Program-made: the position numbers and the translations under genes
The notes under the pieces: generated by a model
Database searches by the model: none
What the model was told of the DNA's origin: nothing
The model's input: only the letters and a program-made list of their open reading frames with translations
In this document: positions 1-43,414 of the stretch, piece by piece
Layout of the letters: each line of letters opens with the position of its first letter
Numbering within the stretch: position 1 is the stretch's first letter
Source: Comamonas sp. lk
GTDB lineage: Bacteria > Pseudomonadota > Gammaproteobacteria > Burkholderiales > Burkholderiaceae_C
DNA: 43,414 bases
Reading direction: 5' to 3'
Assembly (NCBI GenBank): GCA_945861345.1
Contig: CAMATX010000009.1
Span: forward strand, 1 to 43,414

Positions 1-960
1 GCTGTTGTGCATCGCGGTATCCGTGGTGTAGCTGACCACCACGCCAGGCGCCTGAAAACCGGGGGCCGCCACGCTGCGGATACCGCGGCCTTCCATCAGA
101 GCGCGCACTTTGCGGCCCAGGTCCCACTGCTCGGCGCGAACTTTTTCAAAGCCGTAGCTTTCGGTCTCGAGCATCACCTCTTGCAGACGGGTGATGGCGT
201 CGGTTGGCATAGTAGTGTGGTACATGTGGGTGCCGTTTTCATAGGCCTCCATCACTTGCAGCCATTTTTTGAGGTCGCAGGCAAAGCTGCTGCTGGTCGT
301 GCTGTCAATGGCGCTGCGCGCGCGCTCGCTGAGCATGACCATGGCGCAGCAGGGCGAGCCGCTCCAGCCTTTTTGCGGTGCGGTGACCAGCACGTCCACG
401 CCGGTCGCTTGCATGTCCACCCAGATAGTGCCCGAGGCAATGCAGTCCAGCACAAACAAGCCGCCCACCTGGTGCACCGCGTCCGCCACGGCGCGCAAAT
501 AATCGTCGGGCAAGATCATGCCAGCCGAAGTTTCCACGTGGGGGGCGAACACGACGGCCGGTTTCTCGGCCAGGATGGTGGCCACTACTTCTTCAATCGG
601 GCAGGGAATCCAGGCGGCCTGGCTGTCCTGGCTAAGGCGGCGGGCCTTGAGCACCGTGGCATGGGCGGGGATGTTGCCCATGTCAAAAATCTGTGTCCAC
701 CGGTAGCTGAACCAACCGTTGCGGATGACCAGCACGTTCTTGCCGGTGGCAAATTGGCGCGCGACCGCTTCCATGCCAAAAGTACCGCTGCCGGGCACCA
801 ACACGCTCGATTTGGCGCCGTACACCGTCTTGAGCATGCGCGAGATGTCGCGCATCACGCCCTGAAAGCGCTGGGACATATGGTTCAAGGCGCGGTCGGT
901 ATAAACGACCGAAAACTCCAGCAGTCCGTCCGGGTCGATATGGGGTAGCAATGCGGGCAT
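1..960 (-). CDS. Class V PLP aminotransferase (alanine/serine--glyoxylate aminotransferase-like), 3' end cut off by window
   Basis: The frame runs from an ATG at 960 to the left edge with no stop, so 320 N-terminal residues are present and the C-terminus is missing. It reads as a fold-type I PLP enzyme of aminotransferase class V: a glycine-rich stretch PGSGTFGMEA (about 56-65), a cofactor-binding Asp in VLDCIASG (about 170-177) and the Schiff-base lysine in TAPQKGWSGSP (K197). Such enzymes transfer an amino group from alanine or serine to glyoxylate or a related keto acid, using pyridoxal phosphate in the cytosol. The exact substrate cannot be told from this fragment. It is on the same strand as ychF, 48 bases downstream of that gene's stop, and could share its transcript. 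Confidence 0.85.
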   Translation of the reverse strand, partial: MPALLPHIDPDGLLEFSVVYTDRALNHMSQRFQGVMRDISRMLKTVYGAKSSVLVPGSGTFGMEAVARQFATGKNVLVIRNGWFSYRWTQIFDMGNIPAHATVLKARRLSQDSQAAWIPCPIEEVVATILAEKPAVVFAPHVETSAGMILPDDYLRAVADAVHQVGGLFVLDCIASGTIWVDMQATGVDVLVTAPQKGWSGSPCCAMVMLSERARSAIDSTTSSSFACDLKKWLQVMEAYENGTHMYHTTMPTDAITRLQEVMLETESYGFEKVRAEQWDLGRKVRALMEGRGIRSVAAPGFQAPGVVVSYTTDTAMHNS

Positions 961-1008
961 GGTTTTCTCCAGTAAACAGGTGAGAGCGTTGTGCGGGGCG
1001 CGGCGGGC

Positions 1009-2094
1009 TTAGGAGCTGAACAGGAAATTCATCACGTCGCCGTCTTTGACCACGTATTCCTTGCCTTCAGCGCGCATTTTGCCCGCATCCTTTGCCCCTT
1101 GCTCGCCACGGAATTGAATGAAGTCCTCAAAGGCGATGGTCTGGGCGCGGATATAGCCTTTTTCAAAATCGGTGTGGATCACACCGGCGGCCTGCGGGCC
1201 GGTATCGCCCACGTGGATGGTCCAGGCTCGAACTTCTTTCACGCCGGCTGTGAAATAAGTTTGTAAGCCCAAGAGCCGGTAGGCCGAGCGGATCAGTCGG
1301 TTCAGACCTGGCTCAGTCTGCCCAAGCTCTTGCAGGAATAACAAGCGGTCTTCGTCGCTCATCTCGCTCAGTTCGGCTTCCAGTTTGGCGCTGATGGCCA
1401 CCACCGGCGCGTTTTGCGCCGCAGCAAAAGCTTGCAGGCGCTCGAGCAAGGGGTTGTTCTCAAAGCCATCTTCGGCCACATTAGCGACAAACATGGCGGG
1501 CTTGGCGGTAATTAAGAAGAACTGTTTGAGCAGTGGCAGCTCTTCTTTGCTGAAGTCCAGGGTGCGCACCGGCTTGGCTTCGTTGAGCGCAGCTTGGCAC
1601 TTTTCGAGGATGGCGACCAGCTTGATGGATTCTTTGTCGCCCGAGCGCGCCGTTTTGGTCACGCGGTGCAAGGCTTTCTCGACGCTGGACAGGTCGGCCA
1701 GGCACAGCTCGGTTTGGATGACTTCGATGTCCGCGATCGGGTCCACCCGGCCGGCGACGTGGATCACGTTGTCGTCCTCAAAGCAGCGCACCACATTGAT
1801 GGTGGCGTCGGTCTCGCGGATGTGGGCCAAAAACTTGTTACCCAAGCCCTCGCCGGTGCTGGCGCCAGCAACCAGGCCGGCGATGTCGACAAACTCCACA
1901 ATTGCCGGTACCACGCGCTCGGGCTGAACAATCTCGGAGAGTTGCGCCAGGCGCAGGTCGGGCACCTCGACCACCCCTACATTGGGCTCGATGGTGCAAA
2001 AGGGGTAGTTTTCAGCTGCGATGCCGGCCTTGGTCAGCGCGTTAAACAGGGTCGATTTACCGACATTGGGCAGGCCTACGATGCCGCATTTCAT
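1009..2094 (-). CDS. ychF: Redox-regulated ribosome-binding ATPase YchF (Obg family)
   Basis: A 361-residue protein, close to the 363 residues of E. coli YchF. It starts [18 protein letters not shown], which carries the P-loop GLPNVGKS at residues 7-14, and ends in a TGS-type domain with ...VMNFLFSS. YchF is a TRAFAC-class P-loop protein that prefers ATP over GTP, binds the ribosome and is linked to oxidative-stress responses. The open frame continues upstream of the Met, but that part has no family resemblance and overlaps the divergent monooxygenase gene, so the ATG at 2094 is the start. An AAGGA sits about 8 bases before it. The 126 bases to the divergent gene at 2221 must hold both promoters; I could not identify them. 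Confidence 0.97.
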
Positions 2095-2220
2095 GGGGAA
2101 GTCCTTCGTTTCGGGGGATCTGCGCCGGCCATGGGCGGTGCGGGCAGGTATGTCGTCCGGGGTGGCGGAGCAGCGCGCATTGTAATAAAGGGGGCTGCTG
2201 CGGGGGCCGCCCCTCCTACA

Positions 2221-3366
2221 ATGACCCGCATGGGACGACCTTTTGACGTGTGTATTCGCGGCGCCGGCATTGTCGGGCGCGCTTTGGCTTTGCAACTGGC
2301 GGCCCGCCGCCTGCGCGTCGCGCTGGTGCAGGCGCCCGGCACCGCCGCGGCCAGCGGCCACAGCGATGTGCGCGCTTACGCCCTCAATGGCGCCTCGCGC
2401 GAACTGCTCCAGGGCCTGCGTTGCTGGCCTGACCCCATGCACGCCACGCCCGTGCTGTCCATGCAGGTGCGCGGTGACGCGGGCGGCGCGCTGCAATTTG
2501 ACGCTGCCGAACAAGCCGCCGAGGCGCTCAACTGGATTGTGGATGTGCCCACACTCGAAGGCCTATTGGCCCAGGCCGTTGGTTTCCAGAGCCTGATAGA
2601 AGTGCGCGACACCCCGGTCCCGGCGGCGCTCACGGTGGTGTGCGAGGGCAAGGCCAGCAGCACGCGGGCCGCCTACGGTGTCGATTTCGACAGCCACGCT
2701 TACGCCCAATGGGCTTTGGCGGCGCGGGTGCGTTGCGAACAGCCCCATGGCCAAACCGCCCGCCAGTGGTTCGCCACGGCCGACGGAGACCCCGAGATAC
2801 TGGCTTTCCTGCCCCTGGACGGTCCGCAGGGAAGCAGTTGCGCGCTGGTCTGGTCGCTGCCGCCGGGTCGCGCGCAAGCTTTGCAGGCCGAATCCGAGGA
2901 GGAATTCTGTGCTGCCCTGCTCGCTGCCAGCCAAAGCAGCCTGGGCCCCCTGGCGTTGATCAGCGAGCGTGCGGTTTGGCCGCTGGTGAGCGCCACGGCG
3001 CGCCAATGGTTTGGCGTGCATGCCGATGGCGCCTGGGCGCTGGCCGGAGACGCCGCCCACGCCGTACACCCCTTGGCCGGCCAAGGCCTGAACCTGGGCT
3101 TGGGCGATGTGGCCTGCCTCTCGGCCCTGCTGGAGGCCAAGCCCTACTGGCGCAGCGTGGGCGATGCGCGCCTTTTACAAACCTACGCCCGTGAGCGCAA
3201 AAGCGCTGTCGCCATGGTGGGTGGCGCAGGCGATGCCTTGCAAAACCTTTTTTCGCAATCCCATCCGGCCATTCAAGCAGCGCGCAATTGGGGGCTCACA
3301 GCCTTTTCCCACAGCGGCCCCCTCAAACATTGGATTGCCCGCCAGGCCATGGGCCTGCGGGCCTGA
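2221..3366 (+). CDS. FAD-dependent monooxygenase, UbiH/UbiF/VisC (Coq6-like) family
   Basis: A 381-residue flavoprotein. Near the N-terminus is the dinucleotide-binding fingerprint [18 protein letters not shown] (about 13-30). Near the C-terminus is the second FAD motif [21 protein letters not shown] typical of aromatic-ring hydroxylases. Family members hydroxylate ubiquinone precursors at the inner membrane using O2 and a reductant, so a role in ubiquinone synthesis is the best guess; which ring position is not readable here. The start is uncertain between ATG 2221 and ATG 2230, and neither has a clear Shine-Dalgarno. The next gene begins 18 bases after the stop, so they probably share a transcript. 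Confidence 0.88.
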
Positions 3367-3384
3367 ACTTTGAAATACAACACC

Positions 3385-4110
3385 ATGAATTCCTTTCTGC
3401 TGCGCCTATGCCTGCTGCTATCGTTGGGCGCCTATGGCTTGGCCCAGGCGGACGAAGCCCTTATCCGCAAAAACCTGCAAGCCCGTTTGCCCGATATGGG
3501 AAAAATTGACGAGGTGCGCAAAAGCGAATTGCCCGGTCTGTTTGAAGTGCGTGTGGATGGCGTGGACATTTATTACACCGACGCCCAGGCCAATTACCTG
3601 ATCGATGGCATCCTGATCGACACCCGCAGCAAGCGCAATCTGACGGAGGAGCGGGTGGACAAGCTCACCGCCATCAAGTTTGAGGCGCTGCCCCTGAAGG
3701 ACGCTTTTGTGGTGGTGCGCGGCAAGGGCGAGCGCAAGCTGGCGGTGTTTGAAGACCCCAACTGCGGCTATTGCAAACGCTTTGAGCGTGATTTGCAAAA
3801 GGTGGACAACGTCACGGTCTATATGTTTTTGCTGCCCGTGCTGGGCGCCGATTCGATGGAAAAGTCCAAAGCCATTTGGTGCGCCAAAGACCGGGGCGCC
3901 GCTTGGTTGGACTGGATGCTGCGCGAGCAAGCCGCCAGCGCCGCGCCTGCCAGTTGCGACGCCGGGGCTGTCGTGCGCAACGCAGAACTGGGCCGCAAGC
4001 ACAAAATTACCGGAACTCCCACACTGATCTTTAGCAATAGCACGCGCGTGCCCGGCGCTATTGATAACAAGCGCGTGGAGCAATTGCTAGCCCAAGCGGC
4101 CAAACCCTAG
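3385..4110 (+). CDS. dsbC: Thiol:disulfide interchange protein DsbC (periplasmic disulfide isomerase)
   Basis: A 241-residue protein with an N-terminal secretion signal ending near LAQA/DEA (about residues 1-22), a DsbC-type dimerisation region and a thioredoxin-fold domain. The redox centre is CGYC at residues 127-130 within EDPNCGYCKRFE, and the cis-proline loop is GTPT near residue 215. DsbC reshuffles wrong disulfides in periplasmic proteins and is kept reduced by DsbD. A TTG 15 bases upstream is in frame, but the ATG at 3385 gives the better signal peptide and is chosen. It lies between the UbiH-like monooxygenase and the M61 peptidase on the same strand. Confidence 0.93.
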   Translation: MNSFLLRLCLLLSLGAYGLAQADEALIRKNLQARLPDMGKIDEVRKSELPGLFEVRVDGVDIYYTDAQANYLIDGILIDTRSKRNLTEERVDKLTAIKFEALPLKDAFVVVRGKGERKLAVFEDPNCGYCKRFERDLQKVDNVTVYMFLLPVLGADSMEKSKAIWCAKDRGAAWLDWMLREQAASAAPASCDAGAVVRNAELGRKHKITGTPTLIFSNSTRVPGAIDNKRVEQLLAQAAKP

Positions 4111-4136
4111 ATCCGGGCGAAACGCCAAAATACCGC

Positions 4137-5948
4137 ATGAAGAAAATATCGCCGACCCGCGCCCGTGCAGCCCTCGCGCCCGTGCATTTTTGTATCGAGG
4201 CGCTCAGCCACAGTGCGCATTTGTGGCAGGTCACGCTGACCATTGCCCAGCCCGCCGCCGTGCAGGACCTGGCTTTGCCGGTGTGGATTCCGGGCAGCTA
4301 TTTGGTGCGCGAGTTTTCCAAGCATTTACAAGGTTTGCGCGCCACCCAGGGCGGGCGTAACGTGGCGCTCACGCAAACCGGCAAGGCCTCTTGGCAGCTG
4401 CGTTGCGACAGCGCGCAGGCCTTGCAAGTGCACTACCAGGTCTACGCCTTTGATAACTCGGTGCGCACGGCCTGGCTGGACGATGTACGCGGCTTCTTTA
4501 ACGCGACCAGCTTGTGCCTGCGCGTAGCGGGGCAAACCGATGGGCCGCAGCGCATCGAGGTGCTCGCCAGCGCGGCCATGGGCGGCTGGCAAGTGGCTAC
4601 CGGCTTGGCGCCGGTACGCACCGACGCACGCGGATTTGGCACTTACCAGGCTGTGGATTACGATGAGCTGGCCGATTGCCCTTTCGAGCTGGGCGCGTTT
4701 TGGAGTGGCGAGTTTGTCGCCTGCGGCATTGCGCACCGCTTGGTGGTCGCTGGCGCATTGCCGTCTTTTGACGGCGAACGCTTGCTGGCCGACACACGCA
4801 CTATTTGCGAAACCCAGATTCGCTTTTGGCATGGCCAAGAGGGCCAGTCGGCCAAGGCACTGACGCGCCAGGTGCCGTTTTCGCACTATGTATTTATGCT
4901 GAACGCCGTGCCCGAAGGCTATGGCGGCCTGGAACATCGCAACAGCACCGCGCTGATCGCCGCCCGGCGTGACCTGCCCAGAGTAGGCGAGGCCAAAACG
5001 GGCGAGGGCTACACCACGCTCTTGGGCCTGATCAGCCACGAGTATTTTCATACTTGGAACGTCAAGCGATTGCGCCCAGCAGAGTTTGCGCGCTACGACT
5101 ACAGCCAAGAAAACTACACCGACTTGCTCTGGTTTTTCGAAGGTTTTACCAGCTATTACGACGATTTGCTTTTGCGTCGCAGTGGCCTCATTGATGATGC
5201 GACGTATTGCAAACTGCTCACCAAAACCATCAACCAGGTGCTGCAGACGCCGGGCGCGGGCGTGCAGTCGGTGGCGCAAGCCAGCCGCGACGCCTGGATC
5301 AAATACTACCGCCCGGACGAAAACACGCCGAACGCCACCGTCAGCTACTACACCAAGGGCGCGCTGGTCGCGCTGTGCCTGGACCTGCGATTACGCGCGC
5401 AGGGCAATAGCACTCTGGACGCGGTGATGCGCGGCCTGTGGCAGCGCTGTGCGGCCGGTCCCATGCGGGAGGACGATTTGCTGGCGGTATTGCAGGAACA
5501 AACCGGCCGGTCCTGGGCGCCCGAGATCAAAGCCTGGGTCCACAGCACCCGGCCCCTGCCCTTGCGCGAACTACTGAGCGCCCAAGGCCTGGAGCTGCAA
5601 GACGAGCCCGCCGCTTTGGCCGAGCGCCTGGGTATTCGCAGTGCGGACAGCCCGGCGGGCGTGCAGATCAAAACCGTGCTGTCGGGCAGTCCTGCCTTGG
5701 CGGCCGGCCTGATGGCCCGGGATGAATGGCTGGGCGTAGAACTGCCTGGGCCAGGGCGTACCAGTGCTGCGTGGCGCATTGCCAAACTGGATGACCTAAA
5801 CACCTTATTGGGTACGCAAAAGCGATTTGTGGCGCTGGTAGCGCGTGAACAGCGGATTGTGCGTTTGCCAGTCAAGCTGTCAGCCTCGGCCAGTACGCTG
5901 CGACTGGTGTGCGGCGAGCGCGGACCTGCGCAATGGCCCGGCGCATAA
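4137..5948 (+). CDS. M61-family metallopeptidase with PDZ domain (glycyl aminopeptidase-like)
   Basis: A 603-residue protein of the M61 family. The zinc-binding HEXXH is HEYFH at residues 301-305, followed by TWNVKRLRP, and the downstream Glu ligand is E335 in FFEGFTSYYDD. The N-terminal third is the beta-rich domain seen in M61 and M1 peptidases. The last ~110 residues form a degenerate PDZ domain (VQIKTVLSGSPALAAGLMARDEWLGV). There is no obvious signal peptide: the N-terminus MKKISPTRARAALAP has no hydrophobic core, so a cytoplasmic location is likely. Family members remove N-terminal Gly or Ala from peptides; the natural substrate here is unknown. It starts 26 bases after dsbC. Confidence 0.92.
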   Translation: MKKISPTRARAALAPVHFCIEALSHSAHLWQVTLTIAQPAAVQDLALPVWIPGSYLVREFSKHLQGLRATQGGRNVALTQTGKASWQLRCDSAQALQVHYQVYAFDNSVRTAWLDDVRGFFNATSLCLRVAGQTDGPQRIEVLASAAMGGWQVATGLAPVRTDARGFGTYQAVDYDELADCPFELGAFWSGEFVACGIAHRLVVAGALPSFDGERLLADTRTICETQIRFWHGQEGQSAKALTRQVPFSHYVFMLNAVPEGYGGLEHRNSTALIAARRDLPRVGEAKTGEGYTTLLGLISHEYFHTWNVKRLRPAEFARYDYSQENYTDLLWFFEGFTSYYDDLLLRRSGLIDDATYCKLLTKTINQVLQTPGAGVQSVAQASRDAWIKYYRPDENTPNATVSYYTKGALVALCLDLRLRAQGNSTLDAVMRGLWQRCAAGPMREDDLLAVLQEQTGRSWAPEIKAWVHSTRPLPLRELLSAQGLELQDEPAALAERLGIRSADSPAGVQIKTVLSGSPALAAGLMARDEWLGVELPGPGRTSAAWRIAKLDDLNTLLGTQKRFVALVAREQRIVRLPVKLSASASTLRLVCGERGPAQWPGA

Positions 5949-5990
5949 GCGGGCCGTTTTTTGGATGTTTTTGACTTTCCCAAGACGACT

Positions 5991-6770
5991 ATGCACTACG
6001 AACTGATTACGACCCGGATCGAAGCCGACAAAGTGGCCATCCTCACCCTGAACCGGCCCCAGCAGCTCAATGCGCTTAACGACCAACTGATGGACGAACT
6101 CGGCCATGCACTTTTAGCCTTTGATGCCGACCCCGCCATCGGCTGCATGGTCATCACCGGCAGCGAAAAAGCCTTTGCTGCCGGCGCCGACATCGGCGCC
6201 ATGGCCGGCTACAGCTTTGCTGACGTGTACGCGGGCGACTACATCAGCCGCAACTGGGAGACCATTCGCAGCATCCGTAAACCCGTAATTGCCGCCGTCA
6301 GCGGCTTTGCCCTGGGCGGCGGCTGCGAGCTGGCCATGATGTGCGACTTCATCATCGCCGCCGATAACGCCCGTTTTGGCCAACCCGAAATCAAGCTGGG
6401 CGTGATTCCTGGCGCGGGCGGCACACAGCGCTTGCCGCGCGCCGTGGGCAAAGCCAAGGCCATGGATATGGCTTTGACCGCCCGCATGATGGACGCCGCA
6501 GAGGCCGAGCGCGCTGGTCTGGTCAGCCGCGTGGTGCCACTGGACAAACTGATGGACGAGGCCTTGGGCGCTGCCTTGACGATTTGCAGCTTTTCACAGA
6601 TGGCCACCCGCGCTGCCAAGGAGGCGGTGAACCGTGCGTTTGAAAGTGGGCTCGCCGACGGTGTGCATTTTGAGCGGCGGCTGTTCCACGCTTTGTTCGC
6701 CACTGCCGACCAAAAAGAAGGCATGGACGCCTTCATGCACAAACGCAAGCCCGTGTTTACCCACCGCTAG
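5991..6770 (+). CDS. Enoyl-CoA hydratase (crotonase family)
   Basis: A 259-residue crotonase-fold enzyme. The CoA/oxyanion region AAGADIGAM (about 55-63) and [12 protein letters not shown] are present, with both catalytic glutamates: E113 in GGGCELA and E133 in [20 protein letters not shown]. These correspond to Glu144 and Glu164 of rat mitochondrial hydratase, so water addition to trans-2-enoyl-CoA is expected (beta-oxidation or phenylacetate-type degradation). An in-frame TTG lies 30 bases upstream, but the ATG at 5991 fits family starts best. Its TAG stop lies within a CTAG palindrome that also supplies the stop of the convergent STAS gene. Confidence 0.95.
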
Positions 6771-7114
6771 GCGGTTTGCAGGAGCGCGACTGCGGCCTCC
6801 TGCGAGTCAGCGGTTTCCATAATTTTGAGAAAACCGCTGATTTCGAATACTTCGCGCACCGTGGGCGCTAGGCCGCACAAAATCAGCCGCCCACCACACT
6901 GGCGGGCGCGTTTGGCAGCGACCAAAATCAGGCGCAAACCGGCGCTGGAGATGTAGCTCAGTCCGGAAAAATCGATCAATGCGCGGTCTTGCTTGGATTC
7001 AAACAAGGTGTTGATGGTTTTTTCCAGTGCCATGGAGGTGGCGCTGTCCAGCCGGCCCGACAGGTGCAGTTGCTTCAAACCGTCGACGGTTTGCAAGGTG
7101 TAATCAAAGTTCAT
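6767..7114 (-). CDS. STAS-domain anti-sigma factor antagonist (SpoIIAA/RsbV type)
   Basis: A 115-residue single-domain STAS protein: [11 protein letters not shown] near residue 17, then [19 protein letters not shown], where S56 or S57 aligns with the serine that the partner kinase phosphorylates in SpoIIAA/RsbV. Unphosphorylated antagonists bind the RsbW-type kinase and free whatever it holds. The in-frame codons before MNFDYT lack family resemblance, so the ATG at 7114 is used. It lies 40 bases downstream of the RsbW-type ATPase gene and is the last gene of a five-gene minus-strand cluster. No sigma factor lies in or next to the cluster, so the final target is unknown. Confidence 0.93.
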
Positions 7115-7154
7115 AGATATGCTTTCTCTCAAAGGGTGCGGGCCTTCGCGTCTG

Positions 7155-7595
7155 CTAACGGAAGTTTTTCTTTAATGTGATCAGGTTGCCGGTGCCGTCG
7201 TAGCTGGCCCAGGCCTCGTCCATCAGGGTGCGCACAATGTGCAGGCCCAGACCGCCCACGGCGCGGTTCTCCACGTCGGCATTGAGGTCGGGAAGGGGCG
7301 CGTCATGAAACGGGTCGAATGCGGGTGCGTCGTCCTTGACCGAAATTTCCAGGCCCTCTGGGCCGCGCATGATGCGCACCCGGATGCTGTGGTCTGGCGA
7401 ATTGCACAGACCGTGCTCTATGGTGTTGGTGATCAACTCTTCCAGGCAAATCGTGGTCGAAAACGCGATATCGGGGCGATCACTGATCGCGTTTTCCACG
7501 ATATCGGCCAGGGATTCAAACAGTTGGACCTGTGAGGGCATCACATAGTCCAGCAAAAGCTGTTTTCCATCCGCGCGTGCGGCAATAGTGTCCAT
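7155..7595 (-). CDS. RsbW-type anti-sigma ATPase / serine kinase (HATPase_c_2)
   Basis: A 146-residue GHKL ATPase of the RsbW/SpoIIAB type. The N-box is LEELITNTIEHG (about 51-62), the G1 box is KDDAPAFDP (about 87-95) and the G2 box is GGLGLHIV (114-121). There is no transmembrane segment. Such proteins sequester a sigma factor or another target and phosphorylate the matching STAS antagonist with ATP; a PP2C phosphatase reverses this. Both partners are encoded next to it, the phosphatase upstream and the STAS protein downstream. A GGAG precedes the ATG at 7595. Confidence 0.92.
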   Translation of the reverse strand: MDTIAARADGKQLLLDYVMPSQVQLFESLADIVENAISDRPDIAFSTTICLEELITNTIEHGLCNSPDHSIRVRIMRGPEGLEISVKDDAPAFDPFHDAPLPDLNADVENRAVGGLGLHIVRTLMDEAWASYDGTGNLITLKKNFR

Positions 7596-7659
7596 ACTCA
7601 GTACTCCATAGATGCAGAAATTAAACTCAATACACCACGCGCTTGGGCGAGGTTGGCCC

Positions 7660-9681
7660 TCAAACCGACAAGCCGCTGCGGCATAAAAACAAACAGGTTA
7701 GGTCGTCGGAGGCTTCGGCACCGTCCACAAAGTCGGCCACGTGTTGCACCAGGTCTTCTACCATCCACCGGGTACCTCGATGCGGTTGGCTGCCGCTAAG
7801 CCAGGCTTTAAGTCGTGCGTCGCCAAAGGCACGGCCCTGGCTAGAAAATGCTTCGGTAATGCCGTCGGTGTACATCAGCAAAGTGTCGCCGGGTGCCAAG
7901 GTGAGGCAATGTTCGGAGTAGGGCATTTGCGGCATGACGCCAAGCGCCAAGTCGTTGGTAGTACTTAGGGTCTCAATCTCGCCCTGTGCGTGCCTGACCA
8001 AAGGAGGCATATGCCCTGCGCATGCATACACCAGCGTGCCTTCACGGGGGTCATAAATCCCATAACAGGCTGTAACAAATAAATCCATGGGGTTGCGTGT
8101 GCACAAAAGGTCATTGGCCAAGGCCAAGACCTGCGCTGGACTGCGCGCTGCCATTGCAGAGTCCAGCAAGACAGTACGCGACACGGCCATAAAAAAGGCG
8201 GCTCCCACCCCTTTGCCCGACACATCGGCCACGAGGATTCCATGGCGTCCGTTGGGTAGTGCAAAGGAGTCGTAAAAATCGCCTCCCAACTCGCGCGCTG
8301 GATGCATGCAGGCATACACAGACCAGTCTGATTCCTTCGGGAATTGCTGTGGCAGTATGGCCAATTGGACGCTGCGCGCCAAATTGAGTTCCTCCTGCAC
8401 CCGCTCATTGACGGCATAAAGCACTTCGTTTTTGGTCTCAAGCGCATCCACAAGAACTTTGAGATCGCGCTCCCGGACCTGATTCTGCGAATGGATCGTG
8501 TCCATCAGGCGCTCGACCTCCTGGGCCATGGTGTTGAAATTGGTACCCAATACCAGCAACTCGTCTTTGCTGTGAATCTCAATCCGAACCGCATGGTGGC
8601 CCGCGCAAAAGGCCGTGGTGCCTCGGGTCAGGGCGTTGACGGATTTCAGAATGCCGATATAAAAGCCATAAAACAAATAGCCAACGCCGAAAGTGCCTAA
8701 GAGCAACGCGCCAATCAGCCATTGGCGACTGCTACTGACCGCTTCCTTACGGTGCTCCATTACGATCCCGACAGCCAGTTCGGTTTGCTTCAATAACACT
8801 TCGGACAAAGCGACATTGGCATGGGCCAGGGCGTAGAGTTTTTCCAGACTCGGGGCGAAGTCGGCAGAAGTCCGGTTTTTGGCGCCTAGTTGGTCTACGA
8901 CTTCTTGTTGTTGATTAATGCCTCGAATCAGCTGATCAATAGCCAGCGTTAGATCTTGGGCCGAGGTGGTCAGATCCTCGCTGGGGAGGGCTTGCAGGCT
9001 TGTTTTGAGTTGTTCGACCCCGGCGCGCAGGGCCGGTATGGCCTCATCGAGGGCGACCTGTCCCGTCAGCGCGAAGGTGGCCATCTCCGTGGCATCCATG
9101 GCCAAAACATGATGTTGCTTTTCAAGCACATCTATCACCGATGGCAGGCGGGTGCTCAGCATGTCAAAGGCAGCATCCAATTGCGGGTCTACATTGAAGC
9201 GGTGTGTGCGAGCGTTCTCACGGATCTGGGCAGCTAAGGCGTAGATGGCGGCGGTGTAGGCGGCAAAAACCCGCCTTTTGTCCTCCTGCGGCCCTATTTT
9301 TTGCAAATTGGCCCATTCTTTAGCGAAGACCTCGGCCAGTTTGGCGTTTCCGTCCTGGTGTGCGCGTCGTAGGACTTCGTCGATTTGCGGCACCAACGCC
9401 TGCATGGCCTTTCGGGCTGACGGCGAGTCCTTCGCTAGCGTTTGGCTGCGCAGCAATACAAGCTCGCTCAAAAGGCGCACTTGCTGACCTACCTCTTGCA
9501 CGCCAGCTTGTTGCAATTCAACCAAGGCAATGCTGCGGTTGGCTTGTGTAAACAAGGGTACGCTGATGTAAATTCCAATCAGCAAACTCACAATCCCAAC
9601 GAAGGCAAATTTCAGGGCGAAATTGAGCCTTCCCGAGAGCCAAATCGCCGGCGCCATGAGGCTTAGTCGTACTGATTTCAT
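7660..9681 (-). CDS. Membrane sensor phosphatase: two TM helices, HAMP, SpoIIE/RsbU-type PP2C
   Basis: A 673-residue protein. TM1 is about residues 21-43 and TM2 about 319-345. Between them is a ~270-residue helical region predicted to be periplasmic. A HAMP linker (about 345-398) and a coiled coil (398-440) lead to a PP2C/SpoIIE domain with GGDFYD (466-471), DVSGKG (486-491), YTDGITEA (604-611) and SDDLT (658-662), which supply the acidic metal ligands. It should dephosphorylate the STAS antagonist of this cluster in response to an envelope signal. MKSVRLSL at 9681 is chosen because the open frame upstream is only the shadow of the neighbouring gene. It starts 19 bases after the stop of the PstS-like gene. 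Confidence 0.93.
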   Translation of the reverse strand: MKSVRLSLMAPAIWLSGRLNFALKFAFVGIVSLLIGIYISVPLFTQANRSIALVELQQAGVQEVGQQVRLLSELVLLRSQTLAKDSPSARKAMQALVPQIDEVLRRAHQDGNAKLAEVFAKEWANLQKIGPQEDKRRVFAAYTAAIYALAAQIRENARTHRFNVDPQLDAAFDMLSTRLPSVIDVLEKQHHVLAMDATEMATFALTGQVALDEAIPALRAGVEQLKTSLQALPSEDLTTSAQDLTLAIDQLIRGINQQQEVVDQLGAKNRTSADFAPSLEKLYALAHANVALSEVLLKQTELAVGIVMEHRKEAVSSSRQWLIGALLLGTFGVGYLFYGFYIGILKSVNALTRGTTAFCAGHHAVRIEIHSKDELLVLGTNFNTMAQEVERLMDTIHSQNQVRERDLKVLVDALETKNEVLYAVNERVQEELNLARSVQLAILPQQFPKESDWSVYACMHPARELGGDFYDSFALPNGRHGILVADVSGKGVGAAFFMAVSRTVLLDSAMAARSPAQVLALANDLLCTRNPMDLFVTACYGIYDPREGTLVYACAGHMPPLVRHAQGEIETLSTTNDLALGVMPQMPYSEHCLTLAPGDTLLMYTDGITEAFSSQGRAFGDARLKAWLSGSQPHRGTRWMVEDLVQHVADFVDGAEASDDLTCLFLCRSGLSV

Positions 9682-9700
9682 TGGGTCTGCCTTGGCGGGT

Positions 9701-10168
9701 CTATTTGCCGATGTCCAGGAGCACCTTGAGCTCGTCCTCAAGGTCTTTTTTGGGAATGTAGGCAATCGTTCCAGGCGTTTTAAGCACCACTTTGATGACA
9801 TCCGAGGTGGATGCAAATTGGCGTGGCGGTATGCCCATGCCGCTAAAGGACTGCCGAGCCCAATATGCGCGTACCTGGGCGGGCGACTTGCCCGTCACCC
9901 GGCTGTAAAAATCTATATAAAGTGGCGAGCCTTCCCGCAAGTCGAGCGGTTCGACGTGCGCGCCGGTAGGAAGCGAGGTCGCCTGTCTAAAGTAGATGCG
10001 TGCAACCTGCTCGGCACTTAGTTTGTCCGCCTCGATGTCGCGCCGGCCCACGACCACAAGCGTGCTGTGGTCGCTATTGGGCGACTGGGACATGCTCGAG
10101 GCCACAAAGCAAGCGCTCAGGCAGGCGAGAACGAGCTTTCTCGCGCCTGCCCTTTTAGAAGACCACAT
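9701..10168 (-). CDS. Short PstS-like periplasmic substrate-binding protein
   Basis: A 155-residue protein with a signal peptide (MWSSKRAGARKLVLACLSAC..., about 1-30) and one domain resembling part of PstS-type phosphate-binding proteins: STLVVVGRRDIEADKLSAEQVARIYFR, then YSRVTGKSPAQVRAYW and a C-terminal ...TPGTIAYIPKKDLED. Full PstS proteins are about twice as long, so this is the one-lobed variety often found beside sensors and porins rather than with an ABC permease; none is present here. A sensing or accessory role for the downstream phosphatase is inferred. The start is uncertain: ATG 10168 overlaps the porin gene by 14 bases, while ATG 10204 would add 12 residues ahead of the signal peptide. 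Confidence 0.78.
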   Translation of the reverse strand: MWSSKRAGARKLVLACLSACFVASSMSQSPNSDHSTLVVVGRRDIEADKLSAEQVARIYFRQATSLPTGAHVEPLDLREGSPLYIDFYSRVTGKSPAQVRAYWARQSFSGMGIPPRQFASTSDVIKVVLKTPGTIAYIPKKDLEDELKVLLDIGK

Positions 10169-11513
10169 CGAGGGCCACTGAAAACAGATTGACATTGTTG
10201 TCAAACGGTATGGCTCGGACCTTGAAGGCGCCAGTAAGTTGGGGGCTGGGCGTGCTGAGCAGGTCGTATTGCGCCTTGAGCGCCATGTTGTTTGCTAATT
10301 CCCATCGCGCACCCAGCGTGAACGATTGCATGGACGCATCGGTATACAGGGCTAAACGGTCTAGTCCGCCGCGCAGACCTGCGATGCCCGCATCGAGTTG
10401 CGCCAGTCCAGGTACGCCTGTGGGCGTGACTTGGCTGGTATCGCCCCGGGGTGTGGTCCGGTTCTTTTGCGAGACCGAGACATAGGGCGTGCCGTAGGCG
10501 GTTTCATAGGTCAAGGTGAGCTGCCAGGCATTGAGCTTGCCCAGCATTTCGGTGTTGAGATTCCAAGTGGCCCAATCGCACAAAACCGTAAGCTGTCCAA
10601 AATTGCTTGTAAACCCGAATCCGGTGTACTGTTGCGGTGCATGCAGGGCGTCGTAGAAGCTGTCCAAAACCCGGGCCTTGGCCACCAAACTTTGGGCAAT
10701 CGTCGGTACGCCAGCGTAGCTTGCAGCGGCGCGGGTCAGGCCATTGCTCAAAGCGGCGATACCGCTATTGAGCTCGGTGTTATTGCTTGAATCAATTCGG
10801 TAAGAGCCCAAGTTGGTGCGCGCCACGCGCACGGAGGTATTGCCCAGCGTGGTGCTCAAGGTAATACCAGTAATGTCATCTACGATAACGCTGGCCTGTT
10901 CGACCGCTGTGGCAGAAAACCATACGTGCTTGAAGCGGCCATTGCCGTAATAACCTTCTATAAGCACAGATCCCAGGGCCCAGGGCATACGCCACTGCAG
11001 ACTGGCGCCATCGAGATGGATGATTTGCGAGGGCGCTGCCCCGTAAAGCGGTAGGGGGCCACGAATCAGGGGGTTGGCGTAGCCGATTTCTTCGGCATAG
11101 GTATCTAAAAACAGGGGGGTGCGCATGCGCCCGCCGCGGGCACTGACGGTACCCAATCTGTGTTCAAGGTAGGCCATGCGCAAACTGGGCTGCAGGTCTT
11201 CGCCCGCCCGGGCCAAGGCCTGGACGGTCAATGAGGTATCCGGGCGCAATGCATAGTCCCATTGGAGCCCCAAAACCGAGTCCAGGTCAGCCGACAGGCC
11301 CTTGAAAGCTGGTTTGCTTTGTGCGCCGGAAAAGACCACGCCCGCATCTGGGTTGCTGTTACTGACCACGCCGAGGGTGGCAAAACCCGAAAAGCGCAGA
11401 TGGGAGGGTGCTGGGTCCGTGCCCATGGAGGTTTGGCTGTAGCTACTTACACCGTAGCCCAAGAGCAGGGCGCTGAGGGCGAAAGGCACGAAACGGGGAT
11501 GTTTTTGGTGCAT
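10155..11513 (-). CDS. Outer-membrane beta-barrel (porin-like) protein, uncharacterised
   Basis: A 452-residue protein with a signal peptide (MHQKHPRFVPFALSALLLGYGVSSYSQ). The mature chain has alternating polar and hydrophobic strands and ends in an aromatic residue (...LFSVALDVVF), the usual C-terminal signal for outer-membrane barrels handled by the BAM complex. Short conserved-looking stretches such as LRFSGFATLGVV and GRMRTPLFLDTYAEEIGYANP resemble proteins annotated as porins in other Proteobacteria, but I cannot name a substrate. It is the first gene of the five-gene minus-strand cluster and overlaps the PstS-like gene by 14 bases, suggesting translational coupling. Confidence 0.8.
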   Translation of the reverse strand: MHQKHPRFVPFALSALLLGYGVSSYSQTSMGTDPAPSHLRFSGFATLGVVSNSNPDAGVVFSGAQSKPAFKGLSADLDSVLGLQWDYALRPDTSLTVQALARAGEDLQPSLRMAYLEHRLGTVSARGGRMRTPLFLDTYAEEIGYANPLIRGPLPLYGAAPSQIIHLDGASLQWRMPWALGSVLIEGYYGNGRFKHVWFSATAVEQASVIVDDITGITLSTTLGNTSVRVARTNLGSYRIDSSNNTELNSGIAALSNGLTRAAASYAGVPTIAQSLVAKARVLDSFYDALHAPQQYTGFGFTSNFGQLTVLCDWATWNLNTEMLGKLNAWQLTLTYETAYGTPYVSVSQKNRTTPRGDTSQVTPTGVPGLAQLDAGIAGLRGGLDRLALYTDASMQSFTLGARWELANNMALKAQYDLLSTPSPQLTGAFKVRAIPFDNNVNLFSVALDVVF

Positions 11514-11540
11514 GGTTTCACTTCAGTTGCGTTGAAATTC

Positions 11541-11588
11541 GCAAATTTTAAATCAATATCAAAAAGAATATGAAAATATTGCAAATTT
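11541..11588. repeat. Direct repeat GCAAATTT, copies 40 bp apart, upstream of the porin cluster
   Basis: GCAAATTT occurs at 11541-11548 and again at 11581-11588, exactly 40 bases apart start to start, in the AT-rich stretch before the porin start at 11513. The spacing is close to four helical turns, which would put two operator half-sites on one face of the DNA. No known regulator motif was recognised. Function is inference only. Confidence 0.35.
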
Positions 11589-11690
11589 GTGTGCATCTGT
11601 GCCTGTGGCCGCCAAATCGGCGGTAAGCAAGCGCTTTCATGGCTGTTGCGCACACCAGTTTGCGTGCGCCGGGCAGGAGCCATGTATGGC

Positions 11691-11696
11691 TATAAT
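11691..11696 (+). promoter_or_regulatory. -10 box (TATAAT) of the tRNA-Met gene
   Basis: A perfect TATAAT ends 10 bases before the tRNA 5' end. No good -35 hexamer is found 16-18 bases upstream (the TTGCGT at 11660 is 25 bases away). The call rests on the -10 and its position. Confidence 0.55.
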
Positions 11697-11706
11697 CCGC
11701 GCCTTC

Positions 11707-11783
11707 GGTGATATAGCTCAGTTGGTTAGAGCGCAGCATTCATAATGCTGATGTCGGTGGTTCAAATCCACCTATCACCACCA
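11707..11783 (+). tRNA. tRNA-Met (anticodon CAT)
   Basis: A 77-base cloverleaf. Acceptor GGTGATA pairs with TATCACC; the D-stem is GCTC/GAGC; anticodon stem CAGCA/TGCTG encloses the loop TTCATAA (anticodon CAT); T-stem GGTGG/CCACC encloses TTCAAAT. CCA is encoded at 11781-11783. A paired G1-C72 end argues against the initiator tRNA, whose first pair is mismatched. CAT is also the gene-level anticodon of the lysidine-modified tRNA-Ile2, but the overall sequence looks more like elongator Met. Confidence 0.93.
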
Positions 11784-11792
11784 CATTGGTGA

Positions 11793-11818
11793 AAAAGGGC
11801 ACGGCAGTGCCCTTTTTT
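11793..11818 (+). terminator. Intrinsic terminator of the tRNA-Met gene
   Basis: AAAAGGGCAC, loop GGCA, GTGCCCTTTT and further T residues form a 10-bp stem with a U-tract, beginning 10 bases after the tRNA 3' end. It separates the tRNA from miaB, which starts 47 bases later. Confidence 0.88.
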
Positions 11819-11864
11819 CTTCTCCCTCAGCCTCTGGAAAACACCACGATCCGCTGGAAATACC

Positions 11865-13196
11865 ATGTCCAAAAAAGTCTTCATCAAAACTTTCGGCTGC
11901 CAAATGAACGAGTACGACTCGGACAAGATGGCCGACGTCTTAGGCGCCGCCGAAGGCTATGAAAAAACCGCCGTCCTCGAGGAGGCGGACCTGATTTTGT
12001 TCAATACTTGCTCGGTGCGGGAGAAAGCCCAGGAAAAGGTTTTCTCGGACCTCGGCCGGGCGCGTCAGCGCAAGAAAAAAGGCGCGCAAATTGGTGTGGG
12101 CGGATGCGTGGCCAGCCAGGAAGGGGCGAGCATCATCGCCCGTGCGCCCTATGTGGACGTGGTGTTTGGCCCCCAAACCCTGCACCGCCTGCCCGACATG
12201 CTGCGCCAGCGGCAAGTGCAAAACCGCCCCCAGGTGGATATCAGCTTTCCGGAAATCGAGAAATTTGACCATTTGCCACCGGCCAAGGTCGAGGGTGCTT
12301 CGGCCTTTGTGAGCGTGATGGAGGGCTGTTCCAAATACTGCAGCTACTGCGTGGTGCCCTACACGCGGGGCGAAGAAATTAACCGCCCGTTTGAGGATGT
12401 GCTGGTCGAGGTAGCCGGACTGGCCGACCAGGGCGTCAAAGAAATTACGCTGCTGGGCCAGAACGTCAACGCCTACCGCGCCCCGATGGGCCAGAGCGGC
12501 GAGATGGCCGACTTTGCAACCTTGCTCGAGTACGTTTGCGACATCCCCGGTATCGAGCGTTTGCGCTACACCACCAGCCACCCCAATGAATTCACGCCGG
12601 CATTGATCGCGGCGTATGACAAGCTGCCCAAGCTGGTCAGCCATTTGCATTTGCCGGTGCAGCATGGTTCAGACCGCATCCTGATGGCCATGAAGCGCGG
12701 CTACACCGCCATGGAATACAAGAGCACGGTGCGTAAATTGCGCGCCATCCGGCCCGACTTGGCGCTAAGCAGTGATTTCATCGTCGGCTTTCCGGGCGAG
12801 ACCGAGGACGATTTCGCCAAGATGATGCGCCTCATTGAAGATTTGCAGTTCGACAACAGCTTTAGCTTTATCTTCAGCCCGCGGCCGGGCACGCCGGCGG
12901 CCAATTTGGCCGATGACACGCCCCACGAAGTCAAGCTGGGACGCTTGCAGCATTTGCAGGCCGAAATCAACGCCAGCATTGCGCGCATCAGCGAGAGCCG
13001 GCTCGGCACGGTGCAGCGCATCCTGGTCGAGGGGCCGTCCAAGCGCGACGGCACCGAGCTGATGGGCCGCACTGAGTGCAACCGGGTGGTCAACTTTGCC
13101 GGCCCAGCGCGCCTGATCGGTCAGTTGATTGGTGTCCGAATTACCGAAACGCGCACCTACTCGTTGCGCGGCGAGGCCGTGGTGGCGGGGGACTGA
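11865..13196 (+). CDS. miaB: tRNA-2-methylthio-N6-dimethylallyladenosine synthase MiaB
   Basis: A 443-residue methylthiotransferase. The N-terminal UPF0004 domain has the three cysteines that hold the auxiliary 4Fe-4S cluster (C12 in [13 protein letters not shown]49 in [12 protein letters not shown]81 in GVGGCVASQ). The radical-SAM motif is C155-xxx-C159-xx-C162 in [13 protein letters not shown]. The C-terminal ~65 residues are the TRAM RNA-binding domain. It adds a methylthio group to i6A37 of tRNAs reading UNN codons, using two S-adenosylmethionines. The length matches the family. The lipocalin gene starts 4 bases after its stop. Confidence 0.97.
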
Positions 13197-13200
13197 AGCC

Positions 13201-13740
13201 ATGACCGCCTTGAAAATCTGGCTTGTATGCGGACTTCTGGCGTTCACCGGCGCGCTGCACGCCGCCGAGCCACTATCCACCGTCGCGTCGCTGGACGTAC
13301 CGCGCTACATGGGTACCTGGTACGAGATTGCCAAATTTCCCAATTGGTTCCAGAAAAAATGCGTCAGCAACACCCGCGCCAACTATGGGTTGCGCAGCGA
13401 CGGCACCGTGCAGGTGACCAACCGCTGCAAAACGGCCTCGGGCGAAATCGACGAGGCCGTTGGCGCGGCACGCCAGATGGGGCCAGCTACTTCGCCCAAG
13501 TTACAGGTGCGCTTTGCGCCGGCCTGGTTGTCGCTGATTCCTGCGGTGTGGGGCGACTACTGGGTGGTCGTGCTCGAGGACAACTACCAGTGGGTGGCGG
13601 TGAGCGAGCCCAGCCGCCAGTTTTTGTGGATTTTGTCGCGCACCCCCCGCATGGAGCCCAAGGCCTACGCCGACTTGCTCCTGCGCCTGGCTGCTTTGGG
13701 CCTGGACGTGCAAAAGCTCGAAGTCACTGTGCAGGACTGA
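13201..13740 (+). CDS. Lipocalin family protein (Blc-like), secreted
   Basis: A 179-residue protein with a cleavable signal peptide (MTALKIWLVCGLLAFTGALHAA) and the lipocalin signature GTWYEIAKFPNWFQKKC in the first strand, then the NRC and WILSRTP blocks seen in bacterial lipocalins. Blc of E. coli is an outer-membrane lipoprotein that binds lysophospholipids. Here no lipobox cysteine sits at the cleavage site, so a soluble periplasmic protein is more likely. An upstream in-frame start inside miaB would bury the signal peptide, so ATG 13201 is used. It probably shares the miaB transcript. Confidence 0.92.
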   Translation: MTALKIWLVCGLLAFTGALHAAEPLSTVASLDVPRYMGTWYEIAKFPNWFQKKCVSNTRANYGLRSDGTVQVTNRCKTASGEIDEAVGAARQMGPATSPKLQVRFAPAWLSLIPAVWGDYWVVVLEDNYQWVAVSEPSRQFLWILSRTPRMEPKAYADLLLRLAALGLDVQKLEVTVQD

Positions 13741-13755
13741 GCGCTTTGCCCGTGC

Positions 13756-15120
13756 CTAAAACGGCATTTTGGGCATGCCTTTCATGCCGCCCAGGCGTTT
13801 CATCATTTTCATCATGCCGCCACCGCTCATTTTCTTCATCATGTCCTGCATTTGCTCAAACTCTTTGAGCATACGGTTGACTTCCTGCACCTGAACGCCA
13901 GCGCCCGAGGCAATGCGCCGCTTGCGCGTAGCCTTGATCAGGTCGGGTTTGCGCCGCTCCAAGGGCGTCATGCTGTGGATGATGCCTTCTTTGCGGCGAA
14001 TGTCTTTCTCGGCCTTGTCCATATCAAGTTGGCCCGCCTTGGCTGCCATGGCGGCGGGCAATTTGTCCATCAGGCTGGACAGGCCGCCCATTTGTTTCAT
14101 TTGCTGAATTTGGGCCAGAAAATCATTGAGGTCAAAACCAGCGCCGCTCTTGACCTTGGCGGCCAGCTTTTGCGCCGCCTCGACATTTACGCCGGCGGTG
14201 ACTTGCTCGACCAAAGCGACGATATCGCCCATGCCCAAAATCCGCCCGGCGTGGCGCTCGGCGTCAAACACCTCCAGACCGTCAATTTTCTCGCTGGTGC
14301 CGGCAAATTTGATCGGCGCGCCCGTAATCTGGCGTACCGACAAGGCCGCACCGCCGCGCGCGTCACCATCGATTTTGGTCAGGATGATGCCGGTCAGCGG
14401 CAGCGCTTCTTTGAAGGCCTTGGCGGTATTGATCGCGTCCTGGCCCTGCATGGCGTCGACCACAAACAAGGTCTCAATCGGTTGCAAGGCGGCGTGCAGG
14501 GCTTTGATTTCGGCCATCAAAGCCTCGTCAATGGCTAAGCGGCCGGCGGTGTCGACCAGCAGCACGTCAAAAAAGTGGCGTTTGGCATAGTCCAGCGCTG
14601 CGCGCGCAATGTCCACGGGTCGCTGGTCCGGGCTGCTGGGGAAAAACTCGGCGCCGGCCTGCGCCGTGACGGTCTTGAGCTGCTCGATGGCGGCGGGCCG
14701 GTACACGTCGCCCGAGACGGTCAGCACTTTCTTTTTGCGCTTGTCGATCAGGTGCTTGGCCAGCTTGGCGGTGGTAGTGGTTTTACCCGCGCCCTGCAAG
14801 CCGGCCATCAGGATCACGGCGGGCGGTTGCACGGCCAGGTTGATGTCACTCACGCCCTGGCCCATGGTGGCGGCCAGCTCCTGGTTGACGATGGAGACCA
14901 GCACCTGGCCCGGTTGCAAAGAGCCCAACACTTCCTGGCCCAGTGCCTTTTCTTTGACGCGGGCAATAAAGTCGCGCACCACCGGCAGGGCGACGTCGGC
15001 CTCGAGCATGGCCATGCGCACCTCGCGCAGCATGTCGCTGATGTTGTCTTCGGTGATACGGGACTGGCCGCGCAAGGTTTTGACCAGGCGGGACAGTTTG
15101 TCGGTGAGGGCGGAGGCCAT
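13756..15120 (-). CDS. ffh: Signal recognition particle protein Ffh (SRP54)
   Basis: A 454-residue SRP GTPase. The N domain is helical. The G domain has the P-loop GLQGAGKTTT (107-116), DTAGR and the TKIDGDARGG box. The C-terminal M domain is methionine-rich (FEQMQDMMKKMSGGGMM) and binds 4.5S RNA and signal sequences. With FtsY it targets nascent inner-membrane proteins to SecYEG. Length and order are typical. It converges on the lipocalin gene with a 15-base gap and is divergent from the ccsA-like gene, 66 bases away, an arrangement common in Proteobacteria. Confidence 0.98.
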   Translation of the reverse strand: MASALTDKLSRLVKTLRGQSRITEDNISDMLREVRMAMLEADVALPVVRDFIARVKEKALGQEVLGSLQPGQVLVSIVNQELAATMGQGVSDINLAVQPPAVILMAGLQGAGKTTTTAKLAKHLIDKRKKKVLTVSGDVYRPAAIEQLKTVTAQAGAEFFPSSPDQRPVDIARAALDYAKRHFFDVLLVDTAGRLAIDEALMAEIKALHAALQPIETLFVVDAMQGQDAINTAKAFKEALPLTGIILTKIDGDARGGAALSVRQITGAPIKFAGTSEKIDGLEVFDAERHAGRILGMGDIVALVEQVTAGVNVEAAQKLAAKVKSGAGFDLNDFLAQIQQMKQMGGLSSLMDKLPAAMAAKAGQLDMDKAEKDIRRKEGIIHSMTPLERRKPDLIKATRKRRIASGAGVQVQEVNRMLKEFEQMQDMMKKMSGGGMMKMMKRLGGMKGMPKMPF

Positions 15121-15186
15121 AGGGGTCCAGTGTGGGGGTGTGCGGCAGGGGACGCCGTCTTGCAGACAAAGGGCTAAACTCTGCCC

Positions 15187-15990
15187 ATGATTTTAGACAG
15201 TGCCTCATCCTGGAGCCTGCTCTTGAGCGGAGTGGCGGTTTTTGCCTATCTGTGGCCTGCGCTGCGCGCGCGCCACCTGGGCGCCATGGCAACCCGTATC
15301 TGGGTGGGCGTGGCCTGGCTGGCCCATGGCGCCACGCTGGCGCTGAGCTTTATGGACACACCGGTGCGTTTTGGCTTTGCGCCCGCGTTGTCGGTCACCG
15401 CCTGGCTGATTGCGACCAGCTACGCGGTGGAAAGCCATGTTTTCCCCCAGTTGCCCGCGCGTTGGGCCCTGAGCGCCATGGGCGCGGCCACGCTGGTGCT
15501 GGCCTGGATGTTTCCGGGCAAGGCCTTGCCAGTGACCGCCTCGGTCTGGTTGCCTGTGCATCTGGCGGTGGCGATTTCCTGCTACGGGCTTTTCGGCGTG
15601 GCGGTGGTGCACGCCTGGTTTATGACCCGCGCCGAGGCGCGCATGCGCCAGGGCTTTGATACGCATAGCGGCCTGCCGCTGCTTACTTTGGAGCGGCTGA
15701 CCTACCGCTTTGTGGCCGCCGGTTTTGTGCTGCTGAGCGCTACCTTGGTCGTAGGCTATTGGTTTGGCGACTTGGTTTACGGCAACGACCATGCCTGGCG
15801 CTGGGACCATAAAACCGTGTTTTCGATGTTGGCCTGGCTGACTTTTGCCACATTGCTACTGGGCCGAGCGCGCTTTGGTTGGCGCGGACGTCGGGCGGTC
15901 GGTGTTTTGTATACCGGCGCGGTGTTCTTGTTTTTGGCCTACGTGGGCTCACGCTTCGTGATAGAGGTCATTTTGGGTCGCAGTGCATGA
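15187..15990 (+). CDS. CcsA/YpjD-like inner-membrane protein (cytochrome c assembly family)
   Basis: A 267-residue integral membrane protein with about eight hydrophobic segments and no globular domain. The segment order and the WRWDHKTVFSMLAW motif fit the CcsA/YpjD family (Pfam cytochrome C assembly), and divergent pairing with ffh is usual for this gene. Some relatives handle haem; the YpjD branch has no proven function, so a haem role here is only family inference. The small zinc-binding protein gene overlaps its stop by four bases (ATGA), implying coupled translation. Confidence 0.85.
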   Translation: MILDSASSWSLLLSGVAVFAYLWPALRARHLGAMATRIWVGVAWLAHGATLALSFMDTPVRFGFAPALSVTAWLIATSYAVESHVFPQLPARWALSAMGAATLVLAWMFPGKALPVTASVWLPVHLAVAISCYGLFGVAVVHAWFMTRAEARMRQGFDTHSGLPLLTLERLTYRFVAAGFVLLSATLVVGYWFGDLVYGNDHAWRWDHKTVFSMLAWLTFATLLLGRARFGWRGRRAVGVLYTGAVFLFLAYVGSRFVIEVILGRSA

Positions 15991-16205
15991 GGTATTTGCT
16001 GCTTCTGTTGGTGGCTTTGCTGATAGTCTGGCAGTGGCGCACCGCGCGGTCCTCCCGCAGCGACCGGCAAGCCCCACGCGCCGACGAGCCCATCGAGATG
16101 GTCGCCTGCGCTTTTTGCGGCCTGCACCTGGCCAAGAAAGACGCTGTGACAGGTGGGCGGGGGTTTTATTGCAGCGCAGCGCACCAGCGCAGCCATGAAA
16201 CCTGA
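15987..16205 (+). CDS. Small membrane-anchored zinc-ribbon protein (PP0621 family)
   Basis: A 72-residue protein with one N-terminal membrane anchor (MRYLLLLLVALLIVWQW) and a C-terminal Cys/His cluster: C-x2-C in ACAFCGLHL, then FYCSAAHQRSH, a likely zinc site. It matches the short proteins annotated as PP0621 family that follow the ccsA-like gene in many Beta- and Gammaproteobacteria. Function unknown. Its start overlaps the ccsA-like stop and its 3' end overlaps the start of ampD by 11 bases, so the three genes form one operon. Confidence 0.85.
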   Translation: MRYLLLLLVALLIVWQWRTARSSRSDRQAPRADEPIEMVACAFCGLHLAKKDAVTGGRGFYCSAAHQRSHET

Positions 16206-16782
16206 ATCCCGCGTGCCCGCGAGCCCGGCGCCTTGGGCGGGCGGCTGGAACCCACAGGCAAGCCGGCTTGACTCTCCCAACTTTGGCCGGCGACCGACCG
16301 CAGCGGTGGTTGACCTGGTTGTGGTGCATTCGATCAGCCTGCCGCCTGGCCAATTTGGCGGCGACGAGGTGCAAGCGCTGTTCACCAACCGCCTGGATTG
16401 GGAGGCCCACCCATTTTTTCAAACGATTCGCGGCCTAGAGGTGTCATGCCATTTCTATATCCGGCGCGACGGCAGCCTCTGGCAGTTCGTAAGCTGCGAT
16501 GACCGCGCCTGGCATGCCGGCATTTCCACTTACCGAGGCCGGGACAATTGCAATGACGACTCCATTGGCATAGAACTGGAAGGCGTGGAGGGCGATGTTT
16601 TTGAAGCTGCGCAATACGCCACACTCCATACCTTGCTGGCACAGATCGCGGCGCATTACCCCATTCGCTACTTGGCGGGGCATAGCGATATTGCTCCCGG
16701 TCGCAAAAATGACCCCGGAACCGGTTTCGATTGGTCTGAAGTGACAGCAATTGCACGTTTGTTCCAGATTGCCACACCTTAA
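16195..16782 (+). CDS. ampD: 1,6-anhydro-N-acetylmuramyl-L-alanine amidase AmpD
   Basis: A 195-residue cytosolic zinc amidase of the amidase_2 family. The ligands are visible as H45 (VVVHSIS), H163 (AGHSDIAPGRK) and D173 (KNDPGTGFDW). It cuts the muramic acid-L-Ala bond of anhydro-muropeptides during murein recycling, which also controls inducible AmpC in species that have AmpR; no ampR or ampC is in the window. Downstream, mpl (25922) encodes the ligase that reuses the released tripeptide. The start is ATG 16195, inside the PP0621-family gene. Confidence 0.95.
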   Translation: MKPESRVPASPAPWAGGWNPQASRLDSPNFGRRPTAAVVDLVVVHSISLPPGQFGGDEVQALFTNRLDWEAHPFFQTIRGLEVSCHFYIRRDGSLWQFVSCDDRAWHAGISTYRGRDNCNDDSIGIELEGVEGDVFEAAQYATLHTLLAQIAAHYPIRYLAGHSDIAPGRKNDPGTGFDWSEVTAIARLFQIATP

Positions 16783-17011
16783 ATTAAAAAATTTATTTAT
16801 TTTGTGATCTCAATGCGGGGTCCCCAAAACGGTGCGGGTCAGGTCGGCAAAAAAATACCAAGGTCTGGGTTGCACGAATTCTCGAGCGCGCGGGTGCACC
16901 AGGTCCTCGTACCGCTACGAATCTACGGGGTTTTTGCCCTCAATCGCCCATCCGTCAAGGCTTTGCGGCGAACATTTCACACATGACAAACTGCGCGCTC
17001 GCAGGCCATCC

Positions 17012-17050
17012 AATAAGTGACGATTGGCCGACATGGGATTTTCACTTATT
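17012..17050. repeat. Inverted repeat AATAAGTGA-N21-TCACTTATT upstream of the NrdR boxes
   Basis: The arms at 17012-17020 and 17042-17050 are perfect 9-bp complements, 30 bases apart centre to centre, close to three helical turns. A second small dyad, CCAAT (17010-17014) with ATTGG (17023-17027), overlaps the left arm. The right arm ends 9 bases before NrdR box 1. Without a U-tract it is not a terminator; a binding site for an unknown regulator is possible. Confidence 0.45.
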
Positions 17051-17059
17051 TGGGCCGGT

Positions 17060-17107
17060 ACACTACCTGTAGTGGCTTGCGCATAGTAGGCACACCAGAT
17101 ATAGTGT
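17060..17107. promoter_or_regulatory. Tandem NrdR boxes of nrdAB
   Basis: Box 1 is ACACTACCTGTAGTGG (17060-17075) and box 2 is ACACCAGATATAGTGT (17092-17107). Against an idealised NrdR palindrome ACACTATATATAGTGT they match at 12 and 14 of 16 positions. Their centres are 32 bases apart, three helical turns, the spacing NrdR sites usually show. NrdR is an ATP-cone repressor that senses dATP/ATP and shuts off ribonucleotide reductase genes; nrdR itself is not in this window. Confidence 0.82.
17077..17105 (+). promoter_or_regulatory. Candidate nrdA promoter overlapping NrdR box 2
   Basis: A -35-like TTGCGC (17077-17082) is followed after 17 bases by a -10-like TATAGT (17100-17105). The -10 lies inside NrdR box 2 and the -35 just after box 1, so bound NrdR would block RNA polymerase. 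The -35 matches the consensus only in TTG, so confidence is moderate. Confidence 0.5.
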
Positions 17108-17199
17108 CAACAGGCCTGACTGAAGATTCTCATCTTCCCGCCTCGTTGGCATATTTATAGCGGACTTCGTTGAATAATTTCGTACCTCATAAGCACACC

Positions 17200-20115
17200 A
17201 TGCAATCTCTCTCGACTCTTTCCCCCACGCCTGTGATGCCCGGCCCTGCAATTGGGCCATTTACGGGCGAATCAGCGCCCAGTCCGCTGACCAGCTACCA
17301 AATTATTCGACGCAACGGCGGCGTTGTTCCGTTTGAGCCTAACAAGATTGCCGTAGCCATCATGAAGGCCTCGCTGGCCGTTCATGGCACCCAAGGCGCG
17401 GCCTCGGCCAGCGTGCGCGAAACCGTGGACGCACTGACCCAGCAAGTGATCCGCGCCCTCATGCGTTCGCGCCCGGGCGGCGGCACCTTCCATATTGAAG
17501 ACGTGCAAGACCAGGTGGAGCTGGGCCTGATGCGTGGCGGTCACCACGAAGTGGCACGCGCCTATGTGCTCTATCGCGAGCGCCGCACCCAAGAGCGCGC
17601 CAAGCAGCAAACCCAGGCTGCGCCTAAGCTCCCTCAGTTGCATGTCACCGACGGGGGTCAATTGCTGCCCTTGGATATGGACGCCCTGACCAGCCGTATC
17701 GAAACGGCCTGCTCTGGCTTGGGCAGCGAGGTACGCGCCGAGCCCATTATTTCCGAAACGCTGCGCAATTTGTATGACGGCGTTCCTGTCGATGAGGTCT
17801 TCAAAGCCTCGATCTTGGCCGCCCGCACCCTGATCGAAAAGGACCCGGATTACACCTACGCCACTGCGCGCTTGTTGTTTCATACGATTTCCCGCGAAGT
17901 CCTGGGTCGCGACGTGCCTGCCGCAGGCATGCAGCAGGCCTATGAAGACTATTTTCCCGATTTCATCAAAAAAGGCGTTCATTTCGAGCTGTTGGATGAA
18001 AAGCTGCTGCATTTCGATTTGAAGCGCCTGGGCGCCGCCCTCAAAGCGGAGCGTGATCTGAAGTTCGATTACCTTGGCCTGCAGACCTTGTATGACCGCT
18101 ATTTCCTGCATGAAAGTAAGACGCGTATCGAATTGCCACAGGCATTCTTTATGCGGGTGGCGATGGGCCTGTCGCTCAACGAAACCGACCGCGAAGCGCG
18201 GGCCATCGAGTTTTATGAGGTGCTCTCGTCTTTTGACTTTATGTCCAGCACGCCAACGCTGTTTAATAGCGGAACTTTGCGTTCGCAACTCTCCTCTTGC
18301 TACCTGACGACCGTGCCGGACGATTTGGACGGCATTTACGAGTCGATCAAAGAAAACGCTTTGCTCTCCAAGTTTGCCGGCGGTCTGGGCAATGATTGGA
18401 CGCGCGTGCGTGCCTTGGGCTCACGCATCAAAGGCACCAATGGCGAGTCGCAGGGTGTGGTGCCTTTCCTCAAAGTAGTCAATGACACAGCTGTTGCCGT
18501 CAATCAAGGCGGCAAGCGCAAAGGCGCCGTATGTACCTATCTGGAGTCCTGGCACCTGGATATCGAAGAATTCCTGGAGTTACGCAAAAACACCGGGGAT
18601 GACCGCCGCCGCACCCATGACATGAACACGGCCAACTGGATCCCTGATCTTTTCATGCGTCGCGTGATGGAAAAAGGCCAATGGACTTTGTTTTCACCGT
18701 CCAACGTCCCGGACCTGCACGACAAATTTGGCATTGATTTTGAAACCGCCTACGTGGCTTATGAGCAAAAAGCAGCGCGCGGTGAGATCAAGCCCTCACG
18801 CACGATTGAGGCTGGCGATCTGTGGCGCAAGATGCTCACCATGTTGTTCGAAACAGGGCATCCCTGGATCACCTTCAAGGATGCTTGCAATGTGCGCTCG
18901 CCGCAGCAGCATGCTGGCGTCGTGCACTCGAGCAATTTGTGCACCGAAATTACGCTCAACACCTCGGATACCGAGACGGCTGTGTGCAATTTGGGCTCGG
19001 TCAATTTGCTGCAACACCTCAAAGACGGCGCACTGGACCACGACAAGCTCAAGCGCACGATTAACACGGCGATGCGCATGCTCGATAACGTGATCGATAT
19101 CAACTACTACGCCGTTAAGAAGGCGCGGGACTCCAATGTCCGCCACCGTCCCGTCGGTTTGGGCGTGATGGCCTTTCAGGACAGTTTGTATGAGTTGCGT
19201 ATTCCCTACGCCAGCGATGCAGCCGTGCAGTTTGCGGACACCTCCATGGAGGTGATTTGTTACTACGCCTACTGGGCGTCGACCGAATTAGCCCGCGAGC
19301 GTGGCAGCTATTCCAGCTTCAAGGGTTCCTTGTGGGACCGTGGCATTTTGCCCTTTGACACCCTCGATCTCTTGGCCAAAGAGCGTGGGGGCTTTGTGGA
19401 AGTAGACCGTTCTTCGACCATGGACTGGGATACGTTGCGCCGCAAAATCGCCACTGACGGCATGCGTAACTCCAATTGCGTGGCTATCGCGCCGACGGCG
19501 ACCATTTCCAACATCATCGGTGTGGACGCTTCGATTGAGCCTTGCTTTGGCAACCTGTCGGTCAAGTCCAATTTGTCGGGTGAGTTCACGGTGGTCAATA
19601 GCTACCTGGTGCGAGACCTCAAGCGCATCGGACTGTGGGATGACGTGATGGTGATGGACCTCAAGCATTTTGATGGCTCCCTCAGCCCCATGGACCGCGT
19701 CCCCAACGAGATCAAGCAGCTCTATGCCACTGCTTTCGAGGTGGAAACCCGCTGGCTGGTCGAGGCAGCTGCACGCCGCCAGAAATGGATTGACCAAGCG
19801 CAGTCGCTCAACATTTATATGGCTGGCGCCTCGGGCAAGAAGCTGGACGAGACCTACAAGCTGGCTTGGGTTCGTGGTCTCAAGACGACCTATTACCTGC
19901 GCACCATGTCGGCTACCCATGCGGAGAAGTCCACCATCAGCTCGGGCCGCATGAATTCGGTCTCCTCCGCGCAGGCAGCCAGTTCGTCGGGGAGCTCCTT
20001 GTTAGCCGCAGCTGCCGCTGCAGCCCAGGAACAGCAAATTGCGCTCAGTGCCAACGCTGCCACGGATATCAAGTTTTGCGGAGTGGATGACCCCACCTGC
20101 GAAGCGTGCCAATAA
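17200..20115 (+). CDS. nrdA: Class Ia ribonucleoside-diphosphate reductase, alpha subunit
   Basis: A 971-residue catalytic subunit. Two ATP-cones precede the barrel: the first about residues 33-128 (YQIIRRNGGVVPFEPNKI), the second about 147-228, which lines up with the single N-terminal cone of E. coli NrdA. Catalytic residues: C367 (SSCYLTT) and C596 (AVCNLGS) form the redox pair, C581 in NLCTE is the thiyl-radical cysteine with N579 and E583, the tyrosine pair is in TTYYLRTM, and the shuttle cysteines are C967 and C970 in the tail PTCEACQ. It reduces NDPs to dNDPs with NrdB. ATG 17200 is preferred over TTG 17170. The double-cone form resembles the Pseudomonas aeruginosa enzyme, where the outer cone binds dATP. 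Confidence 0.97.
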   Translation: MQSLSTLSPTPVMPGPAIGPFTGESAPSPLTSYQIIRRNGGVVPFEPNKIAVAIMKASLAVHGTQGAASASVRETVDALTQQVIRALMRSRPGGGTFHIEDVQDQVELGLMRGGHHEVARAYVLYRERRTQERAKQQTQAAPKLPQLHVTDGGQLLPLDMDALTSRIETACSGLGSEVRAEPIISETLRNLYDGVPVDEVFKASILAARTLIEKDPDYTYATARLLFHTISREVLGRDVPAAGMQQAYEDYFPDFIKKGVHFELLDEKLLHFDLKRLGAALKAERDLKFDYLGLQTLYDRYFLHESKTRIELPQAFFMRVAMGLSLNETDREARAIEFYEVLSSFDFMSSTPTLFNSGTLRSQLSSCYLTTVPDDLDGIYESIKENALLSKFAGGLGNDWTRVRALGSRIKGTNGESQGVVPFLKVVNDTAVAVNQGGKRKGAVCTYLESWHLDIEEFLELRKNTGDDRRRTHDMNTANWIPDLFMRRVMEKGQWTLFSPSNVPDLHDKFGIDFETAYVAYEQKAARGEIKPSRTIEAGDLWRKMLTMLFETGHPWITFKDACNVRSPQQHAGVVHSSNLCTEITLNTSDTETAVCNLGSVNLLQHLKDGALDHDKLKRTINTAMRMLDNVIDINYYAVKKARDSNVRHRPVGLGVMAFQDSLYELRIPYASDAAVQFADTSMEVICYYAYWASTELARERGSYSSFKGSLWDRGILPFDTLDLLAKERGGFVEVDRSSTMDWDTLRRKIATDGMRNSNCVAIAPTATISNIIGVDASIEPCFGNLSVKSNLSGEFTVVNSYLVRDLKRIGLWDDVMVMDLKHFDGSLSPMDRVPNEIKQLYATAFEVETRWLVEAAARRQKWIDQAQSLNIYMAGASGKKLDETYKLAWVRGLKTTYYLRTMSATHAEKSTISSGRMNSVSSAQAASSSGSSLLAAAAAAAQEQQIALSANAATDIKFCGVDDPTCEACQ

Positions 20116-20211
20116 GGGGTATCGGGCTCACCGGTATTGAATTTGTAATGTATCCACACCCACTGGCGCGGTGCGCAAGGTGGGTCTTATTTAGAAAAAC
20201 GGGAATTGAAT

Positions 20212-21378
20212 ATGTTGACTTGGGAAGAAGATGTCAAGCCGGTTGGCCATCGTGCTTACGCGCTGCGCGAGGCGGATGCGCCCACGTTAAGCGCTGTGCC
20301 CCTAGCGGACCAAAGTGAGGCTGTGACGCCGACCGTAGTGGCGGCTAGTCCGACCACTTCGCACCGTGTGCGCGCCTCCGACAAGCGGATCATCAACGGC
20401 AAAACCGATGTGAACCAACTCGTCCCCTTCAAATACAAATGGGCTTGGGAAAAATACCTGGCCACCTGCGCCAACCACTGGATGCCGCAAGAGGTCAATA
20501 TGACCCGTGATATCGCCTTGTGGAAAGACCCCAACGGTTTGACCGAGGACGAGCGTCGCATCATCAAGCGCAACCTGGGCTTTTTCGTGACCGCTGATTC
20601 TTTGGCAGCCAACAATATTGTGCTGGGTACCTACCGGCACATTACTGCCCCTGAATGCCGCCAGTTTTTGTTGCGCCAGGCCTTTGAGGAGGCGATTCAC
20701 ACCCACGCCTACCAATATATTGTGGAGTCGCTGGGTCTGGACGAAAGCGAGATTTTCAGCGCCTATAACGAAGTCAAGTCGATCCGTGACAAAGACCAGT
20801 TCTTGATTCCCTTTATCGAGGCGATCATGGACCCGCACTTTCACACCGGCACCCCTGAGACCGACCAGACCTTGCTTAAGTCGCTGATTGTGTTCGCCTG
20901 TCTGATGGAAGGCTTGTTCTTTTATGTCGGCTTCACCCAAATCCTGGCCTTGGGTCGGCAAAACAAGATGACTGGGGCCGCTGAGCAATACCAGTACATC
21001 TTGCGCGACGAGTCCATGCATTGCAACTTTGGCATCGACCTGATCAACCAATTGAAGCTGGAAAACCCGCACCTTTGGACAGCAGAGTTCAAGGCTGAAA
21101 TTAAGGTTTTGTTTGAACAGGCCGTTGAACTCGAATACCGCTACGCTGAAGACACCATGCCGCGCGGTGTCTTGGGTATGAATGCATCGATGTTCAAAGG
21201 TTATTTGCGCTATATCGCTAACCGGCGCGCCACCCAGATCGGCTTGGATGCCTTGTTCCCCAATGAGGAAAACCCATTCCCTTGGATGAGCGAAATGATC
21301 GACTTGAAGAAAGAGCGCAATTTCTTCGAAACCCGTGTCATTGAATACCAGTCGGGCGGTGCGCTTTCCTGGGACTAA
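20212..21378 (+). CDS. nrdB: Class Ia ribonucleoside-diphosphate reductase, beta subunit
   Basis: A 388-residue radical-generating subunit. The di-iron ligands are D129 (VTADSLA), E160 and H163 ([10 protein letters not shown]), E233 (LMEGLFF), E267 and H270 (RDESMHCNF). The radical tyrosine is Y167. This matches E. coli D84, E115, H118, E204, E238, H241 and Y122, so it is a standard tyrosyl-radical R2 and not the phenylalanine or manganese-only type. The C-terminus is ...[10 protein letters not shown]. It starts 96 bases after nrdA; ATG 20212 is chosen over an in-frame TTG 6 bases earlier. Confidence 0.97.
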
Positions 21379-21491
21379 GCCTTTGGGAAAACCACGCTCC
21401 ATGCCACAAGGTCGCCACATTGACTCGCTGATGGCCGTACCTTGTGCTACCCCATTCATGCCGCTGGGAACCTGCCCAACGCCATGGATCT

Positions 21492-21516
21492 CTTTTTGCT
21501 AAAAATGGGCAAAAAG
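21492..21516. repeat. Inverted repeat CTTTTTGC-N9-GCAAAAAG before the H1-like gene
   Basis: Perfect 8-bp arms at 21492-21499 and 21509-21516 lie 31 bases before the H1-like start. The rest of the 169-base nrdB-to-H1 gap shows nothing I can assign. With few GC pairs and no long U-tract it is a weak terminator at best; an operator dyad is an alternative. Confidence 0.35.
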
Positions 21517-21547
21517 TGCTCTTTGTTAATTGATCAAGGAGATAGTT

Positions 21548-21760
21548 ATGGCAACTGCAAAAAAACCAAGCGCTAAGAAGGCAGCCCCCGCGAAGAAGGC
21601 GGCTCCTGCGAAGAAGGCAGCTCCTGCGAAGAAGGCAGCTCCTGCTAAGAAGGCAGCTCCTGCTAAGAAGGCGGCTCCTGCGAAGAAGGCAGCTCCTGCG
21701 GCGCAGACCACGCTTAACCCCAAGGCGGCATGGCCTTTTCCGAGCGCTAGCAAACCCTAA
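21548..21760 (+). CDS. Histone H1-like Lys/Ala/Pro-rich DNA-binding protein
   Basis: A 70-residue, very basic, low-complexity protein: six perfect AAPAKK units and a seventh degenerate one (AAPAAQ), then the non-repetitive tail TTLNPKAAWPFPSASKP. A strong Shine-Dalgarno AAGGAG lies 6 bases before the ATG. Bacterial H1-like proteins of this composition (AlgP/HctB-like) bind DNA without sequence specificity; the tail resembles that of the H1-like proteins of Burkholderiales. It follows nrdB on the same strand and is ended by its own terminator. Expect it to be unstructured in isolation. Confidence 0.85.
   Translation: MATAKKPSAKKAAPAKKAAPAKKAAPAKKAAPAKKAAPAKKAAPAKKAAPAAQTTLNPKAAWPFPSASKP
21581..21706 (+). 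repeat. 18-bp tandem repeat inside the H1-like gene (6 full units plus 1 degenerate)
   Basis: Units of the form GC(A/G)GCTCCTGC(G/T)AAGAAG start at 21581, 21599, 21617, 21635, 21653 and 21671; a last copy at 21689 ends in GCGCAG instead of AAGAAG. Each unit encodes AAPAKK and keeps the frame, so gain or loss of units by slippage would change protein length in 6-residue steps. Confidence 0.95.
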
Positions 21761-21780
21761 ACGGGGTTTGTTTCTAAAAG

Positions 21781-21805
21781 GCCCGGCCGATCGCCGGGCT
21801 TTTTT
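21781..21805 (+). terminator. Intrinsic terminator after the H1-like gene, probably bidirectional
   Basis: GCCCGGC, loop CGATC, GCCGGGC, then TTTTTT form a 7-bp GC stem with a U-tract. On the other strand the same stem is followed by CCTTTT, so it can also end the prmA transcript, whose stop codon (21804-21806) touches it. Confidence 0.88.
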
Positions 21806-22715
21806 ATGCCTGAAAGTCAGCGCCCATCAGCGCCCAGCCGTCTTGGAGGTCAATGACCTGGAGCTGGCACCACGGCGCGTAGGCCTGCTGCAGCTCTTCG
21901 GTCTGACGCTCCAAAATCCCCGAAAGCACCAGGCGGCCCGGGCGGGTGGTCAGCGCACATAGCAACGGCGCAAGAACTTTGAGCGGCGAAGACAAAATAT
22001 TGGCCACCACCAGCGGATAGTTCCCTTGCGCAAGGTCCGGTAAACCGGCCCGCATGGTCACCTGGTTAGCCAGCGCATTGGCCAAACTGGCTTCCACCGC
22101 AGCGGGGTCGATATCCACGCCAACAACATCCTTCACGCCGAATTTGGCCGCTGCGATAGCCAAAATCCCCGATCCGCAACCGTAATCGAGCATGGATGCC
22201 GGCAAGCTGTGCTTCGCCAGCCAAGCCAAACACATGCGCGTCGTCGGATGGGTGCCGGTGCCAAAAGCCAGGCCCGGATCGAGCCGAATCACTTCGCGCG
22301 CTTGCGCGGGCGTCTCATGCCAGGTCGGGACAATCCAAAAAGTCGGGGTGATTTCCACGGGCGCAAACTGCGATTGGGTCAAACGTACCCAGTCCTGGTC
22401 TGCAATGGCGGTGACGCCGACGGCACTACAGCCATCAAAAAAGTCCTGCACTTGCAGCAAACCACTCGCCTCTTGCGCCAGCGCGTGGGTAGAAAACAGG
22501 GCCAGTACCCAAGACCGTTGCCAGCCATCTTTGGGTGCGGGCATACCTGGCTCGCCAAACAATGCTTGCTCGGCGTCGGTGTGGGCATCTGCATCTTCAA
22601 CACTGACGCTCAGGGCGTCCAGCGCTTGGAGTGCGTCACTGATCGGCTCGACCTGCGCCTGCGGGCACAACAGGCGCAGTTCAAACAGCCCCGTCTCAGC
22701 GCTTGTGCTGCTCAA
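21804..22715 (-). CDS. prmA: Ribosomal protein L11 methyltransferase PrmA
   Basis: A SAM-dependent methyltransferase with motif [20 protein letters not shown], the acidic [10 protein letters not shown] and the family block [19 protein letters not shown]. It trimethylates amino groups of ribosomal protein L11. The start is unclear: homologs begin at the FELRLL region, but no ATG lies there. TTG 22715 has a GGAG 7 bases upstream and is used here (303 residues, 20-base overlap with accC). CTG 22688 would give 294 residues, closest to the E. coli length, and GTG 22748 a longer protein. It follows accC in the accBC operon. Confidence 0.9.
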
Positions 22716-24045
22716 GCCAGTGCTCCAGATAATGGATATTGGTACCACCGGCCATGAACTTGGCGTCCACCATCAACTCGCGGTGCAAGGGAATGTTGGT
22801 GTGTATGCCCTCGACCGCCGTTTCTAGCAAGGCGGTGCGCATACGGGCCAGCGCTTGCTCTCGGGTATCGCCGTGCACGATCAGCTTGCCAATCATGGAG
22901 TCGTAGTAGGGCGGAACAAAATAGTTGGAGTAAATATGCGAGTCCACCCGCACGCCGGGGCCACCGGGCGCGTGCCAGGTGGTGATGCGCCCGGGCGAGG
23001 GCGTGAACTTGAACGGATCCTCGGCATTGATCCTGCATTCGATGGCGTGCCCGGTAATGGTGATCTGCTTTTGGGTAAAGGGCAATTTCTCACCCGCCGC
23101 GACCATGATTTGGGTTTTAACGATGTCCACGCCGGTAATCATCTCGGTCACCGGGTGCTCTACCTGCACGCGGGTATTCATCTCGATAAAGTAGAACTCA
23201 CCTGCCTCATACAAGAACTCGAAAGTGCCGGCGCCCCGGTAGCCCATCTTTTTGCAGGCGGCCACGCAGCGCTCGCCGATCCGTTCGATCAGCTTGCGGC
23301 TAATGCCCGGCGCAGGCGCTTCTTCCAAAATTTTCTGGTGGCGTCGCTGCATCGAGCAGTCTCGTTCGCCGAGGTAGACCGCATTTTTGAACGAGTCCGC
23401 CAGGATCTGAATTTCAATATGGCGCGGGTTTTGCAGGAATTTCTCCATATAAACCGAAGGGTTACCAAAGGCAGCGCCGGCCTCGGCTTTGGTCATGGCC
23501 ACTGCATTGATCAGCGCCGCCTCGGTGTGCACCACGCGCATGCCGCGCCCACCGCCGCCGCCCGCCGCTTTGATGATTACTGGATAACCCACCGACTTGG
23601 CGATGCGTCGAATTTGCGCCGGATCGTCCGGCAATTCGCCCTCCGAGCCTGGCACGCAGGGCACGCCGGCGCGGATCATGGCCTGCTTGGCCGAGACTTT
23701 GTCGCCCATGATGCGGATCGACTCGGGCGTCGGGCCGATGAATTGGAAGCCGCTTTTCTCCACACGCTCGGCAAAATCGGCGTTTTCGCTCAAAAAACCA
23801 TAGCCGGGATGGATAGCCTCGGCGTCCGTCACTTCAGCCGCAGAAATGATCGCTGGCATATTGAGATAGCTCTGGGCCGAGGCGGCCGGCCCGATGCACA
23901 CCGCCTCGTCGGCCAGGCGTACATACTTGGCGTCGCGGTCGGCCTCTGAATACACCATGACGGCACGCACGCCCAGTTCGCGGCAAGCGCGCTGGATGCG
24001 CAGGGCAATTTCGCCACGGTTGGCGATCAGAATTTTCTTGAACAT
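22696..24045 (-). CDS. accC: Acetyl-CoA carboxylase, biotin carboxylase subunit
   Basis: A 449-residue ATP-grasp enzyme, same length as E. coli AccC. It opens [17 protein letters not shown] and has the glycine-rich ATP loop [11 protein letters not shown], the family block [20 protein letters not shown], and [16 protein letters not shown] with metal- and carboxylate-binding residues. It carboxylates the biotin on AccB with ATP and bicarbonate, the first half of malonyl-CoA synthesis. It starts 13 bases after accB and overlaps prmA. Confidence 0.98.
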
Positions 24046-24058
24046 GGACTGATTGCGC

Positions 24059-24523
24059 CTACTCGACCGTCAAAAGCGCTTGACCGTACTCCACCGCCTG
24101 GCCGTTTTCGCACATGATTTGGACGACTTTGCCCGCTTTGTCGGCTTCGATCTCATTCAAAATCTTCATTGCCTCGATGATGCAGATGGTGTCGCCGGCT
24201 TTGACCATGTCGCCCACTTCGACAAAAGGCTTGGCGCCTGGCGACGAGGAGCGGTAAAAAGTTCCGACCATGGGCGATTTCACGGCGTGCAGGTCACTGG
24301 TCTCGGCTGCTGGGACATCGGACAGGGCCGCCGCGCTGGGTGCCTGTGCTGCCACGGGCGTTGGCGCTGGGTTTTGGTGGGCGGGCGCGTAGCTAGGAAC
24401 CGGCGCGCCACCGTGGGAGCCCTTGACGATCCGAACCTTGCCTTCGGCTTCTGTGATTTCCAGCTCTGAGACATTGGAGTCAGACACCAGGTCGATCAAG
24501 GTTTTGAGTTTGCGTAAATCCAT
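24059..24523 (-). CDS. accB: Acetyl-CoA carboxylase, biotin carboxyl carrier protein
   Basis: A 154-residue protein: a conserved N-terminal helix [13 protein letters not shown], a Pro/Ala linker (about 40-72) and a C-terminal biotinyl domain with the acceptor lysine K120 in [14 protein letters not shown] very strong Shine-Dalgarno AAGGAGG precedes the ATG. The 182 bases between this start and the upstream thioredoxin-like gene are AT-rich and hold a small GTCTTT/AAAGAC dyad near 24563; a promoter is expected there but no clean -35/-10 pair was found. The aroQ gene that often sits just upstream of accB is absent. Confidence 0.97.
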
Positions 24524-24705
24524 GGATCCTCCTTGCAGTTCGTCGGATGTGGCCCCGGGGCCTGTCTTTAAAAAGACTTAATTTTCGTTATCTTAACTTA
24601 GTTGAGCTTAACAATACACAAGATGCGCCTTCTGCGTTTTGGCCTTATTTTGACGTCTTGGATCTATTTGTCACATTTGATTATGCGCCAACACGATCAG
24701 AGGGG

Positions 24706-25269
24706 CTATTTTAATGTAGCCCAAGCACGGAGATCTTCGGGGTGAACCCGTCCAAGTTTGCGTTGCAGCACGTCGCCTGCGCTACCTAGCACCACGGTGA
24801 AGGGGAGGGCGCCGCTCACATTACCCAAACTGCGGCTCAACTCCGTGCCACCCATCGCGGCGATGCCGATTGGAAAGCTCAGGGGCGAATGCTGCAAAAA
24901 TGCATTCACCCGATCTGCTTTATCTACTGCCAAAGCAAGAACTTGCCAGCCATTGGGTGAATTTTCCTTAAAGAAGGCGTCAATTAAAGGAAGTTCTTCA
25001 ACGCAGGGGGGGCACCAAGTAGCCCAAAAATTGATCAAAAGGGGTTTGCCACGAAAGGCACGCATCGCCAGATCCGAGCCATCGGGGCGCGTCCACTGCA
25101 TGTCCCACAGGCCCGCCACGGGCTCAGGCGCCTGGGGTTCAGGGCGTCCACGCCAGAGCGCGGTGGTGATACCGGCACCCAGGGCGGTGGCAGCACCCAG
25201 ACCCAAAATCCGGCGGCGGTTTAGCAGACCGGGTGTGGCGGCTGTCGGCGGGGTGGGCGAGTCATTCAT
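24706..25269 (-). CDS. TlpA-like membrane-anchored or Tat-exported thioredoxin-fold protein
   Basis: A 187-residue protein. The N-terminus has LNRRRILGLGAATALGAGITTALW, a twin-arginine-like signal or membrane anchor. The rest is a TlpA/ResA-type thioredoxin domain with active site WCPPC in INFWATWCPPCVEELP and the conserved proline loop ALPFTVV. Such proteins reduce or oxidise thiols outside the cytoplasmic membrane, often for cytochrome c maturation; the client here is unknown. Its ATG overlaps the stop of the upstream gene by 8 bases, so translation is probably coupled. Confidence 0.88.
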   Translation of the reverse strand: MNDSPTPPTAATPGLLNRRRILGLGAATALGAGITTALWRGRPEPQAPEPVAGLWDMQWTRPDGSDLAMRAFRGKPLLINFWATWCPPCVEELPLIDAFFKENSPNGWQVLALAVDKADRVNAFLQHSPLSFPIGIAAMGGTELSRSLGNVSGALPFTVVLGSAGDVLQRKLGRVHPEDLRAWATLK

Positions 25270-25867
25270 GGGTGCTATTGTGAACCAAGGCGCGCAGGGA
25301 CTGCCTATCGCCGCGCAAACGCCGTCCAGCGCCATCGGGCTGCAGGGCGCCGCGGATGGCGTCACGGTCGTTAACCAAGAGGTGCAGGCCGATGTGTTCC
25401 TGCAGTTCCTCAGACCAGAGGTGCACGCTCAGGGCATCAACCCGCTCGCCGTGCAGACCGGTCACCTGGCTGGGGCTAAAGCGAACGCCCTGGTCAATCA
25501 GCCGGATTTCGGCCACTTTAGGGTCCTCGCAAAAGAGCTGCAGGTAGATGTCGCTGTGGCGGGTGGCCGTGCCGCGCCACACTGCGCCACCAATCAGCGG
25601 GCCAAACTCGGCGAGCCGGTCCATCCAAATCAGGGCCAGCGTGCGCAGCGCGCGCAGTTCGGCTGGCTGGGTATCGGCGCAAAACACGGCGATGTATTCC
25701 TCCACCGCGCGTTCCATGGCCTCGTTGTCGGGCATGGCCTGGCGGCCCTGAGCGCCTATTAGCTTGAGCGCGCGCCGCTTTGCAGCGCCAAAATCGAGAC
25801 CTTCCTCGACGACCCAGCGCGCTGCAAGCGCGGCAACTTCTGCTTTTTCACTTTCCATAGTGGCCAT
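25262..25867 (-). CDS. Uncharacterised protein with a nucleotidyltransferase-like motif
   Basis: A 201-residue cytosolic protein (198 if ATG 25858 is used). The middle reads GPLIGGAVWRGTATRHSDIYLQLF, which resembles the GG/GS-x9-DxD core of nucleotidyltransferases, though only one acidic residue is obvious (D in HSDIYLQ). The N-terminal half is helical and the C-terminal third is basic. I do not recognise a named family. It lies divergent from mpl (55 bases between starts) and upstream of the TlpA-like gene, which it overlaps by 8 bases. Confidence 0.75.
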   Translation of the reverse strand: MATMESEKAEVAALAARWVVEEGLDFGAAKRRALKLIGAQGRQAMPDNEAMERAVEEYIAVFCADTQPAELRALRTLALIWMDRLAEFGPLIGGAVWRGTATRHSDIYLQLFCEDPKVAEIRLIDQGVRFSPSQVTGLHGERVDALSVHLWSEELQEHIGLHLLVNDRDAIRGALQPDGAGRRLRGDRQSLRALVHNSTHE

Positions 25868-25921
25868 TGTGCCCTGCTGGGGCTGGCCTTTAGGGGTCGG
25901 AGCGGCCGGTAAAATTAGCGC

Positions 25922-27316
25922 ATGCACCTTCATATTCTTGGTATTTGCGGCACATTCATGGGGGGCTTGGCCGCCCTGGCCCGCGAGGCGGGGCACAAAG
26001 TCACTGGCTGCGACGCCGGCGTGTATCCGCCCATGAGCGACCAACTGCGCGCCCTGGGTATCGAACTGATCGAGGGCTACGACGCCGCTCAAATGGCCTT
26101 GGCGCCTGATGTGTACGTCATTGGCAACGTCGTCAGCCGCGCACGTAACGCGCGGGGCGAGCCTAAATATCCCCTTATGGAAGCGATCTTAGACAGCGGC
26201 GCGCCCTACACCAGCGGCCCGCAATGGCTGGCCGAGCATGTGCTTTGTGGCCGCCATGTCCTGGCGGTCGCGGGCACGCACGGCAAAACCACCACGACCG
26301 CCATGCTCGCCTGGATTTTGGAATGCGCTGGCCTGGCCCCCGGATTTTTGGTGGGCGGCGTGCCGCGCAATTTTTCGGTGTCCGCCCGCTTGGGTCAAGG
26401 CGCGCCTTTTGTGATCGAGGCCGACGAGTACGACACCGCCTTTTTCGACAAGCGCAGCAAATTTGTGCATTACCGCCCACGCACTGCCGTGCTCAACAAC
26501 CTGGAGTTCGACCACGCCGACATCTTTGACGACCTGGCGGCCATCGAGCGGCAGTTTCACCATTTGCTGCGCACCGTGCCGCCCAGCGGGCGGGTGGTGG
26601 TCAACGGCTTGGAAGAAAGCCTGGCGCGGGTGCTGCAAGCCGGTTGCTGGAGCGAGGTGCGCAGCTTTGGCGCAGCCGTGAGCGACTATGTCGCCCTAGG
26701 CCCGCCAGAGCAATTTACGGTGCAGCAGCACGGCAGGCCGGTAGCGCAGGTGCAATGGGCCTTGAGTGGCGTGCACAACCAACTCAACGCCTTGGCTGCG
26801 ATCGCCGCGGCCGAGCATGTGGGCGTGACGCCTGCCCAGTCGGCCGCCGCGCTGGCGCGCTTTGAGAATGTCAAACGCCGCATGGAGTGCACCGCCCAAA
26901 TCCATATAGCCAGCCAGCCGCAGGCGCCCGCGATCTCGGTGTACGACGACTTTGCGCACCACCCAACCGCCATTCGCACCACCGTCAATGGCCTGCGCAG
27001 GCGCGTGGGCGCGGCGCGCATCTTGGCCTTATTTGAGCCGCGCTCCAACACCATGAAACTAGGCGCCATGAAAGCCCAACTGCCCTGGAGCCTGGAAGAG
27101 GCCGACTTGGCGTTTTGCCACAGCGGTAGCCTCGGTTGGGATGCGGTACAGGCGCTCGCACCCATGGGCACGCGGGCCCATGTGGCCGACACGGTAGACG
27201 CAGTGCTGGCCCAGGTGCTGGCCTGCGCCCAGCCTGGCGACCATATTTTGTGCATGAGCAATGGTGGCTTTGGCGGTATTCAGGCCAAGCTCCATGCAGG
27301 GCTAGCAGCGCTGTGA
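25922..27316 (+). CDS. mpl: UDP-N-acetylmuramate:L-Ala-gamma-D-Glu-meso-DAP ligase Mpl
   Basis: A 464-residue Mur ligase. The N-terminus MHLHILGICGTFMGGLAALARE is the UDP-binding domain, [12 protein letters not shown] the ATP loop, and EADEYDTAFFDKRSKFVHYRP the block that separates Mpl from MurC. It attaches recycled tripeptide directly to UDP-MurNAc, bypassing MurC to MurE. Length and motifs are complete. Together with ampD in this window it gives two steps of murein recycling. Confidence 0.96.
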   Translation: MHLHILGICGTFMGGLAALAREAGHKVTGCDAGVYPPMSDQLRALGIELIEGYDAAQMALAPDVYVIGNVVSRARNARGEPKYPLMEAILDSGAPYTSGPQWLAEHVLCGRHVLAVAGTHGKTTTTAMLAWILECAGLAPGFLVGGVPRNFSVSARLGQGAPFVIEADEYDTAFFDKRSKFVHYRPRTAVLNNLEFDHADIFDDLAAIERQFHHLLRTVPPSGRVVVNGLEESLARVLQAGCWSEVRSFGAAVSDYVALGPPEQFTVQQHGRPVAQVQWALSGVHNQLNALAAIAAAEHVGVTPAQSAAALARFENVKRRMECTAQIHIASQPQAPAISVYDDFAHHPTAIRTTVNGLRRRVGAARILALFEPRSNTMKLGAMKAQLPWSLEEADLAFCHSGSLGWDAVQALAPMGTRAHVADTVDAVLAQVLACAQPGDHILCMSNGGFGGIQAKLHAGLAAL

Positions 27317-27338
27317 AGTGCCGCTGCCAAGGCGCGTT

Positions 27339-28439
27339 TTAAGCGCTCACGCGCGCGGCGCGGCGCGCTTGCACTGCCTGCGACAAGACGTCCAAGCAGG
27401 CCAGCGAATCGTCCCAACCCAGACAGGCGTCGGTAATGCTTTGGCCGTAGGTGAGGCCTTGCACTAAGTCTTTGCCGGGCGTGAATTTTTGTGCGCCCGC
27501 TGTGAGGTGGCTCTCCACCATGACGCCGAAAATCTGCGTGGAACCCTGGCTGATTTGCCCGGCAATGTCTTGCGCCACCTCGCGTTGCTTTTGGTGCTGT
27601 TTGCTGCTGTTGGCATGGCTGCAGTCCACCATGAGTGATTGCGCCAAACCCGATTTAGCCAAATCTTGGCAGGCTGCGGCCACACTTTTGGCGTCGTAAT
27701 TGGGCGCTTTGCCGCCACGCAAAATGACGTGGCAGTCCGGGTTGCCCTGGGTTTGCACAATCGCGACCTGGCCGTTTTTGTGCACCGACAAAAAGTGGTG
27801 CCCTCCCGCAGCCGCCTGGATGGCGTCGGTGGCGATTTTGATATTGCCATCGGTGCCGTTTTTAAAGCCAATAGGTGCCGACAGGCCCGAGGCCAATTCA
27901 CGGTGCACCTGGCTCTCAGTCGTGCGCGCCCCAATAGCGCCCCAGGCAATCAAATCGCCCAAATACTGAGGCGAGATCACATCCAAAAACTCGCTGCCGG
28001 CAGGCAAACCCAGGCGGTTGATGTCGATCAGCAATTGTCGCGCGATACGCAAACCCTCGTCGATGCGAAAGCTTTCGTCCAGGTAAGGGTCGTTGATCAG
28101 GCCTTTCCAGCCCACGGTCGTGCGGGGTTTCTCGAAATACACGCGCATCACGATCTCCAGCGTGTCGGCGTAGCGCTCGCGCTGGGATTTGAGGCGGGCT
28201 GCGTATTCCAGGGCGGCGTGCGGGTCGTGGATGGAGCAGGGCCCGATAACCACCAGCAGCCGGTCGTCGGCGCCGCCCATGATGGCCTGAATACGTCTGC
28301 GCGTGTGCGCCACCAGGGTCTCGACGGCGGTGCCCTGGATCGGGAAAAAGCGGATCAGATGCTCGGGGGGCGGTAACACGGTAATGTCCTTGATGCGTTC
28401 GTCGTCGGTCATGCTTGTGCGGTCTGCGTTGGCATTCAT
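27339..28439 (-). CDS. aroG: 3-deoxy-7-phosphoheptulonate synthase, class I (AroF/G/H type)
   Basis: A 366-residue class I DAHP synthase: LLVVIGPCSIHDP, the FEKPRTTVGWKGLINDP block that binds phosphoenolpyruvate, SQVHRELASGLSAPIGFKNGTDG and the metal site in VDCSHANSSK. It joins PEP and erythrose-4-phosphate in the first step of the shikimate pathway. Which aromatic amino acid inhibits it cannot be read safely, so the symbol aroG is only a class label. A GAGGA lies 9 bases before the ATG. It sits behind a leader peptide and terminator (28479-28608), listed separately, that look like a transcription attenuator. It is downstream of tldD on the same strand. Confidence 0.95.
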   Translation of the reverse strand: MNANADRTSMTDDERIKDITVLPPPEHLIRFFPIQGTAVETLVAHTRRRIQAIMGGADDRLLVVIGPCSIHDPHAALEYAARLKSQRERYADTLEIVMRVYFEKPRTTVGWKGLINDPYLDESFRIDEGLRIARQLLIDINRLGLPAGSEFLDVISPQYLGDLIAWGAIGARTTESQVHRELASGLSAPIGFKNGTDGNIKIATDAIQAAAGGHHFLSVHKNGQVAIVQTQGNPDCHVILRGGKAPNYDAKSVAAACQDLAKSGLAQSLMVDCSHANSSKQHQKQREVAQDIAGQISQGSTQIFGVMVESHLTAGAQKFTPGKDLVQGLTYGQSITDACLGWDDSLACLDVLSQAVQARRAARVSA

Positions 28440-28478
28440 GTCAGAAATCCTCGTGCGGAGAGTTCAAAAAATAGGCAT

Positions 28479-28506
28479 AAAAAAACCGCCGGGGAGGCCG
28501 GCGGTT
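28479..28506 (-). terminator. Attenuator terminator in the leader of the DAHP synthase gene
   Basis: Read on the minus strand: AACCGCCGG, loop CCTCC, CCGGCGGTT, then a run of T residues (complement of the A-run from 28479). The stem is 9 bp and GC-rich. It lies 33 bases after the stop of the leader peptide and about 40 bases before the synthase ATG, the standard place for an attenuator. Confidence 0.9.
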
Positions 28507-28539
28507 CGGGGAATTCGGTACGCTTTTGACTGCTTGCGT

Positions 28540-28608
28540 TCAGAAACCTCTCACGCCGGTGGCGATAGAGAACCAGAAGTAGCTAAAGTAAAAATGCTGA
28601 GAATTCAT
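28540..28608 (-). CDS. Aromatic-rich leader peptide controlling the DAHP synthase gene
   Basis: A 22-codon open frame, ATG 28608 to TGA 28540. Residues 5-13 are HFYFSYFWF: in the eight residues 6-13 seven are Phe, Tyr or Trp (four Phe, two Tyr, one Trp); one more Phe is the last codon. The start lies 26 bases after the tldD stop. Such runs stall ribosomes when the cognate aminoacyl-tRNA is scarce, as in the pheA and trp leaders. Bases 28554-28559 and 28545-28548 in its last codons can pair with the 5' arm of the terminator below. No clear Shine-Dalgarno or dedicated promoter was found, so transcription may come from inside or before tldD. Confidence 0.86.
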   Translation of the reverse strand: MNSQHFYFSYFWFSIATGVRGF

Positions 28609-28634
28609 GGGCGCAAATGTACCACAGGCATTTT

Positions 28635-30095
28635 CTAGGCCGTTCCGCCCACGGTCAGGCCGTCGATGCGCAAGGTCGGTTGGCCCACGCCCACGGGCAC
28701 GCTTTGGCCCTCTTTGCCGCAGGTGCCCACGCCACTGTCCAGTCGCATATCGTTGCCGATCATGCTCACACGCTTGAGGCAATCGGGGCCGCTGCCTACC
28801 AAGGTGGCGCCCTTGACCGGATAGAGAATTTTCCCGTTTTCCACCCAATAGGCCTCGCTGGCCGAAAACACAAATTTGCCCGAGGTAATGTCCACCTGCC
28901 CGCCGCCGAAATTGACCGCGTACAAGCCTTTTTTGATGCTTTGCACGATTTCCTGGGGGTCTTTGTCGCCGCCCAACATATAGGTGTTGGTCATGCGCGG
29001 CATGGGCACATGGGCATAGCTTTCGCGCCGTCCGTTGCCGGTGGGGGCCACGCCCATCAGGCGGGCGTTCATGGCGTCTTGGATGTAGCCTTTCAAGATG
29101 CCGTCTTCGATCAAGACATTGCGCGCACTGGTGTTGCCCTCGTCGTCCACATTGAGCGATCCGCGCCGTTCGGCGATGGTTCCGTCATCGAGCACGGTCA
29201 CGCCCTTGGCGGCTACGCGCTGACCCACGCGGCCGCTAAAGGCGCTGGAGCCTTTGCGGTTGAAATCGCCTTCCAGACCATGGCCAATGGCCTCGTGCAG
29301 CAAGATGCCAGGCCAGCCTGAGCCCAAAACCACCGTCATTTCGCCCGCCGGAGCAGGGCGCGCCTCCAGATTGGTCAGCGCGGCATGCACGGCTTCATCA
29401 ACGTAGCGGCCAATGAGTGCATCATCAAAATAGGCCAGACCAAAACGGCCGCCACCGCCTGAGGAGCCCACCTCGCGCCGGCCTTTTTGCTCGGCAATGA
29501 CGGTGACCGACAAGCGCACCAGGGGCCGCACATCGGCAGCCAAGGTGCCGTCTGCGCGGGCTACCAAGACCACGTCGTATTCCATGGCCAGTCCGGCCAT
29601 CACTTGCAAGACGCGCGGATCTTTGGCGCGCGCCAGTTTTTCCACTCGCCCGAGCAGTGCCACTTTGGCCGCGCTGTCCATGGTGGCGATCGGGTCCTGG
29701 TCCGGGTAGAGGCGGCGGCTGCGGGCGATTTTGGGCTTGCCTACCGCCACGCGCCGCCCGCTGGCGGCTTGAGAAATACTGCGCACGGTATGTGCTGCGT
29801 CCAAGAGCGCGGCTTCGGAAATATCGTCTGAATACGCAAACGCGGTTTTTTCACCGCTGACGGCGCGTACGCCCACGCCTTGGTCGATGCTGAAAGAGCC
29901 GGTTTTGACGATGCCCTCTTCCAGGCTCCAACCCTCGGAGCGCGTGTATTGGAAATAGAGGTCGGCTTCGTCGACTTTGTGGGCCCGTATTTCGGCCAGC
30001 GCGCGCGTGAGGTGCGACTCGTCCAGGCCAAAAGGGGTGAGTAACAAGGCCTTGGCTGTGGCCAAGCGTTCAAGAGTGGGTTCGCGAGAGATCAT
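28635..30095 (-). CDS. tldD: Metalloprotease TldD
   Basis: A 486-residue TldD. The zinc site is H267-E268-xxx-H272 in [14 protein letters not shown], an HExxxH form specific to this family. N-terminal and C-terminal beta-rich domains are complete. In E. coli it works as a heterodimer with TldE (PmbA) to degrade unfolded peptides and mature microcin B17. No tldE is in this window, as is normal for separate loci. It follows rodA on the same strand and ends 26 bases before the aromatic leader. Confidence 0.97.
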
Positions 30096-30149
30096 CGGGG
30101 CATTCTAGGGGGCGCCTCTTGCCCCCAGCGCCCGGGGGGTCGAGAGGTC

Positions 30150-31304
30150 CTAGGACTGCACCAGGCGGCGCGCATTGGCTATTGACATCAAAATGCCCAA
30201 GGCAAAGCCCAGCGTAACCATGGCGGTGCCGCCATAGCTGATAAAGGGCAGCGGCACCCCTACTACCGGCAAGATGCCGCTGACCATGCCCATGTTTACA
30301 AAGGCGTAGGTGAAGAAAATCATGGCCACGCTGCCCGCCAGCAAGCGCGAAAACAGCGTGGGCGCCTCCAAGGCAATGGCCAGGCCGCGCAAAATCAGGG
30401 CGATAAAGCCGGCCATGAGCAGCAAATTACCCGCCAAGCCAAACTCCTCGGAGAAGGCGGCAAATATGAAATCCGTGGTCCGCTCGGGGATAAATTCGAG
30501 GTGGGTTTGCGTTCCCTGCATAAATCCGGTGCCCCAAAAGCCGCCCGCACCAATGCCAATCATGCCCTGGATGATGTGAAACCCTTTGCCCAGCGGGTCG
30601 CGCGTGGGGTCCAGCAAAGTGCAAATACGTTGTTGCTGGTAGTCGTGCAGCACCGGCCAACGCATGCCATCGGCGCACAAAACCGGCTCAAAGCCAATAA
30701 GCAGCACCACCCCGATCAAAAACAGCACGGCAGGGGGGGCGATCAGCTTCCAGCTCACGCCAGCAAAAAAAATGATCGATAGGCCTGCTACCAGCACCAG
30801 CATCGCGGTGCCCAAATCGGGCTGGCGGATGATCAGCCCTACCGGCAAGGCCAGCAAAAGACCCGCGACAGCGAAATCGAGCGGCCGCAACTGGCCCTCG
30901 CGCTTTTGGAACCACCAGGCCAGCATCAGCGGCATGGCAATTTTCAAAATCTCGCTGGGCTGGATCACCACGCCAATATTGAGCCAGCGCCGCGCCCCTT
31001 TTTTGGTCAGACCAAACAGTGCGACGGCAATCAGCAAGGCCACACCCACGGTGTACACCGGAACGGCCAGAGTCATTAACTGTTGCGGCGGAATCTGGGC
31101 TACGACAAACATCACCAGCGCAGCGATCAACATATTGCGGGCATGGTCGCTAAAGCGGCTGCCGTAGTCGTAGCCGCTGGAGTACATCACCAAGAGGCCG
31201 GCACAGGCCAGAAAAAAAACAATCATCGCCAAGGGGCCATCCATAGCGCCCAGCCAGGGCGTTAAGCGGGCGCGTAGCGGTGTTTTTCCAAAACTTGCGG
31301 ACAT
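30150..31304 (-). CDS. rodA: Peptidoglycan glycosyltransferase RodA (MrdB), SEDS family
   Basis: A 384-residue SEDS protein with about ten membrane segments. Visible family blocks are GARRWLNIGVVIQPSEILKIAMP, IIRQPDLGTAMLV, and FIPERTTDFIFAAFSEEFGL, with ending VGVPLPFISYGGTAMVTLGFALGIL. With PBP2 it polymerises glycan strands of the elongasome. The start is ATG 31304 (MSASFGK); longer in-frame starts would overlap the divergent RNB gene. The usual upstream partners mreBCD and mrdA are absent: the gene faces the RNB nuclease gene instead, 49 bases away. Confidence 0.97.
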   Translation of the reverse strand: MSASFGKTPLRARLTPWLGAMDGPLAMIVFFLACAGLLVMYSSGYDYGSRFSDHARNMLIAALVMFVVAQIPPQQLMTLAVPVYTVGVALLIAVALFGLTKKGARRWLNIGVVIQPSEILKIAMPLMLAWWFQKREGQLRPLDFAVAGLLLALPVGLIIRQPDLGTAMLVLVAGLSIIFFAGVSWKLIAPPAVLFLIGVVLLIGFEPVLCADGMRWPVLHDYQQQRICTLLDPTRDPLGKGFHIIQGMIGIGAGGFWGTGFMQGTQTHLEFIPERTTDFIFAAFSEEFGLAGNLLLMAGFIALILRGLAIALEAPTLFSRLLAGSVAMIFFTYAFVNMGMVSGILPVVGVPLPFISYGGTAMVTLGFALGILMSIANARRLVQS

Positions 31305-31353
31305 CGATGGATTATCACGCGCCCGCGCCGTGGGGCCATGGGACAATCTGAGC

Positions 31354-33390
31354 ATGTATGTACTGTTTGATGATGCTGGAAAATTTCTCGCCGGTCGTGT
31401 TCTGTCCGAGGCCGAGTCCTCGGCGCAGGTGGAACTGGAAAGTGGCAAACGCCTTAAAGCCAAGAGCGCCAACCTGTTGTTGCGTTTTGAAAGCCCGGCC
31501 CCCGGCCCATTTATGGCCGCAGCGCAGTCACTCAGCCAATCCATAGAGCTCGACCTGGCCTGGGAATTCGCCCCCGAGGGCGACTTTGGTTTTGCCGAAC
31601 TGGCGCGCGACTATTTCAGCGATAAAGCCAGCCTGCAAGAGCAAGCCGCCATGCTGATGCGCTTGTTTGAGGCGCCGCACTACTTTCGCCGCGCGGGCAA
31701 GGGCCAATTTCGTAAAGCCCCCGCCGAGATCGTGGCCCAGGCGCTGGCTGCCATCGAAAAGAAAAAGCAGCAAACCGCCCAAATCGCCCAGTGGGCCCAG
31801 GACCTGGGCGCCGGGCAATGCCCCGAGCCGGTGCGCCAGCAGCTGTACAAAATTCTGTTCAAGCCCGACAAAAACGCGCCCGAATACAAGGCCGTGGTGC
31901 AGGCCTCGCGTGACAGCAAAACTGCGCCCCTGGATTTGTTGCTGCGCAGCGGCGCCATCGACTCGCCCTACCAGTTTCATTGGAAGCGCTTTGTGCTGGA
32001 GAACTTCCCGCAGGGTTTGCGCTTCCCGCCCGTGCAGGCCGTGCCCATCAGCGAGCCTTTGCCGCGCGCCCTGGTGCGCGCTTTTTCGATCGACGACTCG
32101 GCCACCACCGAGATCGACGACGCGCTCTCGGTCCAGGGCCTGGGCAGTGGTACGGTGGTGCTGGGCATCCATATTGCGGCGCCGGCGCTGGCGATCGCGC
32201 CCGATGGCGACGTCGACCGCCTGGGCCGCAGCCGGCTCTCGACGGTCTATATGCCGGGTTACAAAGTCACCATGCTGCCCGATGCCCTGGTGCAGGCCTA
32301 TACCTTGCAAGAAGGGCGCGATTGCCCGGCACTGTCTTTGTATCTGCGCTTTGATGAGGCCACGCTGGCCTTGCTGGACAGCGAATCGCGCATCGAATCG
32401 GTGCCCATTGCCAGCAATTTGCGCCACGACCAGCTCGACCAGGTGGTGACCGAGGCGTGGCTGCAGGCTACCGGCATCGCGCCCGATGCACCGCCGTCGG
32501 CCGCCAATGCCTGGCACCGCGAGCTGGCATTTTTGTTCCGCCTCGCCCAATCATTCAAGGCCCAGCGCGAGGTGGTGCGCGGTAAGCCCGAGACATTTAA
32601 CCGTCCGGACTACAACTTCAAACTCGACCACGCCAGTGGCGAAGAGCCTGTAGGCACTGAAACGGTCCACATCAGCGTGCGCCAACGCGGTGCTCCGCTG
32701 GACCTGATGGTGGCCGAGGCCATGATTTTGGCCAACAGCACCTGGGGCGCCTGGATGGCCAGCCTGGGCGTACCGGCGATTTACCGCAGCCAGGCCTCGC
32801 TGGCGCCTGGCGTCAAAGTGCGCATGGGCACCAAAGCGCTGCCTCACGCAGGCATTGGTGTTCCCTGCTATGCATGGAGCACCTCGCCGCTGCGCCGCTA
32901 CACCGATCTGGTCAACCAGTGGCAAATCATTGCCTGCGTGCGCCACGGCAGTACCGCCGCATTGGCCGCACCGTTTAAGCCCAAAGATGCGCAGCTGTTT
33001 GCCATTATTTCTAGCTTTGACGCGGCCTATGCCGCGTACAACGCATTCCAATCGGCCATGGAGCGCTTTTGGACCTTGCAGTATGTGCAGCAAAACGCCA
33101 TCACCGAATTGTTGGCCACGGTGTTTAAAGACAATATGGTGCGCGCAGACGATCTGCCCTTGGTGCTGGCCGTCAGCGGTGCCCAGGGGCTGGCACGCGG
33201 CACGCAAGTACGGGTGCGCCTGGGCGCCATGGATTTGCTGACCTTGGATATCAGTGGTGCAGTGATTGAACGCCTAGCGCCAGCCCAGAGCGCGCAGGAT
33301 GATGAGGGCCTCTTGGCACAGGATGAGGATGAAGTCGCCGGTCCGATCACGATTGCCCTGGACGTGAACGAGACGGGCGCAGCGGAATAA
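31354..33390 (+). CDS. RNB-domain exoribonuclease (RNase II family)
   Basis: A 678-residue protein with a central RNB domain. The catalytic segment SIDDSATTEIDDALS places D247, D255 and D256 where E. coli RNase II has D201, D209 and D210; the fourth, D207, is replaced by E253. Later blocks WHRELAFLFRLAQSFK and YAWSTSPLRRYTDLVNQWQ are typical. The C-terminal 40 residues are acidic (DDEGLLAQDEDEV). It should degrade single-stranded RNA 3' to 5'. The protein is similar to the RNB proteins that precede tonB in Burkholderiales and to organellar/cyanobacterial RNases II, so naming it rnb or rnr would be too specific. Confidence 0.9.
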   Translation: MYVLFDDAGKFLAGRVLSEAESSAQVELESGKRLKAKSANLLLRFESPAPGPFMAAAQSLSQSIELDLAWEFAPEGDFGFAELARDYFSDKASLQEQAAMLMRLFEAPHYFRRAGKGQFRKAPAEIVAQALAAIEKKKQQTAQIAQWAQDLGAGQCPEPVRQQLYKILFKPDKNAPEYKAVVQASRDSKTAPLDLLLRSGAIDSPYQFHWKRFVLENFPQGLRFPPVQAVPISEPLPRALVRAFSIDDSATTEIDDALSVQGLGSGTVVLGIHIAAPALAIAPDGDVDRLGRSRLSTVYMPGYKVTMLPDALVQAYTLQEGRDCPALSLYLRFDEATLALLDSESRIESVPIASNLRHDQLDQVVTEAWLQATGIAPDAPPSAANAWHRELAFLFRLAQSFKAQREVVRGKPETFNRPDYNFKLDHASGEEPVGTETVHISVRQRGAPLDLMVAEAMILANSTWGAWMASLGVPAIYRSQASLAPGVKVRMGTKALPHAGIGVPCYAWSTSPLRRYTDLVNQWQIIACVRHGSTAALAAPFKPKDAQLFAIISSFDAAYAAYNAFQSAMERFWTLQYVQQNAITELLATVFKDNMVRADDLPLVLAVSGAQGLARGTQVRVRLGAMDLLTLDISGAVIERLAPAQSAQDDEGLLAQDEDEVAGPITIALDVNETGAAE

Positions 33391-33409
33391 AAACACAGGA
33401 GGAGGGCCT

Positions 33410-34288
33410 ATGGTGTCTATGCACCGCATGGATTGGCGACAACTGAACTTGATGCAGCGCGCTTTGCTGCTCTCTATTGGCCTGCATGCTGGTTTGCTCA
33501 CGCTGCGCTTTGCCAGCCCGCAGGCCTGGCAGATGCTAACGCAAGAGACGCCTTTGGAAGTCACCATCGTCAACGCCAGCACCGGCGAGGCGCCCGAAAA
33601 AGCACAGGCGCTGGCCCAGGTTTCCCTGGCCGGTGGCGGCGCTGCGGATGTGGGATTGGCCAGCAGCCCGATGGCTGCCGGCCTGGAAATCCAAAGCGGC
33701 GATTCCACGGCCCGCGCCACCAGCCAAGAGCAGCAAAATCTGCAAAACCAGCAAAGCCTGCTGCTGCAGCGGGTACGCGCCCAAATACTGGCCTTAAACC
33801 AAGCCCCCGAGACGAGCACGCAAACGCTGGACGAGAAAATCCGCCAAGAGCAAAAGCGCATGGAGCTCTCCCGTATGCTGGCCCGCATCGAGGAGCGTAT
33901 CCAGGCCGAAAACGCCAGGCCGCGCAAAGCCTATGTCAGCCCCTCGGTGCGCGAGGTGGTCTACGCCAGTTACTACGATGCCATGCGCCGCAAAATCGAA
34001 GCGCGCGGCACCAGCCATTTCCCCCAGAGCAAAGGCGAAAAACTCTACGGCGCGTTGACCATGATGGTGACGGTCAATTTCGACGGCCAGGTGCTCGACG
34101 CCGAAATCATTAAAGGCTCGGGCATCCCGGCACTGGATTTGCATGCCCAGGAAGTCGCCCGTAGCGCCGGCCCCTTTGGCGGCTTCAGCCCCGAAATGCG
34201 CAAAACGCTGGACCAGCTTGTCGTGGTGGCCCGCTTCTCCTTCACCCGGGACGCGGTCTTGGAAACCGAAACTTTGGGCGCGCCATGA
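33410..34288 (+). CDS. TonB-family energy transducer-like protein
   Basis: A 292-residue protein with one N-terminal membrane helix (RALLLSIGLHAGLLTLRFA, about 14-32), a long Gln/Ala/Glu-rich coiled region spanning the periplasm (about 80-190) and a C-terminal TonB domain (YGALTMMVTVNFDGQVLDAEIIKGSGIPALD...). A strong AGGAGG lies just before the ATG. No exbB/exbD is next to it and the membrane helix lacks a clear SxxxH pattern, so it may not be a classical TonB. It starts 19 bases after the RNB nuclease and its stop overlaps mtgA (ATGA). Confidence 0.85.
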   Translation: MVSMHRMDWRQLNLMQRALLLSIGLHAGLLTLRFASPQAWQMLTQETPLEVTIVNASTGEAPEKAQALAQVSLAGGGAADVGLASSPMAAGLEIQSGDSTARATSQEQQNLQNQQSLLLQRVRAQILALNQAPETSTQTLDEKIRQEQKRMELSRMLARIEERIQAENARPRKAYVSPSVREVVYASYYDAMRRKIEARGTSHFPQSKGEKLYGALTMMVTVNFDGQVLDAEIIKGSGIPALDLHAQEVARSAGPFGGFSPEMRKTLDQLVVVARFSFTRDAVLETETLGAP

Positions 34289-35031
34289 AACACGCACTGC
34301 GCTTGGGCGGTCTGCTGGCATTGGCTTTGGTGGGCCTGCAGTTGTATTTTGTTGTGCGCATTGCCGCCATGGTCTGGATGGATCCGCAGTCGACCGCTTT
34401 TCAGCGCTCGCAAATGTGGCGCCAGCAGGGTGATGCACTGCACTGGCGCCAAAGTTGGCGCGATTCTGCGCAATTGGGCGAGCAACTCAAGCGGGCTGTC
34501 ATCGCCTCCGAAGACGACGGCTTTGCCAGCCACGACGGCGTGGACTGGAGTGCCCTGGAAAAAGCCTGGACCAAAAACGCCAAAGCCCAGGAGCGCGCCG
34601 CCCAGCGCGCCGCGCTGGCCAATGCGCAGGGTGCAGCGCGGCAGCCCAAAATCGTCGGCGGCTCCACCATTACGCAGCAACTGGTCAAAAATTTGTTTCT
34701 CTCAGGCGAACGCACGCTGGTGCGCAAAGCCCAGGAGCTATTTCTGACCATGGTGCTCGAGCGCGTGCTCAGCAAGCCCCGGATTTTGGAGATCTATCTC
34801 AATAGCGTGGAATGGGGCAATGGCGTCTTTGGTGCGGAGGCGGCGGCGCGGCACTACTTTCGCAAGCCCGCCGTCCAGCTGAGCGCCTGGGAGGCGGCGC
34901 GCCTGGCCGTCATGCTGCCGCGCCCCCGCTATTTCGAAAAACTCCCCAATTCAGAGTACCTCGGTAGCCGCGCGCAAGTCATCGTCGGACGCATGCCCGA
35001 TGCGCGGGTGCCCACCGAGGCCGAGCGATGA
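34285..35031 (+). CDS. mtgA: Monofunctional peptidoglycan glycosyltransferase MtgA
   Basis: A 248-residue GT51 enzyme: N-terminal anchor ([21 protein letters not shown]), motif 1 [14 protein letters not shown] with the catalytic Glu, motif 2 [15 protein letters not shown], and [32 protein letters not shown]. It has no transpeptidase domain. It polymerises lipid II in the periplasm. Its ATG overlaps the TonB-like stop and its stop overlaps the ruvC start (both ATGA), so the three are translationally coupled. The aroE gene that usually sits between the TonB-like gene and mtgA in relatives is missing. Confidence 0.97.
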
Positions 35032-35573
35032 GAATTTTGGGTGTCGACCCCGGCCTGCGCACTACCGGTTTTGGGGTGATCGACCAGGAGGGGAGCGCCT
35101 TGCGCTACGTTGCCAGCGGCACCATCAGCACCCAAAAAATGGCCAGTCAGACTTTGCCTGATCGCCTCAAAGTCTTGTTTGATGGGATGGGCGAAGTCGT
35201 GCAGCGCTACCAGGCCGACTGCGCGGTGGTCGAAATCGTGTTCGTGAACGTCAACCCGCAGTCCACTTTGCTGCTGGGCCAGGCCCGTGGTGCGCTGATC
35301 AGCGCGCTGGTGCATGGCCAACTGCCGGTGATGGAGTACACCGCATTGCAAATGAAGCAGGCGGTGGTGGGCTACGGGCGCGCCGACAAACTGCAAATTC
35401 GCGAGATGGTGCGCCGCTTGCTCGATTTGCCCAGCCTGCCCGGCCCGGACGCGGCAGACGCCTTGGGCCTGGCCATTACCCATGCGCACGCGGGCGCTGC
35501 GATGGCGCGCATCGCGAAGGCGCAAGGCCTGGGCGCAGGCGGTGTGGGCTACAAAGCGGGGCGCAGCCGTTAA
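35028..35573 (+). CDS. ruvC: Holliday junction resolvase RuvC
   Basis: A 181-residue RNase H-fold endonuclease with all four acidic residues: D7 ([12 protein letters not shown]), E69 ([10 protein letters not shown]), D141 and D144 ([10 protein letters not shown]). It cuts Holliday junctions together with RuvAB. No ruvA or ruvB follows; the plus-strand cluster ends here and the convergent lpxC stops 38 bases downstream. Start fixed by the 4-base overlap with mtgA. Confidence 0.96.
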
Positions 35574-35611
35574 ACGCAGCCGCAATTCACGCTGCAAAGG
35601 TGGCCCGACGA

Positions 35612-36535
35612 TTACCAGGCAGGTGCGAGCTGGCCAAAGCCTTTGGGCGCGTTGCGCACATCCTCAAAACTGACGACCTCCCAGTCCTGGGGCTGGGCTT
35701 GCAATTGGCGCAGCAGTGCGTTGTTCAGCGCGTGGCCCGAGCGGTGGGCGCGGTAGTGCGCTAGCAGCGGTTTGCCCAATAGATACAAATCTCCCATGGC
35801 GTCGAGAATTTTGTGTTTGACGAACTCGTCGTCGTAGCGCAGGCCATCGCTGTTGAGGACTTTGTAGTCGTCCATCACTATGGCATTGTCCAGACCGCCG
35901 CCCAGCGCCAGGCCGTTTTGGCGCATCATTTCGACGTCTTTGGTGAAGCCAAAAGTGCGGGCACGGGCGATGTCGCGGGCGTAAGAGCCTTCGCTCAGGT
36001 CAAACTCCACGCGCTGGCCCGTAGCGTCCACAGCGGGGTGTTGAAAATCGATTTCAAAGCTGAGCTTATAGCCATGAAAAGGCTCGAGCGAGGCCCATTT
36101 TTCGTCGCTGCCTTGGCCTTGGGCGACGCGGATCGGTGCCTTTACACGGATAAAGCGCCGGGGCGCGTTTTGCATGGCAATACCCGCGCTTTGCAGCAAA
36201 AAAACAAATGAGGCAGCCGAACCGTCCAGGATGGGCACTTCTTCAGCGGTGATATCGACCAGCAAATTGTCCACACCCAGGCCGGCGCAGGCGGACATCA
36301 GGTGCTCGACGGTGTGTACTTTGGCGTCGCCGCTGGACAGCGTGGAGGCCAGGCGGGTATCGGTGACCGCTTCGGGCGCCACCGCGATGTCTACCGACTG
36401 CGGTAAATCGACCCGGCGAAACACAATGCCAGTATCGGGTGGGGCAGGGCGCAGCGTGATTTCCACGCGCTGGCCACTGTGCAAGCCCACGCCAACGGCG
36501 CGGGTGAGGGATTGGAGCGTTCTTTGTTGCAGCAC
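35612..36535 (-). CDS. lpxC: UDP-3-O-acyl-N-acetylglucosamine deacetylase LpxC
   Basis: A 307-residue zinc deacetylase of lipid A synthesis. It has [10 protein letters not shown] (catalytic Glu and first His ligand), [17 protein letters not shown] (second His and Asp ligands) and [12 protein letters not shown] (catalytic His). It removes the acetyl group from UDP-3-O-acyl-GlcNAc, the committed step. The start is the GTG at 36535 (reads [15 protein letters not shown]), which matches the family N-terminus; no ATG is near. It follows ftsZ after 79 bases, the usual end of the dcw cluster. Confidence 0.95.
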
Positions 36536-36571
36536 GGTGCGATTGTAAAAGGCGCGCACGGTGCCCAGGCG

Positions 36572-36599
36572 GCGGACGCAGGAAAGTACCTGCGTCCGC
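36572..36599 (-). other. Strong stem-loop between ftsZ and lpxC, no U-tract
   Basis: GCGGACGCAGG (36572-36582), loop AAAGTA, CCTGCGTCCGC (36589-36599): a perfect 11-bp stem about 15 bases after the ftsZ stop. On the minus strand no run of U follows, so it is not a normal terminator. It could protect the ftsZ 3' end or tune lpxC expression. Confidence 0.6.
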
Positions 36600-36614
36600 G
36601 CCCGAGGTCCGGCT

Positions 36615-37904
36615 TTAGTCCGCCTGCTTGCGCAGGAAGGCCGGGATTTCGTAGTCGTCCATACCGCCGCTGGACAGGGCGTCCACTTTTTGCGCCGCCG
36701 AGGTCCGGGTGCCGCGCCACACCGCCGGGGTGCTGAGCGTGCCGTAGTCGGTCGCACTGGAGCTCTGTGCTGGCGCGCTGATGCCGGTGCCAGCGCCCAT
36801 GCCGGCGGCCGATCCCAAGGTCGTGGTTCCCATGGTCCGTGACATGGCGCTTGCGGGCATGGCCGCGTTGGTGCTTCCCATGGCGGCCGGTGCGGCGTCA
36901 TAGGTGCCGGTGCGCAGCACTTGCAGCGGAGGCGCGGTGCGGCGCGGACGGCTCAGACCGGTCGCCACCACGGTGACGCGCACGTTATCGCCCAGCGAAT
37001 CGTCGTAGGCGGTGCCGTAGATCACATGCGCTTCGGGCGAGGCGTAGGCGCGAATGGTGTTCATCGCCAGCTTGGATTCGCTCAACTTGAGCGAGCCTTT
37101 GGCCGCGGTGATCAGCACCAGTACACCCTTGGCGCCCGAGAGGTCGATGCCTTCGAGCAGCGGACAGGCCACGGCTTGTTCGGCGGCGATCCGCGCACGG
37201 TCCGGACCTTGGGCCAGGGCGGTGCCCATCATGGCTTTGCCGGGCTCGCCCATCACCGTGCGCACGTCCTCAAAGTCGACGTTCACATGGCCAGGCACGT
37301 TGATGATCTCGGCAATACCGCCGACGGCGTTTTTCAATACGTCGTTGGCATAGGAGAAAGCCTCGTCCTGGCTGATGTCGTCGCCCAGTACCTCGAGCAA
37401 CTTTTCGTTGAGCACCACGATCAGCGAGTCCACATTGGCCTCGAGTTCGGCCAGGCCTTCGTCGGCATTGCGCATGCGCGGGCCGCCTTCAAATTCGAAA
37501 GGCTTGGTCACCACGCCCACGGTCAGGATGCCCATTTCTTTGGCTACCCGCGCAATGATGGGCGCAGCGCCCGTGCCCGTGCCCCCGCCCATGCCGGCGG
37601 TAATGAAGAGCATATTGGCCCCTTCAATGGCGTTGCGGATGTCCTGCTCGGCCATTTCGGCGGCAGCGCGGCCTTTTTGGGGCCGGCTGCCCGCGCCCAG
37701 TCCGGTCTCGCCCAGCTGGATGGTGCGGTGCGCGGTGCTGCGACCCAGCGCCTGCGCATCGGTGTTGGCGCAAATGAATTCCACGCCGGTCACTTGGGAG
37801 TGGATCATGTACTCGACTGCATTGCCGCCGCCACCGCCCACGCCTATGACTTTAATAAGGGTTCCCTGGTTGAAAATTTCTTCTTCTATGAGTTCAATGG
37901 TCAT
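36615..37904 (-). CDS. ftsZ: Cell division protein FtsZ
   Basis: A 429-residue tubulin-like GTPase. The GTP-binding signature GGGTGTG is at residues 106-112, after NAVEYMI and NTDAQAL; T7-loop residues are in the [11 protein letters not shown] region. Beyond about residue 320 there is a Ala/Thr/Ser-rich linker, then the conserved tail [14 protein letters not shown] that binds FtsA and ZipA. It forms the Z-ring. A TAGGAG lies before the ATG. It follows ftsA after 166 bases, a gap in which a separate promoter is possible but not recognised. Confidence 0.98.
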
Positions 37905-38070
37905 GTGCGGCTCCTAATGGTTGTGGCTGCGAAAAAAACGGGTTATCGAGAGTCTGGGTATCCAACGAAAAAGGCAAGGGGAACAGGGGTGGCCCGGCGC
38001 GCGCCAGCCAAAGGTACATGGCGGCACTGTGGCACCAGCGGCGATTGATGGGGCGGACATCATTTTTCAT

Positions 38071-39300
38071 TTAGAAATTTCCGGCAAAAAAGTCACGAAT
38101 CTGACCAAAAGCGCTTTTGACTGAGCCGCCTTTTTGGGCCACCTTGATGCCGCGCATGCGGGCGATGCGGGCCTCTTCCAAAAATCCCATGACCGTTGCG
38201 GCGCGCGGTTGCGCAACCATGTCGGACAGGGCGTTGGCGTACTGCGGGATGCCCCGGCGCACCGGCTTTAAAAAAATGTCTTCGCCAAGCTCGACCATGC
38301 CGGGCATCACACAGCTGCCGCCGGTGAGCACGATGCCCGAAGAGAGCACCTCCTCGTAGCCCGAGTCGCGCATCACCTGGTTGACCAGGGTGAAGATTTC
38401 TTCGATGCGTGGCTCGATGACACCGGCCAGCGCCTGGCGGCTGAGCATGCGCGGGCCGCGGTCGCCCAAGCCGGGCACTTCGACCTGTACTTCGGGATCG
38501 ACCAAAACCTGCTTGGCGTGGCCGCTCTCGACTTTGATGTCCTCGGCGTCTTTGGTCGGGGTGCGCAGCGCCATGGCGATGTCGCTGGTAATCAGGTCGC
38601 CGGCGATCGGGATCACGGCAGTGTGGCGGATGGCGCCGTTGGTGAAGATGGCGATGTCGGTCGTGCCTGCACCAATGTCTACCAGCGCGACGCCCAGTTC
38701 ACGCTCGTCTTCGGTCAGCACCGACAGGCTCGAGGCCAGCGGGTTGAGCATGAGTTGCTCTACTTCCAGGCCGCAGCGGCGCACGCATTTGATGATGTTC
38801 TCGGCTGCGCTTTGCGCGCCGGTCACGATATGCACCTTGGCTTCTAGGCGCATGCCGCTCATGCCGATGGGCTCTTTGACATCCTGCCCGTCGATGATGA
38901 ATTCCTGGGGCTCTACCAACAGCAGTCGCTGGTCGCTGGAAATATGGATGGCCTTGGCCGTCTCGACCACGCGCGTGACGTCGGCCTGGCTGACTTCGCG
39001 GTCCTTGATGGCCACCATGCCGCTGGAATTGAGGCCGCGGATGTGGCTGCCGGTAATGCCGGTGTAGACGCGGGTGATTTTGCAGTCGGCCATCAGCTCG
39101 GCCTCTTTGAGCGCCTGCTGGATGCTGTGCACCGTCGCGTCGATATTGACCACCACACCGCGTTTGAGGCCGTTGCTCGGTGCCGAGCCAAAACCGGCCA
39201 GGCGCAGGGATCCGTCGGGCAGCACCTCGGCGACCACCGCCATCACCTTGGCGGTTCCAATGTCCAGTCCAACGACTAAGTCTTTGTATTCTCGGGCCAT
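38071..39300 (-). CDS. ftsA: Cell division protein FtsA
   Basis: A 409-residue actin-like ATPase: DLVVGLDIGTAKVMAVV (phosphate 1), VALVDIGAGTTDIAIF (phosphate 2) and VLTGGSCVMPGMVELGE (adenosine). The C-terminal ~20 residues include an amphipathic stretch (AFGQIRDFFAGNF) that would hold it to the membrane. It anchors FtsZ and recruits later divisome proteins. It lies 25 bases after ftsQ on the minus strand. Confidence 0.98.
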   Translation of the reverse strand: MAREYKDLVVGLDIGTAKVMAVVAEVLPDGSLRLAGFGSAPSNGLKRGVVVNIDATVHSIQQALKEAELMADCKITRVYTGITGSHIRGLNSSGMVAIKDREVSQADVTRVVETAKAIHISSDQRLLLVEPQEFIIDGQDVKEPIGMSGMRLEAKVHIVTGAQSAAENIIKCVRRCGLEVEQLMLNPLASSLSVLTEDERELGVALVDIGAGTTDIAIFTNGAIRHTAVIPIAGDLITSDIAMALRTPTKDAEDIKVESGHAKQVLVDPEVQVEVPGLGDRGPRMLSRQALAGVIEPRIEEIFTLVNQVMRDSGYEEVLSSGIVLTGGSCVMPGMVELGEDIFLKPVRRGIPQYANALSDMVAQPRAATVMGFLEEARIARMRGIKVAQKGGSVKSAFGQIRDFFAGNF

Positions 39301-39325
39301 AGATTTCTACCTGTTGTTTTGATCG

Positions 39326-40111
39326 TCAAGGGGTGGGGTTGGCGGCGGCCAGGGTGCTGACGCCGCGTAAACGCAGGGCGTAGCCGTTCTCGTGCCGCAA
39401 ATCGGCCGATTCCAGCGCGCCCACGGGCCGCCCATAACGCGCAACGACACGCGTCAGAGTGGATAAAAAACTGCGGCAGCGCGCGGCGATTTCTTCGCTA
39501 TCGCCCCGGCCCGCTTCAATCTTGGCGCCACCGGCCAGCGCAATGCGCCAGCTGCCCTGGCTGCTCAGCTCCAGCGCATCAATACTGAGATTGAGCGCCG
39601 AAAACAAGGGTTCCACCTGTTGGTAGGTGGCCAGCACCTGTGCGCTTTGGTTTTGGGGGCCGTTCAAGCGGGGCAGGCCGTCTTGGTCGACTTCACCGAC
39701 GTTGGCGTCAAACACTTCGCCATAGCTATTGAGCAAGCGTTGTTCGCTTTCGTCGCCCCAATAAGCGACGACTTCGTGCTCCTGCAGCTGCACGCGCAGG
39801 CGGTTGGGAAACTCGCGGTGTACCACCGCGCGGCGCACCCACGGAATGGCCTCAAAAGCCTCGCGGGTTTGGGCCAAGTTCATAGTGAAGAATGAGCCCC
39901 TTACGCGCGAGACCACATGGGCGCGTACCGTGGGCACATTGCAATGGACGACATCGCCAAGCACTGTGATGCGCGTGAAAGAAAAAGCCGGCCGGCTGGC
40001 AACCCAGCGTGTCAGGCTCAGTGTGATGGCCAAAGCGCCAATCACAAATAAAGCGATCGCCGCGCCGTTGAGCAAGCGCACATCCAGGCCTTGGTTTTGG
40101 TCGCGGTTCAT
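39326..40111 (-). CDS. ftsQ: Cell division protein FtsQ
   Basis: A 261-residue bitopic membrane protein: one N-terminal helix ([21 protein letters not shown]), then a POTRA domain ([22 protein letters not shown]) and the beta domain with [22 protein letters not shown]. It links FtsL/FtsB to the divisome. The ATG at 40111 overlaps the ddl stop by four bases; an upstream in-frame start lies within ddl and is rejected. Confidence 0.96.
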
Positions 40112-41088
40112 GCGGCGCCTCCTTTTAGGAGCGGGCTGTCCAGCGCGGCATCGGCCAAGAGGCGCACGCACAGTGCTTCATAACTGATGCCGTCGGCGCG
40201 CGCCGACATCGGCACCAGAGAATGGCTGGTCATGCCCGGCGAGGTGTTCATTTCCAGTAAAAAGGGCTGCTGGTCGCTGGCGCGCAGCATCAGGTCGGCG
40301 CGGCCCCAGCCGCGACAGCCCAGTGCCCGGTAGGCCGCCAGCACCAGGGTTTGCAGCGCCTGCTCCAAGGCCGCAGGTAAACCACTTGGGCAGTGGTATT
40401 TCACGACATCGGTGAAATACTTGTTTTGGTAGTCGTAGGCGCCATAGGGCGCCTGTATGCGCACCACTGGCAAGGCCCGTGCGTGGTCGCCGCTGCCGAT
40501 CACCGGGCAGGTCAGCTCGGCGCCATCAATGAATTGCTCGCACAGCACCTGGTTGTCGTAGCGGGCGGCCAGATCGAATGCCGCTTGCATTTGCGCGGCG
40601 CTTTGCACTTTGCTCACCCCGATGGACGAGCCCTCGTGCGGCGGTTTGACGATTAGGGGCAGGCCCAGTTCTGCGGGAATCTGCGTAATCGCGGCACTGT
40701 CTGGCGCGTTGGCAGGCAAGACGCGGTAAGCCGGCGTGGGCAGGCCCTGGGCTAGCCAGATACGTTTGGTCATTACCTTATCGACCGCAATGCTCGAGGC
40801 CATCACGCCCGAGCCGGTGTAGGGAATGCCCAGGAGTTCAAGGGCGCCTTGCACCGTGCCGTCCTCGCCATGGCGGCCGTGCAGGGCGATAAAGCAGCGC
40901 GCAAAACCTTGCTCGCGCAGCGCCCAGAGTGACTGCTGCTGCGGATCAAACGCATGGGCGTCCACCCCCTGGCTGCGCAGGGCCGCCAAAACACCTTGGC
41001 CCGACATGAGCGAAATCGCGCGTTCGGCCGAGCTGCCCCCCATGAGCACAGCGACTTTGCCAAAGTGCATGTTTGACGCGGTGCTCAT
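40108..41088 (-). CDS. ddl: D-alanine--D-alanine ligase
   Basis: A 326-residue ATP-grasp ligase. Visible blocks: [61 protein letters not shown], and [15 protein letters not shown]. It makes the D-Ala-D-Ala dipeptide for murein precursors. The ATG at 41088 overlaps the murC stop by four bases. Position in the dcw block suggests the DdlB form. Confidence 0.97.
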
Positions 41089-42500
41089 GCTACGGCCTGC
41101 GCTTGTTGGGTGGCGCGCAAACGCGCTACCACCTGGCCAGCCAGCGCGCCAATGGAGCCCGCGCCCATGCACAAGAGCACATCGCCATCGCGTGCCTTGG
41201 CGATGGCCGCCGTCGCCATGTCGGCAACGGCGCCTACAAAGGCCGGCGCGCTGCCGGAGCTCGCTTGCAAGGCCTGGCCCAAGGCGCTGCTGTCGGCGCC
41301 GGCAATGGGTGCCTCGCCGGCGCCGTAGACCTCGGCCAGTAGCACGGCGTCCGCCAAGGCCAGCACCGCGACGAAGTCGGCAAAACAATCCTGGGTGCGC
41401 GTATAGCGGTGCGGCTGGAAGGCCAGAACCAAGCGCCGTCCAGCAAATGCGCCACGGGCCGCTGCCAAGGTCGCTGCGATTTCGGTGGGGTGGTGGCCAT
41501 AGTCGTCCACCACGGCCATGCTGCCGCCGGTGGGTAAGTGGTGCTCTCCGTAACGCTCAAAGCGCCGCTCCACGCCGTCAAACGCGCGCAATGCCTTTTG
41601 TACCGCTGCATCGGGGATGCCGAGCGTCATGGCCACAGCGATTGCGGCCAATGCGTTGCGCACATTGTGCTCACCGCAGAGATTGAGGACGATGTCCAGC
41701 GTGGGCAGCGTGCCGCGCTGCACCCTGAAATGCATTTGACCGCTTACCGCGCGCACATCCACCGCGCGGACTTGGGCGTCAGCGCCCAAGCCATAAGTGC
41801 TGACGCGGCAATGCACTTGGGAGGCTATGGCGCTCAGAGCAGCATCGTCGCTGCACAAGACGGCGGTGCCGTAAAAAGGCAAGCGGTGCAGAAAATCGAC
41901 AAAAGCCTGTTGCAGACGGCCAAAGTCCTGGCCATAGGTTTGCATGTGGTCAGAATCGATATTGGTCACGATGGCCAGTACCGGCAGCAGGTGCACAAAG
42001 GAGGCATCGGACTCATCGGCCTCGGCCACCAGGTACTCGCCACGGCCCAGTCGCGCCGCTGTGCCGGCGCTGCGCAGGCGTGCGCCGATCACAAAGCTGG
42101 GGTCCAGCCCGGCCTGGACTAAGACGCTCGTGAGCAGGCTGGTCGTGGTCGTCTTGCCGTGGGTGCCGGCCACTGCGATGCCTTGTTTGGAACGCATCAG
42201 CTCGGCGAGCATTTGCGCGCGCTGCACCACGGGAATCTGCAGCGCCTTGGCATGAAGCACTTCAGCGTTATCCGCGGCCACGGCGCTGGAAGTAACGACC
42301 ACGTCTGCCCCGGCGACCTGGGCGCCAACGTGACCGACAAAAGTGCGGATGCCGCGCGCCGCTAGTTGTTGCAAAGTGATGCTGTCGTTATGGTCCGAGC
42401 CCGACACCTGGTAGCCCTGGGCGTGCAAGATGTCGGCAATGCCCGACATGCCCGCGCCGCCGATGCCGACAAAGTGAATGTGCTGCACACCGCGCATCAT
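41085..42500 (-). CDS. murC: UDP-N-acetylmuramate--L-alanine ligase MurC
   Basis: A 471-residue Mur ligase. [18 protein letters not shown] is the UDP-binding domain, [14 protein letters not shown] the ATP loop and [21 protein letters not shown] the central block; [16 protein letters not shown] marks the C-terminal domain. It adds the first amino acid of the stem peptide. ATG 42500 overlaps the murG stop by two bases (ATGA), and its own stop overlaps ddl. Confidence 0.97.
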
Positions 42501-43414
42501 GCGAGCGCCTCCTGGCAGGCAGCCACCATGGCCGCCGTAGCCTGCAAGTTTTGCATCGCTTTGGCGGCCTGCGCGTGGCGCGACAAAGTGGGCCGGTCGC
42601 AGGTTTGCAGCCACTGGGCGAGGCTTTGCGCCGTCAGGGTGGATTGGGGCATCAGCCAGGCGGCGCCTTGGTCGGCCAAAAAACGGGCGTTATGGGTTTG
42701 GTGGTCGTCCACGGCCGCAGGGAAGGGCACGAACAAGGCTGCAGCGCCCACGGCAGCGATCTCGGTCACGGTGCTGGCACCAGCGCGGCAGATGACCAGG
42801 TCGGCGCGGGCCATGGCGCTGGCGGTGTCGTCGATAAACGGGGTCAACTCGGCCTGCACACCCGCTTGCGCATAGGCATTGCGCAGAGCCTCAATATGCT
42901 GCTCGCCGCTTTGGTGGACCACGACGGGGCGCTCTGCTGCGCCTAGCTGGGCCAGCGCTTGGGGCACGATTTGGTTGAGCGCTTGTGCGCCCAGGCTGCC
43001 GCCGAGCACCAGAATCTGTAGGGGGCCGCAGCGTGCGGCAAAGCGTTGCTCGGGCAGAGCCTGTTGCAAAAACTCGGCGCGCAAGGGGTTGCCCACATGC
43101 TGGGCGCCAACCAAGGCCTGAGGGAAGGCGCAAAACACGCGGCGCGCCAAGCGGGCCAGCACTTTGTTGGCTGCACCGGCCACGGAGTTTTGTTCGTGCA
43201 GCACCAAGGGCGTACGGCGCAGCCAGGCCATCAGTCCGCCGGGTAGGCTGATATAGCCACCAAAACCCAGCACCACGTCGGGGCGCACACGCGCCAGCAC
43301 CTGCAGGCTTTGCCAGCAGGCGCGCAGCAAGCGCACGGGCAGGAGCGCCAAGGTCGCCACACCTTTGCCGCGCACGCCTGAAAAAGTGATGGCTTCGAAG
43401 GCAAATCCGCGCGG
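42497..43414 (-). CDS. murG: UDP-GlcNAc--undecaprenyl-PP-MurNAc-pentapeptide transferase MurG, N-terminus beyond the window
   Basis: The frame is open to the right edge; 305 C-terminal codons are present and about 50 N-terminal residues are missing. It has [40 protein letters not shown] and [25 protein letters not shown], all diagnostic of this GT28 enzyme, which makes lipid II on the inner face of the membrane. It is the first gene seen in the murG-murC-ddl-ftsQ-ftsA-ftsZ-lpxC series. Confidence 0.96.

Follow-up and report, generated by a model that had tools for sequence, protein, structure and literature searches.

A candidate transcription attenuator with phenylalanine, tyrosine and tryptophan codons precedes a DAHP synthase gene in Comamonas and many other Burkholderiales

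The DAHP synthase gene of Comamonas sp. lk is very probably governed by a ribosome-mediated transcription attenuator that would respond to phenylalanine, tyrosine and tryptophan, the three amino acids for which DAHP synthase makes the common precursor. This reading comes from the sequence and predicted folding of an element in a 43,414-nucleotide (nt) stretch of DNA (hereafter, the window) and from comparison with related loci. The main features of the class that can be judged from sequence are found here: a leader open reading frame (ORF) rich in codons for the end products, an intrinsic terminator before the gene and, from pairing and folding models, a predicted antiterminator that shares the 5′ arm of the terminator. 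A first-pass annotation of the window had interpreted the locus as an attenuator, and comparative anatomy supports that interpretation, which predicts termination, read-through and a starvation response; the predicted antiterminator, protector stem and leaderless start are additions that the annotation had not noticed.

The element lies on the minus strand between tldD (28635..30095), a same-strand upstream neighbour outside the element, and the gene presumed to be regulated (27339..28439), both assigned from ORFs and family models. The latter encodes a 366-amino-acid class I DAHP synthase of the aroFGH type (AroG-like), which scores 537 bits against NCBIfam TIGR00034 aroFGH (cut-off 173), also matches Pfam PF00793 and scores 550 bits against the AroG model NF006723, slightly below the cut-off of 568. 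The leader ORF (28540..28608) starts 26 nt beyond the end of tldD at 28635 and translates as 22 codons, MNSQHFYFSYFWFSIATGVRGF, followed by a stop. Its codons 6–13 (28570..28593), delimited by translation and codon-variant counts, read Phe Tyr Phe Ser Tyr Phe Trp Phe, confirming the annotated seven aromatic codons in eight (four Phe, two Tyr, one Trp). Folding places the 5′ side of a predicted protector hairpin, region 1, at 28561..28571 (UCUCU...CGCC). Region 2 (28547..28559; CCGGCG...AGAGG) has alternative partners, either region 1, as the protector, or, through CCGGCG, region 3, as the antiterminator. Region 3 (28498..28507; GAACCGCCGG) is the terminator 5′ arm, defined by terminator scan, folding and pair counts, and region 4 (28479..28492; CCGGCGG), defined by terminator scan and pair counts, comprises the terminator 3′ arm and the U-tract. 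A terminator scan of the junction stretch returns a single site at 28507–28483, with ten pairs, seven of them G–C, and a T-run after it; its 9-bp core, AACCGCCGG/CCGGCGGUU, is the GC stem with U-tract already noted in the annotation, and the synthase ATG at 28439 on the minus strand lies 3′ of this U-tract hairpin (28507–28479). Taken alone, the terminator site is not significant, because shuffles of the stretch give 0.8 expected.

The aromatic density of the leader sets it apart. Among 659 short frames in the window (12–45 codons, longest per stop, both strands), it alone has at least seven aromatic codons in nine, the runners-up having four. Across 497 kb of fetched loci, each of at least 3 kb, 64 of 6,482 short frames reach seven in nine, and one of those 64 is not a leader: it lies in L124 and overlaps the terminator of that locus.

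Our survey covers 190 stretches upstream of DAHP synthase genes (L001–L190): loci from the nearest genomes (L001–L030), an order-wide sample of the next 60 genomes by rank (L031–L090; 150 of 200 genomes had a match, and 83 of those 150 were left out), 20 lower-ranked gene copies (L091–L110) and, from a longer list of named loci, the best 80 (L111–L190). Leaders were called by a script as frames of 12–45 codons with at least four aromatic codons in nine and a terminator 60–160 nt after the frame start, so that a U-tract and terminator are present in every call by construction. A leader with terminator is found at 117 of the 190 stretches, comprising 24/30 in the nearest set, 28/60 in the order-wide set, 1/20 among lower-ranked copies and 64/80 among the best named loci. 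A 118th call, before the second-copy gene L093, was judged on visual inspection to be a false positive and removed. The 117 leaders represent 108 distinct peptides, and the sets overlap (L031 and L121 yield the same peptide). Five negatives have less than 150 nt upstream (L003, L004, L024, L026 and L122), of which L003 still has the terminator. Comparison of Burkholderiales junctions, which the first-pass annotation had proposed as a check, shows that the leader frame, the aromatic run and the stem are kept across many families while a large part of the sequence between them varies.

A further part is conserved in these leaders. Every one of the 117 has, 8–20 nt beyond the last aromatic codon, a GGC(GG) block, outside the search criteria, that is complementary to the terminator 5′ arm over 5–10 contiguous pairs (G–U allowed). 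Of 23,400 shuffles of the spacer, 960 score at least as high in pairing as the real sequence; 52 of the 117 leaders are matched by at most 2/200 shuffles and 91 by at most 10/200. The block is read in all three peptide frames (52, 59 and 6 of the 117 leaders), coding for GGR, LAD/LAE/KAV or RR-type residues (for example, ..GGREI, ..PLADREG and ..KAVE), and it is therefore the RNA that is kept and not the peptide tail. In the same-genus loci L011 and L020 there is one base fewer before region 2, which shifts the frame of the tail and retains GGCGGTAGAGAG; the missing base may be genuine or an artefact of assembly.

Pair counts on 60 sequences describe stems that are mutually exclusive, with limited covariation. 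The terminator is 98.5% paired, with three pairs changed on both sides, a number matched in 1/500 shuffles. The 2:3 antiterminator is 88.8% paired, with 14 two-sided cells (0/500 shuffles as high), and its numbers of pairs with two-sided change (one) and of further pair types (four) lie within the shuffles (500/500 and 392/500 as high, respectively). The outer protector stem, UCUC:GAGA in the window and UUCC:GGAA in others, is 86.2% paired with 22 two-sided cells (0/500 shuffles as high); two-sided changes occur in four of its five pairs, compared with 3.2 in shuffles, 185/500 of which reach four. The inner protector stem (CGCC:GGCG) shows no covariation in pair counts. These counts partly support the outer stem, and not the inner one, of the predicted protector hairpin that would compete with the antiterminator. 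One base of arm 3 (column 145) is shared by both alternatives and co-changes with each of its partners, in 19 two-sided cells for the terminator and 14 for region 2; over the 117 leaders, this base and the one opposite it in region 2 are G/C in 59, A/U in 29, U/A in 2, G/U in 10 and unpaired in 17. A quick tree of 105 proteins, including 88 with a leader, has 3 changes of the arm-3 base and 14 of the region-2 base, giving two to three independent 2:3 pairs, too few for a sign test, so that the covariation rests on few events. RNAalifold run on the alignment predicts the terminator and neither the antiterminator nor the protector stem.

The leader start has features that would suit leaderless translation. 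An SD-like tetramer lies 4–16 nt before the leader AUG in 2 of the 117 leaders. A −10-like hexamer is found 4–11 nt before the AUG in 73/117 leaders versus 98/975 other ATGs in the same stretches, and its extended form, with TG one base in front, in 65/117 versus 5/975. The window has a predicted extended −10 element, TGGTACATT (28616..28624, minus strand), 7 nt 5′ of the leader AUG, and the 25 leaders of the window's family (L001, L002, L005–L022 and L031–L035) without exception have an extended −10 that ends 6–8 nt before the AUG; a plain two-hexamer promoter scan gives no site at the window leader. Because Shine–Dalgarno sequences are nearly absent and the extended −10 is close to the AUG, the leader ORF is probably leaderless in this family, and we infer that the transcript in the window begins no more than about 2 nt from 28608, the leader AUG. 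Leaders of the Burkholderia and Oxalobacteraceae types are without a close −10; by eye, they have TATAAA/TATAGT boxes about 25–40 nt before the AUG and may carry a short 5′ UTR. In Burkholderia cenocepacia, 82 short 5′ UTRs are mentioned in the accessible text of PMC5688073.

These parts suggest how the switch would operate. Transcription would start at or beside the leader AUG from the extended −10 promoter, and a ribosome would initiate on the 5′ AUG without a Shine–Dalgarno sequence and trail the RNA polymerase. With charged Phe-, Tyr- and Trp-tRNA ample, the ribosome would reach the stop codon and mask region 2, regions 3 and 4 would make the terminator, and transcription would end before aroG. 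Were any one of the three tRNAs uncharged, the ribosome would stall in FYFSYFWF and mask region 1, so that region 2 (CCGGCG) would pair with region 3 (CGCCGG), no terminator would form and aroG would be transcribed.

Both states of this switch can be folded in silico. Stalling was modelled with the ribosome edge 12 nt from the first base of the A-site codon and with region 4 not yet transcribed. For the window RNA, a halt at F6, Y7, Y10, F11, W12 or F13 gives pairing of region 2 CCGGCG with region 3 CGCCGG at −19.5 to −22.2 kcal/mol, and a ribosome at the stop codon gives the 3:4 terminator at −17.6 kcal/mol. When all leaders are folded with the A site at the last aromatic codon, and with the edge moved back wherever region 2 would be covered, the stalled state gives 2:3 in 116/117 (the exception being L012) and the stop-codon state gives 3:4 in 117/117. 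Mono-nucleotide shuffles do not discriminate the stalled-state fold, as 1,764 of 2,340 shuffles also pair arm 3 upstream; the folding energy of the whole leader is modestly lower than that of shuffles (z −1.92).

Which amino acids the leader would sense is suggested by its codons. The 117 peptides contain Phe, Tyr and Trp in 85 cases, Phe and Tyr in 29, Phe and Trp in 1 and Phe alone in 2, with means of 4.6 Phe, 1.8 Tyr and 0.8 Trp codons per leader. The dense run ends in YFWF in 43/117, and of the 19 same-genus peptides compared, 17 contain Trp. Within two groups of close relatives, of 19 and 13 sequences, all eight single-base variants at aromatic columns stay aromatic, against 1.8 expected, although the numbers are small; a codon test on columns 2–5 of the same-genus leaders had no aromatic column there to count. 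The annotation's suggestion that the leader could sense Phe, Tyr and Trp thus agrees with codon content in the window and most relatives, but not in the 31/117 leaders from which Trp is absent, and sensing of all three is therefore not true of every lineage. There is a real, if lesser, chance that the attenuator answers in practice to one or two of the three amino acids, with the other codons as passengers. Phe is the commonest codon by the means given above, Trp is missing from those 31 leaders, and in the C. glutamicum aroF attenuator, according to the available text of PMC11802643, Phe limitation is effective and Tyr limitation is not; on the other side stand the closing YFWF, the retention of Trp within the genus and the in silico exposure of the antiterminator by a halt at each of the six codons folded.

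The distance from terminator to gene is short, with a median of 79 nt up to where the protein match begins, and would also suit control that is translational, with leader translation gating access to the aroG start, or Rho-based, and in neither case based on the hairpin. We consider this very improbable, since the hairpin is the best-kept part of the element and region 2 pairs with its 5′ arm.

To follow the element beyond these loci, we used an RNA model of the leader (R1) built from 60 sequences, the window's included. In the window's own genome, R1 recovers the leader locus at E = 3.9e-21; three further matches are hairpin fragments with E of at least 0.068, one of them the opposite strand of the leader hairpin. 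A site at G000:C2:44490-44516 in this genome matches the terminator part of R1 (22.5 bits), more weakly on the opposite strand, and is probably an ordinary terminator. In Rfam, whose amino acid attenuators at the time of PMC3766115 covered His, Leu, Thr and Trp as far as the accessible text of that paper lists them, the leader matches no amino acid leader family; a match to sroD, at 22.4 against a gathering score of 50, was taken as a chance match to the hairpin. The leader peptide matches no family in NCBIfam or Pfam.

Named holders of the leader include Polaromonas, Variovorax, Acidovorax, Ramlibacter, Hydrogenophaga, Comamonas, Limnohabitans, Rhizobacter, Rubrivivax, Burkholderia, Paraburkholderia, Caballeronia, Cupriavidus, Massilia, Janthinobacterium, Noviherbaspirillum and Xanthomonas bonasiae. 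Among the best 80 named loci examined, the leader is absent at 16: Polynucleobacter (three), Thioalkalivibrio, the truncated L122, the Rhodocyclales relatives Thauera, Azoarcus, Rhodocyclus, Dechloromonas and two MAGs, two Cupriavidus copies (L134, on chromosome 2, and L137), and three contigs labelled Planctomycetota, Gemmataceae and Verrucomicrobiia. The synthases of these last three (L154, L157 and L158) are 67–69% identical to that of the window and fall on the Comamonadaceae side of the tree, a placement that may reflect misbinning or transfer. In Polynucleobacter (L144–L146), an aroG-type gene has neither leader nor terminator upstream, L041 and L042 look alike in this respect, and an R1 search of the whole L144 genome gives no match; loss of the leader in this genus is likely. 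Presence and absence switch at least seven times on a quick protein tree (105 rows). Two aroG-like copies occur in Cupriavidus necator UYPR2.512, with a leader before L208 and none before L134, and in genome G180 (L036/L098), with a leader before one and not the other; the second DAHP synthase copy of the window's genome (L091) has no such leader upstream.

The leader's position just after tldD, as the annotation described it, holds for the window, but a tie of the element to tldD does not: a TldD C-terminal motif lies within 400 nt of 28 of the 117 leaders (the motif is simple and may miss some), and the element therefore goes with aroG and not with tldD. That the hairpin is a mere tldD terminator and the aromatic frame a coincidence is scarcely credible and is ruled out by conservation as a pairing of chance ORF and terminator, for although tldD ends only 26 nt before the leader start, where an intrinsic terminator would be ordinary, and the hairpin on its own is no better than shuffles, 89/117 leader–terminator loci before aroG have no TldD motif within that distance, different families retain the frame, the spacing and region 2, and the leader's aromatic density is unique among the 659 frames of the window.

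The leader also occurs in another order. A class-wide R1 search finds matches in 21 of 274 genomes at E ≤ 0.01: three from the window's family, two from family f63 and 16 others. The two f63 genomes, which belong to the same class and a different order, match at E < 1e-9, and 8 of 40 f63 genomes match at E ≤ 1e-4 (L194, L195 and L201–L206), each of the eight matches preceding a gene 62–66% identical to the window's DAHP synthase; one such leader reads MNAARASFYFWYYFPKPLAEEGLRSP. The Xanthomonas bonasiae locus (L180/L209) has the same leader type, and f63 appears to be the Xanthomonas family. Terminators of X. bonasiae and f63 have the form GCCGCCAG..CTGGCGGC, and L180 is a long branch in the tree; the leader they have in common may have arisen by shared descent or by transfer. 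Of the 16 genomes with weaker matches, five (loci L196–L200) were examined and have no DAHP synthase at the match; L196, L197 and L199 nonetheless contain a frame with five aromatic codons in nine.

As a predicted attenuator, the leader would explain in a testable way how entry into the shikimate pathway is controlled in Burkholderiales, namely by a direct reading of the charge of Phe-, Tyr- and Trp-tRNA. The 108 distinct peptides, with varied codon mixes and Shine–Dalgarno sequences nearly absent, form a natural series for studying leaderless translation coupled to transcription, and the element might serve to control the production of aromatics in Cupriavidus-like hosts. By analogy with rnTrpL and peTrpL of Sinorhizobium, the terminated RNA of about 130 nt from such a leaderless three-input sensor would be a small leaderless mRNA, and it is conceivable, although we think it unlikely, that this RNA, or the aromatic peptide it encodes, influences other genes in trans. 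If so, a single small transcript would signal to the cell the state of Phe, Tyr and Trp together.

A parallel in logic is with Escherichia coli pheL–pheA and trpL–trp, in which control codons are coupled to alternative protector, antiterminator and terminator hairpins; the predicted hairpin logic is the same here, and the E. coli leaders differ in sensing one amino acid each. These E. coli attenuators are named in PMC11802643. The DAHP synthase genes of E. coli are controlled by TyrR and TrpR, according to passages of PMC11802643 and PMC5343134, and the latter describes, in its accessible text, both regulators as conserved in gammaproteobacterial groups and absent from other classes. Within Proteobacteria, a predicted attenuator before a DAHP synthase gene has a precedent in Vibrio. 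The gene concerned is named aroAI(alpha)_Y, which we take to be a DAHP synthase gene. For two Vibrio species, Table 7 of PMC1173090 cites an entry from the Merino website on putative attenuators ahead of aroAI(alpha)_Y > tyrA; the entry leaves the leader peptide undescribed in the part available and, unlike the locus here, concerns an operon with tyrA. The accessible portions of PMC2965389, PMC7563307, PMC7011215, PMC2864571, PMC7377471 and PMC6321483 contain nothing for the leader terms searched. Among the open-licence papers retrieved, titles and abstracts describe no aroG leader in Burkholderiales or Xanthomonas relatives, where a list entry may exist. The locus thus joins a known type of device to a known kind of target, and for these lineages no description was found. 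An aroR–aroF attenuator of Corynebacterium glutamicum was reportedly described by Neshat et al. in 2014. A putative Phe-Tyr-Phe leader peptide at C. glutamicum aroF is noted in the available text of PMC4046766, and that of PMC11802643 has aroR, a leader with Phe-Tyr-Phe, governing the aroF operon; attenuation of a DAHP synthase gene is thus already on record in this species, and the annotation's statement that no description was known concerns this gene in its own group. As here, a Phe-Tyr-Phe leader precedes a DAHP synthase gene, and ribosome halting is said to raise transcription; unlike here, the host belongs to another phylum, Phe but not Tyr is the reported signal, and Trp is unmentioned in the text available, the likeness being one of description. 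For the start of the transcript, a counterpart is Sinorhizobium meliloti trpL (rnTrpL), whose RNA begins with its AUG and which, in the accessible text of PMC7298713, combines this leaderless start, predicted here, with a ribosome-dependent terminator; it differs from our leader in having Trp codons only and in controlling trpE(G), and its released RNA and peptide (rnTrpL and peTrpL) act in trans.
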